Source of the DNA: Pseudomonas saponiphila
GTDB taxonomy: Bacteria; Pseudomonadota; Gammaproteobacteria; Pseudomonadales; Pseudomonadaceae
DNA length: 64,000 nt
Direction: 5' to 3'
NCBI RefSeq assembly: GCF_900105185.1
Contig: NZ_FNTJ01000002.1
Location: forward strand, 744,001 to 808,000
Position numbers and translations under genes: made by a program. Positions 1-64,000 of this stretch are shown one piece after another (positions within the stretch are counted from its first letter, which is position 1; each line of letters begins with the position of its first letter). Under the pieces are notes generated by a model, which did not search any database, was not told where the DNA came from, and saw only the letters and a program-made list of their open reading frames with translations.

Positions 1-2
1 TG

Positions 3-1241
3 GCGGCATTGCTCGGGGCGTGGCGCTTGCAGCGGGGCAATCACGGCTCGGCTTTCGACGCCTTGAGCCTGGGGCATCTGTCCGATCTGTTGCTGGCTTG
101 GGGCGTGTGCTGGTGGGCATTTACCTGGTTCAAGGAAGTGCTGCGTTTCGCCCCGGCACATTGGCAGGCCAGCCTGTTGCTGCTGATCACCGCCCTCAGC
201 GTGCTGCTCTGTGCGCTGTTGGCTCCGCGCCTGCGGTGGAAGTCCTTGGGATTGGTGTGCAGCCTGTTGATACCGGCGGGGGCCCTGGTGCTGCTGGCTT
301 CCTGGACGTCGCGCTATCACCCGGCGGCGGATCTGGGCTGGCTGGCCTGGAGCCTGTTGTTCGTCGTGCACTTCTTCAGTGTGCGGCGCCTGGAGGCCTG
401 GCTGCCGGCGCGGGTCTTGAGCATTGCCCATGTGCTGGGTTGCTGGTTGCTGATCGGCGTGCTGGCGTTGGAGCTGCGCTATGGCTTGCTGCTGTTGTCC
501 GAGCAGTACAACGCCTGGCGCTGGCTGGGCTGGGCGATCCTGCCGAGCCTGCACCTGGTGGCGATGGCCGCGCCGCGAACCTGGCCGTGGCCGGTCAGGG
601 CGCATGCCCGTGAATATCGCCTGTATGCCGCGCTGCCCCTGGCGCTGCTGATGCTGGGCTGGTTCTGGCTGGCCAATACCTTCAGCGATGGCCGCGCCGA
701 ACCGCTGCCGTACCTGCCGCTGCTCAACCCCCTGGAACTGGGGCTGCTGTTTGCCCTGTTCGGCGTCTATGTCTGGTCGCGCAGTGCGCTGCAGGACCTG
801 GCGATCCGCGCCGATTACGCCGAGCGTGGCACGCAGCTGCTGGCGGGGATTTCCCTGTTCGCCTTCTTTACCGTGCTGGTGATGCGCGCGGCCCATCACT
901 GGAGCGGCGTGCCGTTCCAGGCGGATGCCTTGCTTGAGTCGATGATGGTCCAGGCCGGGCTGTCCATCGTCTGGACCCTGATTGCCCTGGGCCTGATGAT
1001 CGGCGGGCACTTGCGCCATCGTCGCGAAGTCTGGCTGATCGGCGCGGTGCTGATCGCCGTGGTGGTGGCCAAGCTGTTCCTGGTGGAGTTGAGCAACCGT
1101 GGCGGGCTGGCGCGGATCGTCTCGTTCATCGGGGTGGGGGGACTGCTGCTGGTGGTGGGCTATTTCGCGCCGTTGCCGCCCAAGCGCGCCGAGGCCGAAT
1201 CCGCGCCCGGAAAACCGTTGGATGAAGGAGTGTCATCGTGA
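3..1241 (+). CDS. DUF2339 family multi-pass membrane protein, 3' part
   Basis: The reading frame is open from the window edge, so the true start lies upstream. The visible 412 or so residues are almost wholly a series of hydrophobic helices rich in Leu, Trp and Ala with short loops, ending in a charged cytoplasmic tail. This fits the C-terminal half of the large DUF2339 inner-membrane proteins of pseudomonads, whose function is unknown. The stop overlaps the GTG start of the next gene by four bases (GTGA), so the two are translationally coupled. The DUF2339/DUF3999 pair is a recurring neighbour pair in Pseudomonas, which suggests one shared envelope role (inference). Family assignment is from general sequence character, position and partner, without a database search. 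Confidence 0.75.
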   Translation, partial: AALLGAWRLQRGNHGSAFDALSLGHLSDLLLAWGVCWWAFTWFKEVLRFAPAHWQASLLLLITALSVLLCALLAPRLRWKSLGLVCSLLIPAGALVLLASWTSRYHPAADLGWLAWSLLFVVHFFSVRRLEAWLPARVLSIAHVLGCWLLIGVLALELRYGLLLLSEQYNAWRWLGWAILPSLHLVAMAAPRTWPWPVRAHAREYRLYAALPLALLMLGWFWLANTFSDGRAEPLPYLPLLNPLELGLLFALFGVYVWSRSALQDLAIRADYAERGTQLLAGISLFAFFTVLVMRAAHHWSGVPFQADALLESMMVQAGLSIVWTLIALGLMIGGHLRHRREVWLIGAVLIAVVVAKLFLVELSNRGGLARIVSFIGVGGLLLVVGYFAPLPPKRAEAESAPGKPLDEGVSS

Positions 1242-2617
1242 GTTCGAAGCTGAGCCTGGGCTGGTTGGGCGCTGTGAGCCTGTGTGTGGCGCTGTCCGCC
1301 GTGGCCCAGGACAAGCCGGGGGACTTCAAGTCCCAGGCTCCCTTGACCCTGAGTGGCGAGGGCCCCTGGTATCGCCTGGAGCTGCCGCTGGACGTGCTGT
1401 TGCAGGCCAGCCAGGCCGATCTTCGGGATGTTCGGGTGTTCAATGCTGCCGGCGAGCCGCAGGCCTATGCCCTGGCTCGTCAACAGGCGCAGACCCGCGA
1501 GCAGCAGAACCTCACCGAGGTGAAGTGGTTCCCGCTCTATAGCTCGGCGCAAGCCGGCGACAGCAGCCCCAGCGTGCGGGTGCAATCCGGCGCCAACGGC
1601 ACTCTGGTGGAGGTGCAACCGGCCACGCAGTTGGAGGCGGGCGAGGAAGTGCTGCGCGGCTGGCTGCTGGATGCCAGTGGCATCAAGGCCCCGCTGCAGC
1701 AACTGCTGCTGGACTGGACCAGCGAGCGCGATGGTTTCCAGCGTTTCAGCATCGAGGCCAGCGACGACCTGCAGCACTGGCAATCCTGGGGCGACGGCCA
1801 GGTGGCGCGCCTGTCATTTGCCGACGAGCGGATCGAGCAGCATGAAGTGGCCCTGCCCGGGCAGTCGGCGCGCTACCTGCGCCTGCTGTGGAATACCCCG
1901 CAATCGGCGCCGGTGCTGACCTCGGCGCAACTGCAGAGCAGCAGCACCAGCAGCCTGCCGTCGCCGCTGGTGTGGTCCCAGCCCCTGCGCGGGACCTCCG
2001 CCAAGGCGGGTGAATACACCTGGCAACTGCCCATGGGGCTGAATGTCGAGCGGGTGCGGATCGATCTCAAGGAGGCCAACACGCTGGCACCGGCGACCCT
2101 GTATGGCCGCCGTGACAGCAGCCTGCCCTGGCAGACCCTGAACAACGGCCTGCTGTACCGCCTGACTCAGAATGGCCAGGACGTGCAGCAGAATGAACTG
2201 CAAGTACCTGGGCAGACCGTGCAACAGTTGAAACTGACGGTGGACGAGCGTGGCGGCGGCCTCGGGGGCGAGGCGCCGACCCTGGCGTTTGCCGTGCGCG
2301 GTACGCAACTGGTGTTCCTGGCCCGTGGCGCCGGGCCTTACACGCTGGCGCTGGGCAACCCGAGCGCGGTGGCGGCCAACCTGCCGCTGACCACGCTGAT
2401 TCCCGATTACAGTCCGCAGCGCCTCAAGGAACTGGGCCAGGCCAAGGTCGAGGGCGCGACGCCATTGACGCCAGCCACCGCCACGGCAGCCGCCGGCGCC
2501 GTGGCCGCCGGGCCGGACTGGAAGAAGATCGGCCTGTGGGCCGTGCTGCTGCTGGGCGTGCTGGCCCTGGCCGGGATGGCCGTGAGCCTGCTGCGCAAAC
2601 CGGCAGCCAAATCCTGA
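1238..2617 (+). CDS. DUF3999 domain-containing exported/membrane-anchored protein
   Basis: 459 residues from a GTG start that overlaps the upstream stop. An N-terminal signal peptide (about residues 1-23, ending in AVAQ) is followed by a long beta-rich extracytoplasmic region. A single C-terminal membrane helix (about residues 430-450) is followed by a short basic tail, a topology typical of DUF3999 proteins. A Thr/Ala/Pro-rich stretch just before the helix looks like a linker. The function of the family is unknown. Coupling to the DUF2339 gene suggests that the two proteins form or serve one membrane complex. About 160 bp then separate it from fbp. Confidence 0.75.
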   Translation: MSSKLSLGWLGAVSLCVALSAVAQDKPGDFKSQAPLTLSGEGPWYRLELPLDVLLQASQADLRDVRVFNAAGEPQAYALARQQAQTREQQNLTEVKWFPLYSSAQAGDSSPSVRVQSGANGTLVEVQPATQLEAGEEVLRGWLLDASGIKAPLQQLLLDWTSERDGFQRFSIEASDDLQHWQSWGDGQVARLSFADERIEQHEVALPGQSARYLRLLWNTPQSAPVLTSAQLQSSSTSSLPSPLVWSQPLRGTSAKAGEYTWQLPMGLNVERVRIDLKEANTLAPATLYGRRDSSLPWQTLNNGLLYRLTQNGQDVQQNELQVPGQTVQQLKLTVDERGGGLGGEAPTLAFAVRGTQLVFLARGAGPYTLALGNPSAVAANLPLTTLIPDYSPQRLKELGQAKVEGATPLTPATATAAAGAVAAGPDWKKIGLWAVLLLGVLALAGMAVSLLRKPAAKS

Positions 2618-2778
2618 TCACTGTGGCGGGGGCCAGTGCCCTCGCGACAAATCCGCCTACGCTGAAATGCAGTGCCTGAACTCTATCTGCCAGTTCCCTG
2701 TCTGAGAGGAGGAAATGCGCCCCGACTCGCGTTAAACTGCGCGGGTTTTCAACCTCCCCCATTCCTCCGGAGCCGTCC

Positions 2779-3789
2779 ATGTCCCGCGTTACCCTGAGTC
2801 GCTATTTGATTGAGCAGACCCGCAGCAACAATACTCCTGCCGATCTGCGCTTCCTGATCGAAGTGGTGGCGCGTGCTTGCAAGGAGATCAGCCACGCCGT
2901 GTCCAAAGGCGCCCTGGGCGGTGTCCTGGGCAGCATGGGCACGGAAAACGTGCAGGGCGAAGTGCAGAAGAAGCTCGATGTGATCTCCAACGAGATTCTC
3001 CTGGAAGCCAACGAATGGGGCGGTCACCTGGCCGGCATGGCGTCCGAGGAAATGGACAATGCCTACCAGATTCCTGGCAAGTACCCCAAAGGCGCCTACC
3101 TGCTGGTATTCGACCCGCTGGACGGTTCGTCGAACATCGACATCAACGCCCCGGTCGGCACCATCTTCTCCGTGCTGCGCTGCCCGAACGAGTACCTGAG
3201 CCAGAACGAAGCCTTGAACGAAAAGGCCTTCCTGCAGCCGGGCACCCAGCAGGTCGCTGCCGGTTACGCCATCTACGGTCCGCAGACCATGCTGATCCTG
3301 ACCCTGGGCCACGGCGTCAAGGGCTTCACCCTGGATCGTGAGATGGGCAGCTTCGTGCTGACCCACGAAGACATCAAGATTCCGGAGTCCACCCAGGAAT
3401 TCGCCATCAACATGTCCAACGAGCGTCACTGGGAAGCCCCGGTCAAGCGCTACGTGGAAGAGCTGCTGGCCGGTGATACCGGTCCGCTGAAAAAGAACTA
3501 CAACATGCGCTGGGTCGCGGCGATGGTCGCCGACGTGCACCGTATCCTGACCCGTGGCGGCCTGTTCATGTACCCACGGGACAGCCGCGAGCCGGAGAAA
3601 CCGGGCAAGCTGCGCCTGATGTACGAGGCCAATCCGATGTCCTTCCTCATCGAGCAGGCCGGTGGTGCTTCCACCGACGGTCACCAGCGCATCCTCGACA
3701 TTCAGCCCGAAGGCCTGCACCAGCGTGTAGCGGTATTCCTCGGTTCTAAAGAAGAAGTGGCTCGCGTGACCGGCTACCACAAGGAGTAA
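2779..3789 (+). CDS. fbp: Fructose-1,6-bisphosphatase class I
   Basis: 336 residues, the usual length for bacterial class I FBPase. The enzyme hydrolyses fructose 1,6-bisphosphate to fructose 6-phosphate, a cytoplasmic gluconeogenic step needed by pseudomonads, which use few sugars by glycolysis. The metal-binding signature [10 protein letters not shown] lies at residues 112-121, preceded by an acidic pair (EE, residues 90-91). The C-terminal half keeps the substrate-binding block around [15 protein letters not shown]. The ATG start is preceded by a CGGAG ribosome-binding site. A DUF924 gene follows after three bases, so the two are probably co-transcribed. Confidence 0.97.
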
Positions 3790-3792
3790 GAC

Positions 3793-4395
3793 ATGGCCGC
3801 GCCCTGGCAGCCTCTGCTTGATTGGTGGTTCGGCTCAGCCGAAAAGCCGGCAGAGATTGTCGCTGCCAAGGGCCGGCTGTGGTTTGGCAAACGCGACAGC
3901 CAGGACCTCGAAGCGCGCCAGCGCTTTGGTGGCCTGGTGGAGCAGGCACTGGCCGGCGAATTGGCCGAGTGGACGCAAAGTCCGCAAGGTTGGCTGGCTC
4001 TGGTGCTGCTGCTCGATCAGTTGCCGCGCATGATCCACCGCGACACCCCCAAGGCTTTCTCTGGCGACGCCCGTGCCCAGGCACTGGTGGCGCAAGGCAT
4101 TGCCGCGGATTTTGACCGGCGCCTGCCGCCCATGCAGCGTTGCTTCATCTACCTGGTGTTCGAGCATTGCGAGCACCTGGCGGTGCAGAACGAAGGGGTT
4201 TCGCGCTTTGCCGCCCTTCACGACGAACAGCCCGAGGACGATCGTCCGGTATTCGCCGATCATCTGGACTATGCCGAGCGGCACCAGAAAGTCATTGCCC
4301 GCTTCGGGCGCTTTCCCCATCGCAATGCCATCCTCGGCCGTGAATCCACTGCCGAAGAGCTGGCTTTCCTGCGCGAGCCTGGTTCGCGTTTCTGA
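3793..4395 (+). CDS. DUF924 family protein
   Basis: 200 residues, all-alpha, with the pattern of DUF924 proteins: an N-terminal segment with a WW-like motif, LLLDQLPRMIHR near residues 75-86, and a C-terminal segment with YAERHQKVIARFGRFPHRN. No enzymatic role is established. The family has a TPR-like helical fold and is widespread in proteobacteria. It begins three bases after the fbp stop, suggesting one transcript, and it converges on the toxin gene that ends at 4409. Confidence 0.85.
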   Translation: MAAPWQPLLDWWFGSAEKPAEIVAAKGRLWFGKRDSQDLEARQRFGGLVEQALAGELAEWTQSPQGWLALVLLLDQLPRMIHRDTPKAFSGDARAQALVAQGIAADFDRRLPPMQRCFIYLVFEHCEHLAVQNEGVSRFAALHDEQPEDDRPVFADHLDYAERHQKVIARFGRFPHRNAILGRESTAEELAFLREPGSRF

Positions 4396-4408
4396 CGGAC
4401 GGCAAGCA

Positions 4409-4741
4409 TTACTTGTCCGCTCGCAACAGGCGCCTCATCAGCAATGACTGCAGGTCTTTGCGCGTATCGGCAATGATGTGGATAAAGACGGTGTTCTCCC
4501 GCACTTCGTAGATCACCCGGTTCATGCCGCAAAGTACCTGGCGATAGTGGCGCAGATTGAGCTGCTGAATTTCGTCAGGTACCACGCCAGCGTAGGGCGA
4601 GGTCGCCAGTTGAGCCACGGTGGATTTCAAGTGCTGGAAGGTGCTGTGCCAGGCTTGGGGAGAGAATCGACTGATCAGGTAGTGTCTGAGCTCTTTCAGG
4701 TCATGTTCTGCCGAATGCAGAATGACCACCTTGAATCTCAT
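4409..4741 (-). CDS. RelE/ParE-family toxin of a type II toxin-antitoxin pair
   Basis: 110 residues. The alpha-alpha-beta pattern and the block around YRQVLCGMNRVIYEV followed by IHIIADTRKDL match RelE/ParE-superfamily toxins. ParE members poison DNA gyrase and RelE members cleave mRNA on the ribosome; sequence alone does not decide, though the IADTRKD block looks more ParE-like. The start overlaps the antitoxin stop by four bases (ATGA), the classic order of antitoxin first, toxin second. The gene ends 13 bp from the convergent DUF924 gene. Confidence 0.88.
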   Translation of the reverse strand: MRFKVVILHSAEHDLKELRHYLISRFSPQAWHSTFQHLKSTVAQLATSPYAGVVPDEIQQLNLRHYRQVLCGMNRVIYEVRENTVFIHIIADTRKDLQSLLMRRLLRADK

Positions 4742-5010
4742 TGCGGGTCGTCCCGCTCCAGGTCGGCAAACACCTGCTCTGCATCACGGAACTGGCCGGC
4801 TTCAATCTCCCGGTTGCCCAAGGCCAGAAGTTTCAACATGGCCAGGGTCGCTTCCTGTTCCTCAAAGCTCCGTACATCCATAACCACCAGCTTGGCTTCG
4901 CCATTCTGGGTAATAACCAGAGGCTCGCGGCTTTCCGTCAGTTGCTTGACGATCTCGGCGGTGTGGCTTTTCAGGTAACTGATGGGCTTGACCTGGGATG
5001 AAAGCTTCAT
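4738..5010 (-). CDS. Phd/YefM-family antitoxin
   Basis: 90 residues. The N-terminal half (VKPISYLKSHTAEIVKQL, then PLVITQNGEAKLVVMD) is the Phd/YefM DNA-binding and dimerisation domain. The acidic C-terminal tail is the part expected to wrap the toxin. Antitoxins of this family repress their own promoter together with the toxin, so the operator should lie in the roughly 100 bp between 5011 and the REP pair at 5117; I could not single out a clear palindrome there. It is coupled to the downstream toxin gene. Confidence 0.9.
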   Translation of the reverse strand: MKLSSQVKPISYLKSHTAEIVKQLTESREPLVITQNGEAKLVVMDVRSFEEQEATLAMLKLLALGNREIEAGQFRDAEQVFADLERDDPQ

Positions 5011-5116
5011 GGGGCGGGCTCGACTGGAAAGGCAGGCCTGAGTTTAGTCTTAATCCAGTTCAGTTGGGGGCGTGCAGACCAGCGACTGTATTGCCGAATG
5101 TCCGCAATCGAATGAT

Positions 5117-5171
5117 TTCGCCGGCAAGCCGGCTCCTACGCAATAGTGGTAGGAGCCGGCTTGCCGGCGAA
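5117..5171. repeat. REP pair (inverted, BIME-like)
   Basis: Two perfect inverted copies of a 23-bp REP unit (5117-5139 and 5149-5171; core GCCGGCAAGCCGGCTCCTAC) separated by nine bases. They form one long hairpin directly after the stop of the chemoreceptor gene at 5180 (leftward), where it may stabilise or end the transcript. This is the GCCGGC type of Pseudomonas REP. Confidence 0.93.
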
Positions 5172-5179
5172 GCTGCTGC

Positions 5180-6956
5180 TCAGATACGGAAGCTGCCCAC
5201 CAGATGCTGCAGGCGCTTGGCCTGTTGTTCCAGGTCGGCGCAGGCGCGCAGGGTGGCTTGCAGGTTTTCCACCCCTTCCTGATTGAGGGTGTTGATTTCG
5301 GTGATGTCGACGTTGATCGACTCCACCACGGCGGTCTGTTCCTCGGTGGCGGTGGCTACCGACTGGTTCATGCCGTCGATCTCGCCGATGCGCTGGGTCA
5401 CGCTGCCCAGGCGCTCGCCGGCCTGGTTGGCGATGCCGACGCTGCTTTCGCTTTCGCGCTGGCTCTCGGTCATGGTGCCCACCGCTTCACGGGCACCGAC
5501 CTGCAGTTCCTCGATCATTTTCTGCACTTGCTGCGCCGAATCCTGGGTGCGGTGCGCCAGGTTGCGCACTTCGTCCGCCACCACCGCGAAGCCGCGCCCG
5601 GCCTCACCGGCGCGAGCAGCTTCGATGGCGGCGTTGAGCGCCAGCAGATTGGTCTGCTGAGAGATGCTGGTGATCACTTCAAGGATCTGCCCGATGTTCA
5701 CCGTATTGCTGTTGAGCGTCTCGATGTTGTCGCAGGAGCTGCTGATCTTCGCCGACAGCTGATGCATGGCGGCGATGGTCTGGTCCACCACTTGCTGGCC
5801 GTCTTGCGCCAGGCTGCGGGCCTCGCTGGAGTGCTGCGAGGCGAGGGCGGCGTTCTGGGCGATTTCCTGGGCGGCGGCGCCCAGCTGGTTGATGGCCGCG
5901 GCCACGCTGCTGGTGCGCGAAGCCTGCTGGTCGGAGTTGAACATCGACGAGTTGGAGGCGGCGACCACGCGCAGGGCCACTTCGTTGACCTGGCCGGTGG
6001 CCGAGGACACTTCGCGGATCGAACTGTGGATGCGCTCGACGAAACGGTTGAACGACAGGCCCAGGGTGCCGAATTCATCGTGGCCATGGATCACCAGGCG
6101 CTTGGTCAGGTCGCCTTCGCCTTCGGCGATGTCGTGCATGGCCCGGCCCATCACGTGCAGCGGCTGCATCAGTATGCGGATCAGCATGCCCAGCAGGCTG
6201 ATGATGATCACCACCGCAATCAGCATGGCGATGATCGCCGAGGTGCGAAACTCGCTGAGCACGGCGAAGGCGGTGTCCTTGTCCAGCACCAGGGCCACGT
6301 ACCAATCGGCCGAGGGCACGCCGTTGACGTGGGTGAAGGAGATCAGCTGGGTCTTGCCATTGAGCTGCACTTCCTTGAGGCCGGGGCTAATGTTCGGGGC
6401 ACCCGCGGGATAGGCCTCGGCGAGACTCTTGAGCACCAGCTTGCTGTCGGGGTGGATGAGGATCTTGCCGTCGGCGCTGACGATGAAGGCCTGGCCATGA
6501 CCGCCGAAGTTCAACGAGTTGATGATGGCGCTGATGCTCGACAGATCGATGTCGGCGCCGGCCACGCCGATCATCTGGTTCTGGTGCTGTACCGGGGTGG
6601 CCACGGTGATCACCAGCTTGCCGGACGAAGCGGCGATGTAGGGCTCGGTGACGATGGTCCGTTGCGCGCCCGTGGCCGCCTTGTACCAGCCACGGGCGCG
6701 GGGATCGTAGTCGGCGGCGCGATTGCCGGCCGGCACCGAAAACATCACGCCGTCCTGACCGCCGAAGTAGCTGAGCTGGAAGTTGCCGGTGTAGGCGGGC
6801 AGGCCCACGCTGCGTTTCAGGCTCTCGGCGCCACTGCCGTCCACGGCGATCTGTTGGGCCAGAGACTGCAGGAGCTGGATGCGGCTTTCCAGCCAGGTCT
6901 GGATATTGCTGGTGGTCAGGCTGCCCAGTTCCTGCATGGTTGATTCGGTGCTATTG
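5180..6956 (-). pseudogene. Chemoreceptor (PctA-like dCache MCP), 3' fragment cut by IS21 element
   Basis: This fragment carries nearly all of a methyl-accepting chemotaxis protein. It has a periplasmic dCache sensor with the block [12 protein letters not shown] and a downstream GADIDL (residues shared by amino-acid-sensing dCache domains), a second membrane helix, a HAMP domain, and the signalling hairpin with [20 protein letters not shown]. The first membrane helix lies beyond the IS at 9598-9719. Removing the IS and one copy of the 6-bp target duplication restores an uninterrupted frame of 630 residues, very close to PctA-type receptors. The residual frame could start at the Met at 6937, but it would lack the first membrane anchor and is unlikely to signal normally. 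Confidence 0.93.
6951..6956. repeat. Target-site duplication, IS copy 1, left
   Basis: CTATTG immediately outside the left IS end, matched by CTATTG at 9598-9603 outside the right end. Six bases lie in the range known for IS21-family insertions. Confidence 0.9.
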
Positions 6957-7049
6957 TGCGGATTTCGGTGAACGTGACCGAGCGTTTCGCTAATACGTGA
7001 CCGGTGCTTCCACCCCGGTTGCGCGGGTTCTGGATTGTAATCGCATCGG

Positions 7050-7799
7050 TCACGATGCGGCTTGTTCCTCGGCTTTTTTTCGGCGCAGCGACTCGCCTTT
7101 CATCGTCAGTCGGTAGGCGTTGTGCACCAGGCGGTCGAGGATGGCATCGGCCAGGGTCGGGTCGTTGATCCAGCCGTGCCAGTGCTCGATGGGCAGTTGG
7201 CTCGTCAGGATGGTGGAGCGGCTGCCAGCGCGGTCGTCGATCACCTCCAGCAGGTCATGCCGGGCTCCTTCCTCCAGCGGGGCTAGCGCCCAGTCGTCCA
7301 GCACCAGGACGTCGACCTTTGCCAGCTGTTGCAGGGTACGGCCGAAGCTGCCGTCGCCATGAGCGATGCGCAGTTGTTCCAGCAGGCGCGGGGTGCGCAG
7401 GTACAGGGTGCTATAGCCCTGGCGGCAGGCCTGGTTGCCCAGGGCGCAGGCCAGCCAGGTTTTGCCGGCACCGGTCGGGCCGGTCAGCAGCAGGTTGTGC
7501 TGCTGGCGGATCCAGTCGCCACTGGCCAGGGTGGCGATCAGACGCTCGTCCAGGGCGCGTCCGGTGCGGCGGTCGAGATCTTCCAGGCAGGCGTTGGCGT
7601 ACTTGAGCTTGGCCTTCTTGCGCAGCCGTACCAGGCGCTGGTTGTCACGCCAGGCCAGTTCGCGGTCGAGCAGTAGGCCGAGGCGTTCATCGAAGCTCAG
7701 GCTGTGGCTGGCCGGCAGCGTCCATTGCTCTTCCAGGGCGCGGGCCATGCCGTCCAGGCGTAGCTGGTGCAGTTGATTCAGGGTGTGTTGCGGCATCAT
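7050..7799 (-). CDS. istB: IS21-family helper ATPase IstB, copy 1
   Basis: 249 residues when started at 7799, where [19 protein letters not shown] matches the usual IstB N terminus; an in-frame ATG at 8000 would add 67 residues encoded inside istA and is unlikely. It is an AAA+ DnaC-like ATPase, with Walker A GPTGAGKT (about residues 107-114) and Walker [10 protein letters not shown]. IstB binds target DNA and stimulates the IstA transposase. Its start lies inside the last 113 bases of istA, so its translation is coupled to istA. It is intact. Confidence 0.95.
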
Positions 7800-9372
7800 C
7801 GAACAGCTCCTGTTGCGGGGGTTGGTAGTAGTCGGCGCCACGGACGTTCTCGTGGTCGCCGGGTAAGGTCGTTTCGGCGGCACGCTGGGGCAGCGGCTGT
7901 TGATCCAGGCCTTGCTGGAGCAGGTTGCGCACGCTGCGCCCGGTGAAGGCGCGCAGGTGTACGGCACGTTCGGCAGCGGCTTCCAGGCGTGCATTGCCAT
8001 AGCGCCGGGCCAGCGAGAGCAGGCCGAGGCAGGCGCGGTAGCCCATCTCCGGGTGCGGCTTGTGGGTCAGTTGGTGATCGATCAGTTGGCGCGTGTAGGG
8101 GCCGATCCGCGCGCCCCAGTCGAGCAGGCGTTGTGGCGTCCATTCGCGATGCGCCTGGTGCGCCGCGGGCATGTGCTCGCGCTGGGTACTGTAAGCGCCG
8201 CGTCGCCCCAGCAGCAGGTGGCTGGCCACCCGCCGGTTGCCATGCAGCACTTCCAGGGTGTGTGCCGTCAGTCGCACGTCCACGTTCTGCCGGGCCAGGG
8301 CGGAGGGCACGCTGTAGAAGCTGCCATTGACCTCGATGTGGTAGTCGATGCTGACCTTGCAGCGCTTGAAGGTGGCGACCTCGTAGGGATGCACCGGCAG
8401 CGCTCGCAAGGCCGGGCGATCCAGGCGCTCGAACCAGTCGCGCCGGCAGCCATCGAGCCGCTTGAACGGGCGCCGATTCAGATCCTCCAGCAGCTCGGCG
8501 ATGGCCTGGTTAAGCGCATGCAGGCTGAAGAACTGCCGATGGCGCAGCCGCGCCATGATCCAGCGCTCGACCACCTGCACCGCCACCTCGGCCTTGGCCT
8601 TGTCCTGAGGCTTGCGTGGCCGTGCCGGCAGGATCACCGTCTGGTAATGACGCGCGCACTCCAGCGTGGCCCGGTTCAGGCCCGGCTCGTAGCGATCCGG
8701 CTGGGCGACCAGGGCGCGCGGATTGTCCGGCACAACCATTTCCGGCACGCCGCCAAAGTAGGTCAGAGCCTGGCCCAGCGAGGTCAGCCAGTCCACCTGG
8801 GTTTCGCCTGGCGTCGCGCAGGCATAGGTGTAATTCGAGGCGCCCAGGGCGGCGACGAAGATGTGCGCCCGGCGCACTTCGCCGGTGGCCGGGTCGACCA
8901 CCGGCAGCGTCGGCCCGGCATAGTCGATGAATAGCTTCTCGCCCGCACGGTGCAGCTGACGCATCGAACGTTTGAGCGTCTGGGCGTAGCGCCGGTAGTG
9001 CTCGACGAACTGGGTGTAGCGGTAGGTCGGCTGGCCCGCATGCGCGGCGAGATATTCCTCCCACAGCAGCTGCAAGGTCACGCCCTTGCGTCGCAACTCG
9101 CGGTGGATGCTCAGCACATCGGGCAGCACTCGCTCACCGCGCGGCTTGTTCGTCGACGTCGGTGCAAACAAGGCGGCCGCCAGCGCGGCCTCGTCCATGG
9201 CCACCAGCGCCGGCCAGTCCAGCCCGGCCACCCGCGCCGCCGCGATGTACTTGCTAACCACGCCCTTGGACAGCTGCAAGGCACGGGCAATCTTCTCGTG
9301 GGACAAGCCGGCCTCAAACTTGAGGCGCAGACATTCTTTGATGTTTCGCATGGCTACTCGCGGCGCCGCCAT
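7687..9372 (-). CDS. istA: IS21-family transposase IstA, copy 1
   Basis: 561 residues from the first Met (a second Met at 9351 also follows an acceptable context). There is an N-terminal helix-turn-helix (about residues 20-45, [20 protein letters not shown]). The DDE integrase core has D150 in FIDYAG, D216 in VPDN and E262 in KAKAEV, followed by a beta-barrel Mu-transposase C-like domain. The C terminus shows the family block [10 protein letters not shown] and then about 45 further residues that overlap istB. All catalytic residues are present, so the element should be active. Confidence 0.95.
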
Positions 9373-9435
9373 CTTCCTCTCCCGAAATCGGTCGAGGATG
9401 GCGGCGCATCAGGTCATGCGCAACGAAGGGGAAGG

Positions 9436-9597
9436 CTTTCGCTAAGTCGTGACCGGCGATTTCGGTAAGCCGTGACCACCTGTTTCGGAACAGGCGGAAA
9501 ATCGGTCACGTTGCTACCGAAATGAGCGGTCACGCGTTAGCGAAATGACCGGTCACGATCAACCGAAACGGCCGGTCACGGTGCTCCGAAATCCGCA
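9436..9597. repeat. Right-end multiple terminal repeats, IS copy 1
   Basis: Four inverted copies of a unit of the form TTTCGGN5CGTGACC lie within the last 120 bp of the IS, with two more in the opposite sense just inside them (near 9437 and 9459). The left end has two copies (6962-7002). Presumed IstA-binding sites. Confidence 0.85.
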
Positions 9598-9603
9598 CTA
9601 TTG
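9598..9603. repeat. Target-site duplication, IS copy 1, right
   Basis: CTATTG, the partner of 6951-6956. Confidence 0.9.
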
Positions 9604-9719
9604 CGCAGGGCTTCGCGCTGTCGGTAGTCGTTGAACAGAATAAAACAGGCGAACGCGACGGCCACCACCAGGGCGGCGGCGAGCAGGATCTTGTGGCTGA
9701 ACTTCATGTTTCTGGTCAT
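9598..9719 (-). pseudogene. Chemoreceptor (PctA-like MCP), 5' fragment
   Basis: Encodes the first 40 or so residues of the receptor split by IS copy 1: MTRNMKFSHKILL, then a hydrophobic helix (AAALVVAVAFACFILF) and NDYRQREALRN. The start of PctA-type receptors looks very similar. ATG at 9719 (or at 9707) starts the frame, which joins the larger fragment in frame once the IS and one CTATTG are removed. On its own it would make only a short membrane peptide running into the IS. Confidence 0.92.
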
Positions 9720-9889
9720 TAAGTGAACTACCGCGATGGGCTGGTCAACGAGGGGGCGTCAATTTGCCACAGTGGAGGGCTTTACGCTGCAGTTATGTCG
9801 ACTGGCCATCAAGGAAGATGAGGAGCAGGCGGGGAAAACCGACGAACTGCAGGGCTGGGTGAAAAGGTGCTTGATTTGCCGGGAAAATG

Positions 9890-9963
9890 CCCCGCCCGCC
9901 GGGCAAGAAATACCCGGCCGCGCGGGGAACCAGAAGGGGGTTTTCTCTTCTAAGCTTCTGGTT
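9890..9963 (+). other. Two adjacent hairpins in the 282-bp gap before the lipoprotein gene
   Basis: The gap 9720-10001 holds no convincing gene. It contains a compound hairpin at 9890-9927 (CCCCGC and GCCGGG arms with their complements) and a second hairpin with nine-base arms AACCAGAAG (9928-9936) and CTTCTGGTT (9955-9963). Together they could be a structured leader of the lipoprotein gene starting at 10002, a terminator remnant, or part of a small RNA; nothing in the sequence decides. Confidence 0.5.
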
Positions 9964-10001
9964 GGCTGACAGGCCTTCCTCCCTTCGTCCAGGAGTTCAC
10001 C

Positions 10002-10256
10002 ATGTCCCTGCGTTCTCTCGCTCTGTTGTCCTTCTGCGTGCTGCTGGCCGCGTGCAGCAAGGTCAATCAGGAAAACTATTCCAAACTCTCGGCGGGCATG
10101 CCCAAGGCCGAGGTCGAACAACTTCTGGGTAAGCCGACTGACTGTTCGGGCGCGCTGGGTATGTCCAGTTGCACCTGGGGCGACAAGAACAGCTTTATCA
10201 GCGTGCAGTATGCCGGTGACAAGGTTCTGATGTTTTCCGGGCAAGGCCTGAAGTAA
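10002..10256 (+). CDS. Small BamE/SmpA-like lipoprotein
   Basis: 84 residues. The signal peptide ends in a lipobox LLAAC with the lipidated Cys at residue 18. The remainder (SAGMPKAEVEQLLGKPTDC, then SCTWGDKNSFISVQYAGDKV) has the pattern of the compact alpha-beta BamE/SmpA/OmlA-like fold, in which a G-x-(T/P)-x-x-E-V-x-x-x-L-G-x-P motif is typical. It is an outer- or inner-membrane lipoprotein of unknown role. It has a good ribosome-binding site (AGGAG) and a lipocalin gene 33 bp downstream, probably in the same transcript. Confidence 0.85.
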   Translation: MSLRSLALLSFCVLLAACSKVNQENYSKLSAGMPKAEVEQLLGKPTDCSGALGMSSCTWGDKNSFISVQYAGDKVLMFSGQGLK

Positions 10257-10289
10257 GAACCGGGGCTTTGGGCCCACGGGAGAAAAATA

Positions 10290-10859
10290 ATGATGCGTTT
10301 TGTTTTCACTCTTCTGGTCGGCCTGCTCTTGGCCGGCTGCGCCACGTCCCGGGACGATTCGCTGGCGCCCAAGACCGTCAACCACGTCGATCTCAAGCGT
10401 TACCAGGGGACCTGGTACGAGCTGGCGCGGTTGCCGATGTACTTCCAGCGTAACTGTGCGCAATCCGAGGCACGTTACACCCTGTTGCCCGAGGGCAACG
10501 TGGCCGTGCTCAATCGTTGCCTGACCCCGGAGTGGAAGTGGGAAGAGGCCCGTGGCACCGCCACGCCTCAAGTGACGGGCAAGACCGACAAGCTGTGGGT
10601 GCAGTTCGATAACTGGTTCTCGCGGCTGCTGCCGGGAGCGACCAAGGGCGACTACTGGGTGCTGTATGTCAGCGATGACTACAAGACCGCGATTGTCGGC
10701 AACCCGAACCGGCGCTACCTGTGGTTGCTGTCGCGCACGCCTGAGGTCAACGAAACGGTGCGAGAAGAGTTGCTGAGCAAGGCGCGTCAGCAGGGCTATG
10801 ACACTACGCGACTGATCTGGCGAGTGTCGGACTCGGCCATGGCCAAGACCTCGAAATAG
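10290..10859 (+). CDS. blc: Lipocalin-family outer-membrane lipoprotein (Blc-like)
   Basis: 189 residues. The signal peptide has a lipobox LLAGC (Cys 17). The lipocalin signature GTWYE (residues 40-44, then LARLPMYFQ) and the later block YLWLLSRTPEV match bacterial lipocalins of the Blc type. These bind lysophospholipids or fatty acids and are usually anchored in the outer membrane. Two Met codons begin the frame (10290 and 10293); either may be used. A paired REP element follows the stop at once. Confidence 0.92.
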   Translation: MMRFVFTLLVGLLLAGCATSRDDSLAPKTVNHVDLKRYQGTWYELARLPMYFQRNCAQSEARYTLLPEGNVAVLNRCLTPEWKWEEARGTATPQVTGKTDKLWVQFDNWFSRLLPGATKGDYWVLYVSDDYKTAIVGNPNRRYLWLLSRTPEVNETVREELLSKARQQGYDTTRLIWRVSDSAMAKTSK

Positions 10860-10862
10860 ACC

Positions 10863-10927
10863 TGTAGGAGCCGGCTTGTCGGCGAAGTCGCTTTCATGAC
10901 GCTTTCGCCGGCAAGCCGGCTCCTGTG
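10863..10927. repeat. REP pair (inverted)
   Basis: Two GCCGGC-type REP units facing each other (10863-10886 and 10903-10927), the first with one changed base (TTGTCGGCG). They lie between the convergent ends of the lipocalin gene and hutF and may act on both transcripts. Confidence 0.9.
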
Positions 10928-10935
10928 CCTATGGG

Positions 10936-12300
10936 TCAGTTGAGCAGGTCGCGCAGAACCTGGGTGAAGGCCCGGCTACTGTCATCTTCGGCGGCGTGAT
11001 GCCCGTCGCGCACCACCCATTGTCCACCCACCATCACATCCCGCACCTGACGGCCGCCACCGGCGAACAGCCAACGGTTGAGAATGCCGTCGCCCTCGGC
11101 CGTGGCCAGGTAGGGGTCATTGCCATCCAGCACCAGCCAGTCGGCGCGCTTGCCCACGGCCAGGGCGCCAATGCCTTGCCCCAGCGCCTGGGCGCCGCCA
11201 TCCAGCGCGGCGTCGTACAAGGTCCGGCCAACCATGGGCTGGTCGGCGCGGTACAGGCGGTTGCGCCGTTGATCCCGCAGGCGCTGGCCGTATTCCAGCC
11301 AGCGCAGTTCTTCCACCACGCTCAGCGATACATGGCTGTCGGAACCGATGCCCAGGCGACCGCCCTGGGCGAGGAAATCCACGGCCGGGAAGATGCCGTC
11401 CCCCAGGTTGGCTTCGGTGGTCAGGCACAGGCCGGCAATCGCCCGGCTCTTGGCCATGAGGCTGACTTCTTCCGGGTTGGCGTGAGTGGCGTGGACCAGG
11501 CACCAGCGCTGATCCACCGCGACGTTTTCGTACAGCCATTGCAGGGGGCGGCGTCCGCTCCAGGCCAGGCAGTCGTCAACTTCCTTCTGCTGCTCGGCAA
11601 TGTGGATATGTACCGGGCATTGGCGGTCGCTGGCGGCCAGCACTTCGCTGACCTGCTGGGGCGTGACCGCGCGCAATGAGTGAAAGCACAGGCCCAGTTG
11701 CTGGTTGGCCTGCTGCGCCAGCATGGGTTGCAGTTGCTGTTGCAGCTTGAGGTAGTTTTCCGTGCTGTTGATGAAGCGGCGCTGGCCGTCATTCGGCGCC
11801 TGGCCGCCAAAGCCCGAGTGGCTGTACAGCACCGGCAGCAGAGTCAGGCCGATGCCGCTGCCGGCAGCCGCCTGGCTGATGCGTCGGGACAGCTCGGCGG
11901 GGTCGGCATAGGGCCGGCCATCGCTGTCGTGGTGCACGTAATGGAATTCGGCCACCGAGGTGTAGCCGGCCTTGAGCATTTCGATGTACAGCTGGCGGGC
12001 GATGACCTGCAGTTGGTCTGGGGTGATCTTGCCCACCAGGCGGTACATCAGGTCGCGCCAGGTCCAGAAGCTGTCATTGGGGTTGCCGGCCACTTCCGCC
12101 AGCCCGGCCATGGCCCGCTGGAAAGCGTGGGAGTGCAGGTTGGGCATGCCGGGCAGCAGCGGGCCCTTGAGCCGTTGTGCACCTTCAGCGCTGGCGTTGG
12201 CCTGGATCTGTGTCAACAGGCCATCGGGGCTGACTTCAAGACGTACATGATTGGCCCATCCATCAGGCAGCAGCGCGCGTTCGGCAAAGAAGGCGGACAT
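10936..12300 (-). CDS. hutF: Formimidoylglutamate deiminase
   Basis: 454 residues. An amidohydrolase-superfamily enzyme that converts N-formimino-L-glutamate to N-formyl-L-glutamate and ammonia. It is the marker of the five-step histidine pathway used by pseudomonads, whose next step is HutG. The metal-binding HSH (His56, His58) is in PNLHSHAF; further metal ligands are in HIHIAEQ and in GIGSDSHVS. It is transcribed away from hutC with a HutC-type operator in the gap. Length and motifs are normal. Confidence 0.96.
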   Translation of the reverse strand: MSAFFAERALLPDGWANHVRLEVSPDGLLTQIQANASAEGAQRLKGPLLPGMPNLHSHAFQRAMAGLAEVAGNPNDSFWTWRDLMYRLVGKITPDQLQVIARQLYIEMLKAGYTSVAEFHYVHHDSDGRPYADPAELSRRISQAAAGSGIGLTLLPVLYSHSGFGGQAPNDGQRRFINSTENYLKLQQQLQPMLAQQANQQLGLCFHSLRAVTPQQVSEVLAASDRQCPVHIHIAEQQKEVDDCLAWSGRRPLQWLYENVAVDQRWCLVHATHANPEEVSLMAKSRAIAGLCLTTEANLGDGIFPAVDFLAQGGRLGIGSDSHVSLSVVEELRWLEYGQRLRDQRRNRLYRADQPMVGRTLYDAALDGGAQALGQGIGALAVGKRADWLVLDGNDPYLATAEGDGILNRWLFAGGGRQVRDVMVGGQWVVRDGHHAAEDDSSRAFTQVLRDLLN

Positions 12301-12327
12301 GGTTCAAGCACCCCATCGTGTGTTATT

Positions 12328-12337
12328 TGTATATACA
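12328..12337. promoter_or_regulatory. Candidate HutC operator between hutF and hutC
   Basis: TGTATATACA is a perfect palindrome of the TGTA-N2-TACA form recognised by HutC, a GntR/HutC-family repressor. It lies 28 bp upstream of the hutF start and 70 bp upstream of the hutC start. It could therefore control both directions, including hutC autoregulation. Confidence 0.75.
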
Positions 12338-12407
12338 TATACAGACGTTTGCCTGCCCGGTAAACTCCGGCAAGCTAGTCACCTTTTTTGCTCAACAAGG
12401 ATTTCCT

Positions 12408-13157
12408 GTGCCGACTCCGCCTGCCAAATCGCCGCTGGCTGCCCATCTGGGCGATAGTCCGGCGCCCTTGTATGCCCGCGTCAAACAGATGATCACCCAG
12501 CAGATCGAGAGCGGAAACTGGCCGCCGCATTATCGGGTTCCCTCGGAGAGCGAGCTGGTCAACCAGCTGGGTTTCAGCCGCATGACCATCAACCGCGCGC
12601 TGCGCGAGATGACTGCCGAAGGCCTGCTGGTGCGCATGCAGGGCGTGGGGACGTTCGTCGCCGAGCCCAAGAGTCAGTCGGCCTTGTTCGAAGTGCACAA
12701 CATTGCCGACGAGATCGCTTCCCGCGGTCATCGGCATACCTGCCAGGTCATTACCCTGGGGGAAGAGGCCGCCGGTTCCGAGCGCGCCCTGGCCCTGGAC
12801 ATGCGTGAAGGGCAGAAGGTCTTCCACTCGCTGATCGTGCATTTCGAAAACGACATCCCGGTGCAGATCGAAGACCGCTTCGTCAACGCCCTGGTGGCGC
12901 CGGAGTACCTCAAGCAGGACTTCACCCTGCAAACCCCCTACGCCTATCTGTCCCAGGTGGCGCCGCTGACCGAGGGCGAACATGTGGTCGAGGCGATCCT
13001 CGCCGAGCCCGAGGAGTGCCGGCTGCTGCAGATCGAGCGCGGCGAGCCGTGCCTGCTGATTCGCCGTCGTACTTGGTCCGGACGTCAGCCGGTAACCGCC
13101 GCCCGGTTGATCCACCCCGGTTCCCGTCATCGCCTGGAAGGACGCTTTCATAAATGA
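12408..13157 (+). CDS. hutC: Histidine-utilisation repressor HutC (GntR family)
   Basis: 249 residues from GTG at 12408, chosen because AACAAGG sits 8 bp upstream and the sequence VPTPPAKSPLAAH matches HutC N termini; an ATG at 12318 in the same frame would place the operator inside the gene. It has an N-terminal winged helix (YRVPSESELVNQLGFSRMTI) and a C-terminal UTRA effector domain that binds urocanate, the inducer. It represses hutF and the hutU operon. Its stop overlaps the hutD start by four bases (ATGA). Confidence 0.95.
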   Translation: MPTPPAKSPLAAHLGDSPAPLYARVKQMITQQIESGNWPPHYRVPSESELVNQLGFSRMTINRALREMTAEGLLVRMQGVGTFVAEPKSQSALFEVHNIADEIASRGHRHTCQVITLGEEAAGSERALALDMREGQKVFHSLIVHFENDIPVQIEDRFVNALVAPEYLKQDFTLQTPYAYLSQVAPLTEGEHVVEAILAEPEECRLLQIERGEPCLLIRRRTWSGRQPVTAARLIHPGSRHRLEGRFHK

Positions 13158-13726
13158 TCCGGCCCACCCTGTTACGCGCCGCCGACTACCCGCGCATGCC
13201 CTGGAAGAACGGCGGTGGCAGCACCGAGGAAATCACCCGTGATGCCGGCACTGGCCTGGAAGGTTTTGGCTGGCGCCTGTCGATTGCCGACATCGGCGAG
13301 TCCGGCGGCTTCTCCAGCTTTGCCGGTTATCAGCGGATCATTACCGTGCTGCAAGGCGCGGGCATGCAGCTGACGGTGGATGGCGAAGAGGTACGGCCGT
13401 TGCTGCCGCTGGATCCCTTCGCCTTCAGTGGCGCCAGCCAGGTGAGCTGTGCGCTGCTGGACGGGGCGATCCGCGACTTCAACCTGATCTACTGCCCTGA
13501 GCGTTATGTCGCTCGTTTGCAGTGGTTCGATGGTCAGCAGCGCTTCTTTACCCAGGCCCACACCGTGCTGGTGTTCAGTGCTGCCGAGCAAGCCTGGGTC
13601 GACACGGGCGGTACTCCGTTGCAGGCCCTGGGTCGTTACGATTGTCTGCGCCTGGATCGCAATGCCGGCGTAGTGGAGATCGCCACCGACGGACGCTGCT
13701 GCGTCATCGAACTCACCGCCCGCTGA
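13154..13726 (+). CDS. hutD: HutD family protein
   Basis: 190 residues, a bicupin-like HutD protein. The N-terminal block YPRMPWKNGGGSTEEI is diagnostic. In P. fluorescens HutD is reported to temper hut expression, perhaps by binding formylglutamate and setting an upper limit on operon activity; the mechanism is unsettled. It is translationally coupled to hutC, so the two regulators are made together. A strong hairpin follows. Confidence 0.95.
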   Translation: MIRPTLLRAADYPRMPWKNGGGSTEEITRDAGTGLEGFGWRLSIADIGESGGFSSFAGYQRIITVLQGAGMQLTVDGEEVRPLLPLDPFAFSGASQVSCALLDGAIRDFNLIYCPERYVARLQWFDGQQRFFTQAHTVLVFSAAEQAWVDTGGTPLQALGRYDCLRLDRNAGVVEIATDGRCCVIELTAR

Positions 13727-13734
13727 TTCCCAAG

Positions 13735-13778
13735 GGCCGTCGCAGACCGGGATACGGGCTGCGACGGCCGCAGATTTT
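13735..13778 (+). terminator. Terminator after hutCD
   Basis: Perfect 11-bp stem GGCCGTCGCAG / CTGCGACGGCC (13735-13745 and 13759-13769) with a 13-base loop, followed a few bases on by TTTT. It separates hutCD from the separately controlled hutU operon. Confidence 0.8.
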
Positions 13779-13883
13779 CCCTCCTGATCCCTTCCCTTCG
13801 AGTGCCTCCCGCTGCGGGTCCGCGGCGCCGGTTTGTGCAGCGCATCTTTCCCCACCGGGGCGGTGTCCCCCCGCGCACCCATT

Positions 13884-13929
13884 TGTTACCGAACGCCCCA
13901 GAACAGCGCAAAACCGCTGTCTGGTAACA
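13884..13929. promoter_or_regulatory. Candidate enhancer (CbrB/NtrC-type) upstream of hutU
   Basis: A 46-bp imperfect palindrome: outer half-sites TGTTAC (13884-13889) and GTAACA (13924-13929), inner arms CCAG-A-ACAGCG and CGCTGT-CTGG. TGTTAC/GTAACA half-sites are those reported for CbrB, although the usual spacing is 14 bases and here it is 34. It lies about 110-160 bp upstream of the -24/-12 promoter, the expected place for a sigma-54 activator site. The rest of the 418-bp gap (13727-14144) holds the hutCD terminator and the promoter elements listed; I see no gene in it. Confidence 0.5.
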
Positions 13930-14040
13930 GTCTCGCGGCTGAGAAAAATTCCCTTCTTGAAAAATGTCGCTCTGTTGGAAGCCTTATTCCACAAGGCCTG
14001 CAGTTTTATCCCAGGGCTTTTCAGTTACGTCTCAAGCAAG

Positions 14041-14058
14041 TTGGCCGCTTGATTGCAT
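14041..14058 (+). promoter_or_regulatory. Sigma-54 (-24/-12) promoter of the hutU operon
   Basis: TTGGCCGCTTGATTGCAT matches the TTGGCAC-N5-TTGCA consensus, with GG at 14043-14044 and GC at 14055-14056 in the required spacing. The expected start of transcription is near 14068, inside the HutC operator. Sigma-54 control of hut genes through CbrAB and NtrBC is known in P. fluorescens. Confidence 0.8.
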
Positions 14059-14061
14059 ATG

Positions 14062-14075
14062 CTTGTATGTACAAG
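14062..14075. promoter_or_regulatory. HutC operator at the hutU promoter
   Basis: CTTGTATGTACAAG contains TGTA-N2-TACA with 5-base arms (TTGTA/TACAA). It begins four bases after the -12 element and covers the predicted transcription start, so bound HutC would block initiation directly. Confidence 0.82.
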
Positions 14076-14144
14076 TAAATATGTGTGCGTAAGAGTCGAT
14101 GGAATCCTCTTCGCACCTTGGACTCATCGCCGAGGAGTTTTTCC

Positions 14145-15827
14145 GTGACTGACAGCAAACCCACCAAGTTCCGCAACGTCGAAATTCGCGCCGCACGTGG
14201 CAACAAGCTGACCGCCAAGAGCTGGCTGACCGAAGCGCCGCTGCGCATGCTGATGAACAACCTCGATCCGGAAGTCGCCGAGAACCCCAAGGAGCTGGTG
14301 GTCTACGGCGGCATTGGTCGCGCCGCGCGCAACTGGGAGTGCTACGACAAGATCGTCGAGGCCCTGACCCAGCTCAATGACGACGAAACCCTGCTGGTGC
14401 AGTCCGGCAAGCCGGTCGGTGTGTTCAAGACCCACAGCAATGCGCCACGGGTACTGATCGCCAACTCCAACCTGGTGCCGCACTGGGCCAGTTGGGAGCA
14501 CTTCAACGAACTGGACGCCAAGGGCCTGGCCATGTACGGCCAGATGACCGCTGGCAGCTGGATCTACATCGGCAGCCAGGGCATCGTCCAGGGCACTTAT
14601 GAAACCTTCGTCGAGGCCGGTCGCCAGCATTACGACTCCAACCTCAAGGGCCGCTGGGTCCTGACCGCAGGCCTGGGTGGCATGGGTGGTGCGCAACCTC
14701 TGGCCGCGACCCTGGCCGGGGCCTGCTCGCTGAACATCGAGTGCCAGCAGACCAGCATCGACTTCCGCCTCAAGACCCGTTACGTCGACGAACAGGCCAC
14801 CGACCTGGACGACGCCCTGGCGCGGATCAAGAAATACACCGCCGAAGGCCGCGCGATCTCCATCGCCCTGTGTGGCAACGCCGCTGAAATCCTGCCGGAA
14901 CTGGTACGCCGCGGCGTGCGTCCGGACATGGTCACCGACCAGACCAGCGCCCACGACCCGCTCAACGGCTACCTGCCCAAGGGCTGGACCTGGGAGCAGT
15001 ACCGCGATCGCGCCAAGACCGAGCCGGCCGCCGTGATCAAGGCCGCCAAGCAGTCGATGGCCGAACACGTCAAGGCCATGCTGGCCTTCCAGAAGATGGG
15101 CGTGCCGACCTTCGACTACGGCAACAACATCCGTCAGATGGCCCAGGAAGAAGGCGTCGAGAATGCCTTTGACTTCCCGGGGTTCGTCCCGGCCTACATC
15201 CGCCCGCTGTTCTGCCGCGGCATCGGCCCGTTCCGTTGGGCGGCGCTGTCCGGCGACCCGCAGGACATCTACAAGACCGACGCCAAGGTCAAGGAACTGA
15301 TCCCCGACGACGCCCACCTGCACAACTGGCTGGACATGGCCCGCGAGCGCATCAGCTTCCAGGGCCTGCCAGCGCGGATCTGCTGGGTCGGCCTGGGCCA
15401 GCGCGCCAAGCTCGGCCTGGCGTTCAACGAAATGGTGCGCAGCGGCGAGCTGTCGGCGCCGATCGTCATCGGTCGCGACCATCTGGACTCCGGTTCCGTG
15501 GCCAGCCCGAACCGTGAAACCGAATCCATGCAGGACGGCTCCGACGCCGTGTCCGACTGGCCGCTGCTCAACGCCCTGTTGAACACCGCCAGCGGTGCGA
15601 CCTGGGTTTCCCTGCACCACGGCGGCGGTGTCGGCATGGGCTTCTCCCAGCATTCGGGGATGGTCATTGTCTGCGACGGCACCGATGAAGCAGCCGAGCG
15701 GATTGCCCGGGTGCTGCACAACGATCCGGCTACCGGGGTCATGCGTCACGCCGACGCCGGCTACCCGATCGCGATCGACTGCGCCAAGGAACAGGGCCTG
15801 AACCTGCCGATGATCACCGGCAAGTAA
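14145..15827 (+). CDS. hutU: Urocanate hydratase (urocanase)
   Basis: 560 residues from GTG at 14145, with ribosome-binding site GAGGAG at 14132-14137; an in-frame ATG at 14085 has no such site. It converts urocanate to imidazolone propionate using tightly bound NAD+. The NAD-binding GGIGRAARN is near residues 55-63, and the conserved Cys is in ARICWVGLG near residue 410. It is the first gene of the hut structural operon, behind the sigma-54 promoter. Confidence 0.97.
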
Positions 15828-15855
15828 CCTGAGCATCGGTTCACCCCACCCTCCC

Positions 15856-15934
15856 TGTAGGAGCCAGCTTGCTGGCGAAGCAAGCACCGCGGTGCATCAA
15901 CTGCACCGCCTCGCGAGCAAGCTCGCTCCTGCAG
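15856..15934. repeat. REP pair of mixed type
   Basis: A GCCAGCTTGCTGGC-type unit faces a GCGAGCAAGCTCGC-type unit, separated by an inner imperfect stem (CACCGCGGTGCA region). It lies between hutU and the permease gene and may reduce read-through or protect the hutU message. Confidence 0.85.
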
Positions 15935-15972
15935 TGGAAGTCGTCTGTAGTGCCCATAGAGGTTTGACGTCC

Positions 15973-17442
15973 ATGGCCTTAGGAAATGATCGTGCAAGCA
16001 GCAAGCCGTTGATCGAAAGGCGCTCGATCGACTACATCCCGGAAGCGGAAAGACACGGTCGTCTCTTGAGCCAGTTCACTCTGTGGCTGGGTGCCAACCT
16101 GCAGATCACGGCGATCGTCACCGGCGCTCTGGCGGTGGTGCTGGGCGGTGATGTGTTCTGGTCGTTGATCGGTCTGCTGATCGGGCAATTGCTGGGCGGC
16201 GGGGTGATGGCGCTGCATGCGGCGCAAGGGCCGAAGCTCGGGCTGCCGCAGATGATTTCCAGTCGGGTGCAGTTCGGGGTCTATGGCGCGGCCATCCCGA
16301 TGGTGCTGGTGTGCCTGATGTACCTGGGGTTCACCGCGACTGGCACGGTGCTGTCCGGGCAGGCGCTGGGGCAGATGTTCGGTGTCAGCGACAGTCTCGG
16401 CATCCTGATGTTCGCCAGCATCATTGTGCTCGTCACCGTGCTCGGCTATCGGGTGATCCACTACATCGGCCGGGTCGCCAGCGTGATCGGCGTGGTCGCC
16501 TTCTTCTATCTGTTCAGCCGGCTGCTGAGCCAGACCGATATCAGTGCCTTGCTGGCCATTCGGCACTTCAGCTGGAGCAGTTTCCTCCTGGCGGTGTCGC
16601 TGGCCGCGTCCTGGCAGATCGCGTTCGGCCCTTACGTGGCCGACTACTCGCGCTATTTGCCGAGCAAGACGTCGCCGTTGAAGACGTTCTTCGCCGCGGG
16701 CGCGGGTTCGGTGATCGGTGCCCAGGTGGCGATGGTGCTCGGCGTGTTCGCCGCAGCGCTGTCCAAGGGCCAGTTCGCCGGTCGTGAAGTGGCCTACATC
16801 GTCGGCCTGGGCGGCAGTGGCGCGATTGCCGCGATGCTCTACTTCAGCATCGCCTTCGGCAAGGTGACCATCTCGACGCTGAACTCCTACGGCAGCTTCA
16901 TGTGCATCGCCACCATCATCAGCGGCTTTCGCGGCGAGTTGAAAGTGACGCGCCTGCAGCGGTTGGTCTTCGTGTTGCTGATCGTCGGTGCCGCGACCCT
17001 GATCGCACTGCTGGGCCAGCACTCGTTCCTTGGCGCATTCAAGTCTTTCATCCTGTTCCTGCTGGCGTTCTTCACGCCCTGGAGCGCGATCAACCTGGTG
17101 GATTTCTACTGCATCACCAAAGAACGCTATGACATCCCGGCCCTGTCCAACCCGGACGGTCGCTACGGTCGCTGGAATGTCATGGGCATCGGCATTTATG
17201 TATTCGGCGTGCTGGTCCAGATGCCGTTCATCTCTACCCACTTCTATACCGGCCCGCTGGTGGCGAGTCTGGGCGATACCGACATCTCCTGGATCATCGG
17301 CCTGGTGGTGCCCGCGGCGTTGTATTACGCCTGCGCGAAGAAGTGGCATGGCGCGGTGCCCGAGCAGTTGATCCTGCCGGTAGAGCAGGGCGCGGCCAAC
17401 GAACAAAAGCTGAGTGAGGCCGGCCGCGCTGCTGCGGTGTGA
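15973..17442 (+). CDS. NCS1-family permease, probable urocanate transporter (HutTu-like)
   Basis: 489 residues with about twelve membrane helices. The N-terminal block IPEAERHG...LWLGANLQITAI is typical of nucleobase-cation-symport-1 carriers (cytosine, purines, allantoin, thiamine). Its place between hutU and hutXWV matches the gene proposed as the urocanate carrier in P. fluorescens, so urocanate is the likely substrate; cytosine or hydantoin-like substrates remain possible on sequence alone. The start at 15973 was chosen because the frame upstream runs through the REP pair. Confidence 0.85.
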   Translation: MALGNDRASSKPLIERRSIDYIPEAERHGRLLSQFTLWLGANLQITAIVTGALAVVLGGDVFWSLIGLLIGQLLGGGVMALHAAQGPKLGLPQMISSRVQFGVYGAAIPMVLVCLMYLGFTATGTVLSGQALGQMFGVSDSLGILMFASIIVLVTVLGYRVIHYIGRVASVIGVVAFFYLFSRLLSQTDISALLAIRHFSWSSFLLAVSLAASWQIAFGPYVADYSRYLPSKTSPLKTFFAAGAGSVIGAQVAMVLGVFAAALSKGQFAGREVAYIVGLGGSGAIAAMLYFSIAFGKVTISTLNSYGSFMCIATIISGFRGELKVTRLQRLVFVLLIVGAATLIALLGQHSFLGAFKSFILFLLAFFTPWSAINLVDFYCITKERYDIPALSNPDGRYGRWNVMGIGIYVFGVLVQMPFISTHFYTGPLVASLGDTDISWIIGLVVPAALYYACAKKWHGAVPEQLILPVEQGAANEQKLSEAGRAAAV

Positions 17443-17517
17443 GTCTTGACGGGACGTGGACTGGGCTGGATGCCTCTTGACTGCCGTAAGCCAACTCATG
17501 ATTAGGAGCGTCACACA

Positions 17518-18483
17518 ATGAAAATGCACAAGACCCTGCTGACCACGTTACTGTCCATGGGCTTGCTGGCTGCCTCCGGTGCCCAGGCGGCCGGTTGGTG
17601 CGAGTCGGGCAAGCCGGTGAAATTCGCCGGCCTGAACTGGGAAAGCGGCATGTTGCTCACCGACGTTCTGCAGTTCGTCCTGGAGAAGGGCTACGACTGC
17701 AAGACCGACAGCCTGCCGGGCAACTCCATCACTATGGAAAACGCCCTGGGCAGCAATGACATCCAGGTCTTCGCCGAAGAATGGGTGGGCCGCAGCGAGG
17801 TGTGGAACAAGGCCGAGAAGGCCGGCAAGGTGGTGGGCGTCGGCGCGCCGGTGGTGGGTGCCATCGAAGGCTGGTACGTGCCGCGCTATGTGATCGAGGG
17901 CGATGCCAAGCGCAAGCTAGAAGCCAAGGCGCCGAACCTGAAAAATATCGCCGACCTGGGCCAGTACGCCAGCGTGTTCAAGGACCCGGAAGAACCGAGC
18001 AAGGGCCGTTTCTACAATTGCCCGGCCGGCTGGACCTGCGAGCTGGACAACAGCGAGATGCTCAAGAGCTACGGCCTGGAAAGCAGCTACACCAACTTCC
18101 GTCCGGGCACCGGCCCGGCCCTGGATGCGGCGGTGCTGTCGAGCTACAAGCGTGGCGAGCCGATCCTCTTCTATTACTGGTCGCCGACGCCGCTGATGGG
18201 CCAGGTGGACCTGGTCAAGCTGGACGAGAAGCCCGGTGTCGACAAGAGCGTGAGCATCAAGGTCGGCCTGTCCAAGACCTTCCACGACGAAGCCCCGGAA
18301 CTGGTGGCGGTGCTGGAAAAGGCCAACCTGCCCATCGACCTGCTCAATCAGAATCTGGCGCGGATGACCAAGGAACGCATCGAGTCGCCGAAACTGGCGA
18401 AACTCTTTCTCAAGGAACATCCTGAAGTCTGGCACCCATGGGTCAGTGAAGACGCAGCCAGGAAAATCGACGCGGCCTTGTAG
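17518..18483 (+). CDS. hutX: ABC transporter periplasmic binding protein HutX
   Basis: 321 residues. Signal peptide residues 1-24 (cleavage after AQA). The mature part is of the OpuAC/ProX class that binds glycine betaine, choline or, in hut loci, histidine; NWESGMLLTDVLQFVLEKGYDC and FAEEWVGR are typical blocks. It delivers ligand to HutW/HutV encoded directly downstream. Several Trp and Tyr residues suggest an aromatic cage, which would suit an imidazole or quaternary ligand. Confidence 0.9.
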   Translation: MKMHKTLLTTLLSMGLLAASGAQAAGWCESGKPVKFAGLNWESGMLLTDVLQFVLEKGYDCKTDSLPGNSITMENALGSNDIQVFAEEWVGRSEVWNKAEKAGKVVGVGAPVVGAIEGWYVPRYVIEGDAKRKLEAKAPNLKNIADLGQYASVFKDPEEPSKGRFYNCPAGWTCELDNSEMLKSYGLESSYTNFRPGTGPALDAAVLSSYKRGEPILFYYWSPTPLMGQVDLVKLDEKPGVDKSVSIKVGLSKTFHDEAPELVAVLEKANLPIDLLNQNLARMTKERIESPKLAKLFLKEHPEVWHPWVSEDAARKIDAAL

Positions 18484-18555
18484 GTCGAGCCTTTCCGGCG
18501 GTTCGCAAGCACCGCCGGAAGCCGGACCACAACCTCCTTAGATCGAGAGTTTCTT

Positions 18556-19407
18556 ATGTTTCCAGACCGCTTCACTTTTTCCATCGCCGACTGGGTCAAC
18601 GGCTGGGTCGACGCCCTGGTGACCCAATACGGCGACGTGTTCCGGCACATCTCCGACACCCTGCTGTGGGCTATCGTCAATCTTGAGGGGTTGCTGCGCC
18701 TGGCGCCCTGGTGGCTGATGCTGGCGATTGTCGGCGGCATCGCCTGGCATGCGACCCGCAAGCTGCTGACCACGGCGGTGATCGTCGGCCTGCTGTTCCT
18801 GGTGGGCGCCGTCGGCCTGTGGGACAAGCTGATGCAGACCCTGGCCCTGATGCTGGTGGCGACGCTGATCTCGGTGCTGATCGGCATCCCCCTGGGGATC
18901 CTTTCAGCCCGCAGCAACCGCTTGCGTTCGGTGCTGATGCCGCTGCTGGACATCATGCAGACCATGCCCAGCTTCGTGTACCTGATCCCGGTGCTGATGC
19001 TGTTCGGCCTGGGCAAGGTGCCGGCGATCTTCGCCACGGTGATCTACGCAGCTCCGCCGCTGATCCGTCTCACCGACCTGGGCATCCGCCAGGTGGATGG
19101 TGAAGTCATGGAGGCGATCAACGCCTTTGGTGCCAACCGCTGGCAGCAGCTGTTCGGCGTGCAACTGCCCCTGGCCTTGCCGAGCATCATGGCCGGGATC
19201 AACCAGACCACCATGATGGCTCTGTCGATGGTGGTGATCGCCTCGATGATCGGTGCCCGTGGCCTGGGCGAGGATGTGCTGGTGGGCATCCAGACCCTCA
19301 ACGTCGGGCGTGGCCTGGAAGCGGGGCTGGCGATCGTGATTCTGGCGGTGGTGATCGACCGCATTACCCAGGCCTACGGTCGTCCACGTCATGAGGTGAG
19401 CAAATGA
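18556..19407 (+). CDS. hutW: ABC transporter permease HutW
   Basis: 283 residues, ProW-like inner-membrane permease. It has an amphipathic N-terminal segment, about six membrane helices, and the coupling loop with the EAA-type motif ([20 protein letters not shown]). Its stop overlaps the hutV start by four bases (ATGA), so permease and ATPase are coupled. It is part of the HutXWV importer. Confidence 0.92.
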
Positions 19408-20234
19408 GCAGTGCTGCCGTGAGCAAGATCGAAGTCAGGAACGTCTTCAAGATATTCGGCAACCGCCCCGCTGACGCGCTGGCGATGATCCGCCAGGGCC
19501 AGAGCAAGGATCAGGTACTGGCCCAGACGGGCTGCGTGGTGGGGGTCAATGACTTGTCGCTGAGCATCGGCACTGGTGAGATCTTCGTCATCATGGGCCT
19601 GTCCGGTTCCGGCAAGTCGACTCTGGTGCGCCACTTCAACCGTCTGATCGACCCCACCAGTGGCGCGATCCTGGTGGACGGCGAAGACATCCTGCAATAC
19701 GACATGGAGGCCCTGCGCCAATTCCGCCGGCACAAGATCAGCATGGTGTTCCAGAGCTTCGGCCTGCTACCCCACCGCAACGTGCAGGACAACGTCGCCT
19801 ATGGCCTCAAGGTGCGCGGCGAGAGCAAGGCGCTGTGCGCCGAGCGGGCCCTGCACTGGATCAACACCGTGGGCCTCAAGGGCTACGAGAAGAAGTACCC
19901 GCACCAGCTGTCCGGTGGCATGCGCCAGCGGGTCGGCCTGGCCCGGGCCCTGGCCGCGGACACCGACATCATCCTCATGGACGAAGCCTTCAGCGCCCTG
20001 GACCCGCTGATCCGCGCCGAGATGCAGGACCAGTTGCTGGAGCTGCAGAAGACCCTGCACAAGACCATCGTCTTCATCACCCACGATCTGGACGAGGCGG
20101 TGCGCATCGGCAACCGCATCGCGATCCTCAAGGACGGCCGCCTGATCCAGGTCGGTACGCCGAAAGAGATCCTGCATTCGCCGGCGGACGAGTATGTCGA
20201 TCGTTTCGTCCAGCGTCGCGCCGCGACGGTGTAG
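19404..20234 (+). CDS. hutV: ABC transporter ATP-binding protein HutV
   Basis: 276 residues, ProV-like. Walker A GLSGSGKS at residues 65-72, signature [15 protein letters not shown], Walker [14 protein letters not shown]. Unlike E. coli ProV it has no C-terminal CBS domains, so osmotic gating is not expected, in keeping with a catabolic role. The stop codon TAG is itself the first three bases of a REP unit. Confidence 0.92.
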
Positions 20235-20251
20235 GAGCCGGCTTGCCGGCG
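20232..20251. repeat. Single REP unit
   Basis: TAGGAGCCGGCTTGCCGGCG, one unpaired GCCGGC-type unit that overlaps the hutV stop codon. It lies inside the operon, before hutH1. Confidence 0.88.
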
Positions 20252-20303
20252 TAAGGTCCGGCAAAGCGGCAGACAACCCAAGGTTTGCAAGAAGAGGTCC
20301 CCG

Positions 20304-21827
20304 ATGTCCCAGGCTGAAAAAATCGTTATCGCCGACGCCCCCCTGGGTTGGCAGGATGTAGTCGCCGTCGCCCGTCATGGCGCGCAGCTTGAACTGTCGG
20401 CCCAGGCCTGGGCGCGTATCGACAATGCCCAGGCCATCGTCCGCCAGGTGGTGGACAGCGGCGAGCGCGCCTATGGCATCAGCACCGGTCTGGGCGCCTT
20501 GTGCAACGTGCTGCTGGCCGGTGAGCAACTCAGCCAGCTGTCGCGCAACACCTTGCTCAGCCACGCTTGCGGGGTCGGGCCGGCGTTGGCCGACGAACAG
20601 ACCCGGGCGATTCTCTGCGCCGCCATCATCAACTACAGCCACGGCAAGTCCGGTATCCACCGCCAGGTGGTCCAGGCGCTGCTGAACCTGCTCAATCGCG
20701 GCATCACCCCGCAAGTGCCGTCCCAGGGCTCGGTGGGTTACCTGACCCACATGGCCCATATCGGTATCGCCTTGCTGGGTGTCGGTCAGGTCAGCTATCG
20801 CGGACGTCTTGTCAGCGCCGAACAGGCCCTGGCCGAGGAAGGGCTGCAGCCGGTGCAACTGGGAGCCAAGGATGGCCTGTGCCTGGTCAACGGCACGCCG
20901 TGCATGACCGGCCTCAGCTGCCTGGCCCTGGCCGACGCCAGCCGCCTGTTGCAGTGGGCCGATGTGATCGGCGCCATGAGTTTCGAGGCCCAGCGCGGCC
21001 AGATCGACGCCTTCGATGCCCAGATCATTGCCCTCAAGGCGCACCCCGGCATGCAGGTGGTGGGCAGCAATCTGCGGGCCTTGCTCGACCGTAGCGAAGT
21101 GATCGCCGCCAGCCGTGGCATCCGCACCCAGGACGCCTTGAGCATCCGTTCCATTCCCCAGGTGCATGGCGCTGCCCGGGATCAACTGGCCCACGCTGTC
21201 AGGCAGGTGGAAATCGAACTCAATGGCGCCACCGACAACCCGTTGCTGCTGGGCACTCCGGACCGCTATCGGGTGGTGTCCCAGGCCAACCCTCACGGGC
21301 AGTCGGTGGCCCTGGCGGCGGATCTGCTGGCGATCGCCATGGCCGAGATCGGCTCGATTGCCGAGCGCCGCCTGGACCGCCTGATCAACCCTCATGTCAG
21401 TGGCTTGCCGGCGTTTCTGGTGAGCGAGCCTGGGGTCAACTCCGGGATGATGATCGTGCAGTACGTGGCCGCCTCGCTGTGTGCCCAGAACCGTCAGCTG
21501 GCCCAGCCGGCGGTGCTGGACAACTACGTGACCTCGGGTCTGCAGGAAGACCACCTGAGCCTGGGCACCAATGCCGCCCTGAAGTTGCATCAGGTACTGG
21601 AGAACTGCACCCAGATCCTTGCCATCGAGTACCTGCTGGCAGCCCAGGCTTTCGAATTTCTCAAGGCGCAGCGCTTCGGCACCGGCACCGGTATCGCCTG
21701 GTGCCTGTTGCGCGAGCGGGTCCCGGCCTATGACCAGGACCGCTGGCTGGCGCCGGACATTGCCAGCGCGGCGGCGCTGCTCAAGGACCCGGAGCTGCTG
21801 CACAAACGTTTTTCCAAGGTGCAATAA
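20304..21827 (+). CDS. hutH1: HutH1: histidine ammonia-lyase homologue lacking the MIO triad
   Basis: 507 residues of the aromatic amino-acid lyase fold, clearly related to HutH2 next door. Where HutH2 has [14 protein letters not shown], this protein has GSVG-YLTHMAH (GSVG at residues 142-145). Aligned without other gaps, exactly the three residues Ala-Ser-Gly that cyclise into the MIO electrophile are missing. The catalytic Tyr of QDPYS is Leu279 here (QDALS). Other site residues remain: Tyr57 in AYGIS, His in LSHACG, Asn in LVNGT, Glu in QEDH. Ordinary ammonia-lyase chemistry is therefore not expected. The reading frame is full length, so it is a maintained protein. Possible roles are a regulator or partner of HutH2, a ligand-binding protein, or a different enzyme. 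Confidence 0.9.
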   Translation: MSQAEKIVIADAPLGWQDVVAVARHGAQLELSAQAWARIDNAQAIVRQVVDSGERAYGISTGLGALCNVLLAGEQLSQLSRNTLLSHACGVGPALADEQTRAILCAAIINYSHGKSGIHRQVVQALLNLLNRGITPQVPSQGSVGYLTHMAHIGIALLGVGQVSYRGRLVSAEQALAEEGLQPVQLGAKDGLCLVNGTPCMTGLSCLALADASRLLQWADVIGAMSFEAQRGQIDAFDAQIIALKAHPGMQVVGSNLRALLDRSEVIAASRGIRTQDALSIRSIPQVHGAARDQLAHAVRQVEIELNGATDNPLLLGTPDRYRVVSQANPHGQSVALAADLLAIAMAEIGSIAERRLDRLINPHVSGLPAFLVSEPGVNSGMMIVQYVAASLCAQNRQLAQPAVLDNYVTSGLQEDHLSLGTNAALKLHQVLENCTQILAIEYLLAAQAFEFLKAQRFGTGTGIAWCLLRERVPAYDQDRWLAPDIASAAALLKDPELLHKRFSKVQ

Positions 21828-21948
21828 ACGGTTTTTCCATCACCAGCGTGCCAAGGCGTCACTCGCGCAGAACCGCAAATGACGACGGATAACGGAAACT
21901 TCCGGAGCGACTGGTAGTTATTACAAAACTCTCAAAAGGAGCATGAAT

Positions 21949-23481
21949 GTGACTGCGCTTAATCTGATTCCCGGCCAACTGACCCTGGCCCAACTGCGGG
22001 CCATCTATCAGCAGCCGCTGACCCTGACCCTGGACCACAGCGCCTCGGCGCAGATCGACGCCAGCGTGGCCTGTGTCGAGCAGATCCTTGCCGAGAACCG
22101 CACCGCCTACGGGATCAACACCGGTTTTGGCCTGCTGGCCTCGACCCGCATCGCCAGCGCCGACCTGGAAAACCTCCAGCGCTCCCTGGTGCTGTCCCAT
22201 GCCGCCGGCGTGGGCGAGCCGATCAGCGACGATCTGGTGCGTCTGATCATGGTGCTCAAGGTCAACAGCCTGAGCCGCGGCTTCTCCGGCATCCGCCGCC
22301 AGGTGATCGACGCCCTGATCGCCCTGATCAATGCCGAGGTCTATCCGCATATTCCGCTCAAGGGTTCGGTGGGCGCTTCCGGCGACCTGGCGCCGCTGGC
22401 GCACATGTCCCTGGTGCTGCTGGGCGAGGGCAAGGCGCGCTACAAGGGCCAGTGGCTGGACGCCACCGCAGCCCTGGAAATCGCTGGCCTGAAGCCCTTG
22501 ACCCTGGCCGCCAAGGAGGGCCTGGCGCTGCTCAACGGTACCCAGGTGTCTACCGCGTTCGCCCTGCGTGGCCTGTTCGAAGGCGAAGACCTGTTCGCCG
22601 GTGCCCTGGTCTGCGGTGGCCTGACCGTGGAAGCGGTACTGGGTTCGCGCTCGCCGTTCGACCCACGGATTCATGCCGCTCGCGGTCAGCGCGGGCAGAT
22701 CGATACCGCCGCGGCCTACCGGGCGTTGCTGGGCGAGAGCACCGAGGTTTCCGCTTCGCACCAGAACTGCGACAAGGTTCAGGACCCGTACTCCCTGCGT
22801 TGCCAGCCTCAGGTGATGGGCGCCTGCCTGACCCAGTTCCGCCAGGCCGCTGAAGTGCTGGTGGTCGAAGCCAACGCCGTGTCCGACAACCCGCTGGTGT
22901 TCGCTGCCGAAGGCGACGTGATTTCCGGCGGCAACTTCCACGCCGAGCCGGTGGCCATGGCGGCCGACAACATGGCCCTGGCCATTGCCGAGATCGCGTC
23001 CCTGAGCGAGCGCCGTATCTCGCTGATGATGGACAAGCACATGTCCCAGCTGCCGCCGTTCCTGGTGGCCAATGGCGGGGTCAACTCCGGCTTCATGATC
23101 GCCCAGGTGACCGCTGCGGCCCTGGCCAGCGAGAACAAGGCCCTGGCCCACCCGCACTCGGTGGACAGCATTCCCACTTCCGCCAACCAGGAAGACCACG
23201 TTTCCATGGCGCCGGCCGCCGGCAAGCGTCTGTGGGAAATGGCCGAGAACACCCGCGGTGTGCTGGCCGTGGAATGGCTGGCGGCCTGCCAGGGCCTGGA
23301 CCTGCGCGAAGGCCTGAAAACCTCGCCGACCCTGGAAAAAGCTCGCGCCACCCTGCGCGAGAAAGTGGCGTACTACGAGAAGGACCGTTTCTTTGCACCG
23401 GATATCAACGCGGCCAGCGAGTTGTTGGCTTCGCGGTGCCTGAATGGGCTGTTGCCAGCCCAGTTGTTGCCGAGCCTGTAA
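21949..23481 (+). CDS. hutH: Histidine ammonia-lyase (functional form)
   Basis: 510 residues from GTG at 21949, preferred to ATG at 21943 because AGGAG ends seven bases before it and [17 protein letters not shown] aligns with known HutH N termini. It deaminates L-histidine to urocanate and ammonia, the first pathway step. The MIO-forming Ala-Ser-Gly is at residues 143-145, with Tyr54 ([10 protein letters not shown]), Tyr281 (QDPYSLR) and Glu in QEDHVSM all present. This is the HutH2 copy of pseudomonads and should carry the histidase activity. HutH1 is encoded directly upstream. Confidence 0.97.
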
Positions 23482-23613
23482 TGCACGCCGGGCCGCCAGA
23501 CAACGCCGTGTTCGGCCAATGGCGGCCCTCGTGGGTTTGCTGTATCTGCAAGACAGGCGCGGAGCGCCTGCTTCTTCTGCCTCGCGCACCTGCGCGGGGC
23601 GTATGTGTCCGAT

Positions 23614-23621
23614 AACAATAA
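23614..23621 (+). promoter_or_regulatory. Catabolite-activity (Hfq/Crc) motif at the hutT ribosome-binding site
   Basis: AACAATAA matches the AAYAAYAA Hfq/Crc target exactly and runs into AAAGGGA, the ribosome-binding site of hutT. Hfq with Crc bound here would block histidine permease translation when preferred carbon sources are present, and CrcZ would relieve the block. Confidence 0.7.
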
Positions 23622-23634
23622 AAGGGACGATGAC

Positions 23635-25047
23635 ATGCAATCGCAAGAGACTGGATTACGTCGGGGGCTGACAGCTCGCCATATACGCTTCATGGCCCTG
23701 GGGTCGGCCATCGGCACCGGATTGTTCTACGGTTCGGCCTCCGCCATCCAGATGGCTGGCCCGGCTGTGTTGCTGGCCTACCTGATTGGTGGCGCGGCGG
23801 TGTTCATGGTGATGCGCGCCCTGGGGGAGATGGCGGTACACAACCCGGTGTCCGGCTCCTTCGGGCAGTACGCCAGCCAGTACCTGGGGCCCTTGCCGGG
23901 CTTCATCCTGGGCTGGACCTATGCCTTCGAGATGCTCATCGTCTGCCTGGCGGACGTCACGGCCTTCGGTATCTACATGGGCTTCTGGTTTCCCGAGGTG
24001 GCACGCTGGATCTGGGTGCTGGGCATCGTCCTGCTCATCGGCGGGCTGAACCTGTGCAGCGTCAAGGTCTTCGGCGAGATGGAGTTCTGGCTGTCGCTGC
24101 TCAAGGTCGGGGCGATCATCGCGATGATCCTCGGCGGCTTCGGCATCATGCTGTTCGGCATGGGCAGCGCCTTCACCGAGCAGGCCACCGGCGCCAGCAA
24201 CCTCTGGGCCCATGGCGGCTTCATGCCCAATGGCATCAGCGGGGTGATCGCCTCCTTTGCGGTGGTGATGTTCGCCTTCGGTGGCATCGAGATCATTGGC
24301 GTCACCGCTGGTGAGGCCAAGGATCCGCAGCGGGTCATTCCCAAGGCGATCAACGCGGTGCCTCTGCGCATCCTGCTGTTCTACGTGCTGACTCTGTTCG
24401 TGCTGATGTCGATTTTCCCCTGGCCACAGATTGGCACTCAGGGCAGTCCGTTCGTGCAGATCTTTGACAGCCTGGGCATCAGCTCGGCGGCCACCATCCT
24501 CAATATCGTGGTGATTTCGGCGGCAGTGTCGGCCATCAACAGCGACATCTTCGGCGCTGGGCGCATGATGTACGGCCTGGCCCAGCAAGGGCAGGCGCCC
24601 AAGGGCTTTGCCCAGGTGTCCAAGGCCGGGGTGCCGTGGATGACCGTGGTGGTGATGGCCGTGACCCTGTTGGGCGGCGTGGTGCTGAACTACCTGATCC
24701 CGGAAGACATCTTCCTGCTGATCGCTTCCCTGGCCACGTTCGCCACGGTCTGGGTGTGGCTGATGATTCTGCTGACCCATGTGGCCATGCGCCGCTCCAT
24801 GACCGCCGAGCAGGTAGCCAGGTTGCAGTTCAAGGTGCCGTTCTGGCCTTGGGCGCCTGCGGCGGCGATCGCCTTCATGCTGTTCATCTTTGGCGTGCTG
24901 GGCTACTTCCCGAAAACTCAAGCGGCGCTGTTGGTGGGCGCGGTGTGGATCGTGCTGTTGGTGGTGGCCTATCTGTTGTGGGTCAAACCGGCGGCGGGAC
25001 AGGCTCAGCAGATCCGCGTCGATTCTTCTTTACCTACTGATCATTAA
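23635..25047 (+). CDS. hutT: Histidine permease (amino-acid transporter family)
   Basis: 470 residues from ATG at 23635; an ATG 30 bases upstream (23605) is possible but would include the Hfq/Crc motif and the ribosome-binding site in the coding region. Twelve membrane helices. The first helix [20 protein letters not shown] is typical of the AAT family of proton-amino-acid symporters. Position in the hut operon points to L-histidine. With HutXWV and the NCS1 permease it gives three import routes in one operon. Confidence 0.93.
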
Positions 25048-25059
25048 CGGAGGCCTTGG

Positions 25060-26265
25060 ATGAAAACTCTTTGGCAACACTGCAACGTCGCCAGCATGGC
25101 CCAGGGCACTTACTCGATCATCGAGGACGCGGCCATCGTGACGTCAGGGGCGCACATCGAGTGGATCGGCCGGCGCCAGGCGGCGCCGGTCGCCGATTAT
25201 TCCCAGGTCCAGGACCTGGGCGGTGCCTGGGTCACCCCTGGGCTGATCGATTGCCACACCCACATCGTGTTTGGCGGCAACCGCAGCGGTGAGTTCGAAC
25301 AGCGCCTGCAGGGCGTGAGCTACGCCGAGATCGCCGCCGCCGGTGGCGGGATTGCCAGCACCGTGCGAGCCACTCGCGCCGCCTCGGAAGAGGAACTGTT
25401 CGTCAGCGCCCGCAAGCGACTGCTGAGCCTGCTGCGCGATGGCGTCACCAGCGTCGAGATCAAGTCCGGCTATGGCCTGGACCTGGCCAGCGAGCGCAAG
25501 CTCCTGCGGGTCATCCGCCGCCTGGGCGAAGAGTTGCCGGTCAGCGTGCGCAGCACCTGCCTGGCGGCTCATGCCCTGCCGCCGGAATACGCCGAGCGCA
25601 GCGACGACTACATCGAGCACATCTGCATGGAAATGCTCCCGGCCCTGGCGGCCGAAGGGCTGGTGGATGCGGTGGACGCCTTCTGTGAATACCTGGCGTT
25701 CTCCCCGGCCCAGGTGGAGCGGGTATTCATCGCTGCGCAGCAGCTCGGACTGCCGGTCAAGTTGCATGCCGAGCAACTGTCGTCCCTGCATGGTTCGAGC
25801 CTGGCGGCACGCTACCGGGCGCTTTCCGCCGATCACCTGGAGTTCATGACCGAGGACGATGCGATCGCCATGGCGGCCTCGGGAACCGTCGCGGTGTTGC
25901 TGCCGGGAGCGTTCTATTTCCTCCGGGAAACCCAGCTGCCGCCGATGGCCGCCTTGCGCAAGCATGGGGTGAAGATGGCAGTGGCCAGCGACCTCAATCC
26001 CGGCACGTCGCCGGTGCTGTCGCTGCGCCTGATGCTGAACATGGCCTGCACCTGTTTGCGCATGACCCCCGAGGAGGCGCTGGCCGGGGTGACCCTGCAC
26101 GCGGCCCAGGCCCTGGGCATGGACAAGACCCATGGTTCGCTGGAAGCGGGCAAGGTGGCGGACTTCGTCGCCTGGCAGATCGAGCGCCCCGCCGACCTGG
26201 CTTACTGGTTGGGCGGCGACCTGGAAAAGCGCGTCGTGCGACACGGGGTTGAAGTGACTGTTTAG
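25060..26265 (+). CDS. hutI: Imidazolonepropionase
   Basis: 401 residues, amidohydrolase superfamily. Hydrolyses 4-imidazolone-5-propanoate to N-formimino-L-glutamate, the third step of the pathway. Metal ligands His66 and His68 are in [10 protein letters not shown]; further ligands lie in KLHAEQ and in [10 protein letters not shown]. It starts 12 bp after hutT and is followed after 10 bp by hutG. Confidence 0.97.
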
Positions 26266-26275
26266 GAGAAGGCTT

Positions 26276-27076
26276 GTGGATAAGGTTCTGACGTTCAAAC
26301 AAGGCCGGGTGCCGCTGCTGATCAGCATGCCCCACGCCGGTACGCGCCTGACCCCGGAAGTGGCGGCCGGCTTGGTGCCCCAGGCGCAGAGCCTGCCGGA
26401 TACCGACTGGCACATCCCGCGGTTGTATGAATTTGCCGAGGAGATGGGGGCCAGCACCCTGGCCGCCGAGTACTCGCGTTTCGTCATCGACTTGAACCGG
26501 CCCTCCGATGACAAGCCGCTGTACGCGGGCGCCACCACCGGGCTGTATCCGGCGACGCTGTTCGATGGCCAGCCCTTGTTCGTCGAGGGGCAGGCACCGT
26601 CCAAAGAAGATCGGCAGCACTACCTGGAACAGGTCTGGGTGCCTTATCACCGCACCCTGCAGGAGGAGCTGGCGCGGCTCAAGGCCGAGTTCGGCTACGC
26701 CCTGCTGTTCGATGCCCATTCCATCCGCTCGCTGATTCCGCATCTGTTCGAGGGCAAGCTGCCGGATTTCAATCTCGGCACCTTCAATGGCGCCAGCTGC
26801 AATCCGCAACTGGCCGGCCGCCTGGAGAGCATTTGCGCGGCCCATGGCGATTACACCCACGTGCTCAACGGCCGTTTCAAGGGCGGGCACATCACCCGGC
26901 ATTACGGAAACCCGGCCGCGCACATTCATGCGGTGCAACTGGAGCTGGCGCAGAGCGCCTACATGGAGGAGTTCGAGCCGTTCCGCTATCGCGAGGATCT
27001 GGCGGCACCGACCCAGGTGGTGCTCAAGGCATTGCTGCAGGGGCTGCTGACCTGGGGCCAGGAGCATTACCGCTGA
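26276..27076 (+). CDS. hutG: N-formylglutamate deformylase
   Basis: 266 residues from a GTG start preceded by AGGAGAAGG. It hydrolyses N-formyl-L-glutamate to glutamate and formate, completing the five-step pathway begun for this branch by HutF. The zinc-binding blocks SMPHAGTRL and LFDAHSIRS, with GHITRHYG further on, are those of the FGase family. It is the last gene of the operon, and a REP pair follows. Confidence 0.96.
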   Translation: MDKVLTFKQGRVPLLISMPHAGTRLTPEVAAGLVPQAQSLPDTDWHIPRLYEFAEEMGASTLAAEYSRFVIDLNRPSDDKPLYAGATTGLYPATLFDGQPLFVEGQAPSKEDRQHYLEQVWVPYHRTLQEELARLKAEFGYALLFDAHSIRSLIPHLFEGKLPDFNLGTFNGASCNPQLAGRLESICAAHGDYTHVLNGRFKGGHITRHYGNPAAHIHAVQLELAQSAYMEEFEPFRYREDLAAPTQVVLKALLQGLLTWGQEHYR

Positions 27077-27082
27077 CATTGC

Positions 27083-27149
27083 TTTTGCCAGCAAGCTGGC
27101 TCCTACCGCGGTTTCACGCCTTTGCGTAGGAGCGAGCTTGCTCGCGAAA
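27083..27149. repeat. REP pair of mixed type after hutG
   Basis: Unit 27083-27106 (GCCAGCAAGCTGGC type) faces 27126-27149 (GCGAGCTTGCTCGC type). It marks the end of the hut operon and no separate intrinsic terminator is evident. Confidence 0.87.
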
Positions 27150-27292
27150 TGCCCTGCGCGACTCGTCGCATGCCCCTGAACAACCCTGTTTTCTTCAAGG
27201 ACATGCTGATTGCGTGATTCGGGTTTATGATGCCGAACGGCAGAATAAATGAAGTCCCACCAGGGATGAACCCGACCTCCACGGAGCGCGTA

Positions 27293-28264
27293 ATGCAGAC
27301 TTTGTACCCGCAGATCAAACCCTATGCCCGGCACGATCTGGCTGTCGACGAGCCCCATGTGCTGTATGTCGACGAAAGCGGTTCACCGGAAGGTTTGCCG
27401 GTGGTGTTCATTCATGGCGGGCCGGGGGCCGGCTGCGATGCCTCCAGCCGCTGCTACTTCGATCCGAACCTGTACCGTATCGTCACCTTCGACCAGCGCG
27501 GTTGCGGGCGCTCCACCCCTCACGCCAGCCTGGAAAACAACACCACCTGGGACCTGGTGGCCGACCTTGAGCGGATTCGCCAGCACCTGGGCATCGACAA
27601 ATGGGTGCTGTTTGGCGGTTCCTGGGGTTCGACCCTGGCCCTGGCCTACGCGCAAGCCCATCCTGATCGGGTGCTGGGGCTGATCGTGCGGGGGATCTTC
27701 CTGGCCCGTCCCCAGGAAATCCAGTGGTACTACCAGTGTGGCGCCAGCCGCCTGTTCCCCGACTACTGGCAGGACTATGTGGCGCCGATTCCCCTGGAGG
27801 AGCGCCACGATCTGGTCAGTGCCTTCCACAAGCGCCTGACCGGCACCGACCAGATCGCCCAGATGCATGCGGCCAAGGCCTGGTCCGGCTGGGAAGGGCG
27901 CACCGCGACCCTGCGTCCCAATCCGTTGGTGGTGGACCGTTTCTCCGAGCCGCAGCGAGCGCTGTCGATCGCCCGGATCGAATGCCATTACTTCATCAAT
28001 AATGCCTTCCTCGAACCCGACCAGCTGATCCGCGACATGGGCAAGATCGCCCATCTGCCCGGGGTCATCGTGCATGGTCGCTACGACGTGATCTGCCCGC
28101 TGGACAATGCCTGGGAACTGCATCAGGCCTGGCCCAACAGCGAACTGCAGGTGATACGCGACGCAGGTCACGCTGCGTCCGAGCCGGGCATCACCGATGC
28201 CCTGGTGCGTGCCACTGATCAGATGGCACGGCGCCTCCTCGACCTGCCGCCCGAAGAAGCATGA
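27293..28264 (+). CDS. pip: Proline iminopeptidase
   Basis: 323 residues from ATG at 27293, which has CGGAG upstream; ATG at 27227 in the same frame lacks one. Alpha/beta hydrolase of peptidase family S33 that removes N-terminal proline from peptides in the cytoplasm. HGGPGAG (residues 41-47) is the oxyanion loop and GGSWGS holds nucleophile Ser110. Asp in HGRYDVICP and His in [10 protein letters not shown] complete the triad. It overlaps dtd by four bases. Confidence 0.96.
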
Positions 28265-28698
28265 AGGGGCTGTTGCAACGCGTAACCGGCGCGCGGGTCG
28301 AGGTGGCCGGGGAAATCGTCGGCGCGGTGGACCAGGGGTTGCTGGTGCTGGTGGCGGTGGAGCCCGAGGACACTCGGGCCAGCGCCGACAAACTTCTGCA
28401 TAAGCTGCTTAACTATCGGGTGTTCAGCGATGCTGAAGGCAAGATGAACCTGTCCCTGACCGATGTGCAGGGCGGGTTGCTGCTGGTGTCGCAATTCACC
28501 CTGGCAGCGGACACCAAGAGCGGGTTGCGTCCAAGCTTTTCCACGGCCGCGCCACCCGCCCTTGGCGAGGAGCTTTTTGACTATCTGGTAGTGAAGGCGC
28601 AACAGTTGCATGGCAAAGTGGCATCAGGGCGTTTCGGCGCGGACATGCAGGTGCATCTGGTCAATGACGGCCCGGTAACCTTCCTGTTACAGACCTGA
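28261..28698 (+). CDS. dtd: D-aminoacyl-tRNA deacylase
   Basis: 145 residues. Removes D-amino acids wrongly attached to tRNA, and glycine from tRNA-Ala. The two active-site motifs are intact: SQFTLAAD near residues 78-85 and the GPVT block (NDGPVTFLL) at the C terminus. Start overlaps the pip stop (ATGA), so the pair is coupled. Confidence 0.97.
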
Positions 28699-28905
28699 AA
28701 ACGCCTGAAACAGCTTTTTCCACCGAATTGCGGCGCAAACAGCTGTTTTTCGCGATAAATACTTTGTTACCCCTGATGCGTTGTAACGCGGGCTACTAGA
28801 TAATCGCGCGCTACGGGGATCAGCGTTCGTTGGTCCATTTTGACTTAAGTAGAGACTTGTCCACGGCCGCTTGGGGAATCATTTAGCCCCATCGGAGTCG
28901 GAACA

Positions 28906-28932
28906 ATGCTCGCCAACCTGGCATATAGATAG
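28906..28932 (+). CDS. Possible 8-codon leader peptide before opgG
   Basis: ATG at 28906 with GGAG at 28894-28897 (spacing eight) encodes MLANLAYR and stops at 28932, 42 bp before opgG. The rest of the 276-bp gap between dtd and opgG (28699-28974) shows no other gene. The peptide has no attenuator codon run, so it may be chance; the good ribosome-binding site is the only support. Confidence 0.3.
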   Translation: MLANLAYR

Positions 28933-28974
28933 CTGGCCGTTGGTTTTTTGATCTGTTTTCGGCGAGGGTTGCTC

Positions 28975-30798
28975 GTGATTGTTAGTCCCTGTAATGCACC
29001 AAACTTGTTTGCCAAACGGTTACGAAACGCACTGGTGACGGGCTCTGCGCTGGTCTGCCTGTTCGGTGCCGGTCAACTCATGGCATTCAATCTGGATGAT
29101 GTGTCGGCCAAGGCCAAGGACCTGGCCGGGCAGAAGTACGAGGCCCCGCGCAGTAACCTGCCGAACGAGTTCCGTGAGATGAAGTTCGCGGACTACCAGA
29201 AAATCCGCTTCCTCAGCGAAAAAGCCGAATGGGCCGATCAGAAGACCCCGTTCAAGCTGTCGTTCTATCACCAGGGCATGCACTTCGACACGCCGGTGAA
29301 GATCAACGAGATCAGCGCCAACACCGTATCCGAGATCAAGTACGACCCGAACCGTTTCGATTTCGGCGACGTGAAGTTCGATCCCAAGGCCACCGAGAAG
29401 CTCGGCTACGCCGGTTTCCGTGTGCTGTACCCGATCAACAAGGCTGACAAGCAAGACGAAATCATGACCATGCTCGGCGCCAGCTACTTCCGCGTCGTCG
29501 GCAAGGGTCATACCTATGGCCTGTCCGCCCGGGGCCTGGCGATCGATACCGCCTTGCCGTCCGGCGAAGAATTCCCGCGTTTCAGCGAATTCTGGATCCA
29601 GCAGCCCAAGCCGACCGACAAGCACCTGGTGATCTACGCCCTGCTGGACTCGCCACGGGCCACCGGCGCCTATCGCCTGACCCTGCGTCCGGGCGCCGAC
29701 ACCATCGTCGACGTCAAGGCCCGGGTGTTCCTGCGGGACAAGGTCGGCAAGCTGGGCCTGGCCCCGCTGACCAGCATGTACCTGTTCGGCGCCAACCAGC
29801 CGTCGAAAGTCCTCAACTACCGTCGCGAGCTGCATGACTCCAGCGGCCTGTCGATCCATGCCGGCAATGGCGAGTGGATCTGGCGTCCGCTGAACAACCC
29901 GAAACACCTGGCCGTGAGCAACTTCTCGGTGGAAAATCCGCGTGGTTTCGGCCTGCTGCAGCGTGGCCGCGACTTCAGCCACTATGAAGACCTCGACGAC
30001 CGCTACGACAAGCGTCCAAGTGCCTGGATCGAGCCGAAGGGCGACTGGGGCAAGGGCACCGTCGACCTGGTAGAGATCCCGACAGCGGACGAAACCAACG
30101 ACAACATCGTGGCGTTCTGGAACCCGGAAAAACAGCCGGAACCAGGCCAGCCGCTGGACTACGCCTACCGTCTGCACTGGACTATCGACGAAGCCGCCCT
30201 GCATTCCCCGGACAGCGCCTGGGTGCAACAGACCCTGCGTTCCACCGGCGACGTCAAGCAGTCCAACCTGATCCGTCAACCCGATGGCAGCGTGGCTTAC
30301 CTGGTGGACTTCCAGGGCCCGTCCCTGGCGGCATTGCCGGAGAACGCCGAAGTTCGCAGCCAGGTCAGCGTCGGCGACAACGCCGAGCTGGTGGAAAACA
30401 GCGTGCGCTACAACCCGGAAACCAAGGGCTGGCGCCTGACTCTGCGCATGAAGATCAAGGACGCGAGCAAGTCCACCGAGATGCGCGCCGCCCTGGTCCG
30501 TGACATTGCCCAGCCCGAGCCGGCCAAGGCCTCGATGCCGAACTCCAACTCTTCTGTGGCCAAGGCCGACAAACTCGCCGCCAAGCAGCAGGAGAAGAAG
30601 GACAAGGAAGCCGCCGCAGCCGCCGCCAAGCTGGCTGAAGCCAAACCGGCCAAGGATGCCAAGAGCGCCAAGGACAAGGACCACAAAGACGCCAAGCAGC
30701 CTGCTGCTGCCGAAGCGGCCCCTGCCACACCGGAACCGGTTAAAACTGAACAAGTCCTGACCGAGACCTGGAGCTATCAGTTGCCTGCCGATGAGTAA
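28975..30798 (+). CDS. opgG: Periplasmic glucan biosynthesis protein OpgG
   Basis: 607 residues from GTG at 28975, where GAGGG precedes and the N terminus VIVSPCNAP fits Pseudomonas OpgG; an upstream in-frame start at 28948 is less likely. Signal peptide to about residue 38 (ending LMA). The mature protein is the two-domain beta-sandwich OpgG that acts on glucan chains in the periplasm, probably shaping branches. Compared with E. coli OpgG (511 residues) there is a long Lys/Ala/Asp/Glu-rich insert at about residues 516-590, after which the last strand [12 protein letters not shown] resumes. It overlaps opgH by eight bases. Confidence 0.94.
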
Positions 30799-33361
30799 CT
30801 CTCAACTACAGCCAGAGTCTCTTGCCGAGTACCTGGCGCACCTGCCGATGTCGGACCAGCAGCGCGCGGAACTCGCGGGCTGCCAGTCCTTCAGCGAATT
30901 GCACCAACGCCTGTCGTCAGGCACCTTCGACGCTCCCACCGATGCCGCCCAGGCCTCGGTGGGCCAGCGCCTGAACATGAGCACCGCCGCCGAACTTGAA
31001 GAGGCGGAGATGCTCGGTGTCGACGCCGAAGGCCGGGTCTGCCTCAAGGCCACGCCGCCTATCCGCCGCACCAAGGTGGTGCCGGAGCCATGGCGCACCA
31101 ATATCCTGGTGCGTGGCTGGCGGCGCCTGACCGGGCGCAGCAACCCGCCAGCGCCGAAGAAGGACGAGCGCGTACTGCCGGCTGCCCGCTGGCGCACCGT
31201 GGGGTCGATCCGGCGCTACATCCTGCTGCTGTTGATGCTTGGCCAGACCATCGTCGCCGGCTGGTACATGAAAGGCATCATGCCGTACCAGGGCTGGTCG
31301 TTCGTCGACCTGGAAGAGGTCATGCACCAGCCGCTGATGCAGACCGCCCAGCAAGTGCTGCCCTATGCCCTGCAGACCAGCATCCTGATTCTGTTCGGGA
31401 TTCTGTTCTGCTGGGTTTCTGCAGGTTTCTGGACCGCCCTGATGGGCTTCCTGGAACTCTTGACCGGTCACGACAAGTACCGCATTTCCGGGGCCAGTGC
31501 CGGCAACGAGCCGATCCCCAAGGATGCGCGCACCGCCCTGGTCATGCCGATCTGCAACGAAGACGTGCCGCGGGTGTTTGCCGGCCTGCGGGCGACTTTC
31601 GAGTCGGTGGCGGCCACCGGTGACCTGGATCGCTTCGACTTCTTCGTCTTGAGCGACAGTAACGACAGCGATATCTGCGTCGCCGAGCAGCAGGCCTGGC
31701 TGGATGTCTGCCGCGAAGCCAAGGGCTTCGGCAAGATCTTCTATCGCCGGCGCCGTCGCCGGGTGAAGCGCAAGAGCGGCAACCTCGACGACTTCTGCCG
31801 TCGCTGGGGCGGCGACTACAAATACATGGTGGTGCTCGACGCCGACAGCGTGATGAGCGGCGAATGCCTGACCAGCCTGGTACGCCTGATGGAAGCCACG
31901 CCGGACGCCGGGATCATCCAGACCGCGCCACGGGCCTCGGGCATGGACACCCTGTATGCGCGCATGCAGCAGTTCGCCACCCGGGTCTACGGCCCGCTGT
32001 TCACCGCTGGCCTGCACTTCTGGCAGTTGGGTGAGTCCCACTACTGGGGCCATAACGCGATCATCCGCATGCAGCCGTTCATCGAGCACTGCGCCCTGGC
32101 GCCGTTGCCCGGTAAGGGTGCCTTCGCCGGTGCGATCCTGTCCCACGACTTCGTCGAAGCTGCGCTGATGCGCCGTGCCGGTTGGGGTGTGTGGATTGCC
32201 TACGACCTGCCGGGCAGCTACGAAGAACTGCCGCCGAACCTGCTGGACGAGCTCAAGCGTGACCGTCGCTGGTGCCACGGCAACCTGATGAACTTCCGCC
32301 TGTTCCTGGTCAAGGGCATGCACCCGGTGCACCGCGCGGTGTTCCTCACCGGGGTGATGTCCTACCTGTCGGCGCCGTTGTGGTTCTTCTTCCTGGTGCT
32401 GTCCACGGCCCTGCTGGCGGTCAACACCCTGATGGAGCCGCAGTACTTCCTCGAACCGCGGCAGCTGTATCCGCTGTGGCCGCAGTGGCACCCGGACAAG
32501 GCCATCGCGCTGTTCTCCACCACCATCGTGCTGCTGTTCCTGCCGAAGCTCTTGAGCATCATCCTGATCTGGGCCAAGGGCGCGAAAGAGTTCGGCGGCA
32601 AGTTCAAGGTGACCCTGTCGATGCTCCTGGAGATGCTGTTCTCCATGCTGCTGGCGCCGGTGCGGATGATTTTCCACACCCGTTTCGTTCTGGCCGCGTT
32701 CCTTGGCTGGGCCGCGACCTGGAACTCGCCGCAGCGTGACGACGACTCCACGCCATGGAGCGAAGCGGTGCGCCGCCATGGTCCGCAGACCCTGCTGGGC
32801 TTCTGCTGGGCACTGCTGGTGATCTGGCTGAACCCGAGCTTCCTCTGGTGGCTGGTGCCGATCGTCGGTTCGCTGATGTTGTCGATCCCGGTGTCGGTGA
32901 TCTCCAGCCGAGTCGGCCTGGGCCTGAAGTCCCGTGACGAAAGCCTGTTCCTGATCCCCGAGGAATATGCTCCGCCCCAGGCGCTGCTGGCCACCGACCA
33001 GTACACCCACGAGAACCGCTGGCATGCGCTCAACGACGGCTTTATCCGGGCCGTGGTCGATCCGCAGCAGAACGCCCTGGCCTGTGCCCTGGCGACGTCC
33101 CGTCATACCCAGGCCGAGCCGATCGAATGGCTGCGTCAGGAACGGGTGCGCCACGCCCTCAAAGCCGGGCCGGCGGCCTTGAACAACAGCGAGCGCCTGG
33201 CGCTGTTGAGCGATCCGGTGGCCCTGGGACGCCTGCACGAGCAGGTCTGGAGCGAGGGCCATAGCGAATGGCTGAGCGCCTGGCGCCAGTCGGTGGATAC
33301 CGATCCCCATGCCCCCCTGCTACCGTTGCAGCCGCTGAACGCGGTGCCGCAACCGGCCTGA
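30791..33361 (+). CDS. opgH: Glucans biosynthesis glucosyltransferase OpgH
   Basis: 856 residues, inner-membrane family GT2 enzyme that polymerises beta-1,2-glucan from UDP-glucose and passes it to the periplasm. It has an N-terminal cytoplasmic region with a Pro/Arg-rich part, membrane helices near residues 138 and 195, the GT2 domain with the catalytic Asp motif VLDADS near residue 350, and [10 protein letters not shown] (the Q/RxxRW-type motif) near 487. Several helices follow. Start overlaps the opgG stop by eight bases, so the two proteins are coupled. Osmoregulated glucans affect motility, envelope stress and virulence. Confidence 0.96.
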
Positions 33362-33365
33362 AGCC

Positions 33366-33397
33366 AACGCCCTTGAGCTCCTGCTCAAGGGCGTTTT
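33366..33397 (+). terminator. Intrinsic terminator after opgGH
   Basis: 13-bp perfect stem AACGCCCTTGAGC / GCTCAAGGGCGTT with loop TCCT, ending in TTTT, five bases after the opgH stop. Confidence 0.93.
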
Positions 33398-33585
33398 GCT
33401 GTGTGCGGCCAATCGTCTTCGTCCCCTTGGCAGGCAACAAAAATCCTTGTGCAAATGGCCGAGTGCGTTAGCATCGCACCCGCAAATTTCTGTGCGTGAT
33501 CGATAACGGCTTGATCGTCGGGGATTTTCCTTTCCAGGCCCGCCGCGTGCAGACACCACAATAAAATGGCTTCAGGGGACTTGAG

Positions 33586-34383
33586 ATGAAGAAGTATCTT
33601 TCGCTGCTGCTGGCAGGCGCTGCCGCCATGCTGGCGGTCAATACCGCCCAGGCCGGCGCCATCGATGATGCGGTCAAGCGCGGCACGCTGAAAGTCGGCA
33701 TGGACCCGACCTACATGCCGTTCGAAATGACCAACAAGCGTGGCGAAATCATCGGCTTCGAAGTCGATCTGCTCAAGGCCATGGCCAAGTCCATGGGGGT
33801 CAAGCTGGAGATGGTTTCCACCGGCTATGACGGCATCATCCCGGCCCTGCTGACCGACAAGTTCGACATGATCGGCAGCGGCATGACCCTGACCCAGGAA
33901 CGCAACCTGCGCCTGAACTTCAGCGAACCCTTCATCGTGGTCGGCCAGACCCTGCTGATCCGCAAGGAGCTGGAAGGCACCATCAAGTCCTACAAGGACC
34001 TGAACAGCGCCGATTACCGCATCACCTCCAAACTGGGCACCACTGGTGAAATGGTCGCCAAGAAGCTGATCGCCAAGGCCAAGTACCACGGCTACGACAA
34101 CGAGCAGGAAGCGGTGCTGGACGTGGTCAACGGCAAGGCCGACGCCTTCATCTATGACGCCCCGTACAACGTGGTGGCCGTCAACAAGGTAGGCAATGGC
34201 AAGCTGGTATTCCTCGACAAGCCGTTCACCTACGAGCCGCTGGCCTTCGGTCTGAAGAAGGGCGACTACGACAGCATCAACTTCATCAACAACTTCCTGC
34301 ACCAGATTCACGAAGACGGCACCTACGATCGCATCCATGACAAGTGGTTCAAGAGCACCGAGTGGCTCAAGGACATGGAATAG
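33586..34383 (+). CDS. Polar amino-acid ABC transporter, substrate-binding protein
   Basis: 265 residues. Signal peptide residues 1-23 (AQA). The mature protein is a family 3 solute-binding protein with the opening block GTLKVGMDPTYMPFEM and the later GFEVDLLKAMAK, GYDGIIPALLTDKFDMI and the glycine-rich hinge. The Arg expected to bind the ligand carboxylate lies in MTLTQERNLRLNFSEPF. The ligand is a polar amino acid, which one is not clear. Permease and ATPase genes follow. The set corresponds in place to PA5074-PA5076 (from memory). Confidence 0.93.
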   Translation: MKKYLSLLLAGAAAMLAVNTAQAGAIDDAVKRGTLKVGMDPTYMPFEMTNKRGEIIGFEVDLLKAMAKSMGVKLEMVSTGYDGIIPALLTDKFDMIGSGMTLTQERNLRLNFSEPFIVVGQTLLIRKELEGTIKSYKDLNSADYRITSKLGTTGEMVAKKLIAKAKYHGYDNEQEAVLDVVNGKADAFIYDAPYNVVAVNKVGNGKLVFLDKPFTYEPLAFGLKKGDYDSINFINNFLHQIHEDGTYDRIHDKWFKSTEWLKDME

Positions 34384-34408
34384 GTATCAGGTAACTGATG
34401 TGCGGTTG

Positions 34409-34472
34409 ATCGCGAGCAAGCTCGCTCCTACAGGGCGTACCGCGTTTTTGTAGGAGCGAGTTTGCTCGCGAT
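34409..34472. repeat. REP pair (GCGAGC type) inside the ABC operon
   Basis: Units 34409-34431 and 34450-34472 face each other between the binding-protein gene and the permease gene. Such a hairpin can protect the 5' message, keeping binding protein in excess over the membrane parts. Confidence 0.88.
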
Positions 34473-34530
34473 GAGGCCCGCCTGGGCTCTGCCGAACCTC
34501 CCCCCGCTGCAAACCGCTGGAACCTGCAAA

Positions 34531-35493
34531 GTGAACAAACAGAAAAAAGCCCAATGGCCCTGGCACGTGCTGACCGTGCTGGTGCTGATCGGTCTGGCTG
34601 GCGCGTTGTACTACGCCACTTCGTTGATGTCCTACGAATGGCGCTGGAACCGCGTCCCCCAGTACTTCGCCTATCAGGCTGAAGAGTCCCAGCGGGCGGC
34701 GGAGATATCCACCGTCGCCGAAGTGGTGCGCCAGGGTGGCAAGGCACAGGTCACCCTGCGCGGTGAGTCGGGTGCCGAGCAGCATCTGAGCGTCGATGAA
34801 AGCAGCCTGCAGGTGGCCAACGGCGATGACGTGGCCGAGGGCGATGTCATCGGCGTGACCCGGCACTGGGCCGCGGGGCCGCTGTTGTGGGGCCTGTGGA
34901 CCACCCTGTGGTTGTCGGTGGTGTCCGGGGTGCTGGGGTTGATCATCGGCCTGGGCACCGGCCTGTGCCGCCTGTCGAACAACCCGACCCTGCGCGACCT
35001 GTCGACGATCTATGTCGAGCTGGTGCGGGGCACGCCGCTGCTGGTGCAGATCTTCATCTTCTATTTCTTCATCGGCACGGTGCTCAACCTGTCCCGGGAG
35101 TTTGCCGGGATCGCCGCGCTGTCGCTGTTCACCGGGGCTTATGTGGCGGAGATCGTCCGTGCCGGGGTGCAGTCCATCGCCCGCGGCCAGAACGAAGCCG
35201 CCCGCTCCCTGGGGCTCAGCGCCGGCCAGTCGATGCGCCATGTGGTGCTGCCCCAGGCCTTCAAGCGGGTGCTGCCGCCCCTGGCCGGGCAGTTCATCAG
35301 CCTGGTCAAGGACACCTCGCTGGTGTCGGTGATCGCCATCACCGAGCTGCTCAAGAGCGGCCGGGAAGTCATCACCACCTCGTTCTCGCCGTTCGAAATC
35401 CTGTTCTGTGTGGCGGGCCTGTATTTGTTGATCAACCTGCCGCTGTCGAAGATGGCCAGCCGGCTTGAGCGGAGGCTCGCGCAAAGTGATTGA
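34531..35493 (+). CDS. Polar amino-acid ABC transporter permease
   Basis: 320 residues from GTG at 34531; upstream in-frame ATGs fall in the REP hairpin. It is longer than the usual 220-240. A first membrane helix (about residues 10-30) is followed by about 85 extra residues predicted to face the periplasm ([15 protein letters not shown] to VIGVTRHWA). Then comes the standard HisM-type permease domain with [20 protein letters not shown] and the EAA loop [23 protein letters not shown]. The ribosome-binding site is weak. Its stop overlaps the start of the ATPase gene. Confidence 0.92.
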
Positions 35494-36220
35494 AGTCCGC
35501 GATCTGGTAAAAGTCTTCGACACCCGCGGCCAGGTGGTGCGCGCGGTGGATAACGTCACCACCCGAGTGGCCAAGGGCGAGGTGCTGGTGGTGATCGGTC
35601 CTTCCGGTTCCGGCAAGTCGACCTTCCTGCGCTGCCTCAATGGCCTGGAGGAGTTCGACTCGGGCTCGGTGAGCATCGACGGCCTGCAACTGGCCGATCC
35701 CAAGACCGACGTGAACGCCTATCGCCGGGAAGTCGGCATGGTGTTCCAGCATTTCAACCTGTTTCCCCACATGACCGTGCTGGAAAACCTCTGCCTGGCG
35801 CAGAAGGTGGTGCGCAAGCGCGGCAAGCAGGAGCGCGAGGCCAAGGCCCTGGCGCTGCTGGAGAAGGTCGGTATCGCGCAGAAGGCCCATGAGTTTCCTT
35901 CACGGCTTTCCGGCGGTCAGCAGCAGCGGGTGGCGATCGCCCGGGCCCTGGCGATGGAGCCCAAGGTGATGCTGTTCGACGAGCCGACCTCGGCCCTGGA
36001 CCCGGAAATGGTCGGCGAGGTGCTGGACGTGATGAAGACCCTGGCCCAGGAAGGCATGACCATGGTTTGCGTCACCCACGAGATGGGCTTTGCCCGGGAA
36101 GTGGCGAATCGGGTGCTGTTCTTCGATCACGGCAAGCTGCTGGAAGATGCGGCGCCGGATGTGTTCTTCGAGGCGCCGAAAGACCCTCGGGCCCAGGCTT
36201 TCCTGCGTCAGGTGCTGTAG
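35486..36220 (+). CDS. Polar amino-acid ABC transporter ATP-binding protein
   Basis: 244 residues from GTG at 35486, which has GGAGG at 35472-35476; a TTG 21 bases upstream in the same frame is less likely. Walker A GPSGSGKS (residues 38-45), Q-loop [11 protein letters not shown], signature [15 protein letters not shown], Walker [15 protein letters not shown]-loop VCVTHEM. It is a GlnQ/HisP-type ATPase that energises the importer encoded upstream. It overlaps the permease gene by eight bases. Confidence 0.95.
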
Positions 36221-36223
36221 GCC

Positions 36224-36276
36224 TTCGCCGGCAAGCCGGCTCCTACAGGGGATGTAGGAGCCGGCTTGCCGGCAAA
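36224..36276. repeat. REP pair (GCCGGC type)
   Basis: Two facing units separated by nine bases, between the convergent ends of the ABC operon (stop 36220) and the second chemoreceptor gene (stop 36282). Confidence 0.92.
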
Positions 36277-36281
36277 GCGAC

Positions 36282-36850
36282 TCAGACCCGGAAACGCCCC
36301 ACCAGGCTCTGCAAGTGAATCCCCAAGCGTGCCAGCTCGGCGCTGGAGGCCGCGGTTTCCTCGCTGGCCGATGATGTCTGTTCGGACACATCCCGCACAT
36401 TCAACACACTGCGATTGATCTCTTCGGCGACGGCACTCTGCTGCTCGGCGGCGGCGGCGATCTGCTGGTTCATCGCCTGGATCGCCGACACGGTGCGGGT
36501 GATGTTCTCCAGGGAACCGCCGGCCCGGCGGGTCAGCTCGACGCTGCTGTCGCTCAGGCTGCGGCTGGTGTCCAGGGTGCTGGCCACTTGCTGGGTGCCG
36601 CTTTGCAGGCCGACGATCAGCTCGGCGATTTCCTCGGTGGATTGCTGGGTGCGTTGGGCCAGGCTGCGCACCTCGTCCGCGACCACGGCGAAACCGCGTC
36701 CGGCTTCACCGGCTCGGGCGGCTTCGATGGCGGCGTTGAGGGCCAGCAGGTTGGTCTGCTGGGCCACGGACTTGATCACGTCCAGCACGCTGCCGATCTT
36801 GTCGCTTTCCTGCTTGAGGTGGCCCATGGCTTCGGTGGAGTTGCCCACCT
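36282..36850 (-). pseudogene. Chemoreceptor (HBM-type MCP), 3' fragment cut by IS21 element
   Basis: Carries the signalling end of a methyl-accepting chemotaxis protein: [20 protein letters not shown] and the rest of the hairpin tip, then the C-terminal methylation helix ending in LVGRFRV. The upstream part lies at 39492-40844. Removing the IS and one 5-bp duplication joins them in frame ([17 protein letters not shown]) to give 638 residues, the size of HBM receptors such as McpS. The fragment by itself has no start of its own; a Met at 36947 inside the IS could give a short hybrid. Confidence 0.93.
36846..36850. repeat. Target-site duplication, IS copy 2, left
   Basis: CACCT outside the left IS end, matched by CACCT at 39492-39496. 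Five bases here against six at copy 1. Confidence 0.88.
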
Positions 36851-36943
36851 TGCGGATTTCGGTGAACGTGACCGAGCGTTTCGCTAATACGTGACCGGTG
36901 CTTCCACCCCGGTTGCGCGGGTTCTGGATTGTAATCGCATCGG

Positions 36944-37693
36944 TCACGATGCGGCTTGTTCCTCGGCTTTTTTTCGGCGCAGCGACTCGCCTTTCATCGT
37001 CAGTCGGTAGGCGTTGTGCACCAGGCGGTCGAGGATGGCATCGGCCAGGGTCGGGTCGTTGATCCAGCCGTGCCAGTGCTCGATGGGCAGTTGGCTCGTC
37101 AGGATGGTGGAGCGGCTGCCAGCGCGGTCGTCGATCACCTCCAGCAGGTCATGCCGGGCTCCTTCCTCCAGCGGGGCTAGCGCCCAGTCGTCCAGCACCA
37201 GGACGTCGACCTTTGCCAGCTGTTGCAGGGTACGGCCGAAGCTGCCGTCGCCATGAGCGATGCGCAGTTGTTCCAGCAGGCGCGGGGTGCGCAGGTACAG
37301 GGTGCTATAGCCCTGGCGGCAGGCCTGGTTGCCCAGGGCGCAGGCCAGCCAGGTTTTGCCGGCACCGGTCGGGCCGGTCAGCAGCAGGTTGTGCTGCTGG
37401 CGGATCCAGTCGCCACTGGCCAGGGTGGCGATCAGACGCTCGTCCAGGGCGCGTCCGGTGCGGCGGTCGAGATCTTCCAGGCAGGCGTTGGCGTACTTGA
37501 GCTTGGCCTTCTTGCGCAGCCGTACCAGGCGCTGGTTGTCACGCCAGGCCAGTTCGCGGTCGAGCAGTAGGCCGAGGCGTTCATCGAAGCTCAGGCTGTG
37601 GCTGGCCGGCAGCGTCCATTGCTCTTCCAGGGCGCGGGCCATGCCGTCCAGGCGTAGCTGGTGCAGTTGATTCAGGGTGTGTTGCGGCATCAT
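36944..37693 (-). CDS. istB: IS21-family helper ATPase IstB, copy 2
   Basis: 249 residues, identical in translation to copy 1 (7050-7799), with intact Walker A and B. Start chosen at the paired Met codons (37693), inside the end of istA. Confidence 0.95.
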
Positions 37694-39266
37694 CGAACAG
37701 CTCCTGTTGCGGGGGTTGGTAGTAGTCGGCGCCACGGACGTTCTCGTGGTCGCCGGGTAAGGTCGTTTCGGCGGCACGCTGGGGCAGCGGCTGTTGATCC
37801 AGGCCTTGCTGGAGCAGGTTGCGCACGCTGCGCCCGGTGAAGGCGCGCAGGTGTACGGCACGTTCGGCAGCGGCTTCCAGGCGTGCATTGCCATAGCGCC
37901 GGGCCAGCGAGAGCAGGCCGAGGCAGGCGCGGTAGCCCATCTCCGGGTGCGGCTTGTGGGTCAGTTGGTGATCGATCAGTTGGCGCGTGTAGGGGCCGAT
38001 CCGCGCGCCCCAGTCGAGCAGGCGTTGTGGCGTCCATTCGCGATGCGCCTGGTGCGCCGCGGGCATGTGCTCGCGCTGGGTACTGTAAGCGCCGCGTCGC
38101 CCCAGCAGCAGGTGGCTGGCCACCCGCCGGTTGCCATGCAGCACTTCCAGGGTGTGTGCCGTCAGTCGCACGTCCACGTTCTGCCGGGCCAGGGCGGAGG
38201 GCACGCTGTAGAAGCTGCCATTGACCTCGATGTGGTAGTCGATGCTGACCTTGCAGCGCTTGAAGGTGGCGACCTCGTAGGGATGCACCGGCAGCGCTCG
38301 CAAGGCCGGGCGATCCAGGCGCTCGAACCAGTCGCGCCGGCAGCCATCGAGCCGCTTGAACGGGCGCCGATTCAGATCCTCCAGCAGCTCGGCGATGGCC
38401 TGGTTAAGCGCATGCAGGCTGAAGAACTGCCGATGGCGCAGCCGCGCCATGATCCAGCGCTCGACCACCTGCACCGCCACCTCGGCCTTGGCCTTGTCCT
38501 GAGGCTTGCGTGGCCGTGCCGGCAGGATCACCGTCTGGTAATGACGCGCGCACTCCAGCGTGGCCCGGTTCAGGCCCGGCTCGTAGCGATCCGGCTGGGC
38601 GACCAGGGCGCGCGGATTGTCCGGCACAACCATTTCCGGCACGCCGCCAAAGTAGGTCAGAGCCTGGCCCAGCGAGGTCAGCCAGTCCACCTGGGTTTCG
38701 CCTGGCGTCGCGCAGGCATAGGTGTAATTCGAGGCGCCCAGGGCGGCGACGAAGATGTGCGCCCGGCGCACTTCGCCGGTGGCCGGGTCGACCACCGGCA
38801 GCGTCGGCCCGGCATAGTCGATGAATAGCTTCTCGCCCGCACGGTGCAGCTGACGCATCGAACGTTTGAGCGTCTGGGCGTAGCGCCGGTAGTGCTCGAC
38901 GAACTGGGTGTAGCGGTAGGTCGGCTGGCCCGCATGCGCGGCGAGATATTCCTCCCACAGCAGCTGCAAGGTCACGCCCTTGCGTCGCAACTCGCGGTGG
39001 ATGCTCAGCACATCGGGCAGCACTCGCTCACCGCGCGGCTTGTTCGTCGACGTCGGTGCAAACAAGGCGGCCGCCAGCGCGGCCTCGTCCATGGCCACCA
39101 GCGCCGGCCAGTCCAGCCCGGCCACCCGCGCCGCCGCGATGTACTTGCTAACCACGCCCTTGGACAGCTGCAAGGCACGGGCAATCTTCTCGTGGGACAA
39201 GCCGGCCTCAAACTTGAGGCGCAGACATTCTTTGATGTTTCGCATGGCTACTCGCGGCGCCGCCAT
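37581..39266 (-). CDS. istA: IS21-family transposase IstA, copy 2
   Basis: 561 residues, identical in translation to copy 1 (7687-9372), with the same D150, D216, E262 catalytic triad and N-terminal helix-turn-helix. No frameshift or stop, so either copy could supply transposase for both. Confidence 0.95.
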
Positions 39267-39491
39267 CTTCCTCTCCCGAAATCGGTCGAGGATGGCGGCG
39301 CATCAGGTCATGCGCAACGAAGGGGAAGGCTTTCGCTAAGTCGTGACCGGCGATTTCGGTAAGCCGTGACCACCTGTTTCGGAACAGGCGGAAAATCGGT
39401 CACGTTGCTACCGAAATGAGCGGTCACGCGTTAGCGAAATGACCGGTCACGATCAACCGAAACGGCCGGTCACGGTGCTCCGAAATCCGCA

Positions 39492-39496
39492 CACCT
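39492..39496. repeat. Target-site duplication, IS copy 2, right
   Basis: CACCT, the partner of 36846-36850. Confidence 0.88.
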
Positions 39497-40844
39497 CGCT
39501 GGCCAGGCGCTCGATCTGGGCGATGGCTTCGTTTACCACCCGGTCGCCTTCGCGTGCCTGCTGATCGGCGGCTACGGCCGCTTCCGAAGCCTCTTCGGCG
39601 TTGCGCGCCACTTCCTGCACCGTGGCGGCCATTTCATTCATGGCTGTGGCCACCTGGTCGGTCTCGACTTTCTGGCTGTTGACCCCGGCGCTGGTCTGCT
39701 CAGTGACGGCGGACAGTTGTTCGGCGGCGCTGGCGATCTGGGTCACGCCGTCGCTGATGCCGCCGATCAGCTCCCGCAGGCCCAGGGTCATGCGTTGCAT
39801 GGCGCGTTGCAGTTGGCCCATCTCGTCGCGGCGATCGACTGCCAGGTCCTGGCTGAGGTCGCCGGAAGCCACGCGCTCGGCGGCCTTGAGGGTCTGTTGC
39901 AAGGGCTGGATGATCTGCCGGGTGATGGCCCAGGCAGCGACCATGCCGAATACCAGAGCCAGTAGCGTGGCGATCAACAGGGTGCTCTTGGCCTGGCCAG
40001 CCTCGCTGTCACGCTTGGCGGTCTGAGCAGTGGTCAGTTGCTTGCTCAGGTTCATCAGGCGGTCGCCCTGGGCGGCCATGCGCTTGAGGGCGGCGGCGCT
40101 GGCTTCCTCGGCGTCGCTGAAGGCGCTGACCGCCGCGCGGTAGGCCTTGAGCGAGTCGCTGGCCTGTTGCAGGTTGGCGATATGCTGATCCGGCAGGCGC
40201 GAAGGCAGGCCGGTGAGGTTGTTCAGGGCGTTGTCGATGGCGTCCAGGGCCGGCTGCTTGGCTTCGGGCTTGCCGCTGTAGGTGTAGCCGCGAACCTGGA
40301 AGCGTGCCTGCTGGATCAGCCTGGAAAGCTCGATGACGTTGTTGAACTGGGTCACGCTGTCGCCTTGCAGCAGCGACTTCTCGACTTCGGCGACCCGGGC
40401 CGCGGCGTTGTCCGCGCTGGCGCCGAGCTGGGAGCGGGCGGCCTCACGGGCGGCGGTGGCGCGTGTCATGTCGTTGAAGGCCCGGTGATACTCGGCAACG
40501 GCATCCAGTTGCTGCTCGACCATGGCGATGCTTTCGGGCTGCTGCAACTGTTGGCGGGCGGCGCGCAGGCCCTCGTCGAGCTGTTGGAGCATGCCGTTGA
40601 CGGCATCGGGACCTTGTTCGCCATGGAGCATCTCGTAGTTGAGGCGGGCGATGCGCAGGTCCTTGGTCATGGCGTAGAGGGTGGAGATGTTGCCCAGCTT
40701 ATCGCCACGATCGATGACTCCCGCCAAGCCCGTCCAGCCGGTGGCGGTGATCAACAGGGTCAGCAGCAGTACCAGGCCGAAGCCGATGCCGAGCTTGAGG
40801 CTGACGCTCAGGTTTCCCAGATTTTTGGCTAGCCAACCGTACAT
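39492..40844 (-). pseudogene. Chemoreceptor (HBM-type MCP), 5' fragment
   Basis: The first 451 codons of the receptor: short N-terminal segment, membrane helix (about residues 17-37), a long all-helical periplasmic sensor of about 250 residues that fits the helical bimodular (HBM) class, a second membrane helix (LLIATLLALVFGMVAAWAI), HAMP, and the first methylation helix up to ERLASEV where the IS enters. HBM receptors sense organic acids such as TCA intermediates. The gene sits next to rsmE and tatC exactly where P. aeruginosa has PA5072, described as an alpha-ketoglutarate receptor (McpK), so an organic acid is the likely ligand. Start ATG 40844 has AAAGGGAG upstream. Translation would run into the IS and stop after 12 foreign residues, leaving no signalling tip. 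Confidence 0.92.
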
Positions 40845-40884
40845 GCTGCGAACTCCCTTTTAGCAATATGGGCTTAACCATAGG

Positions 40885-40911
40885 CTATCGGCGGGAACCC
40901 TGGATTCTGTA
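40885..40911 (-). promoter_or_regulatory. FliA (sigma-28) promoter of the second chemoreceptor gene
   Basis: On the minus strand TACA-N15-GCCGATAG, against the FliA consensus TAAA-N15-GCCGATAA: two mismatches and exact spacing. It lies about 40 bp before the start codon. FliA control is usual for chemoreceptor genes. The promoter survives although the gene is broken. Confidence 0.75.
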
Positions 40912-40943
40912 ACGATAATGGCGGTTTGATATTGCGCGCGACA

Positions 40944-40963
40944 GACCCGGCTGTGGCCGGGTC
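40944..40963 (-). other. Hairpin after rsmE
   Basis: Perfect 8-bp stem GACCCGGC / GCCGGGTC with loop TGTG, six bases downstream of the rsmE stop (leftward). There is no T-run after it, so it may protect the message or be a weak terminator. Confidence 0.6.
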
Positions 40964-40968
40964 CATCC

Positions 40969-41676
40969 TCAGAACAGACGGGCGAGCAGGGCGGTGACGG
41001 CAGTTTCCACCCGCAGGATGCGTTCGCCCAGTTGCACCGGTTGCAATCCGGCCTTGCCCAGCAGGTCGATCTCGTAGGGAATCCAGCCGCCTTCCGGGCC
41101 GATGGCCAGGGTCACCGGCCGATCCACGTCGCGTGGGCAGGGCGGGTACTGGCCCGGGTGACCCACCAATCCCAGGGTGCCGGTACAAAGGGCCGGCAAG
41201 CGGTCCTCGACGAAGGGCTTGAAGCGTTTCTCGATCACCACGTCGGGCAGCACACTGTCGCGTGCCTGCTCCAGGCCAAGGATCAGTTGTTCGCGAATGG
41301 CTTCGGGTTCAAGGAACGGGGTCTGCCAGAAGCTCTTTTCGACCCGGTAGCTATTGACCAGCACCAGCCGGGGCACACCCATGGTGGCTACGGTCTGAAA
41401 CACCCGGCGCAGCATTTTCGGCCGCGGCAGGGCCAGCACCAGGGTCAGGGGCAGCTTCGCCGGTGGCGCTTGCTCCAGGCTGATTTGCAGTTCGGCTTCG
41501 CCTGTTTCCAGGCGCAGGACCCGGGCGCTGCCCATCAAGCCGCCAATGCGCCCCACGCGCAGGCTGTCGCCCACGGCTACCCGATGCACTTCCTGCATGT
41601 GGGTCAGGCGTCGATCGCGCAGCACCACTCGGTCGGCCGCGATGAAGTCGGCCTCCTCCAGAAGCAGCAGGTTCAC
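40969..41676 (-). CDS. rsmE: 16S rRNA m3U1498 methyltransferase
   Basis: 235 residues from GTG at 41676, which overlaps the tatC stop; the frame continues far upstream inside tatC, but [24 protein letters not shown] is the usual N terminus. SPOUT-class enzyme that methylates N3 of U1498 of 16S rRNA. It has an N-terminal PUA-like part (about 1-75) and a C-terminal knot domain with LAIGPEGGW and [11 protein letters not shown] as SAM-binding loops. Last gene of the leftward tat array. Confidence 0.95.
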
Positions 41677-42467
41677 GCTTGGGTCGCTGGCGGCTGGTCG
41701 TTGTGATCGTCGACCGGGGCGTCGTCCGGATGCTCGCCGCGCTTGCTGATCAGCCCGCCGAACAGCACGCCAATCTCGAACAGCAACCACATGGGTACGG
41801 CCAGCAGGGTCTGGGAGAAGATGTCCGGCGGCGTGAGGATCATGCCCACCACGAAGCAGCCGATGATCACGTAGGGGCGGATCTTGCGCAGGTACGCCAC
41901 GTTGACCACGCCGATCCACACCAGCAGGACCACGGCCACCGGGATCTCGAAGGCCACGCCGAAGGCGAAGAACAGGGTCATGACGAAATCGAGGTAGCTG
42001 GTGATGTCGGTCATCATTTCCACGCCGGCCGGGGTGGCGGCAGCGAAGAACTTGAAGATCAGCGGGAACACCAGGAAGTAGGCGAAGGCCATGCCGACGT
42101 AGAACAGCAGGATGCTCGATACCAGCAAGGGCACGGCGATGCGTTTCTCATGCTTGTACAGGCCTGGTGCGATAAAGCCCCAGATCTGGTGCAGGATCAC
42201 CGGAATGGCCAGGAACAGCGACACCATCATGGTCAGCTTCAGCGGCGTCAGGAACGGCGAGGCGACGTCGGTGGCGATCATCGTCGCGCCGACCGGCAGG
42301 TACTGGCGCAGCGGGGTGGAGACGATGGTGTAGATCTGCTGGGTGAAGGCGAACAACCCGGCGAAGATGATGAAGATCGCCGCTACGCAGCGCAGCAGGC
42401 GGGTACGCAGCTCGGTGAGGTGCGATACCAGCGGCATGTGTTGGTCGTTCTCTGGGATATCGCTCAT
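41673..42467 (-). CDS. tatC: Twin-arginine translocase subunit TatC
   Basis: 264 residues, six membrane helices, with the N-terminal signal-recognition block [17 protein letters not shown] containing the conserved HLxELRxRL. It is the receptor of folded twin-arginine precursors, working with TatA and TatB at the inner membrane. Its start overlaps the tatB stop by four bases and its stop overlaps the rsmE start. Confidence 0.97.
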
Positions 42468-42916
42468 GGTGCTCGCGGCGGCAAGGTGGAGTCGTGGGGG
42501 GCCGTGGTGGCGGGTGTTGCCACCGGGGCTGCTGGCTCTGCGGTCGGTGCCGACGTCGCTGTCGCGGGGGCGGGCACTTCGCTGACTGGCGCGGCTTCGG
42601 CCTGCGGTGTGGTGCCTGGCGCGTGGATCGTCTGCTCGGCCACAGGCTCCACTGGAGTGGGTTGCTGCTGGGTCGGGGCGAGGATTTTTCGCGCCTCCTG
42701 CTCCAGGGACAGAATGTGCTCGTTGTGCAGTTGCCGACGAATTTCATCGGCCCCGATTTCCCGTTCAACTTCCTGTTTTATCGCGTTGAAGCTGCGCTTG
42801 AGGCGCCCGACCCACAGGCCGGCGGTGCGCGCAGCGCCGGGCAGGCGCTCGGGGCCGAGCACCAGCAGGGCCACCAGGCCCACCAGCAGCAGTTCAGAGA
42901 AGCTGATACCAAACAT
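42464..42916 (-). CDS. tatB: Twin-arginine translocase subunit TatB
   Basis: 150 residues. One N-terminal membrane helix with [20 protein letters not shown], the [10 protein letters not shown] hinge, an amphipathic helix, and a long Pro/Ala/Thr-rich tail of about 70 residues that is probably unstructured. Works with TatC in substrate recognition. It lies ten bases after tatA and overlaps tatC. Confidence 0.96.
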
Positions 42917-42926
42917 TAGTCAGTGC

Positions 42927-43208
42927 TCACGAGTCTTTGCGGGTCGGCTCTTCGACTTTCTGGGCCTGCACGTCGATGGTGTGCGGCTGGTTCAGTGGCG
43001 CAGTGTGCTGGGGCTGAACCGGTGGTACCGGTTGGGCCGCTGGAGGGACCACTGGCTCGGCCGGTTTTTCGTCGTCGTTCATGGCCTTGCGAAAGCCCTT
43101 GATCGATTCGCCGACGTCGGTGCCCAGGTTCTTGAGCTTCTTGGTGCCGAATACCAGTACCACGACCACCAGGATGACGATCCAGTGTTTCCAGTCAAAA
43201 ATGCCCAT
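42927..43208 (-). CDS. tatA: Twin-arginine translocase subunit TatA
   Basis: 93 residues from ATG at 43208 ([19 protein letters not shown]), which has a GAGG-type site upstream; the frame extends further up with no support. One membrane helix, hinge [10 protein letters not shown], amphipathic helix with [11 protein letters not shown], and a Pro-rich tail. It forms the translocation pore. First of tatABC, 25 bp after hisE. Confidence 0.96.
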
Positions 43209-43233
43209 GCTGCGTTTCCTCTTAGAAAGTTGT

Positions 43234-43566
43234 TCAGGCGGACGGGCGCGAGGCTTTCTCGGCGTGTCCGGACAGACCGAAGCGGCGGTCCAGCTCATCG
43301 AGCACGGCCTGGGGGTGCTGTCCCAGCTGCGCCAGCATGACCATGGTGTGGAACCACAGGTCCGCGGTTTCGTAGATTAGGTCGCTGCAGTCGCCGCTGA
43401 TGGCGGCGTCCTTGGCGGCGATGATGGTTTCCACCGACTCTTCGCCGACCTTTTCCAGGATCTTGTTCAGGCCCTTGTGATACAGGCTGGCGACGTAGGA
43501 GCTGTCGGCTGCGGCGTCTTTGCGTTCTTCCAGCACCTGGGCCAGACGGGTGAGGGTATCGCTCAT
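43234..43566 (-). CDS. hisE: Phosphoribosyl-ATP pyrophosphatase
   Basis: 110 residues. Hydrolyses phosphoribosyl-ATP to phosphoribosyl-AMP, the second step of histidine biosynthesis. The all-alpha NTP-pyrophosphatase fold shows the acidic metal-binding pattern [15 protein letters not shown] and [11 protein letters not shown]. It begins one base after the hisI stop. Here histidine synthesis genes share an array with tat, separate from the hut genes for its breakdown. Confidence 0.97.
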
Positions 43567-43567
43567 G

Positions 43568-43960
43568 TCAGTGTCCTGCAGAATAAATCGCGTGCGGGTC
43601 CTTGAGGACCGGTTCGACGGTTTTCCACTCGCCGTCTTCGTAGACGCGGTAGAAACAGCTGTGGCGGCCGGTGTGACAGGCGATGTCGCCGATCTGCTCG
43701 ACCATCAGGATGATCACGTCGGCGTCGCAGTCCAGGCGCATTTCATGCAGCTTCTGCACGTGCCCGGACTCTTCGCCCTTGCGCCATAGCTTGCCACGGG
43801 AACGTGACCAATAGATGGCGCGGTTCTCAGTGGCGGTCAGGCTCAGGGCCTCGCGGTTCATCCAGGCCATCATCAGTATGCGCCCGGTCTTGTGGTCCTG
43901 GGCGATGGCCGGCACCAGGCCGTCCGCGTCCCATTTGATCTGGTCCAGCCAATCTTTCAT
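43568..43960 (-). CDS. hisI: Phosphoribosyl-AMP cyclohydrolase
   Basis: 130 residues from ATG at 43960, which has CGGAG six bases upstream; an in-frame ATG at 43975 would add five residues and overlap that site. Opens the adenine ring of phosphoribosyl-AMP, step three of histidine synthesis. Zinc and magnesium ligands are in the block [12 protein letters not shown] and in [15 protein letters not shown]. Confidence 0.96.
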
Positions 43961-44040
43961 GTTCGACTCCGACAACCGGGCACAACCCGCTGGTGGCGCC
44001 TCGGCGATTGCGACAGTTTGCCAGCAGGTCGCGCCACTGG

Positions 44041-45645
44041 CTATCGGCGCACGATCAGATACAGGCCCACTGCGATCATCACGCCGGCAGGCCAGTGCCC
44101 CAGTTCCTGCAGCGGGCCGCCGGCGGCCAGAACGGCGCCGCCGCCCAGATGGGCAGTGCCCAGCAAGCGCAGGAACCAGTCGTCCTTGCGTCGCTGCCAG
44201 GGCGCCGGAGGGTCGGCGACGTGGGGCTGCGACATGCGCTCCAGCAGGTCACGGGTCATGTTGGCCAGGTGCGGCAGTTGCTCGATCTGGCTGTGGATAT
44301 TGCCGATCACGGCCTTGGGGCTGACCCGCTCGCGCATCCAGCGTTCCAGGAAGGGTTGCGCGGTATTCCACAGGTCCAGGTCCGGGTACAGCTGGCGGCC
44401 CAGGCCTTCGATATTGAGCAGGGTCTTCTGCAGCAGCACCAGTTGTGGCTGCACTTCCATGTTGAAGCGCCGGGCCGTCTGGAACAGGCGCATCAACACC
44501 TGGCCGAAGGAAATATCCTTCAGCGGTTTTTCAAAGATCGGCTCGCACACGGTGCGGATCGCCGCCTCGAATTCGTTGAGCTTGGTTTGTGCCGGGACCC
44601 AGCCAGAGTCGATGTGCAGCTGGGCCACGCGGCGGTAGTCGCGCTTGAAGAAGGCGAACAGGTTGCGCGCCAGGTAGTCCTGGTCTTCCGGGGTCAGGCT
44701 GCCGACGATGCCGCAGTCGATTGCAATGTACTGCGGGCTCCAGGGTTGCACGGTGCTGACGAAGATGTTGCCCGGGTGCATGTCGGCGTGGAAGAAACTG
44801 TCGCGGAATACCTGGGTGAAGAAGATCTCCACGCCGCGCTCGGCGAGCATCTTCATGTCGGTGCGCTGGTCGGCCAGGGTGGCCAGGTCGGTCACCTGAA
44901 TGCCGTAGATGCGCTCCATCACCAGCACTTTCGGCCGGCACCAGTCCCAGTAGACCTGGGGCACATACAGCAGCGGCGAGCCTTCGAAGTTGCGCTTGAG
45001 CTGGCTGGCGTTGGCCGCCTCGCGCAGCAGGTCGAGCTCGTCGTAGATGGTCTTCTCGTAGTCGCTGACCACGTCCACCGGATGCAGCAGGCGCGCGTCG
45101 GCGGAGAGCTTTTCCGCGGCGCGAGCGAGGATGAACAGCCACGCCAGGTCCTGGGCGATGATCGGCTTGAGCCCGGGGCGGATCACCTTGACCACCACTT
45201 CTTCGCCGGTCTTGAGCTTGGCGGCGTGAACCTGGGCCACCGAGGCCGAGGCCAGGGGTTCGATGTCGAAGCGGCTGAACACGTCGCTGATCTTCTTGCC
45301 CAGTTGCTCCTCGATCAGGGCCACGGACTTTTGCGAGTCGAAGGGTGGCACCCGGTCCTGCAGCAGCATCAGCTCGTCGGCGATGTCTTCCGGCAGCAGG
45401 TCGCGGCGGGTGGAAAGGATCTGCCCGAACTTGATGAAGATCGGGCCCAGGTCCTGCAGCGCCAGGCGCAGTCGGGCTCCGCGGCTCAGGTCCAGCGACT
45501 TGCGCGGGAACCAGCGCCAGGGCAGGGCGAAGCGCAGGGCCAGGAGAAACCAGGGCAGGGGCAGGGCGAACAGCAGGTCATCGAGGCGGTAGCGGATCAC
45601 GACGCGCTGGATGCGCAACAGACGGCGGACGGCAAGCAGCTTCAT
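44041..45645 (-). CDS. ubiB: Ubiquinone biosynthesis ATPase/kinase-like protein UbiB
   Basis: 534 residues of the ABC1/ADCK atypical kinase family. The Ala-rich loop [13 protein letters not shown] and the KxGQ motif region ([12 protein letters not shown]) in the N-terminal half are diagnostic; HADMHPGN and DCGIVG give the catalytic and metal-binding parts. Two C-terminal membrane helices anchor it. It assists the membrane steps of ubiquinone synthesis. Starts inside the ubiJ stop (ATGA overlap). Confidence 0.96.
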
Positions 45646-46265
45646 GCGTTATCGCTTGGGTCAAGGGAGCGGGAAAGGCGCTCGAAGCGCGCCTCAAGGC
45701 GTTCCAGGTCGAGTTTGGCCTGATCCAGTTCGCGAAAGCGCGCTTCGGCTTCGCGCTGACCCACCAGGGTCCGCGATTCTTCGGCAAGGAATTCGGCAAG
45801 GTTCTGATTCAGGCTGGCAAAGCCCTGTTGATACCAGCGTGCGCGGCTGCGCACATGGCCACTGAACAGCTGGGTGGCCACCGGCCCCAGCCAGCGCGAC
45901 AGTTCGTATTCCCAGTCCAGCTCCAGGTCCTGGAGGATGGCCGCCAGGTCCAGCAGCGCGCCGCTGTCGCCTTCCAGCTCCACCTCCGGTGCGTGCAGGA
46001 CAGCGGTCTTGTCCTTGCTCAGGGCCAGGCGTACCAGGCTCGATGCCGGCGCGCGGAGGGTGCAGTCAGGGTCGGCGGCCCACTGGCTGGCCAGTATCAG
46101 GCCTTCATCACTGGGCAGGATAAACAGCTGCAACGCCGGGCTGCGGCAGTCGACGGCGATCACCTTGCCATTGAGGTGCTGCAGGCGCGGCAGGGCCGTG
46201 CTGTCCAGGCGCAGCACCCGGTTGATGCCGGTCTCGACGCTGGCGAGCAGGCCGCTGAGCAACAT
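45642..46265 (-). CDS. ubiJ: Ubiquinone biosynthesis accessory factor UbiJ
   Basis: 207 residues with an N-terminal SCP2 lipid-binding domain and a C-terminal coiled coil ([20 protein letters not shown]). UbiJ forms part of the soluble Ubi complex and carries the hydrophobic intermediates. It lies between ubiE and ubiB with overlapping ends, as in other gammaproteobacteria. Confidence 0.95.
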
Positions 46266-47035
46266 CAGGGCTTGATGCCGCGGTGCAGGGCGACGATGCC
46301 TGCGGTCATGTTGTGATAGGTCACGCGGTCGAAACCGGCCTCGACCATCATCGACTTCAGGGTTTCCTGATTGGGGTGCATGCGGATCGATTCGGCCAGG
46401 TAGCGGTAGCTTTCCGAGTCGTTGGTGATCAGCTTGCCGGCCAGGGGCATGAAGGCGAACGAATAGGCGTCGTAGACCTTGGACATCAGGGCGTTGGTCG
46501 GCTTGGAGAATTCCAGCACCAAGAGGCGGCCGCCGGGTTTGAGCACCCGCAGCATGGAGCGCAGGGCGTCTTCCTTGTGGGTGACGTTGCGCAGACCGAA
46601 GGCGATGGTCACGCAGTCGAAATGGTTGTCCGGGAACGGCAGTTTTTCCGCATCGGCCTGGACGAATTCGACGTTGCCGGCCACACCCAGGTCCAGCAGG
46701 CGATCACGGCCGACCTTGAGCATGGATTCGTTGATATCGGCCAGCACCACTTGGCCGGTAGGGCCTACCAGGTGGGAAAAACGCTTGGTCAGATCGCCCG
46801 TGCCGCCGGCGATGTCCAGCACGCGATTACCGGCGCGCACGCCGGAGAGCTCGATGGTGAAGCGTTTCCACAAACGGTGCATGCCGCCCGACAGTACGTC
46901 GTTCATCAGGTCGTACTTGGCCGCTACCGAGTGGAACACTTCTGCGACTTTTTCCGCTTTCTGGCTTTCAGGAACGTTCTTGAAGCCGAAGTGCGTGGTG
47001 GGTTCGGCATCGCTGCCTTTGCGCTGATCAGTCAT
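46265..47035 (-). CDS. ubiE: Ubiquinone/menaquinone C-methyltransferase
   Basis: 256 residues from ATG at 47035 ([18 protein letters not shown]); the frame runs on upstream but without a family match. Class I SAM methyltransferase that methylates C2 of the ubiquinone precursor. SAM-binding motif [11 protein letters not shown] near residue 70, and the UbiE signature blocks [18 protein letters not shown] and VLEFSKP. First gene of ubiE-ubiJ-ubiB. Confidence 0.97.
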
Positions 47036-47190
47036 ATCGCTGTCACCAAAAGAGAATGCGCGACATTCTAATCCCGGTGGCGGCCTTTGTCTTGGCAAGG
47101 CTGAATGTAAGATAGCGAACCGCCGGGACGTTTTGACGCACGCAGGGTCAAGATGCTTCAGGCAAGTCCGGAAACAGCAGGAGTCCTTCG

Positions 47191-47466
47191 ATGGCCCGTA
47201 TTAGTGTTGAACGCGCCCATGGCCTGGGTAAGCAGGTAGCCCGTGAAAAGGCCGACAAACTGGCGCAGAAACTCGCCGATCAGTATGGCCTGGAGCCGCA
47301 ATGGGCGGGGGATACGCTGAACCTCAAGCGCTCCGGGGTCAAAGGCGCTGTGCATGTGGGTGAGGCGTCGATCCGGATCGATGTGGAACTGGGGCTGTTG
47401 ATGTCGGCCATGAGCGGCACCATCAAGTCCGAAATTGAAAAAGCCCTGGACAAGGCCCTGGCCTGA
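47191..47466 (+). CDS. Polyhydroxyalkanoic acid system family protein
   Basis: 91 residues. [27 protein letters not shown] and a short beta-rich C-terminal half match the small PHA_gran_rgn family often found beside mcl-PHA genes. The function is unproven. It is divergent from ubiE with 155 bp between, and stands 200 bp before phaI. Confidence 0.85.
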
Positions 47467-47533
47467 CCCCCGATCCCCAGGCGCCGGCTGCAGGCAAATT
47501 GCAGGTACTGCAATGGCGCCATGCTCAAGAGCC

Positions 47534-47555
47534 TCGCCGGCGAACCGGCTCCTAC
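47534..47555. repeat. Single REP unit
   Basis: TCGCCGGCGAACCGGCTCCTAC, an unpaired GCCGGC-type unit with one changed base in the loop, in the gap before phaI. Confidence 0.82.
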
Positions 47556-47616
47556 ATCAATTGATGACATTCGTTAGGGTGCCGATTCTAATTTTTCCCT
47601 TTAGGTTGTGTCTCAG

Positions 47617-47633
47617 GTCCTCGTTCCGAGGAC
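47617..47633. promoter_or_regulatory. Palindrome in the phaI leader, candidate operator
   Basis: GTCCTCGTTCCGAGGAC: perfect 7-base arms with a 3-base centre, ending 33 bp before the phaI start. PhaD, encoded in this cluster, is known to control the phaI promoter, so this is a candidate PhaD site; it could instead be an mRNA hairpin. Confidence 0.5.
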
Positions 47634-47666
47634 AGTTCCTCAAACCTTCCGCGCGTGAGGTGCACC

Positions 47667-48089
47667 ATGGCCAAAGTGATTCTGAAGAAAAAAGTTGATG
47701 TTCAATCGACTGCTCTGAGCGAAGTCAAATCCTATGCCCGCAAGATCTGGCTGGCTGGCCTGGGTGCCTACGCCAAAGTCGGTCATGAGGGCAGCGAATA
47801 CTTCCAGGAGTTGATCAAGGCCGGTCAATCCGTTGAAAAGAAAGGCAAAAAAGTTGTCACTGAACAACTTGAAGCCGCCAACAGTCAGATAGATAGCGTT
47901 AAAGGGGATGTCAGTACGCTTAAAGGCAAGGTCGAAGTGCAACTGGACAAGGTCGAAAAGGCCTTTGACACGCGCGTCGCCAGTGCCTTGAATCGCATCG
48001 GCATTCCGTCTAAACATGACGTTGAGACACTCTCTGCTAAGCTCGATGAGCTGACGGCGTTGCTCGAACGTGTCGCGCGTAAACATTAA
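47667..48089 (+). CDS. phaI: Phasin PhaI
   Basis: 140 residues from ATG at 47667 with GAGGTG upstream; the ATG at 47655 lacks a site. It has the phasin block KSYARKIWLAGLGAYAKVG, then an amphipathic helix and a coiled coil (QIDSVKGDVSTLKGKVEVQLDKV region). It coats PHA granules. It is closely similar to the N-terminal half of PhaF, encoded ten bases downstream, pointing to an old duplication. Confidence 0.95.
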   Translation: MAKVILKKKVDVQSTALSEVKSYARKIWLAGLGAYAKVGHEGSEYFQELIKAGQSVEKKGKKVVTEQLEAANSQIDSVKGDVSTLKGKVEVQLDKVEKAFDTRVASALNRIGIPSKHDVETLSAKLDELTALLERVARKH

Positions 48090-48099
48090 GGAGAACGGG

Positions 48100-48915
48100 A
48101 TGGCTGGTAAAAAGAATACTGAAAAAGAAGGCAGCTCGTGGATCGGGAAAGTCGAAGAGTACTCCCGTAAAATTTGGCTTGCTGGTTTAGGCGTGTACTC
48201 GAAAATCGACTCTGACGGCAGCAAGCTTTTCGAGACATTGGTCAAGGACGGTGAGAAAGCCGAGAAACTGACCAAGAGCGTAGTCGGCAAGAAAGTTGAT
48301 GCCGCCAAAGACTCCGCAAGTTCGGCCAAGTCGCGCATCAGCGACGTCAAGGACCGCGCCCTGGGCAAGTGGGACGAACTGGAAGGCGCTTTCGACAAGC
48401 GTTTGAACAGTGCCATCTCGCGTCTGGGCGTACCGAGCCGCAATGAGGTGAAAGCGCTGCATGACAAGGTCGATACCCTGACCAAGCAGATTGAAAAACT
48501 CACAGGTGCCAAGGTCACGCCGGTTGCGGCCAAAACCGCCGCTGCCAAGCCTGCGGCTAAACCTGCAGCCAAGCCTCTGGCCAAACCAGCGGCCAAAGCT
48601 GCAGCGAAACCCGCCGCCAAGCCCGCCGCGAAAACCGCTGCTGCCAAACCCGCTGCCAAGCCGGTTGCAGCAAAACCTGCGGCCAAGCCCGCCGCCAAGC
48701 CAGCGGTGAAAGCCGCCGCCAAACCCGCGGCTAAGCCGGCGGTGGCGAAAAAGCCTGCTGCCAAGAAGCCTGCTGCCAAGCCCGCGGTAGTGGCCAAGCC
48801 TGCAGCGACAGCGCCGACGGCTTCGGCCAGTACGGCAAACTCCGCCGCAGCCCCGAGCCCGGCGGTCGCGCCGACTGCTGCGCCAGCTCCAGCGACACCA
48901 AGCAGCCAGTCCTGA
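48100..48915 (+). CDS. phaF: Phasin PhaF with histone H1-like tail
   Basis: 271 residues from ATG at 48100 with AAGGAGAA upstream; an ATG at 48070 lies inside phaI. Residues 1-140 are a phasin domain like PhaI (EEYSRKIWLAGLGVYSKI). Residues 145-235 consist of AAKPAAKP-type repeats, a Lys/Ala/Pro tail like histone H1 that binds DNA. PhaF tethers granules to the nucleoid so that they are shared at division. The end is rich in Ala, Pro and Ser. A terminator follows. Confidence 0.96.
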   Translation: MAGKKNTEKEGSSWIGKVEEYSRKIWLAGLGVYSKIDSDGSKLFETLVKDGEKAEKLTKSVVGKKVDAAKDSASSAKSRISDVKDRALGKWDELEGAFDKRLNSAISRLGVPSRNEVKALHDKVDTLTKQIEKLTGAKVTPVAAKTAAAKPAAKPAAKPLAKPAAKAAAKPAAKPAAKTAAAKPAAKPVAAKPAAKPAAKPAVKAAAKPAAKPAVAKKPAAKKPAAKPAVVAKPAATAPTASASTANSAAAPSPAVAPTAAPAPATPSSQS

Positions 48916-48932
48916 TTGCATCGGGCATAAAG

Positions 48933-48965
48933 AACGCCCGGTCTGTAAAGGCCGGGCGTTTTTTA
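48933..48965 (+). terminator. Terminator between phaF and phaD
   Basis: Stem AACGCCCGG(C) / (G)CCGGGCGTT with TTTTT after it on the plus strand; phaF and phaD converge here and it could work on both. Confidence 0.9.
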
Positions 48966-48996
48966 TTGGGCCGAATTCGCTACTCGCCAGCTGCGC

Positions 48997-49617
48997 CTAG
49001 CCCTGTTCTTCCAGGTAGCGCAATGCCATTTGTTCGGTGGCCAGCTTCGCCGGCGGCAACAGGTGCGGTGCCACCAGCATCATGATCTGGTAGACCACCA
49101 GGCGCACTTCCCCTTCGCGATCCAGAATCCGCTGGTAGTCCAGGGAGAACAGCAGGGTCAGGGTGATCTGCTCCACCAGTTGGCCCAGGGCCTGGGTCCC
49201 GCTGACCAGCTGTCCCCGAGTCTTGAGTCGGGCCAGCAGCGAGGCCAGGGTTCGCTTGAGGGCGTTGAGCAGGTTGCGAATGCCCTTGGCCAGTTTCGGT
49301 AAGCGTCCCGCCAGGTTGGACAGATCCTGGAACAGGAAGCGGTAGTGGGCCAGGCGTTCGACAATCAGGTGCAGGAACAGCCAGTAGTCTTCCGGTGCCA
49401 GCTGGGCATCGGACGGCGGATCCAGCAGCGGTGTCAGCTCGTTCTGGAAACGTTCGAACAGGCCGAGCACCAAAGGCTCCTTGCCATGGAAGTGGTAGTA
49501 GAGGTTGCCGGGGCTGATGCCCATCTCGTTGGCCACCTCCATGGTGGAGACGTTGGGCTCGCCCTTCTGGTTGAACAGTTGCAGGGCACATTCGAGTATC
49601 CGGTCGCGGGTCTTCAT
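48997..49617 (-). CDS. phaD: TetR-family regulator PhaD
   Basis: 206 residues from ATG at 49617 (MKTRDRILECALQLFNQKG); two other Met codons upstream (49647, 49638) lack family support. N-terminal TetR helix-turn-helix with STMEVANEMGISPGNLYYHF, C-terminal ligand domain. In P. putida PhaD activates phaC1 and phaI promoters in response to an acyl-CoA signal. It is the last gene of the leftward phaC1-Z-C2-D set. Confidence 0.94.
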   Translation of the reverse strand: MKTRDRILECALQLFNQKGEPNVSTMEVANEMGISPGNLYYHFHGKEPLVLGLFERFQNELTPLLDPPSDAQLAPEDYWLFLHLIVERLAHYRFLFQDLSNLAGRLPKLAKGIRNLLNALKRTLASLLARLKTRGQLVSGTQALGQLVEQITLTLLFSLDYQRILDREGEVRLVVYQIMMLVAPHLLPPAKLATEQMALRYLEEQG

Positions 49618-49680
49618 CCTGACTTCTTGTCGGTCCATTGGGGGCACGACTCCAGCATGGAGTCGTGGAGCAAAGTGTTT

Positions 49681-51363
49681 TCAGCGCACGCGCACGTAGG
49701 TGCCCGGAGCATCCTCCATGGGCGGATAGTTCTGGTTGCCGAGGGTGGTCAGGGTTTCCCGCTGCGCTCCCGAGCGCTCCTGGACCCAGCTCAGCCACTG
49801 GCCCCACCAACTGCCGTCGACATGCTTGGCGTCGTAATACCAGGCTCGCGGATCACTGCTGAGCTTGTGGTTTTCCACGTAGTTGGCCTTGGGGTTGCTC
49901 GGGGGATTGAGAATGCTCTGCACATGCCCGCTGTTGGACAGCACGAAGCGTCGTTCCCCGCCCAGCAGCAGGGTCGAGCGATACACCGCATCCCAGGGGG
50001 TGATGTGATCGTTGATGCCGGCCACGCTGAAACTGTCCACCGTGACCTTCTGCAGATCGATCGGGGTGCCGCAGACTTCAAGTCCGCCTTCGTGGCTCAG
50101 CGGGTTGTGCTTGAAAAAGTCCAGCAGGTCGCCGTGCAAGGCGGCGGGCAGGCGGGTGCTGTCGTTGTTCCAGTAGAGAATGTCGAAGACCGGCGGCTCC
50201 TTGCCCAAGAGGTAGTTGTTGACCCAGTAGTTCCAGATCAGGTCGTTGGGACGCATCCAGGCAAACACCTTGGCCATGTCGCGGCCATCGAGCACCCCTT
50301 GCTGGTAGGAGCGACGCTTGGCCGCTTCCAGGGTTTTTTCATCGGCAAACAGGGTGGCCGGGCTGTCCAGTTGGCTGTCCAGCAGACTCACCAGGTAAGT
50401 GGCGCTGGCGACTCGGCGCAGTTGACGCTTGGCCTGCAGGTGACCTTGCAGGGCGGCGATGGTCAGGCCGCCGGCGCAGGCACCTACCAGGTTGACTTCC
50501 CGACTGCCGGTGATGGCCCGGGTGACATTCAGTGCCTCTTCGGTAGCCTCTACGTAGCTCGACAGGCCCCACTCGCGATGGCGCACGTCCGGGTTGCGCC
50601 AGCTGATCATGAACACCTGCAGGCCGTTCTTCAGGGCGTACTGGACGAAGCTGTTGTGCGGGCTGAGGTCGAAGATGTAGTACTTGTTGATTTGCGGCGG
50701 CACGACCAGCAACGGCTTGGCGTACTGTTTCTCGCTCATGGGGCTGTACTGGATCAGTTCCAGCAGCTCATTGCGAAACACCACCGAGCCTGGGGTCACG
50801 GCCAGGTTCTTGCCGATCTCGAAGGCGTGCTTGGTCACCTGGCTGGGCAGTCCGTTGTTGTGCAACAGGTCGTCCAGCAGGTTGCCGATGCCGCGCACCA
50901 CGCTATTGCCGCCGGTGTTGAAGATTTCCTTGAGGGCCAGGGGATTGAGCAGAGTGTTGGAGGGCGACACCGCGTCGTTGAGCAGGGAGAAGGCAAAGTG
51001 CGCCCGGGCCCGGTCGTCCTCGCTCATACCGCTGTCATCGATCCAGTGCCGAACCTGCTTCTGCCAGCTCAGATAGGCCTGCAAGCCTCGTTTGTAAAAG
51101 GGGTTTAGGGTCCAGGCCGGGTCGGCGAAGCGGTTGTCCTTGGGGCTGGGTTTATGCAGGGTTTGCCCCAGCAGTACGCGTCCCAGCTGGCCACCCAGGG
51201 CCAGGGTATGGCGGGCACTGTGCAATGGGTTGCGCAAGCTGTGGGCCGCAATGCTGCGCAATGTAGAGAACAGATCCCGGCCGCGCAGACCGGTGATCGC
51301 GCTCTGTGCGTTGATGTAGGCCGCAGGGGCCGGAAGCGAACCCTGTGCAGGCTTGTCTTGCAT
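49681..51363 (-). CDS. phaC2: Class II polyhydroxyalkanoate synthase PhaC2
   Basis: 560 residues. Alpha/beta-hydrolase polymerase that joins (R)-3-hydroxyacyl-CoA of C6-C14. The lipase-like box GACAGG puts the nucleophile Cys at residue 296; the Asp in AGINDHITPW and the His in SNSGHVQSI complete the triad. It is about equally long as PhaC1 and clearly homologous throughout. It starts about 110 bp after phaZ. Confidence 0.97.
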   Translation of the reverse strand: MQDKPAQGSLPAPAAYINAQSAITGLRGRDLFSTLRSIAAHSLRNPLHSARHTLALGGQLGRVLLGQTLHKPSPKDNRFADPAWTLNPFYKRGLQAYLSWQKQVRHWIDDSGMSEDDRARAHFAFSLLNDAVSPSNTLLNPLALKEIFNTGGNSVVRGIGNLLDDLLHNNGLPSQVTKHAFEIGKNLAVTPGSVVFRNELLELIQYSPMSEKQYAKPLLVVPPQINKYYIFDLSPHNSFVQYALKNGLQVFMISWRNPDVRHREWGLSSYVEATEEALNVTRAITGSREVNLVGACAGGLTIAALQGHLQAKRQLRRVASATYLVSLLDSQLDSPATLFADEKTLEAAKRRSYQQGVLDGRDMAKVFAWMRPNDLIWNYWVNNYLLGKEPPVFDILYWNNDSTRLPAALHGDLLDFFKHNPLSHEGGLEVCGTPIDLQKVTVDSFSVAGINDHITPWDAVYRSTLLLGGERRFVLSNSGHVQSILNPPSNPKANYVENHKLSSDPRAWYYDAKHVDGSWWGQWLSWVQERSGAQRETLTTLGNQNYPPMEDAPGTYVRVR

Positions 51364-51471
51364 GAGTCAACACTCCTTCGTCAAACCACTAACAAGCAGA
51401 CCAATCCAAGACAGACAACATAGTCGCTCCTGGCCTTTCTTGCGCGCGACGACCCTGTCGGCAGCGTTGTT

Positions 51472-52332
51472 TTATTTCATTGGGTGCGATGGCAGTGGAT
51501 GCGGGTGCATCACGGCGCGCTGTCGCTCTTCCTGGAGGAATTTCATGATGATCGGGGCGACGGCCTCGGCCCGGGTGATCAGGAACAGGTGGCCGTCGTC
51601 GATGATGTGCAACTGCGCGTTGGGAATCCGCCAGGCCAGCATGCGCATGTTGATCAGGGGAATCAGTGGGTCATCGTCGCCGGCCAGCACCAGGGTCGGC
51701 TGGTGGATCTTGTGCAGCCAGTGGATGCTGGTCCAGCCCAGTCCGGCGAACAGTTGCCAGTAGTAGCCCAGCTTGCCGGCCGAGCGGACCTTGGCGGCGT
51801 GTTCGGCGGCCAGGTTCGGATCGCGACGGAAGGCGCCGCCGTAGATCAGCGGCGCGATGCGCATCACGTGGGAAGGCTGCACGTAGCGCCGTGGACTGGC
51901 CATCATCCACAGCACCTTGGGTTTGCCGGGAACCATGAAGGCGCCGGCGGCAGTGGCCGCCAGTACCAGTTTCTTGCAACGCTCGGGGTAGTCGTAGGCG
52001 AACTGCTGGGCCAGGGCTCCACCCCAGGACACACCCACGGCATTGACCTGGCCGTAGTCCAGGTAATCGAGCATGCGGGCGGTCAGCTTGGCCAGGCCGG
52101 GAAAGCGATAGGGCCGGCTTGGGGTCGAGGAGCCGCCCACGCCGGGGACGTCGAAGGCAATGACTTCCAGGTCAGGGTCCAGGGCCTGGACAAAGGGAAA
52201 GACCAGCTCCAGGTTGGCGCCGATACCGTTGAAGATCAGCAGCGGCGTCAAGTGCGGCTTGCCGGGGCGTACCGCCGTGCGGATGGTCTGTCCATCCAGA
52301 TCAACGGTGCGAAAGATGAAAGAGTGTGGCAT
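51472..52332 (-). CDS. phaZ: Intracellular PHA depolymerase
   Basis: 286 residues, alpha/beta hydrolase that frees hydroxy acids from stored mcl-PHA. Nucleophile Ser102 is in GVSWGG; Asp in AGDDDPLIP and His in DDGHLFLI complete the triad. It lies between the two synthase genes, so granule making and breakdown are encoded together. Confidence 0.96.
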   Translation of the reverse strand: MPHSFIFRTVDLDGQTIRTAVRPGKPHLTPLLIFNGIGANLELVFPFVQALDPDLEVIAFDVPGVGGSSTPSRPYRFPGLAKLTARMLDYLDYGQVNAVGVSWGGALAQQFAYDYPERCKKLVLAATAAGAFMVPGKPKVLWMMASPRRYVQPSHVMRIAPLIYGGAFRRDPNLAAEHAAKVRSAGKLGYYWQLFAGLGWTSIHWLHKIHQPTLVLAGDDDPLIPLINMRMLAWRIPNAQLHIIDDGHLFLITRAEAVAPIIMKFLQEERQRAVMHPHPLPSHPMK

Positions 52333-52462
52333 GCCATAGCCCTGTGAATTGAACCATGGGCGACGCCGTCCCGGGCGTCGTCCGGATTTTCCGAGGCCGG
52401 GCCTCGTACCAAGAATAGGGCTTGGCGACGCCTCCTGGCGTCGCGTCGTTGAATGCCTTGCC

Positions 52463-54142
52463 TTAGCGCTCGTGGACGTAGGTCCCCGGTGCGGCCTCGG
52501 CGGCGGGGTACTTTTTGTTGCCCAGCGTGCTGGGAGCCGCTTTCAGCTCACCGGAACGCTCCGCCTGCCAGGCTTGCCAGTGCAGCCACCAGGAGTCGGT
52601 GTGCTTGATCGAGTTTTCCTGCCATTGATCGGGGCAGGCCGGGATCTCGGTGCTGGTCATGTAGCGCGCCTTGGGATTGCCTGGCGGATTCAGGATGCTC
52701 TGGATATGCCCGCTGCTGGACAGCACGAACTCCACGTTGCCGCCAAACAGTTGCGCCGACTTGTAGCAGGACTTCCAAGGGGTGATGTGATCGTTGGTGC
52801 CGGCCAGGGAAAAGATATCGGCGGTCACCTGTTTCAGGTCGATGGGCGTGCCGCACACTTCCAGTGCATTGGGGCGTACCAGCGGGTTGTTTTTGAACAT
52901 TTCGATCAGGTCGCCGTGGAACGCCGCGGGCAGGCGGGTGGTGTCGTTGTTCCAGAACAGGATGTCGAACACCGGTGGTTCGTTGCCCAGCAGGTAGTTG
53001 TTGACCCAGTAGTTCCAGATCAGGTCGTTGGGGCGCATCCAGGCAAATACCTTGGCCATGTCGCGACCTTCGAGCACGCCGGCCTGGTAGGAGTGGCGCT
53101 TGGCCGCTTCCAGGGTCTGCTCGTCGACGAACAGCGCCACCTGGGTATCCAGGGTGGTGTCGAGAACACTGACCAGCAGGGTCAGGGCATTGACCTTCTT
53201 TTCTCCGAGCGCGGCGTAGTGGCCCAGCAGTGCGGTGCAGGTGATACCGCCGGAGCAGGCCCCGAGCATGTTCACATCCTTGCTGCCGGTGATGGCGGTG
53301 ACCACGTCGACCGCCTCCTTCAGGGCCTCGATGTAGGTCGACAGGCCCCATTCCCGCTGTGCCTTGGTGGGGTTGCGCCAGCTGACGATGAAGGTCTGCA
53401 CGTTGTTGCGCAGGCAGAAGCGCGCCAGGCTCTTGTCCGGGCTGAGGTCGAAGACGTAGAACTTGTTGATCTGGGGCGGCACCACCAGCAGTGGGCGCTC
53501 ATGCACCTGTTCGGTGATCGGCCGGTACTGGATTAGCTCCAGCACGTCGTTGCGGAACACCACCGCGCCTTCGCTGGTGCCGAGGTTCTTGCCCACCTCA
53601 AAGGCGTCCATGTTGACCTGGCTGGGCATGCCGCCGTTCTGCACCAAGTCCTTGGCCAGATGGGACAGGCCGTCCAGCAGGCTCTTGCCGCCAGTTTCGA
53701 AGAAGCGCTTGACCGCGGCGGGGTTGGCCATGCTGTTGGTCGGGGCCATGGCCTCGGTCATCAGGTTGATCACGAAGTGGCCGCGGCTGATGTCCTGATC
53801 GGACAGGTTGCTGTCGCCTATCCAGTCGTGAAGTTCCTTGCGCCACGCCAGGTAGGTTTGCAGATAGCGTCGGTACAGCGGGTTCTGGCTCCAGGCCGGA
53901 TCGTTGAAGCGACGGTCGTCGCTCTCCGGTTGCAGGGTCGACTTGCCGAACATCACGTTCTTCAGCTCAAGGCCGAAATGGGCGACATGCTTGACGCTGT
54001 GGATGGGTTGTTTGATGGCCTGGGCGAGCACCATTCGAGCAGAGGTAAGCAGATCCTTTCTACGCAAGCCGATGACCGGATTGAGCCCCAGTGTGTTTTC
54101 CGAGGCTTGGCGTTTCAGGTCATCGATATTCTTGTTACTCAT
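52463..54142 (-). CDS. phaC1: Class II polyhydroxyalkanoate synthase PhaC1
   Basis: 559 residues. The main mcl-PHA polymerase. Nucleophile Cys296 in GACSGG, with Asp in AGTNDHITPW and His in SSSGHIQSI. First gene of the leftward pha operon. Codons 3-5 contain AACAAGAA (54129-54136), an AANAANAA element of the sort through which Crc/Hfq restrains phaC1 translation in P. putida, though the second variable base is G and not a pyrimidine. Confidence 0.97.
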   Translation of the reverse strand: MSNKNIDDLKRQASENTLGLNPVIGLRRKDLLTSARMVLAQAIKQPIHSVKHVAHFGLELKNVMFGKSTLQPESDDRRFNDPAWSQNPLYRRYLQTYLAWRKELHDWIGDSNLSDQDISRGHFVINLMTEAMAPTNSMANPAAVKRFFETGGKSLLDGLSHLAKDLVQNGGMPSQVNMDAFEVGKNLGTSEGAVVFRNDVLELIQYRPITEQVHERPLLVVPPQINKFYVFDLSPDKSLARFCLRNNVQTFIVSWRNPTKAQREWGLSTYIEALKEAVDVVTAITGSKDVNMLGACSGGITCTALLGHYAALGEKKVNALTLLVSVLDTTLDTQVALFVDEQTLEAAKRHSYQAGVLEGRDMAKVFAWMRPNDLIWNYWVNNYLLGNEPPVFDILFWNNDTTRLPAAFHGDLIEMFKNNPLVRPNALEVCGTPIDLKQVTADIFSLAGTNDHITPWKSCYKSAQLFGGNVEFVLSSSGHIQSILNPPGNPKARYMTSTEIPACPDQWQENSIKHTDSWWLHWQAWQAERSGELKAAPSTLGNKKYPAAEAAPGTYVHER

Positions 54143-54256
54143 CTACGACGCTCCATTGTCCTGAGACGAGTACCGGACCTGCTGTGCAGTCACACAGCAC
54201 GATGCCAGGTACTACTGCTCGGGTGACCGTTGATTGCGTACCGCTGCTTTAAAAGT

Positions 54257-54270
54257 GCAGAGAACTCTGC
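54257..54270. promoter_or_regulatory. Palindrome overlapping the phaC1 promoter
   Basis: GCAGAGAACTCTGC: 6-base arms around AA. It covers the downstream edge of the -12 element at 54268-54270, so a protein bound here could block or steer phaC1 initiation. Which regulator is not known; PhaD is one candidate. Confidence 0.5.
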
Positions 54271-54283
54271 AGGGAACTTGCCA
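54268..54283 (-). promoter_or_regulatory. Sigma-54-like promoter upstream of phaC1
   Basis: On the minus strand TGGCAAGTTCCCTGCA: the GG and GC of the -24/-12 consensus are in exact spacing, 126 bp before the start codon. A sigma-54-type promoter has been proposed upstream of phaC1 in other pseudomonads. The rest of the 258-bp gap (54143-54400) shows no gene. Confidence 0.6.
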
Positions 54284-54400
54284 GTTCCATTGGTTACCCG
54301 AGTTTAATTTTTTTCGCAAGCAGGCCATTCATTGGCCATACAGCCCAGCATTCAAACAGATGAAATTAGAAAATGCCCTCTAAACAGCCGGAGGCTCGGA

Positions 54401-54778
54401 CTAGAGCATCAGCTTGATTATCGACTCATTCGGATCGCGGGATTTTCCGGCCGTTTTGAGCTCTGCCAGATAATCGCTCCACAGCTCGTCCTGACGCTGA
54501 GCCAACTGGTACAGGTAGTCCCAGGTGAACAGCCCGCTGTCATGGCCGTCGTCGAAGGTCAATTTCAGTGCGTACTGGCCCGCCGGTTCAACCTTGCTCA
54601 GGCCCACGCCAAGCTTGCCGAACTGCAGGATGGGTTTGCCGTGGCCCTGGACCTCGGCGGAGGGAGAGTGCACCCGCAGGAACTCTGCAGGCAGGTGATA
54701 GACCTCGTCCGGCCCGTAGGTCAGGGTCAGGGTTTTCGAGGCTTTGTGCAGGTTGATGCCGGTGGGGAGTTTAGTCAT
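54401..54778 (-). CDS. DUF971 domain protein (GBBH-like N-terminal domain)
   Basis: 125 residues. TGINLHKASKTLTLTYGPDEVYHLPAEFLR and the later GHDSGLFTWDYLYQLA match the DUF971 or GBBH-like_N domain, found alone here and at the N terminus of gamma-butyrobetaine hydroxylase, and linked to iron-sulfur proteins elsewhere. The cellular role is unknown. It lies between hslU (80 bp upstream) and the pha operon, an arrangement common in Pseudomonas. Confidence 0.9.
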   Translation of the reverse strand: MTKLPTGINLHKASKTLTLTYGPDEVYHLPAEFLRVHSPSAEVQGHGKPILQFGKLGVGLSKVEPAGQYALKLTFDDGHDSGLFTWDYLYQLAQRQDELWSDYLAELKTAGKSRDPNESIIKLML

Positions 54779-54857
54779 GACGGCAGCTTAAAGCTGCCAG
54801 CCGCAAGCTACAAGATGACCGCGGTCAACTTGCAGCTTGAGGCTTTGAGCTTGTCGC

Positions 54858-56195
54858 TTAGAGGATGTAACGGGACAGGTCTTCGTTCTGCGCCAATTCG
54901 CCCAGGTGGCTGTTGACGTAGGCCGCGTCGATGCGGATCGGCTCTTCGCTGTGGGCGCTGGCCAGGTCGCCGGCGCTGAACGACACCTCTTCCAGCAGGC
55001 GCTCGAGCAGGGTGTGCAGGCGACGGGCACCGATGTTCTCGGTCTTCTCGTTGACCTGCCAGGCAATCTCCGCCAGGCGCTTGATGCCTTCGGGCAGGAA
55101 CTCGATGTTCAGGCCTTCGGTCTTGAGCAGCTCACGGTATTGCTCGGTCAGCGAAGCGTGAGGCTCGCTGAGGATGCGCTCGAAGTCTTCCGGCGATAGC
55201 GCCTTGAGTTCGACGCGGATCGGCAGGCGCCCTTGCAGCTCCGGAACCAGATCGCTGGGCTTGCTCAGGTGGAAGGCACCGGAAGCGATGAACAGGATGT
55301 GGTCGGTCTTGACCATGCCCAGCTTGGTGTTGACGGTGCAGCCCTCGATCAGCGGCAGCAGGTCGCGCTGCACGCCTTCGCGGGACACATCGACGCCGCC
55401 GGAGTTGCCGCGCTTGGCCACCTTGTCGATTTCGTCGATGAACACGATGCCGTGCTGCTCGACCGCTTCCAGGGCCTTGGCCTTGAGCTCTTCGTCATTG
55501 ACCAGGCGGCTGGCCTCTTCGTCGCGCACCAGCTTCAACGCTTCCTTGACCTTGAGCTTGCGGCTCTTGCGCTTGCCCTTGCCCATGTTGGCGAACAGGT
55601 TCTGCAGCTGGTTGGTCATCTCTTCCATGCCCGGTGGCGCGGAGATGTCGACACCGGTGACTTCCGCCACTTCGATCTCGATTTCCTTGTCGTCCAGCTG
55701 GCCTTCGCGCAGGCGCTTGCGGAACAGCTGGCGGGTGTTGGAGTCCTGGGCCGGCGCTTCATCGCTGCTGAAGCCCATGCGCGCCGGCGGCAGCAGGGCG
55801 TCGAGGATGCGTTCTTCGGCGGCGTCTTCGGCGCGGTGGCGAACCCGGATCATTTCCTGTTCGCGGAACATCTTGATCGCCGCATCGGCCAGGTCACGAA
55901 TGATCGATTCGACATCGCGACCCACATAACCGACTTCGGTGAACTTGGTGGCTTCGACCTTGATGAACGGTGCATTGGCCAGCTTGGCCAGGCGGCGAGC
56001 GATTTCGGTCTTGCCGACACCGGTGGGGCCGATCATCAGGATATTCTTGGGCGTCACTTCAACGCGCAGTTCGGCCGGCAGTTGCATCCGGCGCCAGCGG
56101 TTGCGCAGGGCGATCGCGACGGCGCGCTTGGCATCGTCCTGGCCGATGATGTGGCGGTTGAGTTCGTGGACGATTTCGCGGGGTGTCATGGACAT
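54858..56195 (-). CDS. hslU: ATP-dependent protease ATPase subunit HslU
   Basis: 445 residues, AAA+ unfoldase of the HslUV protease. Walker A GPTGVGKT at residues 56-63, Walker B in IVFIDEIDK, the I-domain (about residues 110-240), and the C-terminal sensor and tail ending LSRYIL that inserts into HslV. It lies 57 bp after hslV, in the standard hslVU order. Confidence 0.97.
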
Positions 56196-56252
56196 AGTAA
56201 TTGGCGGTCCTCAAGCAAGAATGAATGCCGTGGCGCGAGCGCCGCAACAGGC

Positions 56253-56783
56253 TTATTCCGCGAGATCCTGCTCCTCGATGGTTTGAGTGTGATTGGTGAA
56301 TACGCAGATGTCGCCGGCAATGCCCAGGGCCGTCTCGACGATTTCGCGAGCCGACAGGTCGGTCTTTTTCAGCAGGGCGCTGGCCGCGGCCTGGGCGTAG
56401 GCGCCACCGGAGCCCATGGCGATCAGGCCATCTTCGGGCTCAACCACATCGCCGTTGCCGGTGATGATCAGGGAGGCGTCCTTGTTGGCGACGGCCAGCA
56501 TGGCCTCCAGACGGCTGAGGGAGCGGTCGGTGCGCCATTCCTTGGCCAGTTCGACGGCAGCGCGCACCAGGTGACCCTGATGTTTCTCCAGCTGGCCTTC
56601 GAAACGTTCGAACAGGGTGAAGGCGTCAGCGGTGGCCCCGGCGAAACCGGCTATAACCTGGCCGTGGTACAGGCGACGGACTTTTTTCGCGTTGCCTTTC
56701 ATCACGGTGTTGCCGAGAGAAACCTGGCCGTCGCCGCCCATGACGACTTTGCCGTGGCGGCGGACTGAAACGATGGTGGTCAA
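56253..56783 (-). CDS. hslV: ATP-dependent protease peptidase subunit HslV
   Basis: 176 residues from a TTG start at 56783 with GGAG eight bases upstream. HslV must begin with the catalytic Thr straight after the initiator Met, and the TTG gives (M)[19 protein letters not shown]; the ATG at 56831 would add 16 residues before the Thr and block the active site. It is the proteasome-like threonine protease of HslUV. The intact fold shows the [15 protein letters not shown] block. Confidence 0.95.
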
Positions 56784-56906
56784 GGGGAAGTCTCCACACA
56801 GCGGGGCGAAAGTGCCCTGATGGAAACTCATATGGGGGTGGCTGGGCGTTTTTCAACCGGAGGTTGTAGCGGGGGACCGACGGTATTTTTTGCAAGCTGC
56901 AAGAGC

Positions 56907-56961
56907 TTCGCGGGCAAGCCCGCTCCTGCGGCGCGTTGTGCAGGAGCGGGCTTGTTCGCGA
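56907..56961. repeat. REP pair (GCGGGC type)
   Basis: Facing units CGCGGGCAAGCCCGCTCCTGC and its complement with a single mismatch, between the SPOR gene and hslV. Confidence 0.9.
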
Positions 56962-56981
56962 TCGATCGTCTAGCCGTTGGC

Positions 56982-57689
56982 TTAGCGGCTCTGGCGCTGT
57001 TGTAACAGCAGGTTGCTGAAACCGGCGCCGGCCAGTTGCTTCTGGGCCACGGTCAGTTGTTCGCGGTTGCTGAACGGCCCGACCAATACCCGGTACCAGG
57101 TTTCTTCCTTCACCGTGCCGGATTCCACCGCCACCGACTGGCCCAGCAGGATGATCTGCGCCCGTACCTTGTCGGCATCGGCTTGCTTGCGGAACGAACC
57201 GGCCTGGAGGAAGAACTTGGTCACCGGCGCCGCCTTGGCCACCGGTGGCGCCGGTGGTGGGGTGATGCCGGCCAGGGCGGCCTGGGCCCGCGCGGTGTCG
57301 ATCTTCGCCGCTTCCGCCGGGGTTACCGGGGTGGTCGGCACCGGTGGCACTTGAGGCGTCGGCAGGGTTTTCTCCGGCACCGCTTCCGGCGGCACTATGA
57401 CCTCCGATTCCGGCAGCAGGGTATAGAAGTCGTACTTCGGCTTCACCGGTTGCTGCGGGCTCGGCGGGGTCTTGTTGGCCTCGGCGATCTTGCTGGCTTT
57501 CTGCTGTTCGATCTTCTCGCGCTTGACGCTGTCGCCGCCCTTGCCCGGTTCGAGCTTCATCAGGAACACGATGAAGGCGCCAATGGTCAGGCCGATGGCC
57601 AGCCACAGCCAGCCCGGGATCGGCTTCTTGGCCGGGGCCTGGTAGCGGCTGGCGCCACGCTTGGGTGCAGGTTTTTTCTTGGCAGCCAA
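56982..57689 (-). CDS. SPOR domain protein (FtsN-like)
   Basis: 235 residues. Short basic cytoplasmic N terminus (AAKKKPAPKRG), one membrane helix (about residues 27-45, GWLWLAIGLTIGAFIVFLM), a long Pro-rich periplasmic linker, and a C-terminal SPOR domain (KFFLQAGSFRKQADADKVRAQ onwards) that binds denuded peptidoglycan at the septum. The layout is that of FtsN-type proteins, and its place next to argS is usual in Pseudomonas. Whether it is the essential FtsN cannot be told here. It starts one base after the argS stop region. Confidence 0.9.
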   Translation of the reverse strand: MAAKKKPAPKRGASRYQAPAKKPIPGWLWLAIGLTIGAFIVFLMKLEPGKGGDSVKREKIEQQKASKIAEANKTPPSPQQPVKPKYDFYTLLPESEVIVPPEAVPEKTLPTPQVPPVPTTPVTPAEAAKIDTARAQAALAGITPPPAPPVAKAAPVTKFFLQAGSFRKQADADKVRAQIILLGQSVAVESGTVKEETWYRVLVGPFSNREQLTVAQKQLAGAGFSNLLLQQRQSR

Positions 57690-57690
57690 C

Positions 57691-59427
57691 TTACATTTGC
57701 TCCAGGACTTTGAGGCCCAGCAGTTCCAGACCTTGCTTGAGGGTACGGCGGGTCAGCTCGGTGAGGCGCAGGCGGCTGTGCATCTGCGTCGGCGTCTCGG
57801 CCGCCAGGATCGGGCAGTTCTCGTAGAAGCTGGAGAACAGGCCGGCCACGTCGTACAGGTAGGTGCAGAGGATGTGCGGCGTGCCCTTGTCGGCGACGTT
57901 GTTGAGGATCTCGCCGAACTGCGCCAGCTTGGCCGCCAGCTCCAGTTCCTGGGGCGCGTGCAGTTCGATCTGGCCGCCGACTTCGCTGAAATCCTTGCCC
58001 AGCTTACGGAACACACCGGCGGCGCGGGTGTAGGCGTACAGCAGGTACGGCGCGGTGTTGCCTTCGAAGTTGAGCATCAGGTCGAAGTTGAAGCTGTAGT
58101 CGCTGGTGCGGTGCTTGGACAGGTCGGCGTATTTCACCGAATCGATGCCCACCACCTTGGCAATGCTGCGCAGATCGGCTTCCGGCAGTTGCGGGTTTTT
58201 CTCCTTGACCAGGGCGTAGGCGCGTTCTTCGGCTTCGGTCAGCAGGTCGATGAGCTTCACCGTACCGCCGTCGCGGGTCTTGAACGGACGGCCGTCAGCG
58301 CCGTTCATGGTGCCGAAGCCCATGTGTTCCATCTCCATCGGATGGGTCACGAAGCCGGCCTTGCGGGCCACGGCGAACACTTGCTGGAAGTGCAGGGCCT
58401 GGCGCTGATCGACGAAGTACAGGGCGCGATCGGCCTTGAGCGTGCCGCTGCGGTAGCGTACGGCGGCCAGGTCGGTGGTGGCGTACAGGTAGCCGCCATC
58501 GGCCTTGACGATGATCACCGGCAGCGGCTCGCCTTCGGCATTCTTGAACTCGTCGAGGAACACGCACTGGGCGCCGTTGCTTTCGACCAGCATGCCCTGG
58601 GCCTTGAGGTCGTTGACCACGTTGATCAGGTCATCGTTATAGGCGCTCTCGCCCATGACGTCGGCCATGGTCAGCTTGACGTTGAGCAGCTCGTAGATCT
58701 TCTGGCAGTGGGACAGCGAGATGTCCTTGAACTTGGTCCACAGCTCCAGGCAGTCCGGGTCGCCGGCTTGCAGCTTGACCACCAGGCCACGGGCACGGTC
58801 GGCAAAGGCTTCGGATTCGTCGAAGCGCTGCTTGGCGGCGCGGTAGAAGTTCTCCAGGTCCGACAGCTCGTCACTGGTGATCGGGTTCTCTTCCAGGTAG
58901 GCCATCAGCATGCCGAACTGGGTACCCCAGTCGCCGACGTGGTTCTGGCGAATCACCGTGTCGCCGAGGAACTCCAGGACCCGTGCCACGCCGTCACCGA
59001 TGATGGTGGAGCGCAGGTGGCCAACGTGCATTTCCTTGGCCAGGTTCGGTGCCGACATGTCGATCACCGTGCGCTGCACCGGGCCGGCCTTGCGCACGCC
59101 CAGGTGCTCGTCGCCGAGGGCGGCGTCCAGGCGCGCGGCCAGGGCCTGGGTGTTCTGGAAGAAGTTGATGAAGCCCGGGCCGGCGATTTCCGCCTTGCTC
59201 AGGTCCTCATGGGCCGGTAGCGCGGCGATGATCTTTTCCGCCAGGTCACGCGGCTTCATGCCGGCGGGCTTGGCCAGCATCATGGCGATATTGCTGGCGA
59301 AGTCGCCGTGGGTCTTGTCGCGGGTGTTTTCGACCTGGATCGCCGGCGTCAGGCCTTCTGGCAACACACCTTCGGTGACGAGTTGGGTGATGGCTTGCTG
59401 GATGAGCTGGCGAATGGTGTCTTTCAT
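57691..59427 (-). CDS. argS: Arginyl-tRNA synthetase
   Basis: 578 residues, class I synthetase. HIGH motif as HVGH (residues 134-137 in [16 protein letters not shown]), N-terminal tRNA-binding domain and C-terminal DALR anticodon-binding domain ending [12 protein letters not shown]. As usual for most ArgRS, no clear KMSKS is present. Normal length. Confidence 0.97.
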
Positions 59428-59560
59428 GGTCTTCTCGTTCGACCGCTGGCGCGGCGGCGCGTTGGTGCGCGGGTGGAAAAACTGGGCATTATCCGTTGCT
59501 GGAACGGCCTTGCCAACTATAGAGGGCTGCTGGTGGATCGGTGGTGGCTATTCGGTCCTG

Positions 59561-59626
59561 TTCGCGGGCGAGCCCGCTCCTACGGGTTTGATACCGCCCC
59601 ATTGTAGGAGCGGGCTAGCCCGCGAA
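59561..59626. repeat. REP pair (GCGGGC type)
   Basis: Units 59561-59583 and 59604-59626 face each other between argS and priA (both leftward). Confidence 0.9.
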
Positions 59627-59639
59627 AACGCGATATCGA

Positions 59640-61859
59640 TCAATACAAATCCACCGGGTCCACGTCCAGCGACCAGCGCACCTGGCGTCCGCTGGGCATC
59701 TGCTCCAGCACCAGCAGCCAACTGCTCAGCAGCCGATGCAGCGGTGCCCGGGCATTGGCTTGCAGCAGTAACTGCGCACGATAACGCCCGGCGCGCCGTT
59801 CCATCGGTGCCGGAACCGGTCCCAGCAGCTCGATGCCCCCCAGGTTCTGTTCCGCCAGCAGGCGTTCGGCCTCGCTGCAGGCTTCATCGAGAAAACCTTC
59901 GGCTTGCCCCGGCTTGTGCGCCTCGGCTCGCAGCAGGGCCAGGTGAGCGAAGGGTGGCAGGCCGGCGGCGCGGCGCTCGCTCAGGGCCTGTTCGGCAAAG
60001 GCGAAGTAGCCCTGTTCGGTCAGTTGCACCAGCAGCGGGTGGTCGGCGAGGTGGGTCTGGATGATCACCTTGCCGGGCTCTTCGGCACGCCCGGCGCGTC
60101 CGGCGACCTGGACGATCAGTTGCGCCATGCGCTCGCTGGCGCGGAAGTCTCCGGAAAACAGGCCGCCGTCGGCATCGAGGATCGACACCAGGGTGACCCG
60201 GGGGAAGTGGTGCCCCTTGGCCAGCATCTGGGTGCCCACCAGGATGCACGGATGACCTTTCTGAATGGTGGCAAACAGCTGGTTCATCGCGTCCTTGCGC
60301 GAGGTGCTGTCGCGGTCCACCCGCAATACCGGGTAGTCGGGAAACAGAATGCCCAGGCGTTCTTCCGCGCGCTCGGTGCCGGCGCCCACGGGACGCAGGT
60401 CGACCTTGCCGCATTGCGGGCAGTGCCGGGGCACCCGCTCCACATGGCCGCAATGGTGGCAGCGCAGTTCGCCGGAGCGCTGGTGCACCGTCATGCGAGC
60501 GTCGCAGCGCTGGCATTCGGACATCCAGCCGCAGTCGTGGCAGAGCAGGGTCGGGGCGAAGCCGCGGCGGTTGAGGAATACCAGGACTTGCTGGCCGGCG
60601 GCCAGGGTCTGGCCGATGGCCTGCTGCATGGGGCCGGAAATGCCGCTGTCCAGAGGGCGGCTCTTCACATCCAGGCGTAGGAAGCGCGGTTGCTTGGCGC
60701 CGCCGGCTCGCTCGTTCAGGCGCAGCAGGCCATAGCGGCCGGTGTAGGCGTTGTGCAGGCTTTCCAGAGACGGTGTGGCCGAGCCCAGGACGATGGGAAT
60801 GTTTTCCTGGCGGGCGCGCACCAGGGCCAGGTCCCGGGCGTGGTAGCGCAGGCCTTCCTGTTGCTTGTACGAACCGTCGTGCTCCTCATCGATGATGATC
60901 AGTCCGGGATTCTTCATCGGTGTGAACAGCGCCGAGCGGGTGCCGATGATGATATCGGCCTCGCCATCCCGGGCGGCGAGCCAGGCATCCAGGCGTTCGC
61001 GGTCGTTGACCGCCGAGTGCAGCAGGGCGATGCGGGCGTTGAAGCGTTGTTCGAAGCGCGCCAGGGTTTGCGGCCCCAGGTTGATCTCCGGGATCAGCAC
61101 CAGGGCCTGTTTGCCGGCTTCGAGGGTTTCGCGGATCAACTGCAGGTAGACCTCGGTCTTGCCGCTGCCGGTGACCCCAGCCAGAAGAAAGGCGTGGTAG
61201 CTGTCGAACCCGGCGCGGATCGCTTCATAGGCGGCGCGTTGCTCGCTGTTGAGCGGCAGTTCGGGCTGGGCCAGCCAATGCTCATGGCGCACGCCCGGGG
61301 CGTGCTTGCGCACTTCTACCTGCACCAGATCCTTGGCCAGCAACAGGTCCAGGCTGTCCTTGCTCAGCATCAGCTTGCTCAGCAGGGCGTGGGGCACGCC
61401 ATGGGGGTGTTGGGCCAGGGTGGCCAGCGCTTCGCGCTGACGCGGGGCGCGGGCGATGCGCGGGTCATCAAGGCGGGCGCCTGGGGCTATCGACCAGAAG
61501 CGTTCCTGACGGGCCTCGGCCAGCTCGCCCTGGCGCAGCAGCACCGGCAAGGCCCAGCTCAGGGTGTCGCCGAGGCTGTGCTGGTAGTACTGGGCGGTCC
61601 ACAGGCACAGCTTGAACAGGGCTGGGGGCAGTGGTGGCGTGGGGTCCAGCAGGGCCAGGGCCGGCTTGAGCTTGTCGGCCGGAACTTCACTGTGATCCGC
61701 CACTTCCACCAGGATGCCGATCATTTCCCGGCGGCCGAAGGGCACTCGCAAGCGCATCCCCGGATGCAGCTGGGCGCGCAGCACACCGGCTGGGGCACGG
61801 TAGTCGAAGAGGCGGCGCAGAGGCGAAGGCAGGGCGAGGCGCAAGATGGCGTCGGGCAC
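59640..61859 (-). CDS. priA: Primosomal protein N' (replication restart helicase PriA)
   Basis: 739 residues from GTG at 61859 (VPDAILRLALPSPLRRLFDY); a TTG nine bases upstream is the alternative. Restarts stalled replication forks. N-terminal fork-binding domains, Walker A GVTGSGKT (about residues 228-235), DEEH box, and eight cysteines in four pairs (CHDC, CQRC, CHHC, CPQC) that bind two zinc ions, then the second helicase lobe with GRAGRAEEPG. It is divergent from rpmE across a 298-bp gap. Confidence 0.97.
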   Translation of the reverse strand: MPDAILRLALPSPLRRLFDYRAPAGVLRAQLHPGMRLRVPFGRREMIGILVEVADHSEVPADKLKPALALLDPTPPLPPALFKLCLWTAQYYQHSLGDTLSWALPVLLRQGELAEARQERFWSIAPGARLDDPRIARAPRQREALATLAQHPHGVPHALLSKLMLSKDSLDLLLAKDLVQVEVRKHAPGVRHEHWLAQPELPLNSEQRAAYEAIRAGFDSYHAFLLAGVTGSGKTEVYLQLIRETLEAGKQALVLIPEINLGPQTLARFEQRFNARIALLHSAVNDRERLDAWLAARDGEADIIIGTRSALFTPMKNPGLIIIDEEHDGSYKQQEGLRYHARDLALVRARQENIPIVLGSATPSLESLHNAYTGRYGLLRLNERAGGAKQPRFLRLDVKSRPLDSGISGPMQQAIGQTLAAGQQVLVFLNRRGFAPTLLCHDCGWMSECQRCDARMTVHQRSGELRCHHCGHVERVPRHCPQCGKVDLRPVGAGTERAEERLGILFPDYPVLRVDRDSTSRKDAMNQLFATIQKGHPCILVGTQMLAKGHHFPRVTLVSILDADGGLFSGDFRASERMAQLIVQVAGRAGRAEEPGKVIIQTHLADHPLLVQLTEQGYFAFAEQALSERRAAGLPPFAHLALLRAEAHKPGQAEGFLDEACSEAERLLAEQNLGGIELLGPVPAPMERRAGRYRAQLLLQANARAPLHRLLSSWLLVLEQMPSGRQVRWSLDVDPVDLY

Positions 61860-61889
61860 GCGGGACAATCTCGATGAGCAGACGGTAAA

Positions 61890-61905
61890 TAGGCTCCGGA
61901 GCCTA
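61890..61905. promoter_or_regulatory. Perfect 16-bp palindrome upstream of priA
   Basis: TAGGCTCCGGAGCCTA lies 30 bp before the priA start in the priA-rpmE gap. It may be an operator or a leader hairpin of priA; no regulator is suggested by the sequence. Confidence 0.45.
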
Positions 61906-62060
61906 ACAGACGAGCCGTGGGGTGTCCTGTATAAGCGTGCGCGCGTCCTGGTCTGTGGAGGTTTTCCCGCGGCCGAGGTGGCGCTGCAGTTGGGTGCGTG
62001 GCAAAGACGGGGCTGTCAAGGTTTCGCCGGCTTTTTCTGATGGGGGGTACTCAGGATCTC

Positions 62061-62088
62061 TTGCGCGTTTGACGCGGTCTGGTAGAAT
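62061..62088 (+). promoter_or_regulatory. Promoter of rpmE
   Basis: TTGCGC (62061-62066) and TAGAAT (62083-62088) with a 16-base spacer, a sigma-70 pattern about 70 bp before the rpmE start. Confidence 0.65.
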
Positions 62089-62157
62089 CCGCGCCCTAAT
62101 TCGTGCGGTATTCAACAATAGTGTTGGGTGGCGGCACGCTAGCCTGAGGAATACACC

Positions 62158-62379
62158 ATGAAAGCCGATATCCATCCAGTATACGAAGCCGTTACCGCTA
62201 CCTGCAGCTGCGGTAACGTCATCGAAACTCGCTCCACCCTGGCCAAGCCTCTGAGCCTGGACGTGTGCAACGAGTGCCACCCGTTCTACACCGGTAAGCA
62301 AAAGACTCTGGACGTTGGCGGTCGTGTCGACAAGTTCAAGTCGCGCTTCGGTGCTTTCGGCGCAACGAAAAAGGCCTGA
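62158..62379 (+). CDS. rpmE: 50S ribosomal protein L31
   Basis: 73 residues of the zinc-containing type: Cys16 and Cys18 in CSCG, Cys37 and Cys40 in [10 protein letters not shown]. The zinc-free paralogue seen under zinc starvation is not in this window. A strong terminator follows after 43 bp. Confidence 0.97.
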
Positions 62380-62422
62380 GGCTGATCGTTCTGGAAAGCC
62401 GATACCGACTTTCCTCGCTGAT

Positions 62423-62453
62423 AAAAAAGGCGTCCCATGTGGGCGCCTTTTTT
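62423..62453 (+). terminator. Terminator of rpmE, overlapping the next gene's 5' end
   Basis: A-rich then GC stem (AAAAAAGGCG-t-CCCA / TGGGCGCCTTTTTT, one bulged T) with a two-base loop and a run of six T. The proposed start of the nuclease gene (62439) is inside it. Confidence 0.9.
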
Positions 62454-63200
62454 GTGTCTGCGATTTGGCTGACCGCCGCCGAGGCGTTTTGCCCGGCTCC
62501 AGAGGGGCTGACTCCTACAACGGTCCAGCGGGTGGTGGATGGCGATACCTTGCGTCTCAAGGATGGTCGCAGCGTGCGGATGATCGGCCTCAATGCGCCG
62601 GAGCTGGCCCGTCGGGGGCGCCCGGCCGAGCCTTTTGCGGTGGCGGCGCGGCAACGTTTGCAGCGCCTGGTGGCGCAGAGCGGTGGTCGGGTCGGCTTGC
62701 TGCCCGGGCGTGAGCGGCACGATCGCCACGGTCGGACGCTGGCCCATGTCTATGACGTCAACGGGACCAATCTGGAAGCCCAATTGATTGCCGAGGGGCT
62801 TGCCTATCAGATCGCCATCGTGCCGAACGTCGCCCTGGTCGCTTGTCAGCAGGCTGCGGAAAAGCACGCGCGTCGAGCGGGGCTGGGGCTCTGGCGACGC
62901 TCAACTGTACTGAAAGCGGAGCAGATCCGCCGTTCGGGCTTTGTCGTGCTCGAGGGGCGTGTGAGCAAGGTCGAACGCAATCGTGGCGGGGTTTGGATCA
63001 CATTGCGCGGTGCAGTTGTATTGCGTGTTGCACCCAATGTTCTGGGGCGTTTCGATCGTCAGTGGCTCAAGGGGCTTGTCGGGCGGCGGATCGAGGCTCG
63101 GGGCTGGGTACGGGTACGTTCGCGTTCCGGCGGTTTCAGGTCGAGCGGGGCAGGCTGGATGTTGTCGCTGACCGACGTTTCCATGGTCAGACTTCTCTGA
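62439..63200 (+). CDS. Thermonuclease-family (SNase-like) exported protein
   Basis: 253 residues from GTG at 62439. The staphylococcal-nuclease fold begins at VQRVVDGDTLRLKDGRSVRMIGLNAPEL (about residues 29-56), with the catalytic-type Arg/Asp/Glu residues in the family positions, and the N terminus is a short signal-like hydrophobic stretch ending AEAFC. The extra C-terminal part (about 165-253) has an OB-like beta pattern. The start is unsure: the frame is open upstream through the rpmE terminator, and SLIKKASHVGAFFVSAIWL would make a fuller signal peptide from a non-ATG codon such as CTG at 62418. No good ribosome-binding site is visible for any choice. Confidence 0.82.
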   Translation: MGAFFVSAIWLTAAEAFCPAPEGLTPTTVQRVVDGDTLRLKDGRSVRMIGLNAPELARRGRPAEPFAVAARQRLQRLVAQSGGRVGLLPGRERHDRHGRTLAHVYDVNGTNLEAQLIAEGLAYQIAIVPNVALVACQQAAEKHARRAGLGLWRRSTVLKAEQIRRSGFVVLEGRVSKVERNRGGVWITLRGAVVLRVAPNVLGRFDRQWLKGLVGRRIEARGWVRVRSRSGGFRSSGAGWMLSLTDVSMVRLL

Positions 63201-63294
63201 TAAAGAAAAATTGTAGACATTTTTTAATTGGATTGTGAACAGTTGAAAGCCTTGTACCCCGTGGCTCTTGGCCCAAAGTCGTACGCTACGGGCC

Positions 63295-63323
63295 TTGACA
63301 GGGGTGACTGGGCAGTCTTGTAG
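63295..63323 (+). promoter_or_regulatory. Possible promoter of the malic enzyme gene
   Basis: TTGACA (63295-63300), 17-base spacer, TTGTAG (63318-63323). The -35 is perfect and the -10 is poor. The gap 63201-63387 has no other feature. Confidence 0.4.
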
Positions 63324-63387
63324 GGACTATGCGACACGCGTATCCTCGGCGGTCCGTCTGTCCAACAGTAAAAAGCGGAATGCCCAC

Positions 63388-64000
63388 ATGTCTGATTTGA
63401 AAACTGCCGCTCTCGAATATCATGCCAATCCTCGTCCAGGAAAGCTGAGTGTCGAGCTCACCAAGGCCACTGCTACCGCTCGTGATCTGGCGCTGGCCTA
63501 CAGCCCCGGCGTAGCCGAGCCGGTACGCGAAATCGCTCGCGATCCGGAACTGGCCTACAAGTACACCGGCAAAGGCAACCTGGTTGCCGTCATTTCCGAT
63601 GGCACCGCGATTCTCGGCCTGGGCAACCTCGGCCCACTGGCCTCCAAGCCGGTGATGGAAGGCAAGGGCGTGCTGTTCAAGCGTTTCGCCGGTATCGATG
63701 TATTCGATATCGAAGTCGACTCCGAGAGTCCGCAGGCTTTCATCGACACCGTCAAGCGCATCTCCATCACCTTCGGTGGCATCAACCTGGAAGACATCAA
63801 GGCGCCAGAGTGCTTTGAGATCGAACGCGCTCTGATCGAGCAGTGCGACATCCCGGTGTTCCACGATGACCAGCACGGCACCGCGATCGTGACCGCCGCC
63901 GGCATGATCAACGCCCTGGAAATCGCAGGCAAAACCCTGGCCGATGCCAAAATCGTCTGCCTGGGCGCCGGTGCGGCCGCCATCTCCTGCATGAAGCTGC
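63388..64000 (+). CDS. maeB: NADP-dependent malic enzyme, 5' part (cut by window end)
   Basis: 204 residues visible, open at the right edge. Decarboxylates malate to pyruvate while reducing NADP+. The malic-enzyme blocks are clear: [12 protein letters not shown] with the catalytic Tyr, [16 protein letters not shown] with the catalytic Lys, FHDDQHGTA binding the metal, and the start of the dinucleotide fold at VCLGAGAAA. The [13 protein letters not shown] terminus fits the MaeB type, which usually has a C-terminal phosphotransacetylase-like domain beyond the window. ATG at 63388 has GCGGA upstream. Confidence 0.95.

Follow-up and report, generated by a model that had tools for sequence, protein, structure and literature searches.

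Canonical histidine ammonia-lyases (HutH) depend on MIO, an electrophile formed from an Ala-Ser-Gly (ASG) triad that turns a primary amine into a good leaving group through attack by that amine. A trimethylammonium group cannot attack MIO and already leaves readily. Structures are available for the Pseudomonas putida histidine ammonia-lyase (HAL; PDB 1b8f, 1gkj and 1eb4), and because PDB entry titles include mutants of this enzyme at Tyr280, Phe329 and Asp145, these residues had evidently been singled out earlier. A related phenylalanine lyase from which MIO has been removed (S153A RxPAL) retains almost no deamination activity (PMC3903478). Ergothionase, which has the HAL fold (T. denticola, PDB 6s7j/6s7q), is described as splitting trimethylamine from ergothioneine without MIO (PMC13405746). 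In P. fluorescens SBW25, hutH1 is not required on histidine, a role in the uptake of histidine is reported for HutXWV, and hutTu seems to carry urocanate (PMC8871633). Mutant data from another paper were left out because it labels PA5093 as hutG (PMC12772324).

The window, a 64,000-nucleotide stretch of the 7.38 Mb Pseudomonas saponiphila genome, contains a hut cluster with two HutH-like genes, hutH1 and hutH2, the latter 115 bp downstream of the former. The genes and the altered sites occur in this order:

10936..12300, reverse strand: hutF, formimidoylglutamate deiminase (profile match)
12318..13157, forward strand: hutC, hut repressor (profile match)
13154..13726, forward strand: hutD-like gene, matching the Ves model only and below its cut-off, named from its position
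14085..15827, forward strand: hutU, urocanate hydratase, which would take the HutH1 product (TIGR01228, 1021.6 bits)
15892..17442, forward strand: hutTu, NCS1-type permease (profile match; PMC8871633)
17518..18483, forward strand: hutX, OpuAC-like periplasmic binding protein (profile match; four Trp at places common to a solved betaine-type binding protein)
18556..19407, forward strand: hutW, ChoW/ProW-type permease (TIGR03416, 291.4 bits against a cut-off of 363)
19404..20234, forward strand: hutV, ProV/ChoV-type ATPase (TIGR01186, 362.9 bits against a cut-off of 326.6)
20304..21827, forward strand: hutH1, predicted MIO-less HAL-family lyase of 507 aa (profile matches, alignment, pocket residues)
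20727..20750, forward strand: HutH1 residues 142-149, GSVGYLTH, where the MIO triad is missing (sequence, BLASTP)
21138..21140, forward strand: Leu279 codon of hutH1, where HutH has the catalytic Tyr (Tyr280 of P. putida HAL) (alignment)
21943..23481, forward strand: hutH2, canonical MIO histidase with ASG and Tyr kept (profile match, BLASTP)
23605..25047, forward strand: hutTh-like APC permease, ProY-like but below cut-off, named from its position
25060..26265, forward strand: hutI, imidazolonepropionase (profile match)
26276..27076, forward strand: hutG, N-formylglutamate deformylase (profile match)

HutH1 and HutH2 (512 aa) are identical at 185 of 478 positions (39%) by BLASTP, and a single three-residue gap between them coincides with the MIO site (GSVGY---LTHMAH). 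The first-pass annotation had described HutH1 as a full-length, in-frame protein, which it is, with a clean deletion of the ASG triad. A loss of three residues stands, and the triad Ser and Gly are gone under either alignment; which three were lost cannot be fixed from the sequences, since BLASTP places Tyr146 of HutH1 opposite the Ala of HutH2 and deletes Ser-Gly-Asp. Leu279 does occupy the place of the catalytic Tyr, as that annotation held, although the HutH2 residue is Tyr283 in its own ORF numbering (Tyr280 of P. putida HAL) and not Tyr281. At a third position, Pro330 replaces Phe332 of HutH2, a Phe conserved in HutH (Phe329 of P. putida HAL). HutH1 keeps Tyr57, His87, Asn196, Gln276, Arg282, Met383 and Glu415 in the alignment, which bears out the earlier statement that Tyr57 and the His, Asn and Glu of the pocket remain.

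The fold is predicted with high confidence (AlphaFold2 mean pLDDT 91.4), and Foldseek returns a P. putida HAL structure as the top match of the model (TM 0.91), with ergothionase 6s7j at rank 13 (TM 0.91 and 0.93); in a search of a 39-aa piece against the PDB, ergothionase was not among the matches listed. HutH1 therefore resembles HutH in fold and in seven pocket residues, but differs from it in the absence of ASG and at the Tyr and Phe positions. With 532.0 bits, HutH1 stays under the TIGR01225 equivalog cut-off of 539.15. Its PRK09367 score of 544.4 exceeds the 524 set for that subfamily, and this may lead to its automatic annotation as histidine ammonia-lyase. Annotators indeed label homologues histidine ammonia-lyase or HAL/PAL/TAL family ammonia-lyase, a naming that a check for ASG would prevent for proteins of the HutH1 type (H1-type).

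Is HutH1 simply a broken gene? Among the matches listed, the nearest named homologues are those of Pseudomonas protegens and its near kin, and all of the best 120 of 7,074 matching proteins carry both GSVGYLTHMAH and TQDALS[IL]R, with Leu for the catalytic Tyr. The triad is absent and the Leu present in all 85 relatives from named genomes (80) and plasmids (5), which span Rhizobiaceae, Burkholderiaceae, Thalassospira, Labrys, Erwinia and others. For the named genomes we took the best 80 of 591 loci confirmed through similarity to a Sinorhizobium protein, and the set is not fully independent, as the altered site is part of one of the two patterns behind it; the site reads GYLSH in 47 of the 85, however, a form that the altered-site pattern does not match and through which these relatives were thus not recruited. 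The five plasmid loci were drawn from 60 listed of 896 records, and five more from the same listing also lack the triad. At all 29 Pseudomonas loci found by protein similarity, the HutH1 site is altered and the adjoining HutH2 site normal. HutH1 is present in 104 of 149 sampled Pseudomonas genomes (E 1e-100 or better), with an internal stop flagged in two of the 104 (G581 and G682). Median dN/dS relative to the window across the 29 loci is 0.115 for hutH1 and 0.077 for hutH2, and hutH1 is under purifying selection. We reject a strain defect or pseudogene on the basis of this conservation, which goes well past what chance would give, and of the distribution and constraint. None of the H1-type homologues examined keeps ASG, so the outcome that the first-pass annotation had named as refuting its view, homologues mostly retaining ASG, did not arise.

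Three HutH1 relatives lie on viral contigs, two of which serve as alignment rows. In one Pseudomonas genome (G606), hutC, hutX and hutW form an orphan transporter locus (L212), and no HutH2 match was found in that genome at E 1e-40.

To compare pockets we aligned 88 chosen rows, among them 19 of the 85 H1 sequences from named genomes and plasmids and, with two rows each, two of the 29 Pseudomonas loci; the two rows of the window's own genes (L149) were left out. Positions are given in P. putida HAL numbering. All 32 canonical HutH rows keep ASG, Tyr280, Phe329 and the seven other pocket residues (Tyr53, His83, Asn195, Gln277, Arg283, Met382 and Glu414). All 34 H1-type rows keep the same seven, lack MIO, and have Leu at 280 and either Ala (22) or Pro (12) at 329. 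Nine MIO rows of other types fall outside the HutH class in this comparison (L003, L168, L169, L173-L177 and L179). As far as alignments can tell, the HutH1 pocket is remodelled, not decayed. Arg283 presumably holds the carboxylate, and we take His83, Met382 and Glu414 to lie at the imidazole. If these roles are right, the change is limited to the alpha-nitrogen side and three features leave together; the joint loss of MIO, Tyr280 and Phe329 would then be what a larger N-substituent needs.

We regard hercynine (histidine betaine, N-alpha-trimethylhistidine) as the most probable substrate: in our preferred reading, which we think somewhat better than evenly balanced, HutH1 is an active lyase that dispenses with MIO and splits hercynine into trimethylamine and urocanate. 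The wider claim, that HutH1 is an active MIO-free lyase whatever its substrate, we hold with considerable confidence. HutH1 would bind an imidazole amino acid with a quaternary alpha-nitrogen, the loss of MIO, Tyr280 and Phe329 making room for the N-methyls; a beta-proton would be removed, trimethylamine expelled and urocanate formed, which could then pass through HutU, HutI, HutF and HutG to glutamate. The substrate would be imported by HutXWV, or by a BCCT carrier or an amino-acid ABC importer in relatives. As a quaternary amine is unable to attack MIO and leaves well, MIO would not be needed for hercynine. Conversely, the near inactivity of S153A RxPAL argues that HutH1 should not be a histidase. 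Hercynine is proposed because it fits the kept and lost residues, the betaine-type carriers, control by HutC and the presence of HutU. Our search of openly licensed literature returned no paper that brings hercynine, urocanate and trimethylamine together, and no description of the conversion of hercynine to urocanate and trimethylamine. Of the options raised in the first-pass annotation, a different reaction is now the best supported, whereas a regulator, a sensor or a HutH2 partner is less likely given the remodelled pocket and the scarcity of canonical HutH near H1-type genes (below).

A broader proposal is more tentative, and we rate it as possible but short of probable: that hercynine catabolism is widespread and unrecognised in Proteobacteria, and that H1-type proteins are a second, separately evolved cofactor-free trimethylamine-lyase derived from an ammonia-lyase by triad deletion with Tyr to Leu and Phe to Ala or Pro changes. 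Were this true, a large group of proteins that bear the name histidine ammonia-lyase would instead produce trimethylamine. The hercynine reading itself would call for a corrected annotation of this group and would explain the dispensability on histidine of hutH1, called a second histidase. The hut operon would gain a second entry point, and soil and rhizosphere a further source of trimethylamine. The pair also offers a natural test of the purpose of MIO, as a single operon encodes the scaffold in both forms, one with MIO and one lacking it.

The transport genes of the window are consistent with a quaternary amine. HutX, HutW and HutV resemble the choline/glycine-betaine ABC class in sequence, with only HutV passing a cut-off; HutX falls below the cut-offs for ProX and choline binders, in which it differs from them, and its ligand is putative. 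In this class, proteins that bind choline or betaine enclose the cation in an aromatic box. The best PDB match of HutX is a betaine-type binding protein (7yle), and HutX Trp 41, 89, 119 and 221, which lie in motifs common to 7yle and a rhizobial protein, may form such a box. EgtU binds ergothioneine, and its authors, in the part of the paper available, liken the probable contact to that of glycine-betaine and choline binders (PMC9732360).

Linkage to such transport extends well beyond the window, with ChoXWV/ProXWV-type importers and BCCT carriers recurring as cluster partners of H1-type lyases in the manner of HutXWV. Of the 104 Pseudomonas genomes with HutH1, 95 have HutX (at least 71% identity) no more than 6 kb away from it. 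In three of the other nine (L199, L200 and L211), a BCCT carrier sits directly upstream of HutH1, between it and HutU (assigned by Pfam in L199 and L200, and by 86% identity to the L199 carrier in L211), and a fourth locus, from another family of the same order (L201), reads hutU-BCCT-hutH1-hutI, the BCCT again by Pfam. Among the 85 named and plasmid loci, an OpuAC-type binding protein was labelled in 22, but a HisJ-type importer in 58; neither was found within six genes in five, and in two of these (L025 and L094) no hut gene was found nearby. Labels come from a simple ORF caller with BLAST against a small reference set, so that an unlabelled gene is not evidence of absence. Of the six remaining Pseudomonas genomes without HutX near HutH1, four have HutW in the cluster (L206-L209), two of them (L207 and L208) with a HisJ-type ABC importer as well, and two have a HisJ-type ABC importer there (L204 and L210). 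Two further H1-type loci have no labelled importer (L202 and L203), the former being next to an efflux system. In most Burkholderia and rhizobial loci the H1-type gene adjoins an importer and hutC, and HutC is within six genes in 65 of the 85. We know of no HisJ/ArgT-type importer for quaternary amines, and the 58 HisJ-type loci are the main weakness of the hercynine assignment.

This predominance of HisJ-type importers outside Pseudomonas is one reason to consider that HutH1 is instead an MIO-free lyase for N-alpha-mono- or dimethylhistidine, or for an imidazole amino acid modified in some other way at the alpha-nitrogen. Genes for an N-methyl amino-acid oxidase of SolA type also point this way, occurring in the cluster at five loci: L007 and L008 (2 of the 85), L106, L205 and L210, which belong to rhizobia, to genome G326 and to one Pseudomonas. 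SolA acts on secondary amines, the model being N-methyltryptophan oxidase. A clade sister to the H1-type proteins that has lost MIO and kept the Tyr could be read similarly, with a formaldehyde-detoxifying dehydrogenase gene adjoining in one of the three loci read (L198). However, secondary and tertiary amines are poorer leaving groups than trimethylamine, and neighbours of BCCT and OpuAC type suggest a quaternary one; we consider this alternative unlikely. Reading four other plasmid loci of Rhizobium turned up no SolA. In Rhizobium etli CFN 42, an FAD oxidoreductase with a GcvT-like part, of a kind seen in demethylating dehydrogenases, is encoded close to the H1-type gene (oxidoreductase at L103:9029-11590, reverse strand).

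Loss of both the electrophile and the catalytic Tyr would also be expected of a catalytically dead paralogue that acts as a HutH2 partner, a regulator, or a histidine or urocanate sensor. The dispensability of hutH1 on histidine (PMC8871633) and the near loss of deamination upon MIO removal in RxPAL (PMC3903478) agree with this. Yet the other pocket residues are kept in all 34 rows alongside a concerted change at three positions, and the gene is carried with an importer, whereas only 8 of the 85 loci have a canonical HutH, the would-be partner, up to six genes away in either direction. As a regulator is already present in HutC, we judge a dead paralogue decidedly unlikely.

A third alternative is that HutH1 is an ergothionase, converting ergothioneine to thiourocanate, with which it shares the fold (TM about 0.91 with 6s7j), the loss of MIO and, expectedly, a betaine-type chemistry. 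We sought pathway-linked ergothionases (ErtA) through thiourocanate hydratase (ErtB), a family whose cut-off is exceeded in 5 of 349 Pseudomonadota genomes. A HAL-family gene lies within 20 kb of ErtB at four of the five loci (L098-L101), and none was found in the 20 kb of the fifth (L102); the L098 cluster also has thiohydantoin desulfurase, ErtD and ErtE. Two of the ErtA proteins were compared with solved structures, and both match 6s7j best. All four ErtA rows resemble HutH1 in lacking MIO and in having Leu at the Tyr280 place. Unlike HutH1, however, to which they are 23-25% identical, they read GCA-DI in the loop (GS[IM]GCA-DI, against GY-LTH), a one-residue shortening with the Asp kept in place of a three-residue one, and they have lost Asn195 and Met382, which H1-type proteins keep (Asn196 and Met383 in HutH1). 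A Met382 in contact with the ring would leave no space for a 2-thione. If it makes that contact, its retention in HutH1 and loss in ErtA may separate imidazole from thioimidazole substrates.

The genomic setting of ergothionase, an operon with ErtB-E, differs too. The only urocanase-family match in the window's genome is hutU, which is under the thiourocanate hydratase cut-off, and no match to thiohydantoin desulfurase (ErtC) was found there. ErtB was found in none of 229 sampled Gammaproteobacteria at E 1e-250, a search in which no control matched either, while the same family was found elsewhere in the 5 of 349. Two genomes hold both proteins (G326, with ErtA L098 and H1-type L178/L205, and G264, with ErtA L100 and H1-type L180), and the two are therefore unlikely to be interchangeable. 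On motif, pocket and pathway context we reject HutH1 as a simple ergothionase, which is very improbable. Ergothionase nonetheless tempers the earlier suggestion of undescribed biochemistry: as a claim of something wholly undescribed it was too strong, given that an MIO-less enzyme of the same fold is already on record (PMC13405746).

Returning to the preferred reading, a lyase acting on hercynine would feed the hut pathway alongside histidine. Canonical HutH is matched in 139 of the 149 Pseudomonas genomes (E 1e-150 or better), and HutH1 occurs in 104 of these 139 and in 0 of the 10 others (Fisher p 3e-6, not corrected for relatedness), leaving 35 with HutH and no HutH1. Such a distribution is as expected of an accessory feeder that yields urocanate from a substrate other than histidine and depends on the later steps of the pathway. 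In three genomes (G614, G648 and G587), HutH1 is inside the hut cluster and an ASG-bearing HutH, 61-63% identical to HutH2, is elsewhere. Two of the 104 are less clear-cut: in G597 the canonical HutH match covers only residues 3-318, and in G643 it is split in two and a stop is flagged. The last case, the annotators' names and the PRK09367 score would suit a histidase still working without MIO, but the failed TIGR01225 cut-off, the absence of HutH1 from all 10 genomes without canonical HutH and the near inactivity of the MIO-less mutant of this family (PMC3903478) make this the least credible alternative.

In a quick tree of the 88 rows, with several long branches flagged, the 34 H1-type rows form one clade (SH-aLRT 100). 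Their sister clade (support 92) comprises L192, L193 and L172, from Pseudomonas and a relative, and both sit nearer HutH than ErtA. The AU test does not reject a topology that unites every MIO-less row (p 0.41), though the differing loop shapes favour separate losses of MIO in HutH1 and ergothionase. The sister-clade proteins, encoded in L196-L198, lack the triad (GYLxxEGHL) and keep the catalytic Tyr and the Phe, and their substrate likely differs from that of HutH1. A HisJ-type ABC importer adjoins their genes in L196-L198, and an S-(hydroxymethyl)glutathione dehydrogenase gene does so in L198. In L203, a sister-clade member is a few genes away from an H1-type gene.

More than one kind of MIO-less lyase exists in the family. 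Further HAL-family proteins without ASG (L181-L186) are encoded in genomes of f204, the family in which ErtA occurs, with loops of GAAD, GAGD and GEGD type and, in some, Leu at the Tyr280 place. The window's own genome encodes a third HAL-family protein (L003, G000:C2:841049-842425) that has ASG, in surroundings that, judged by eye, look like a lipid or aryl-polyene type cluster.
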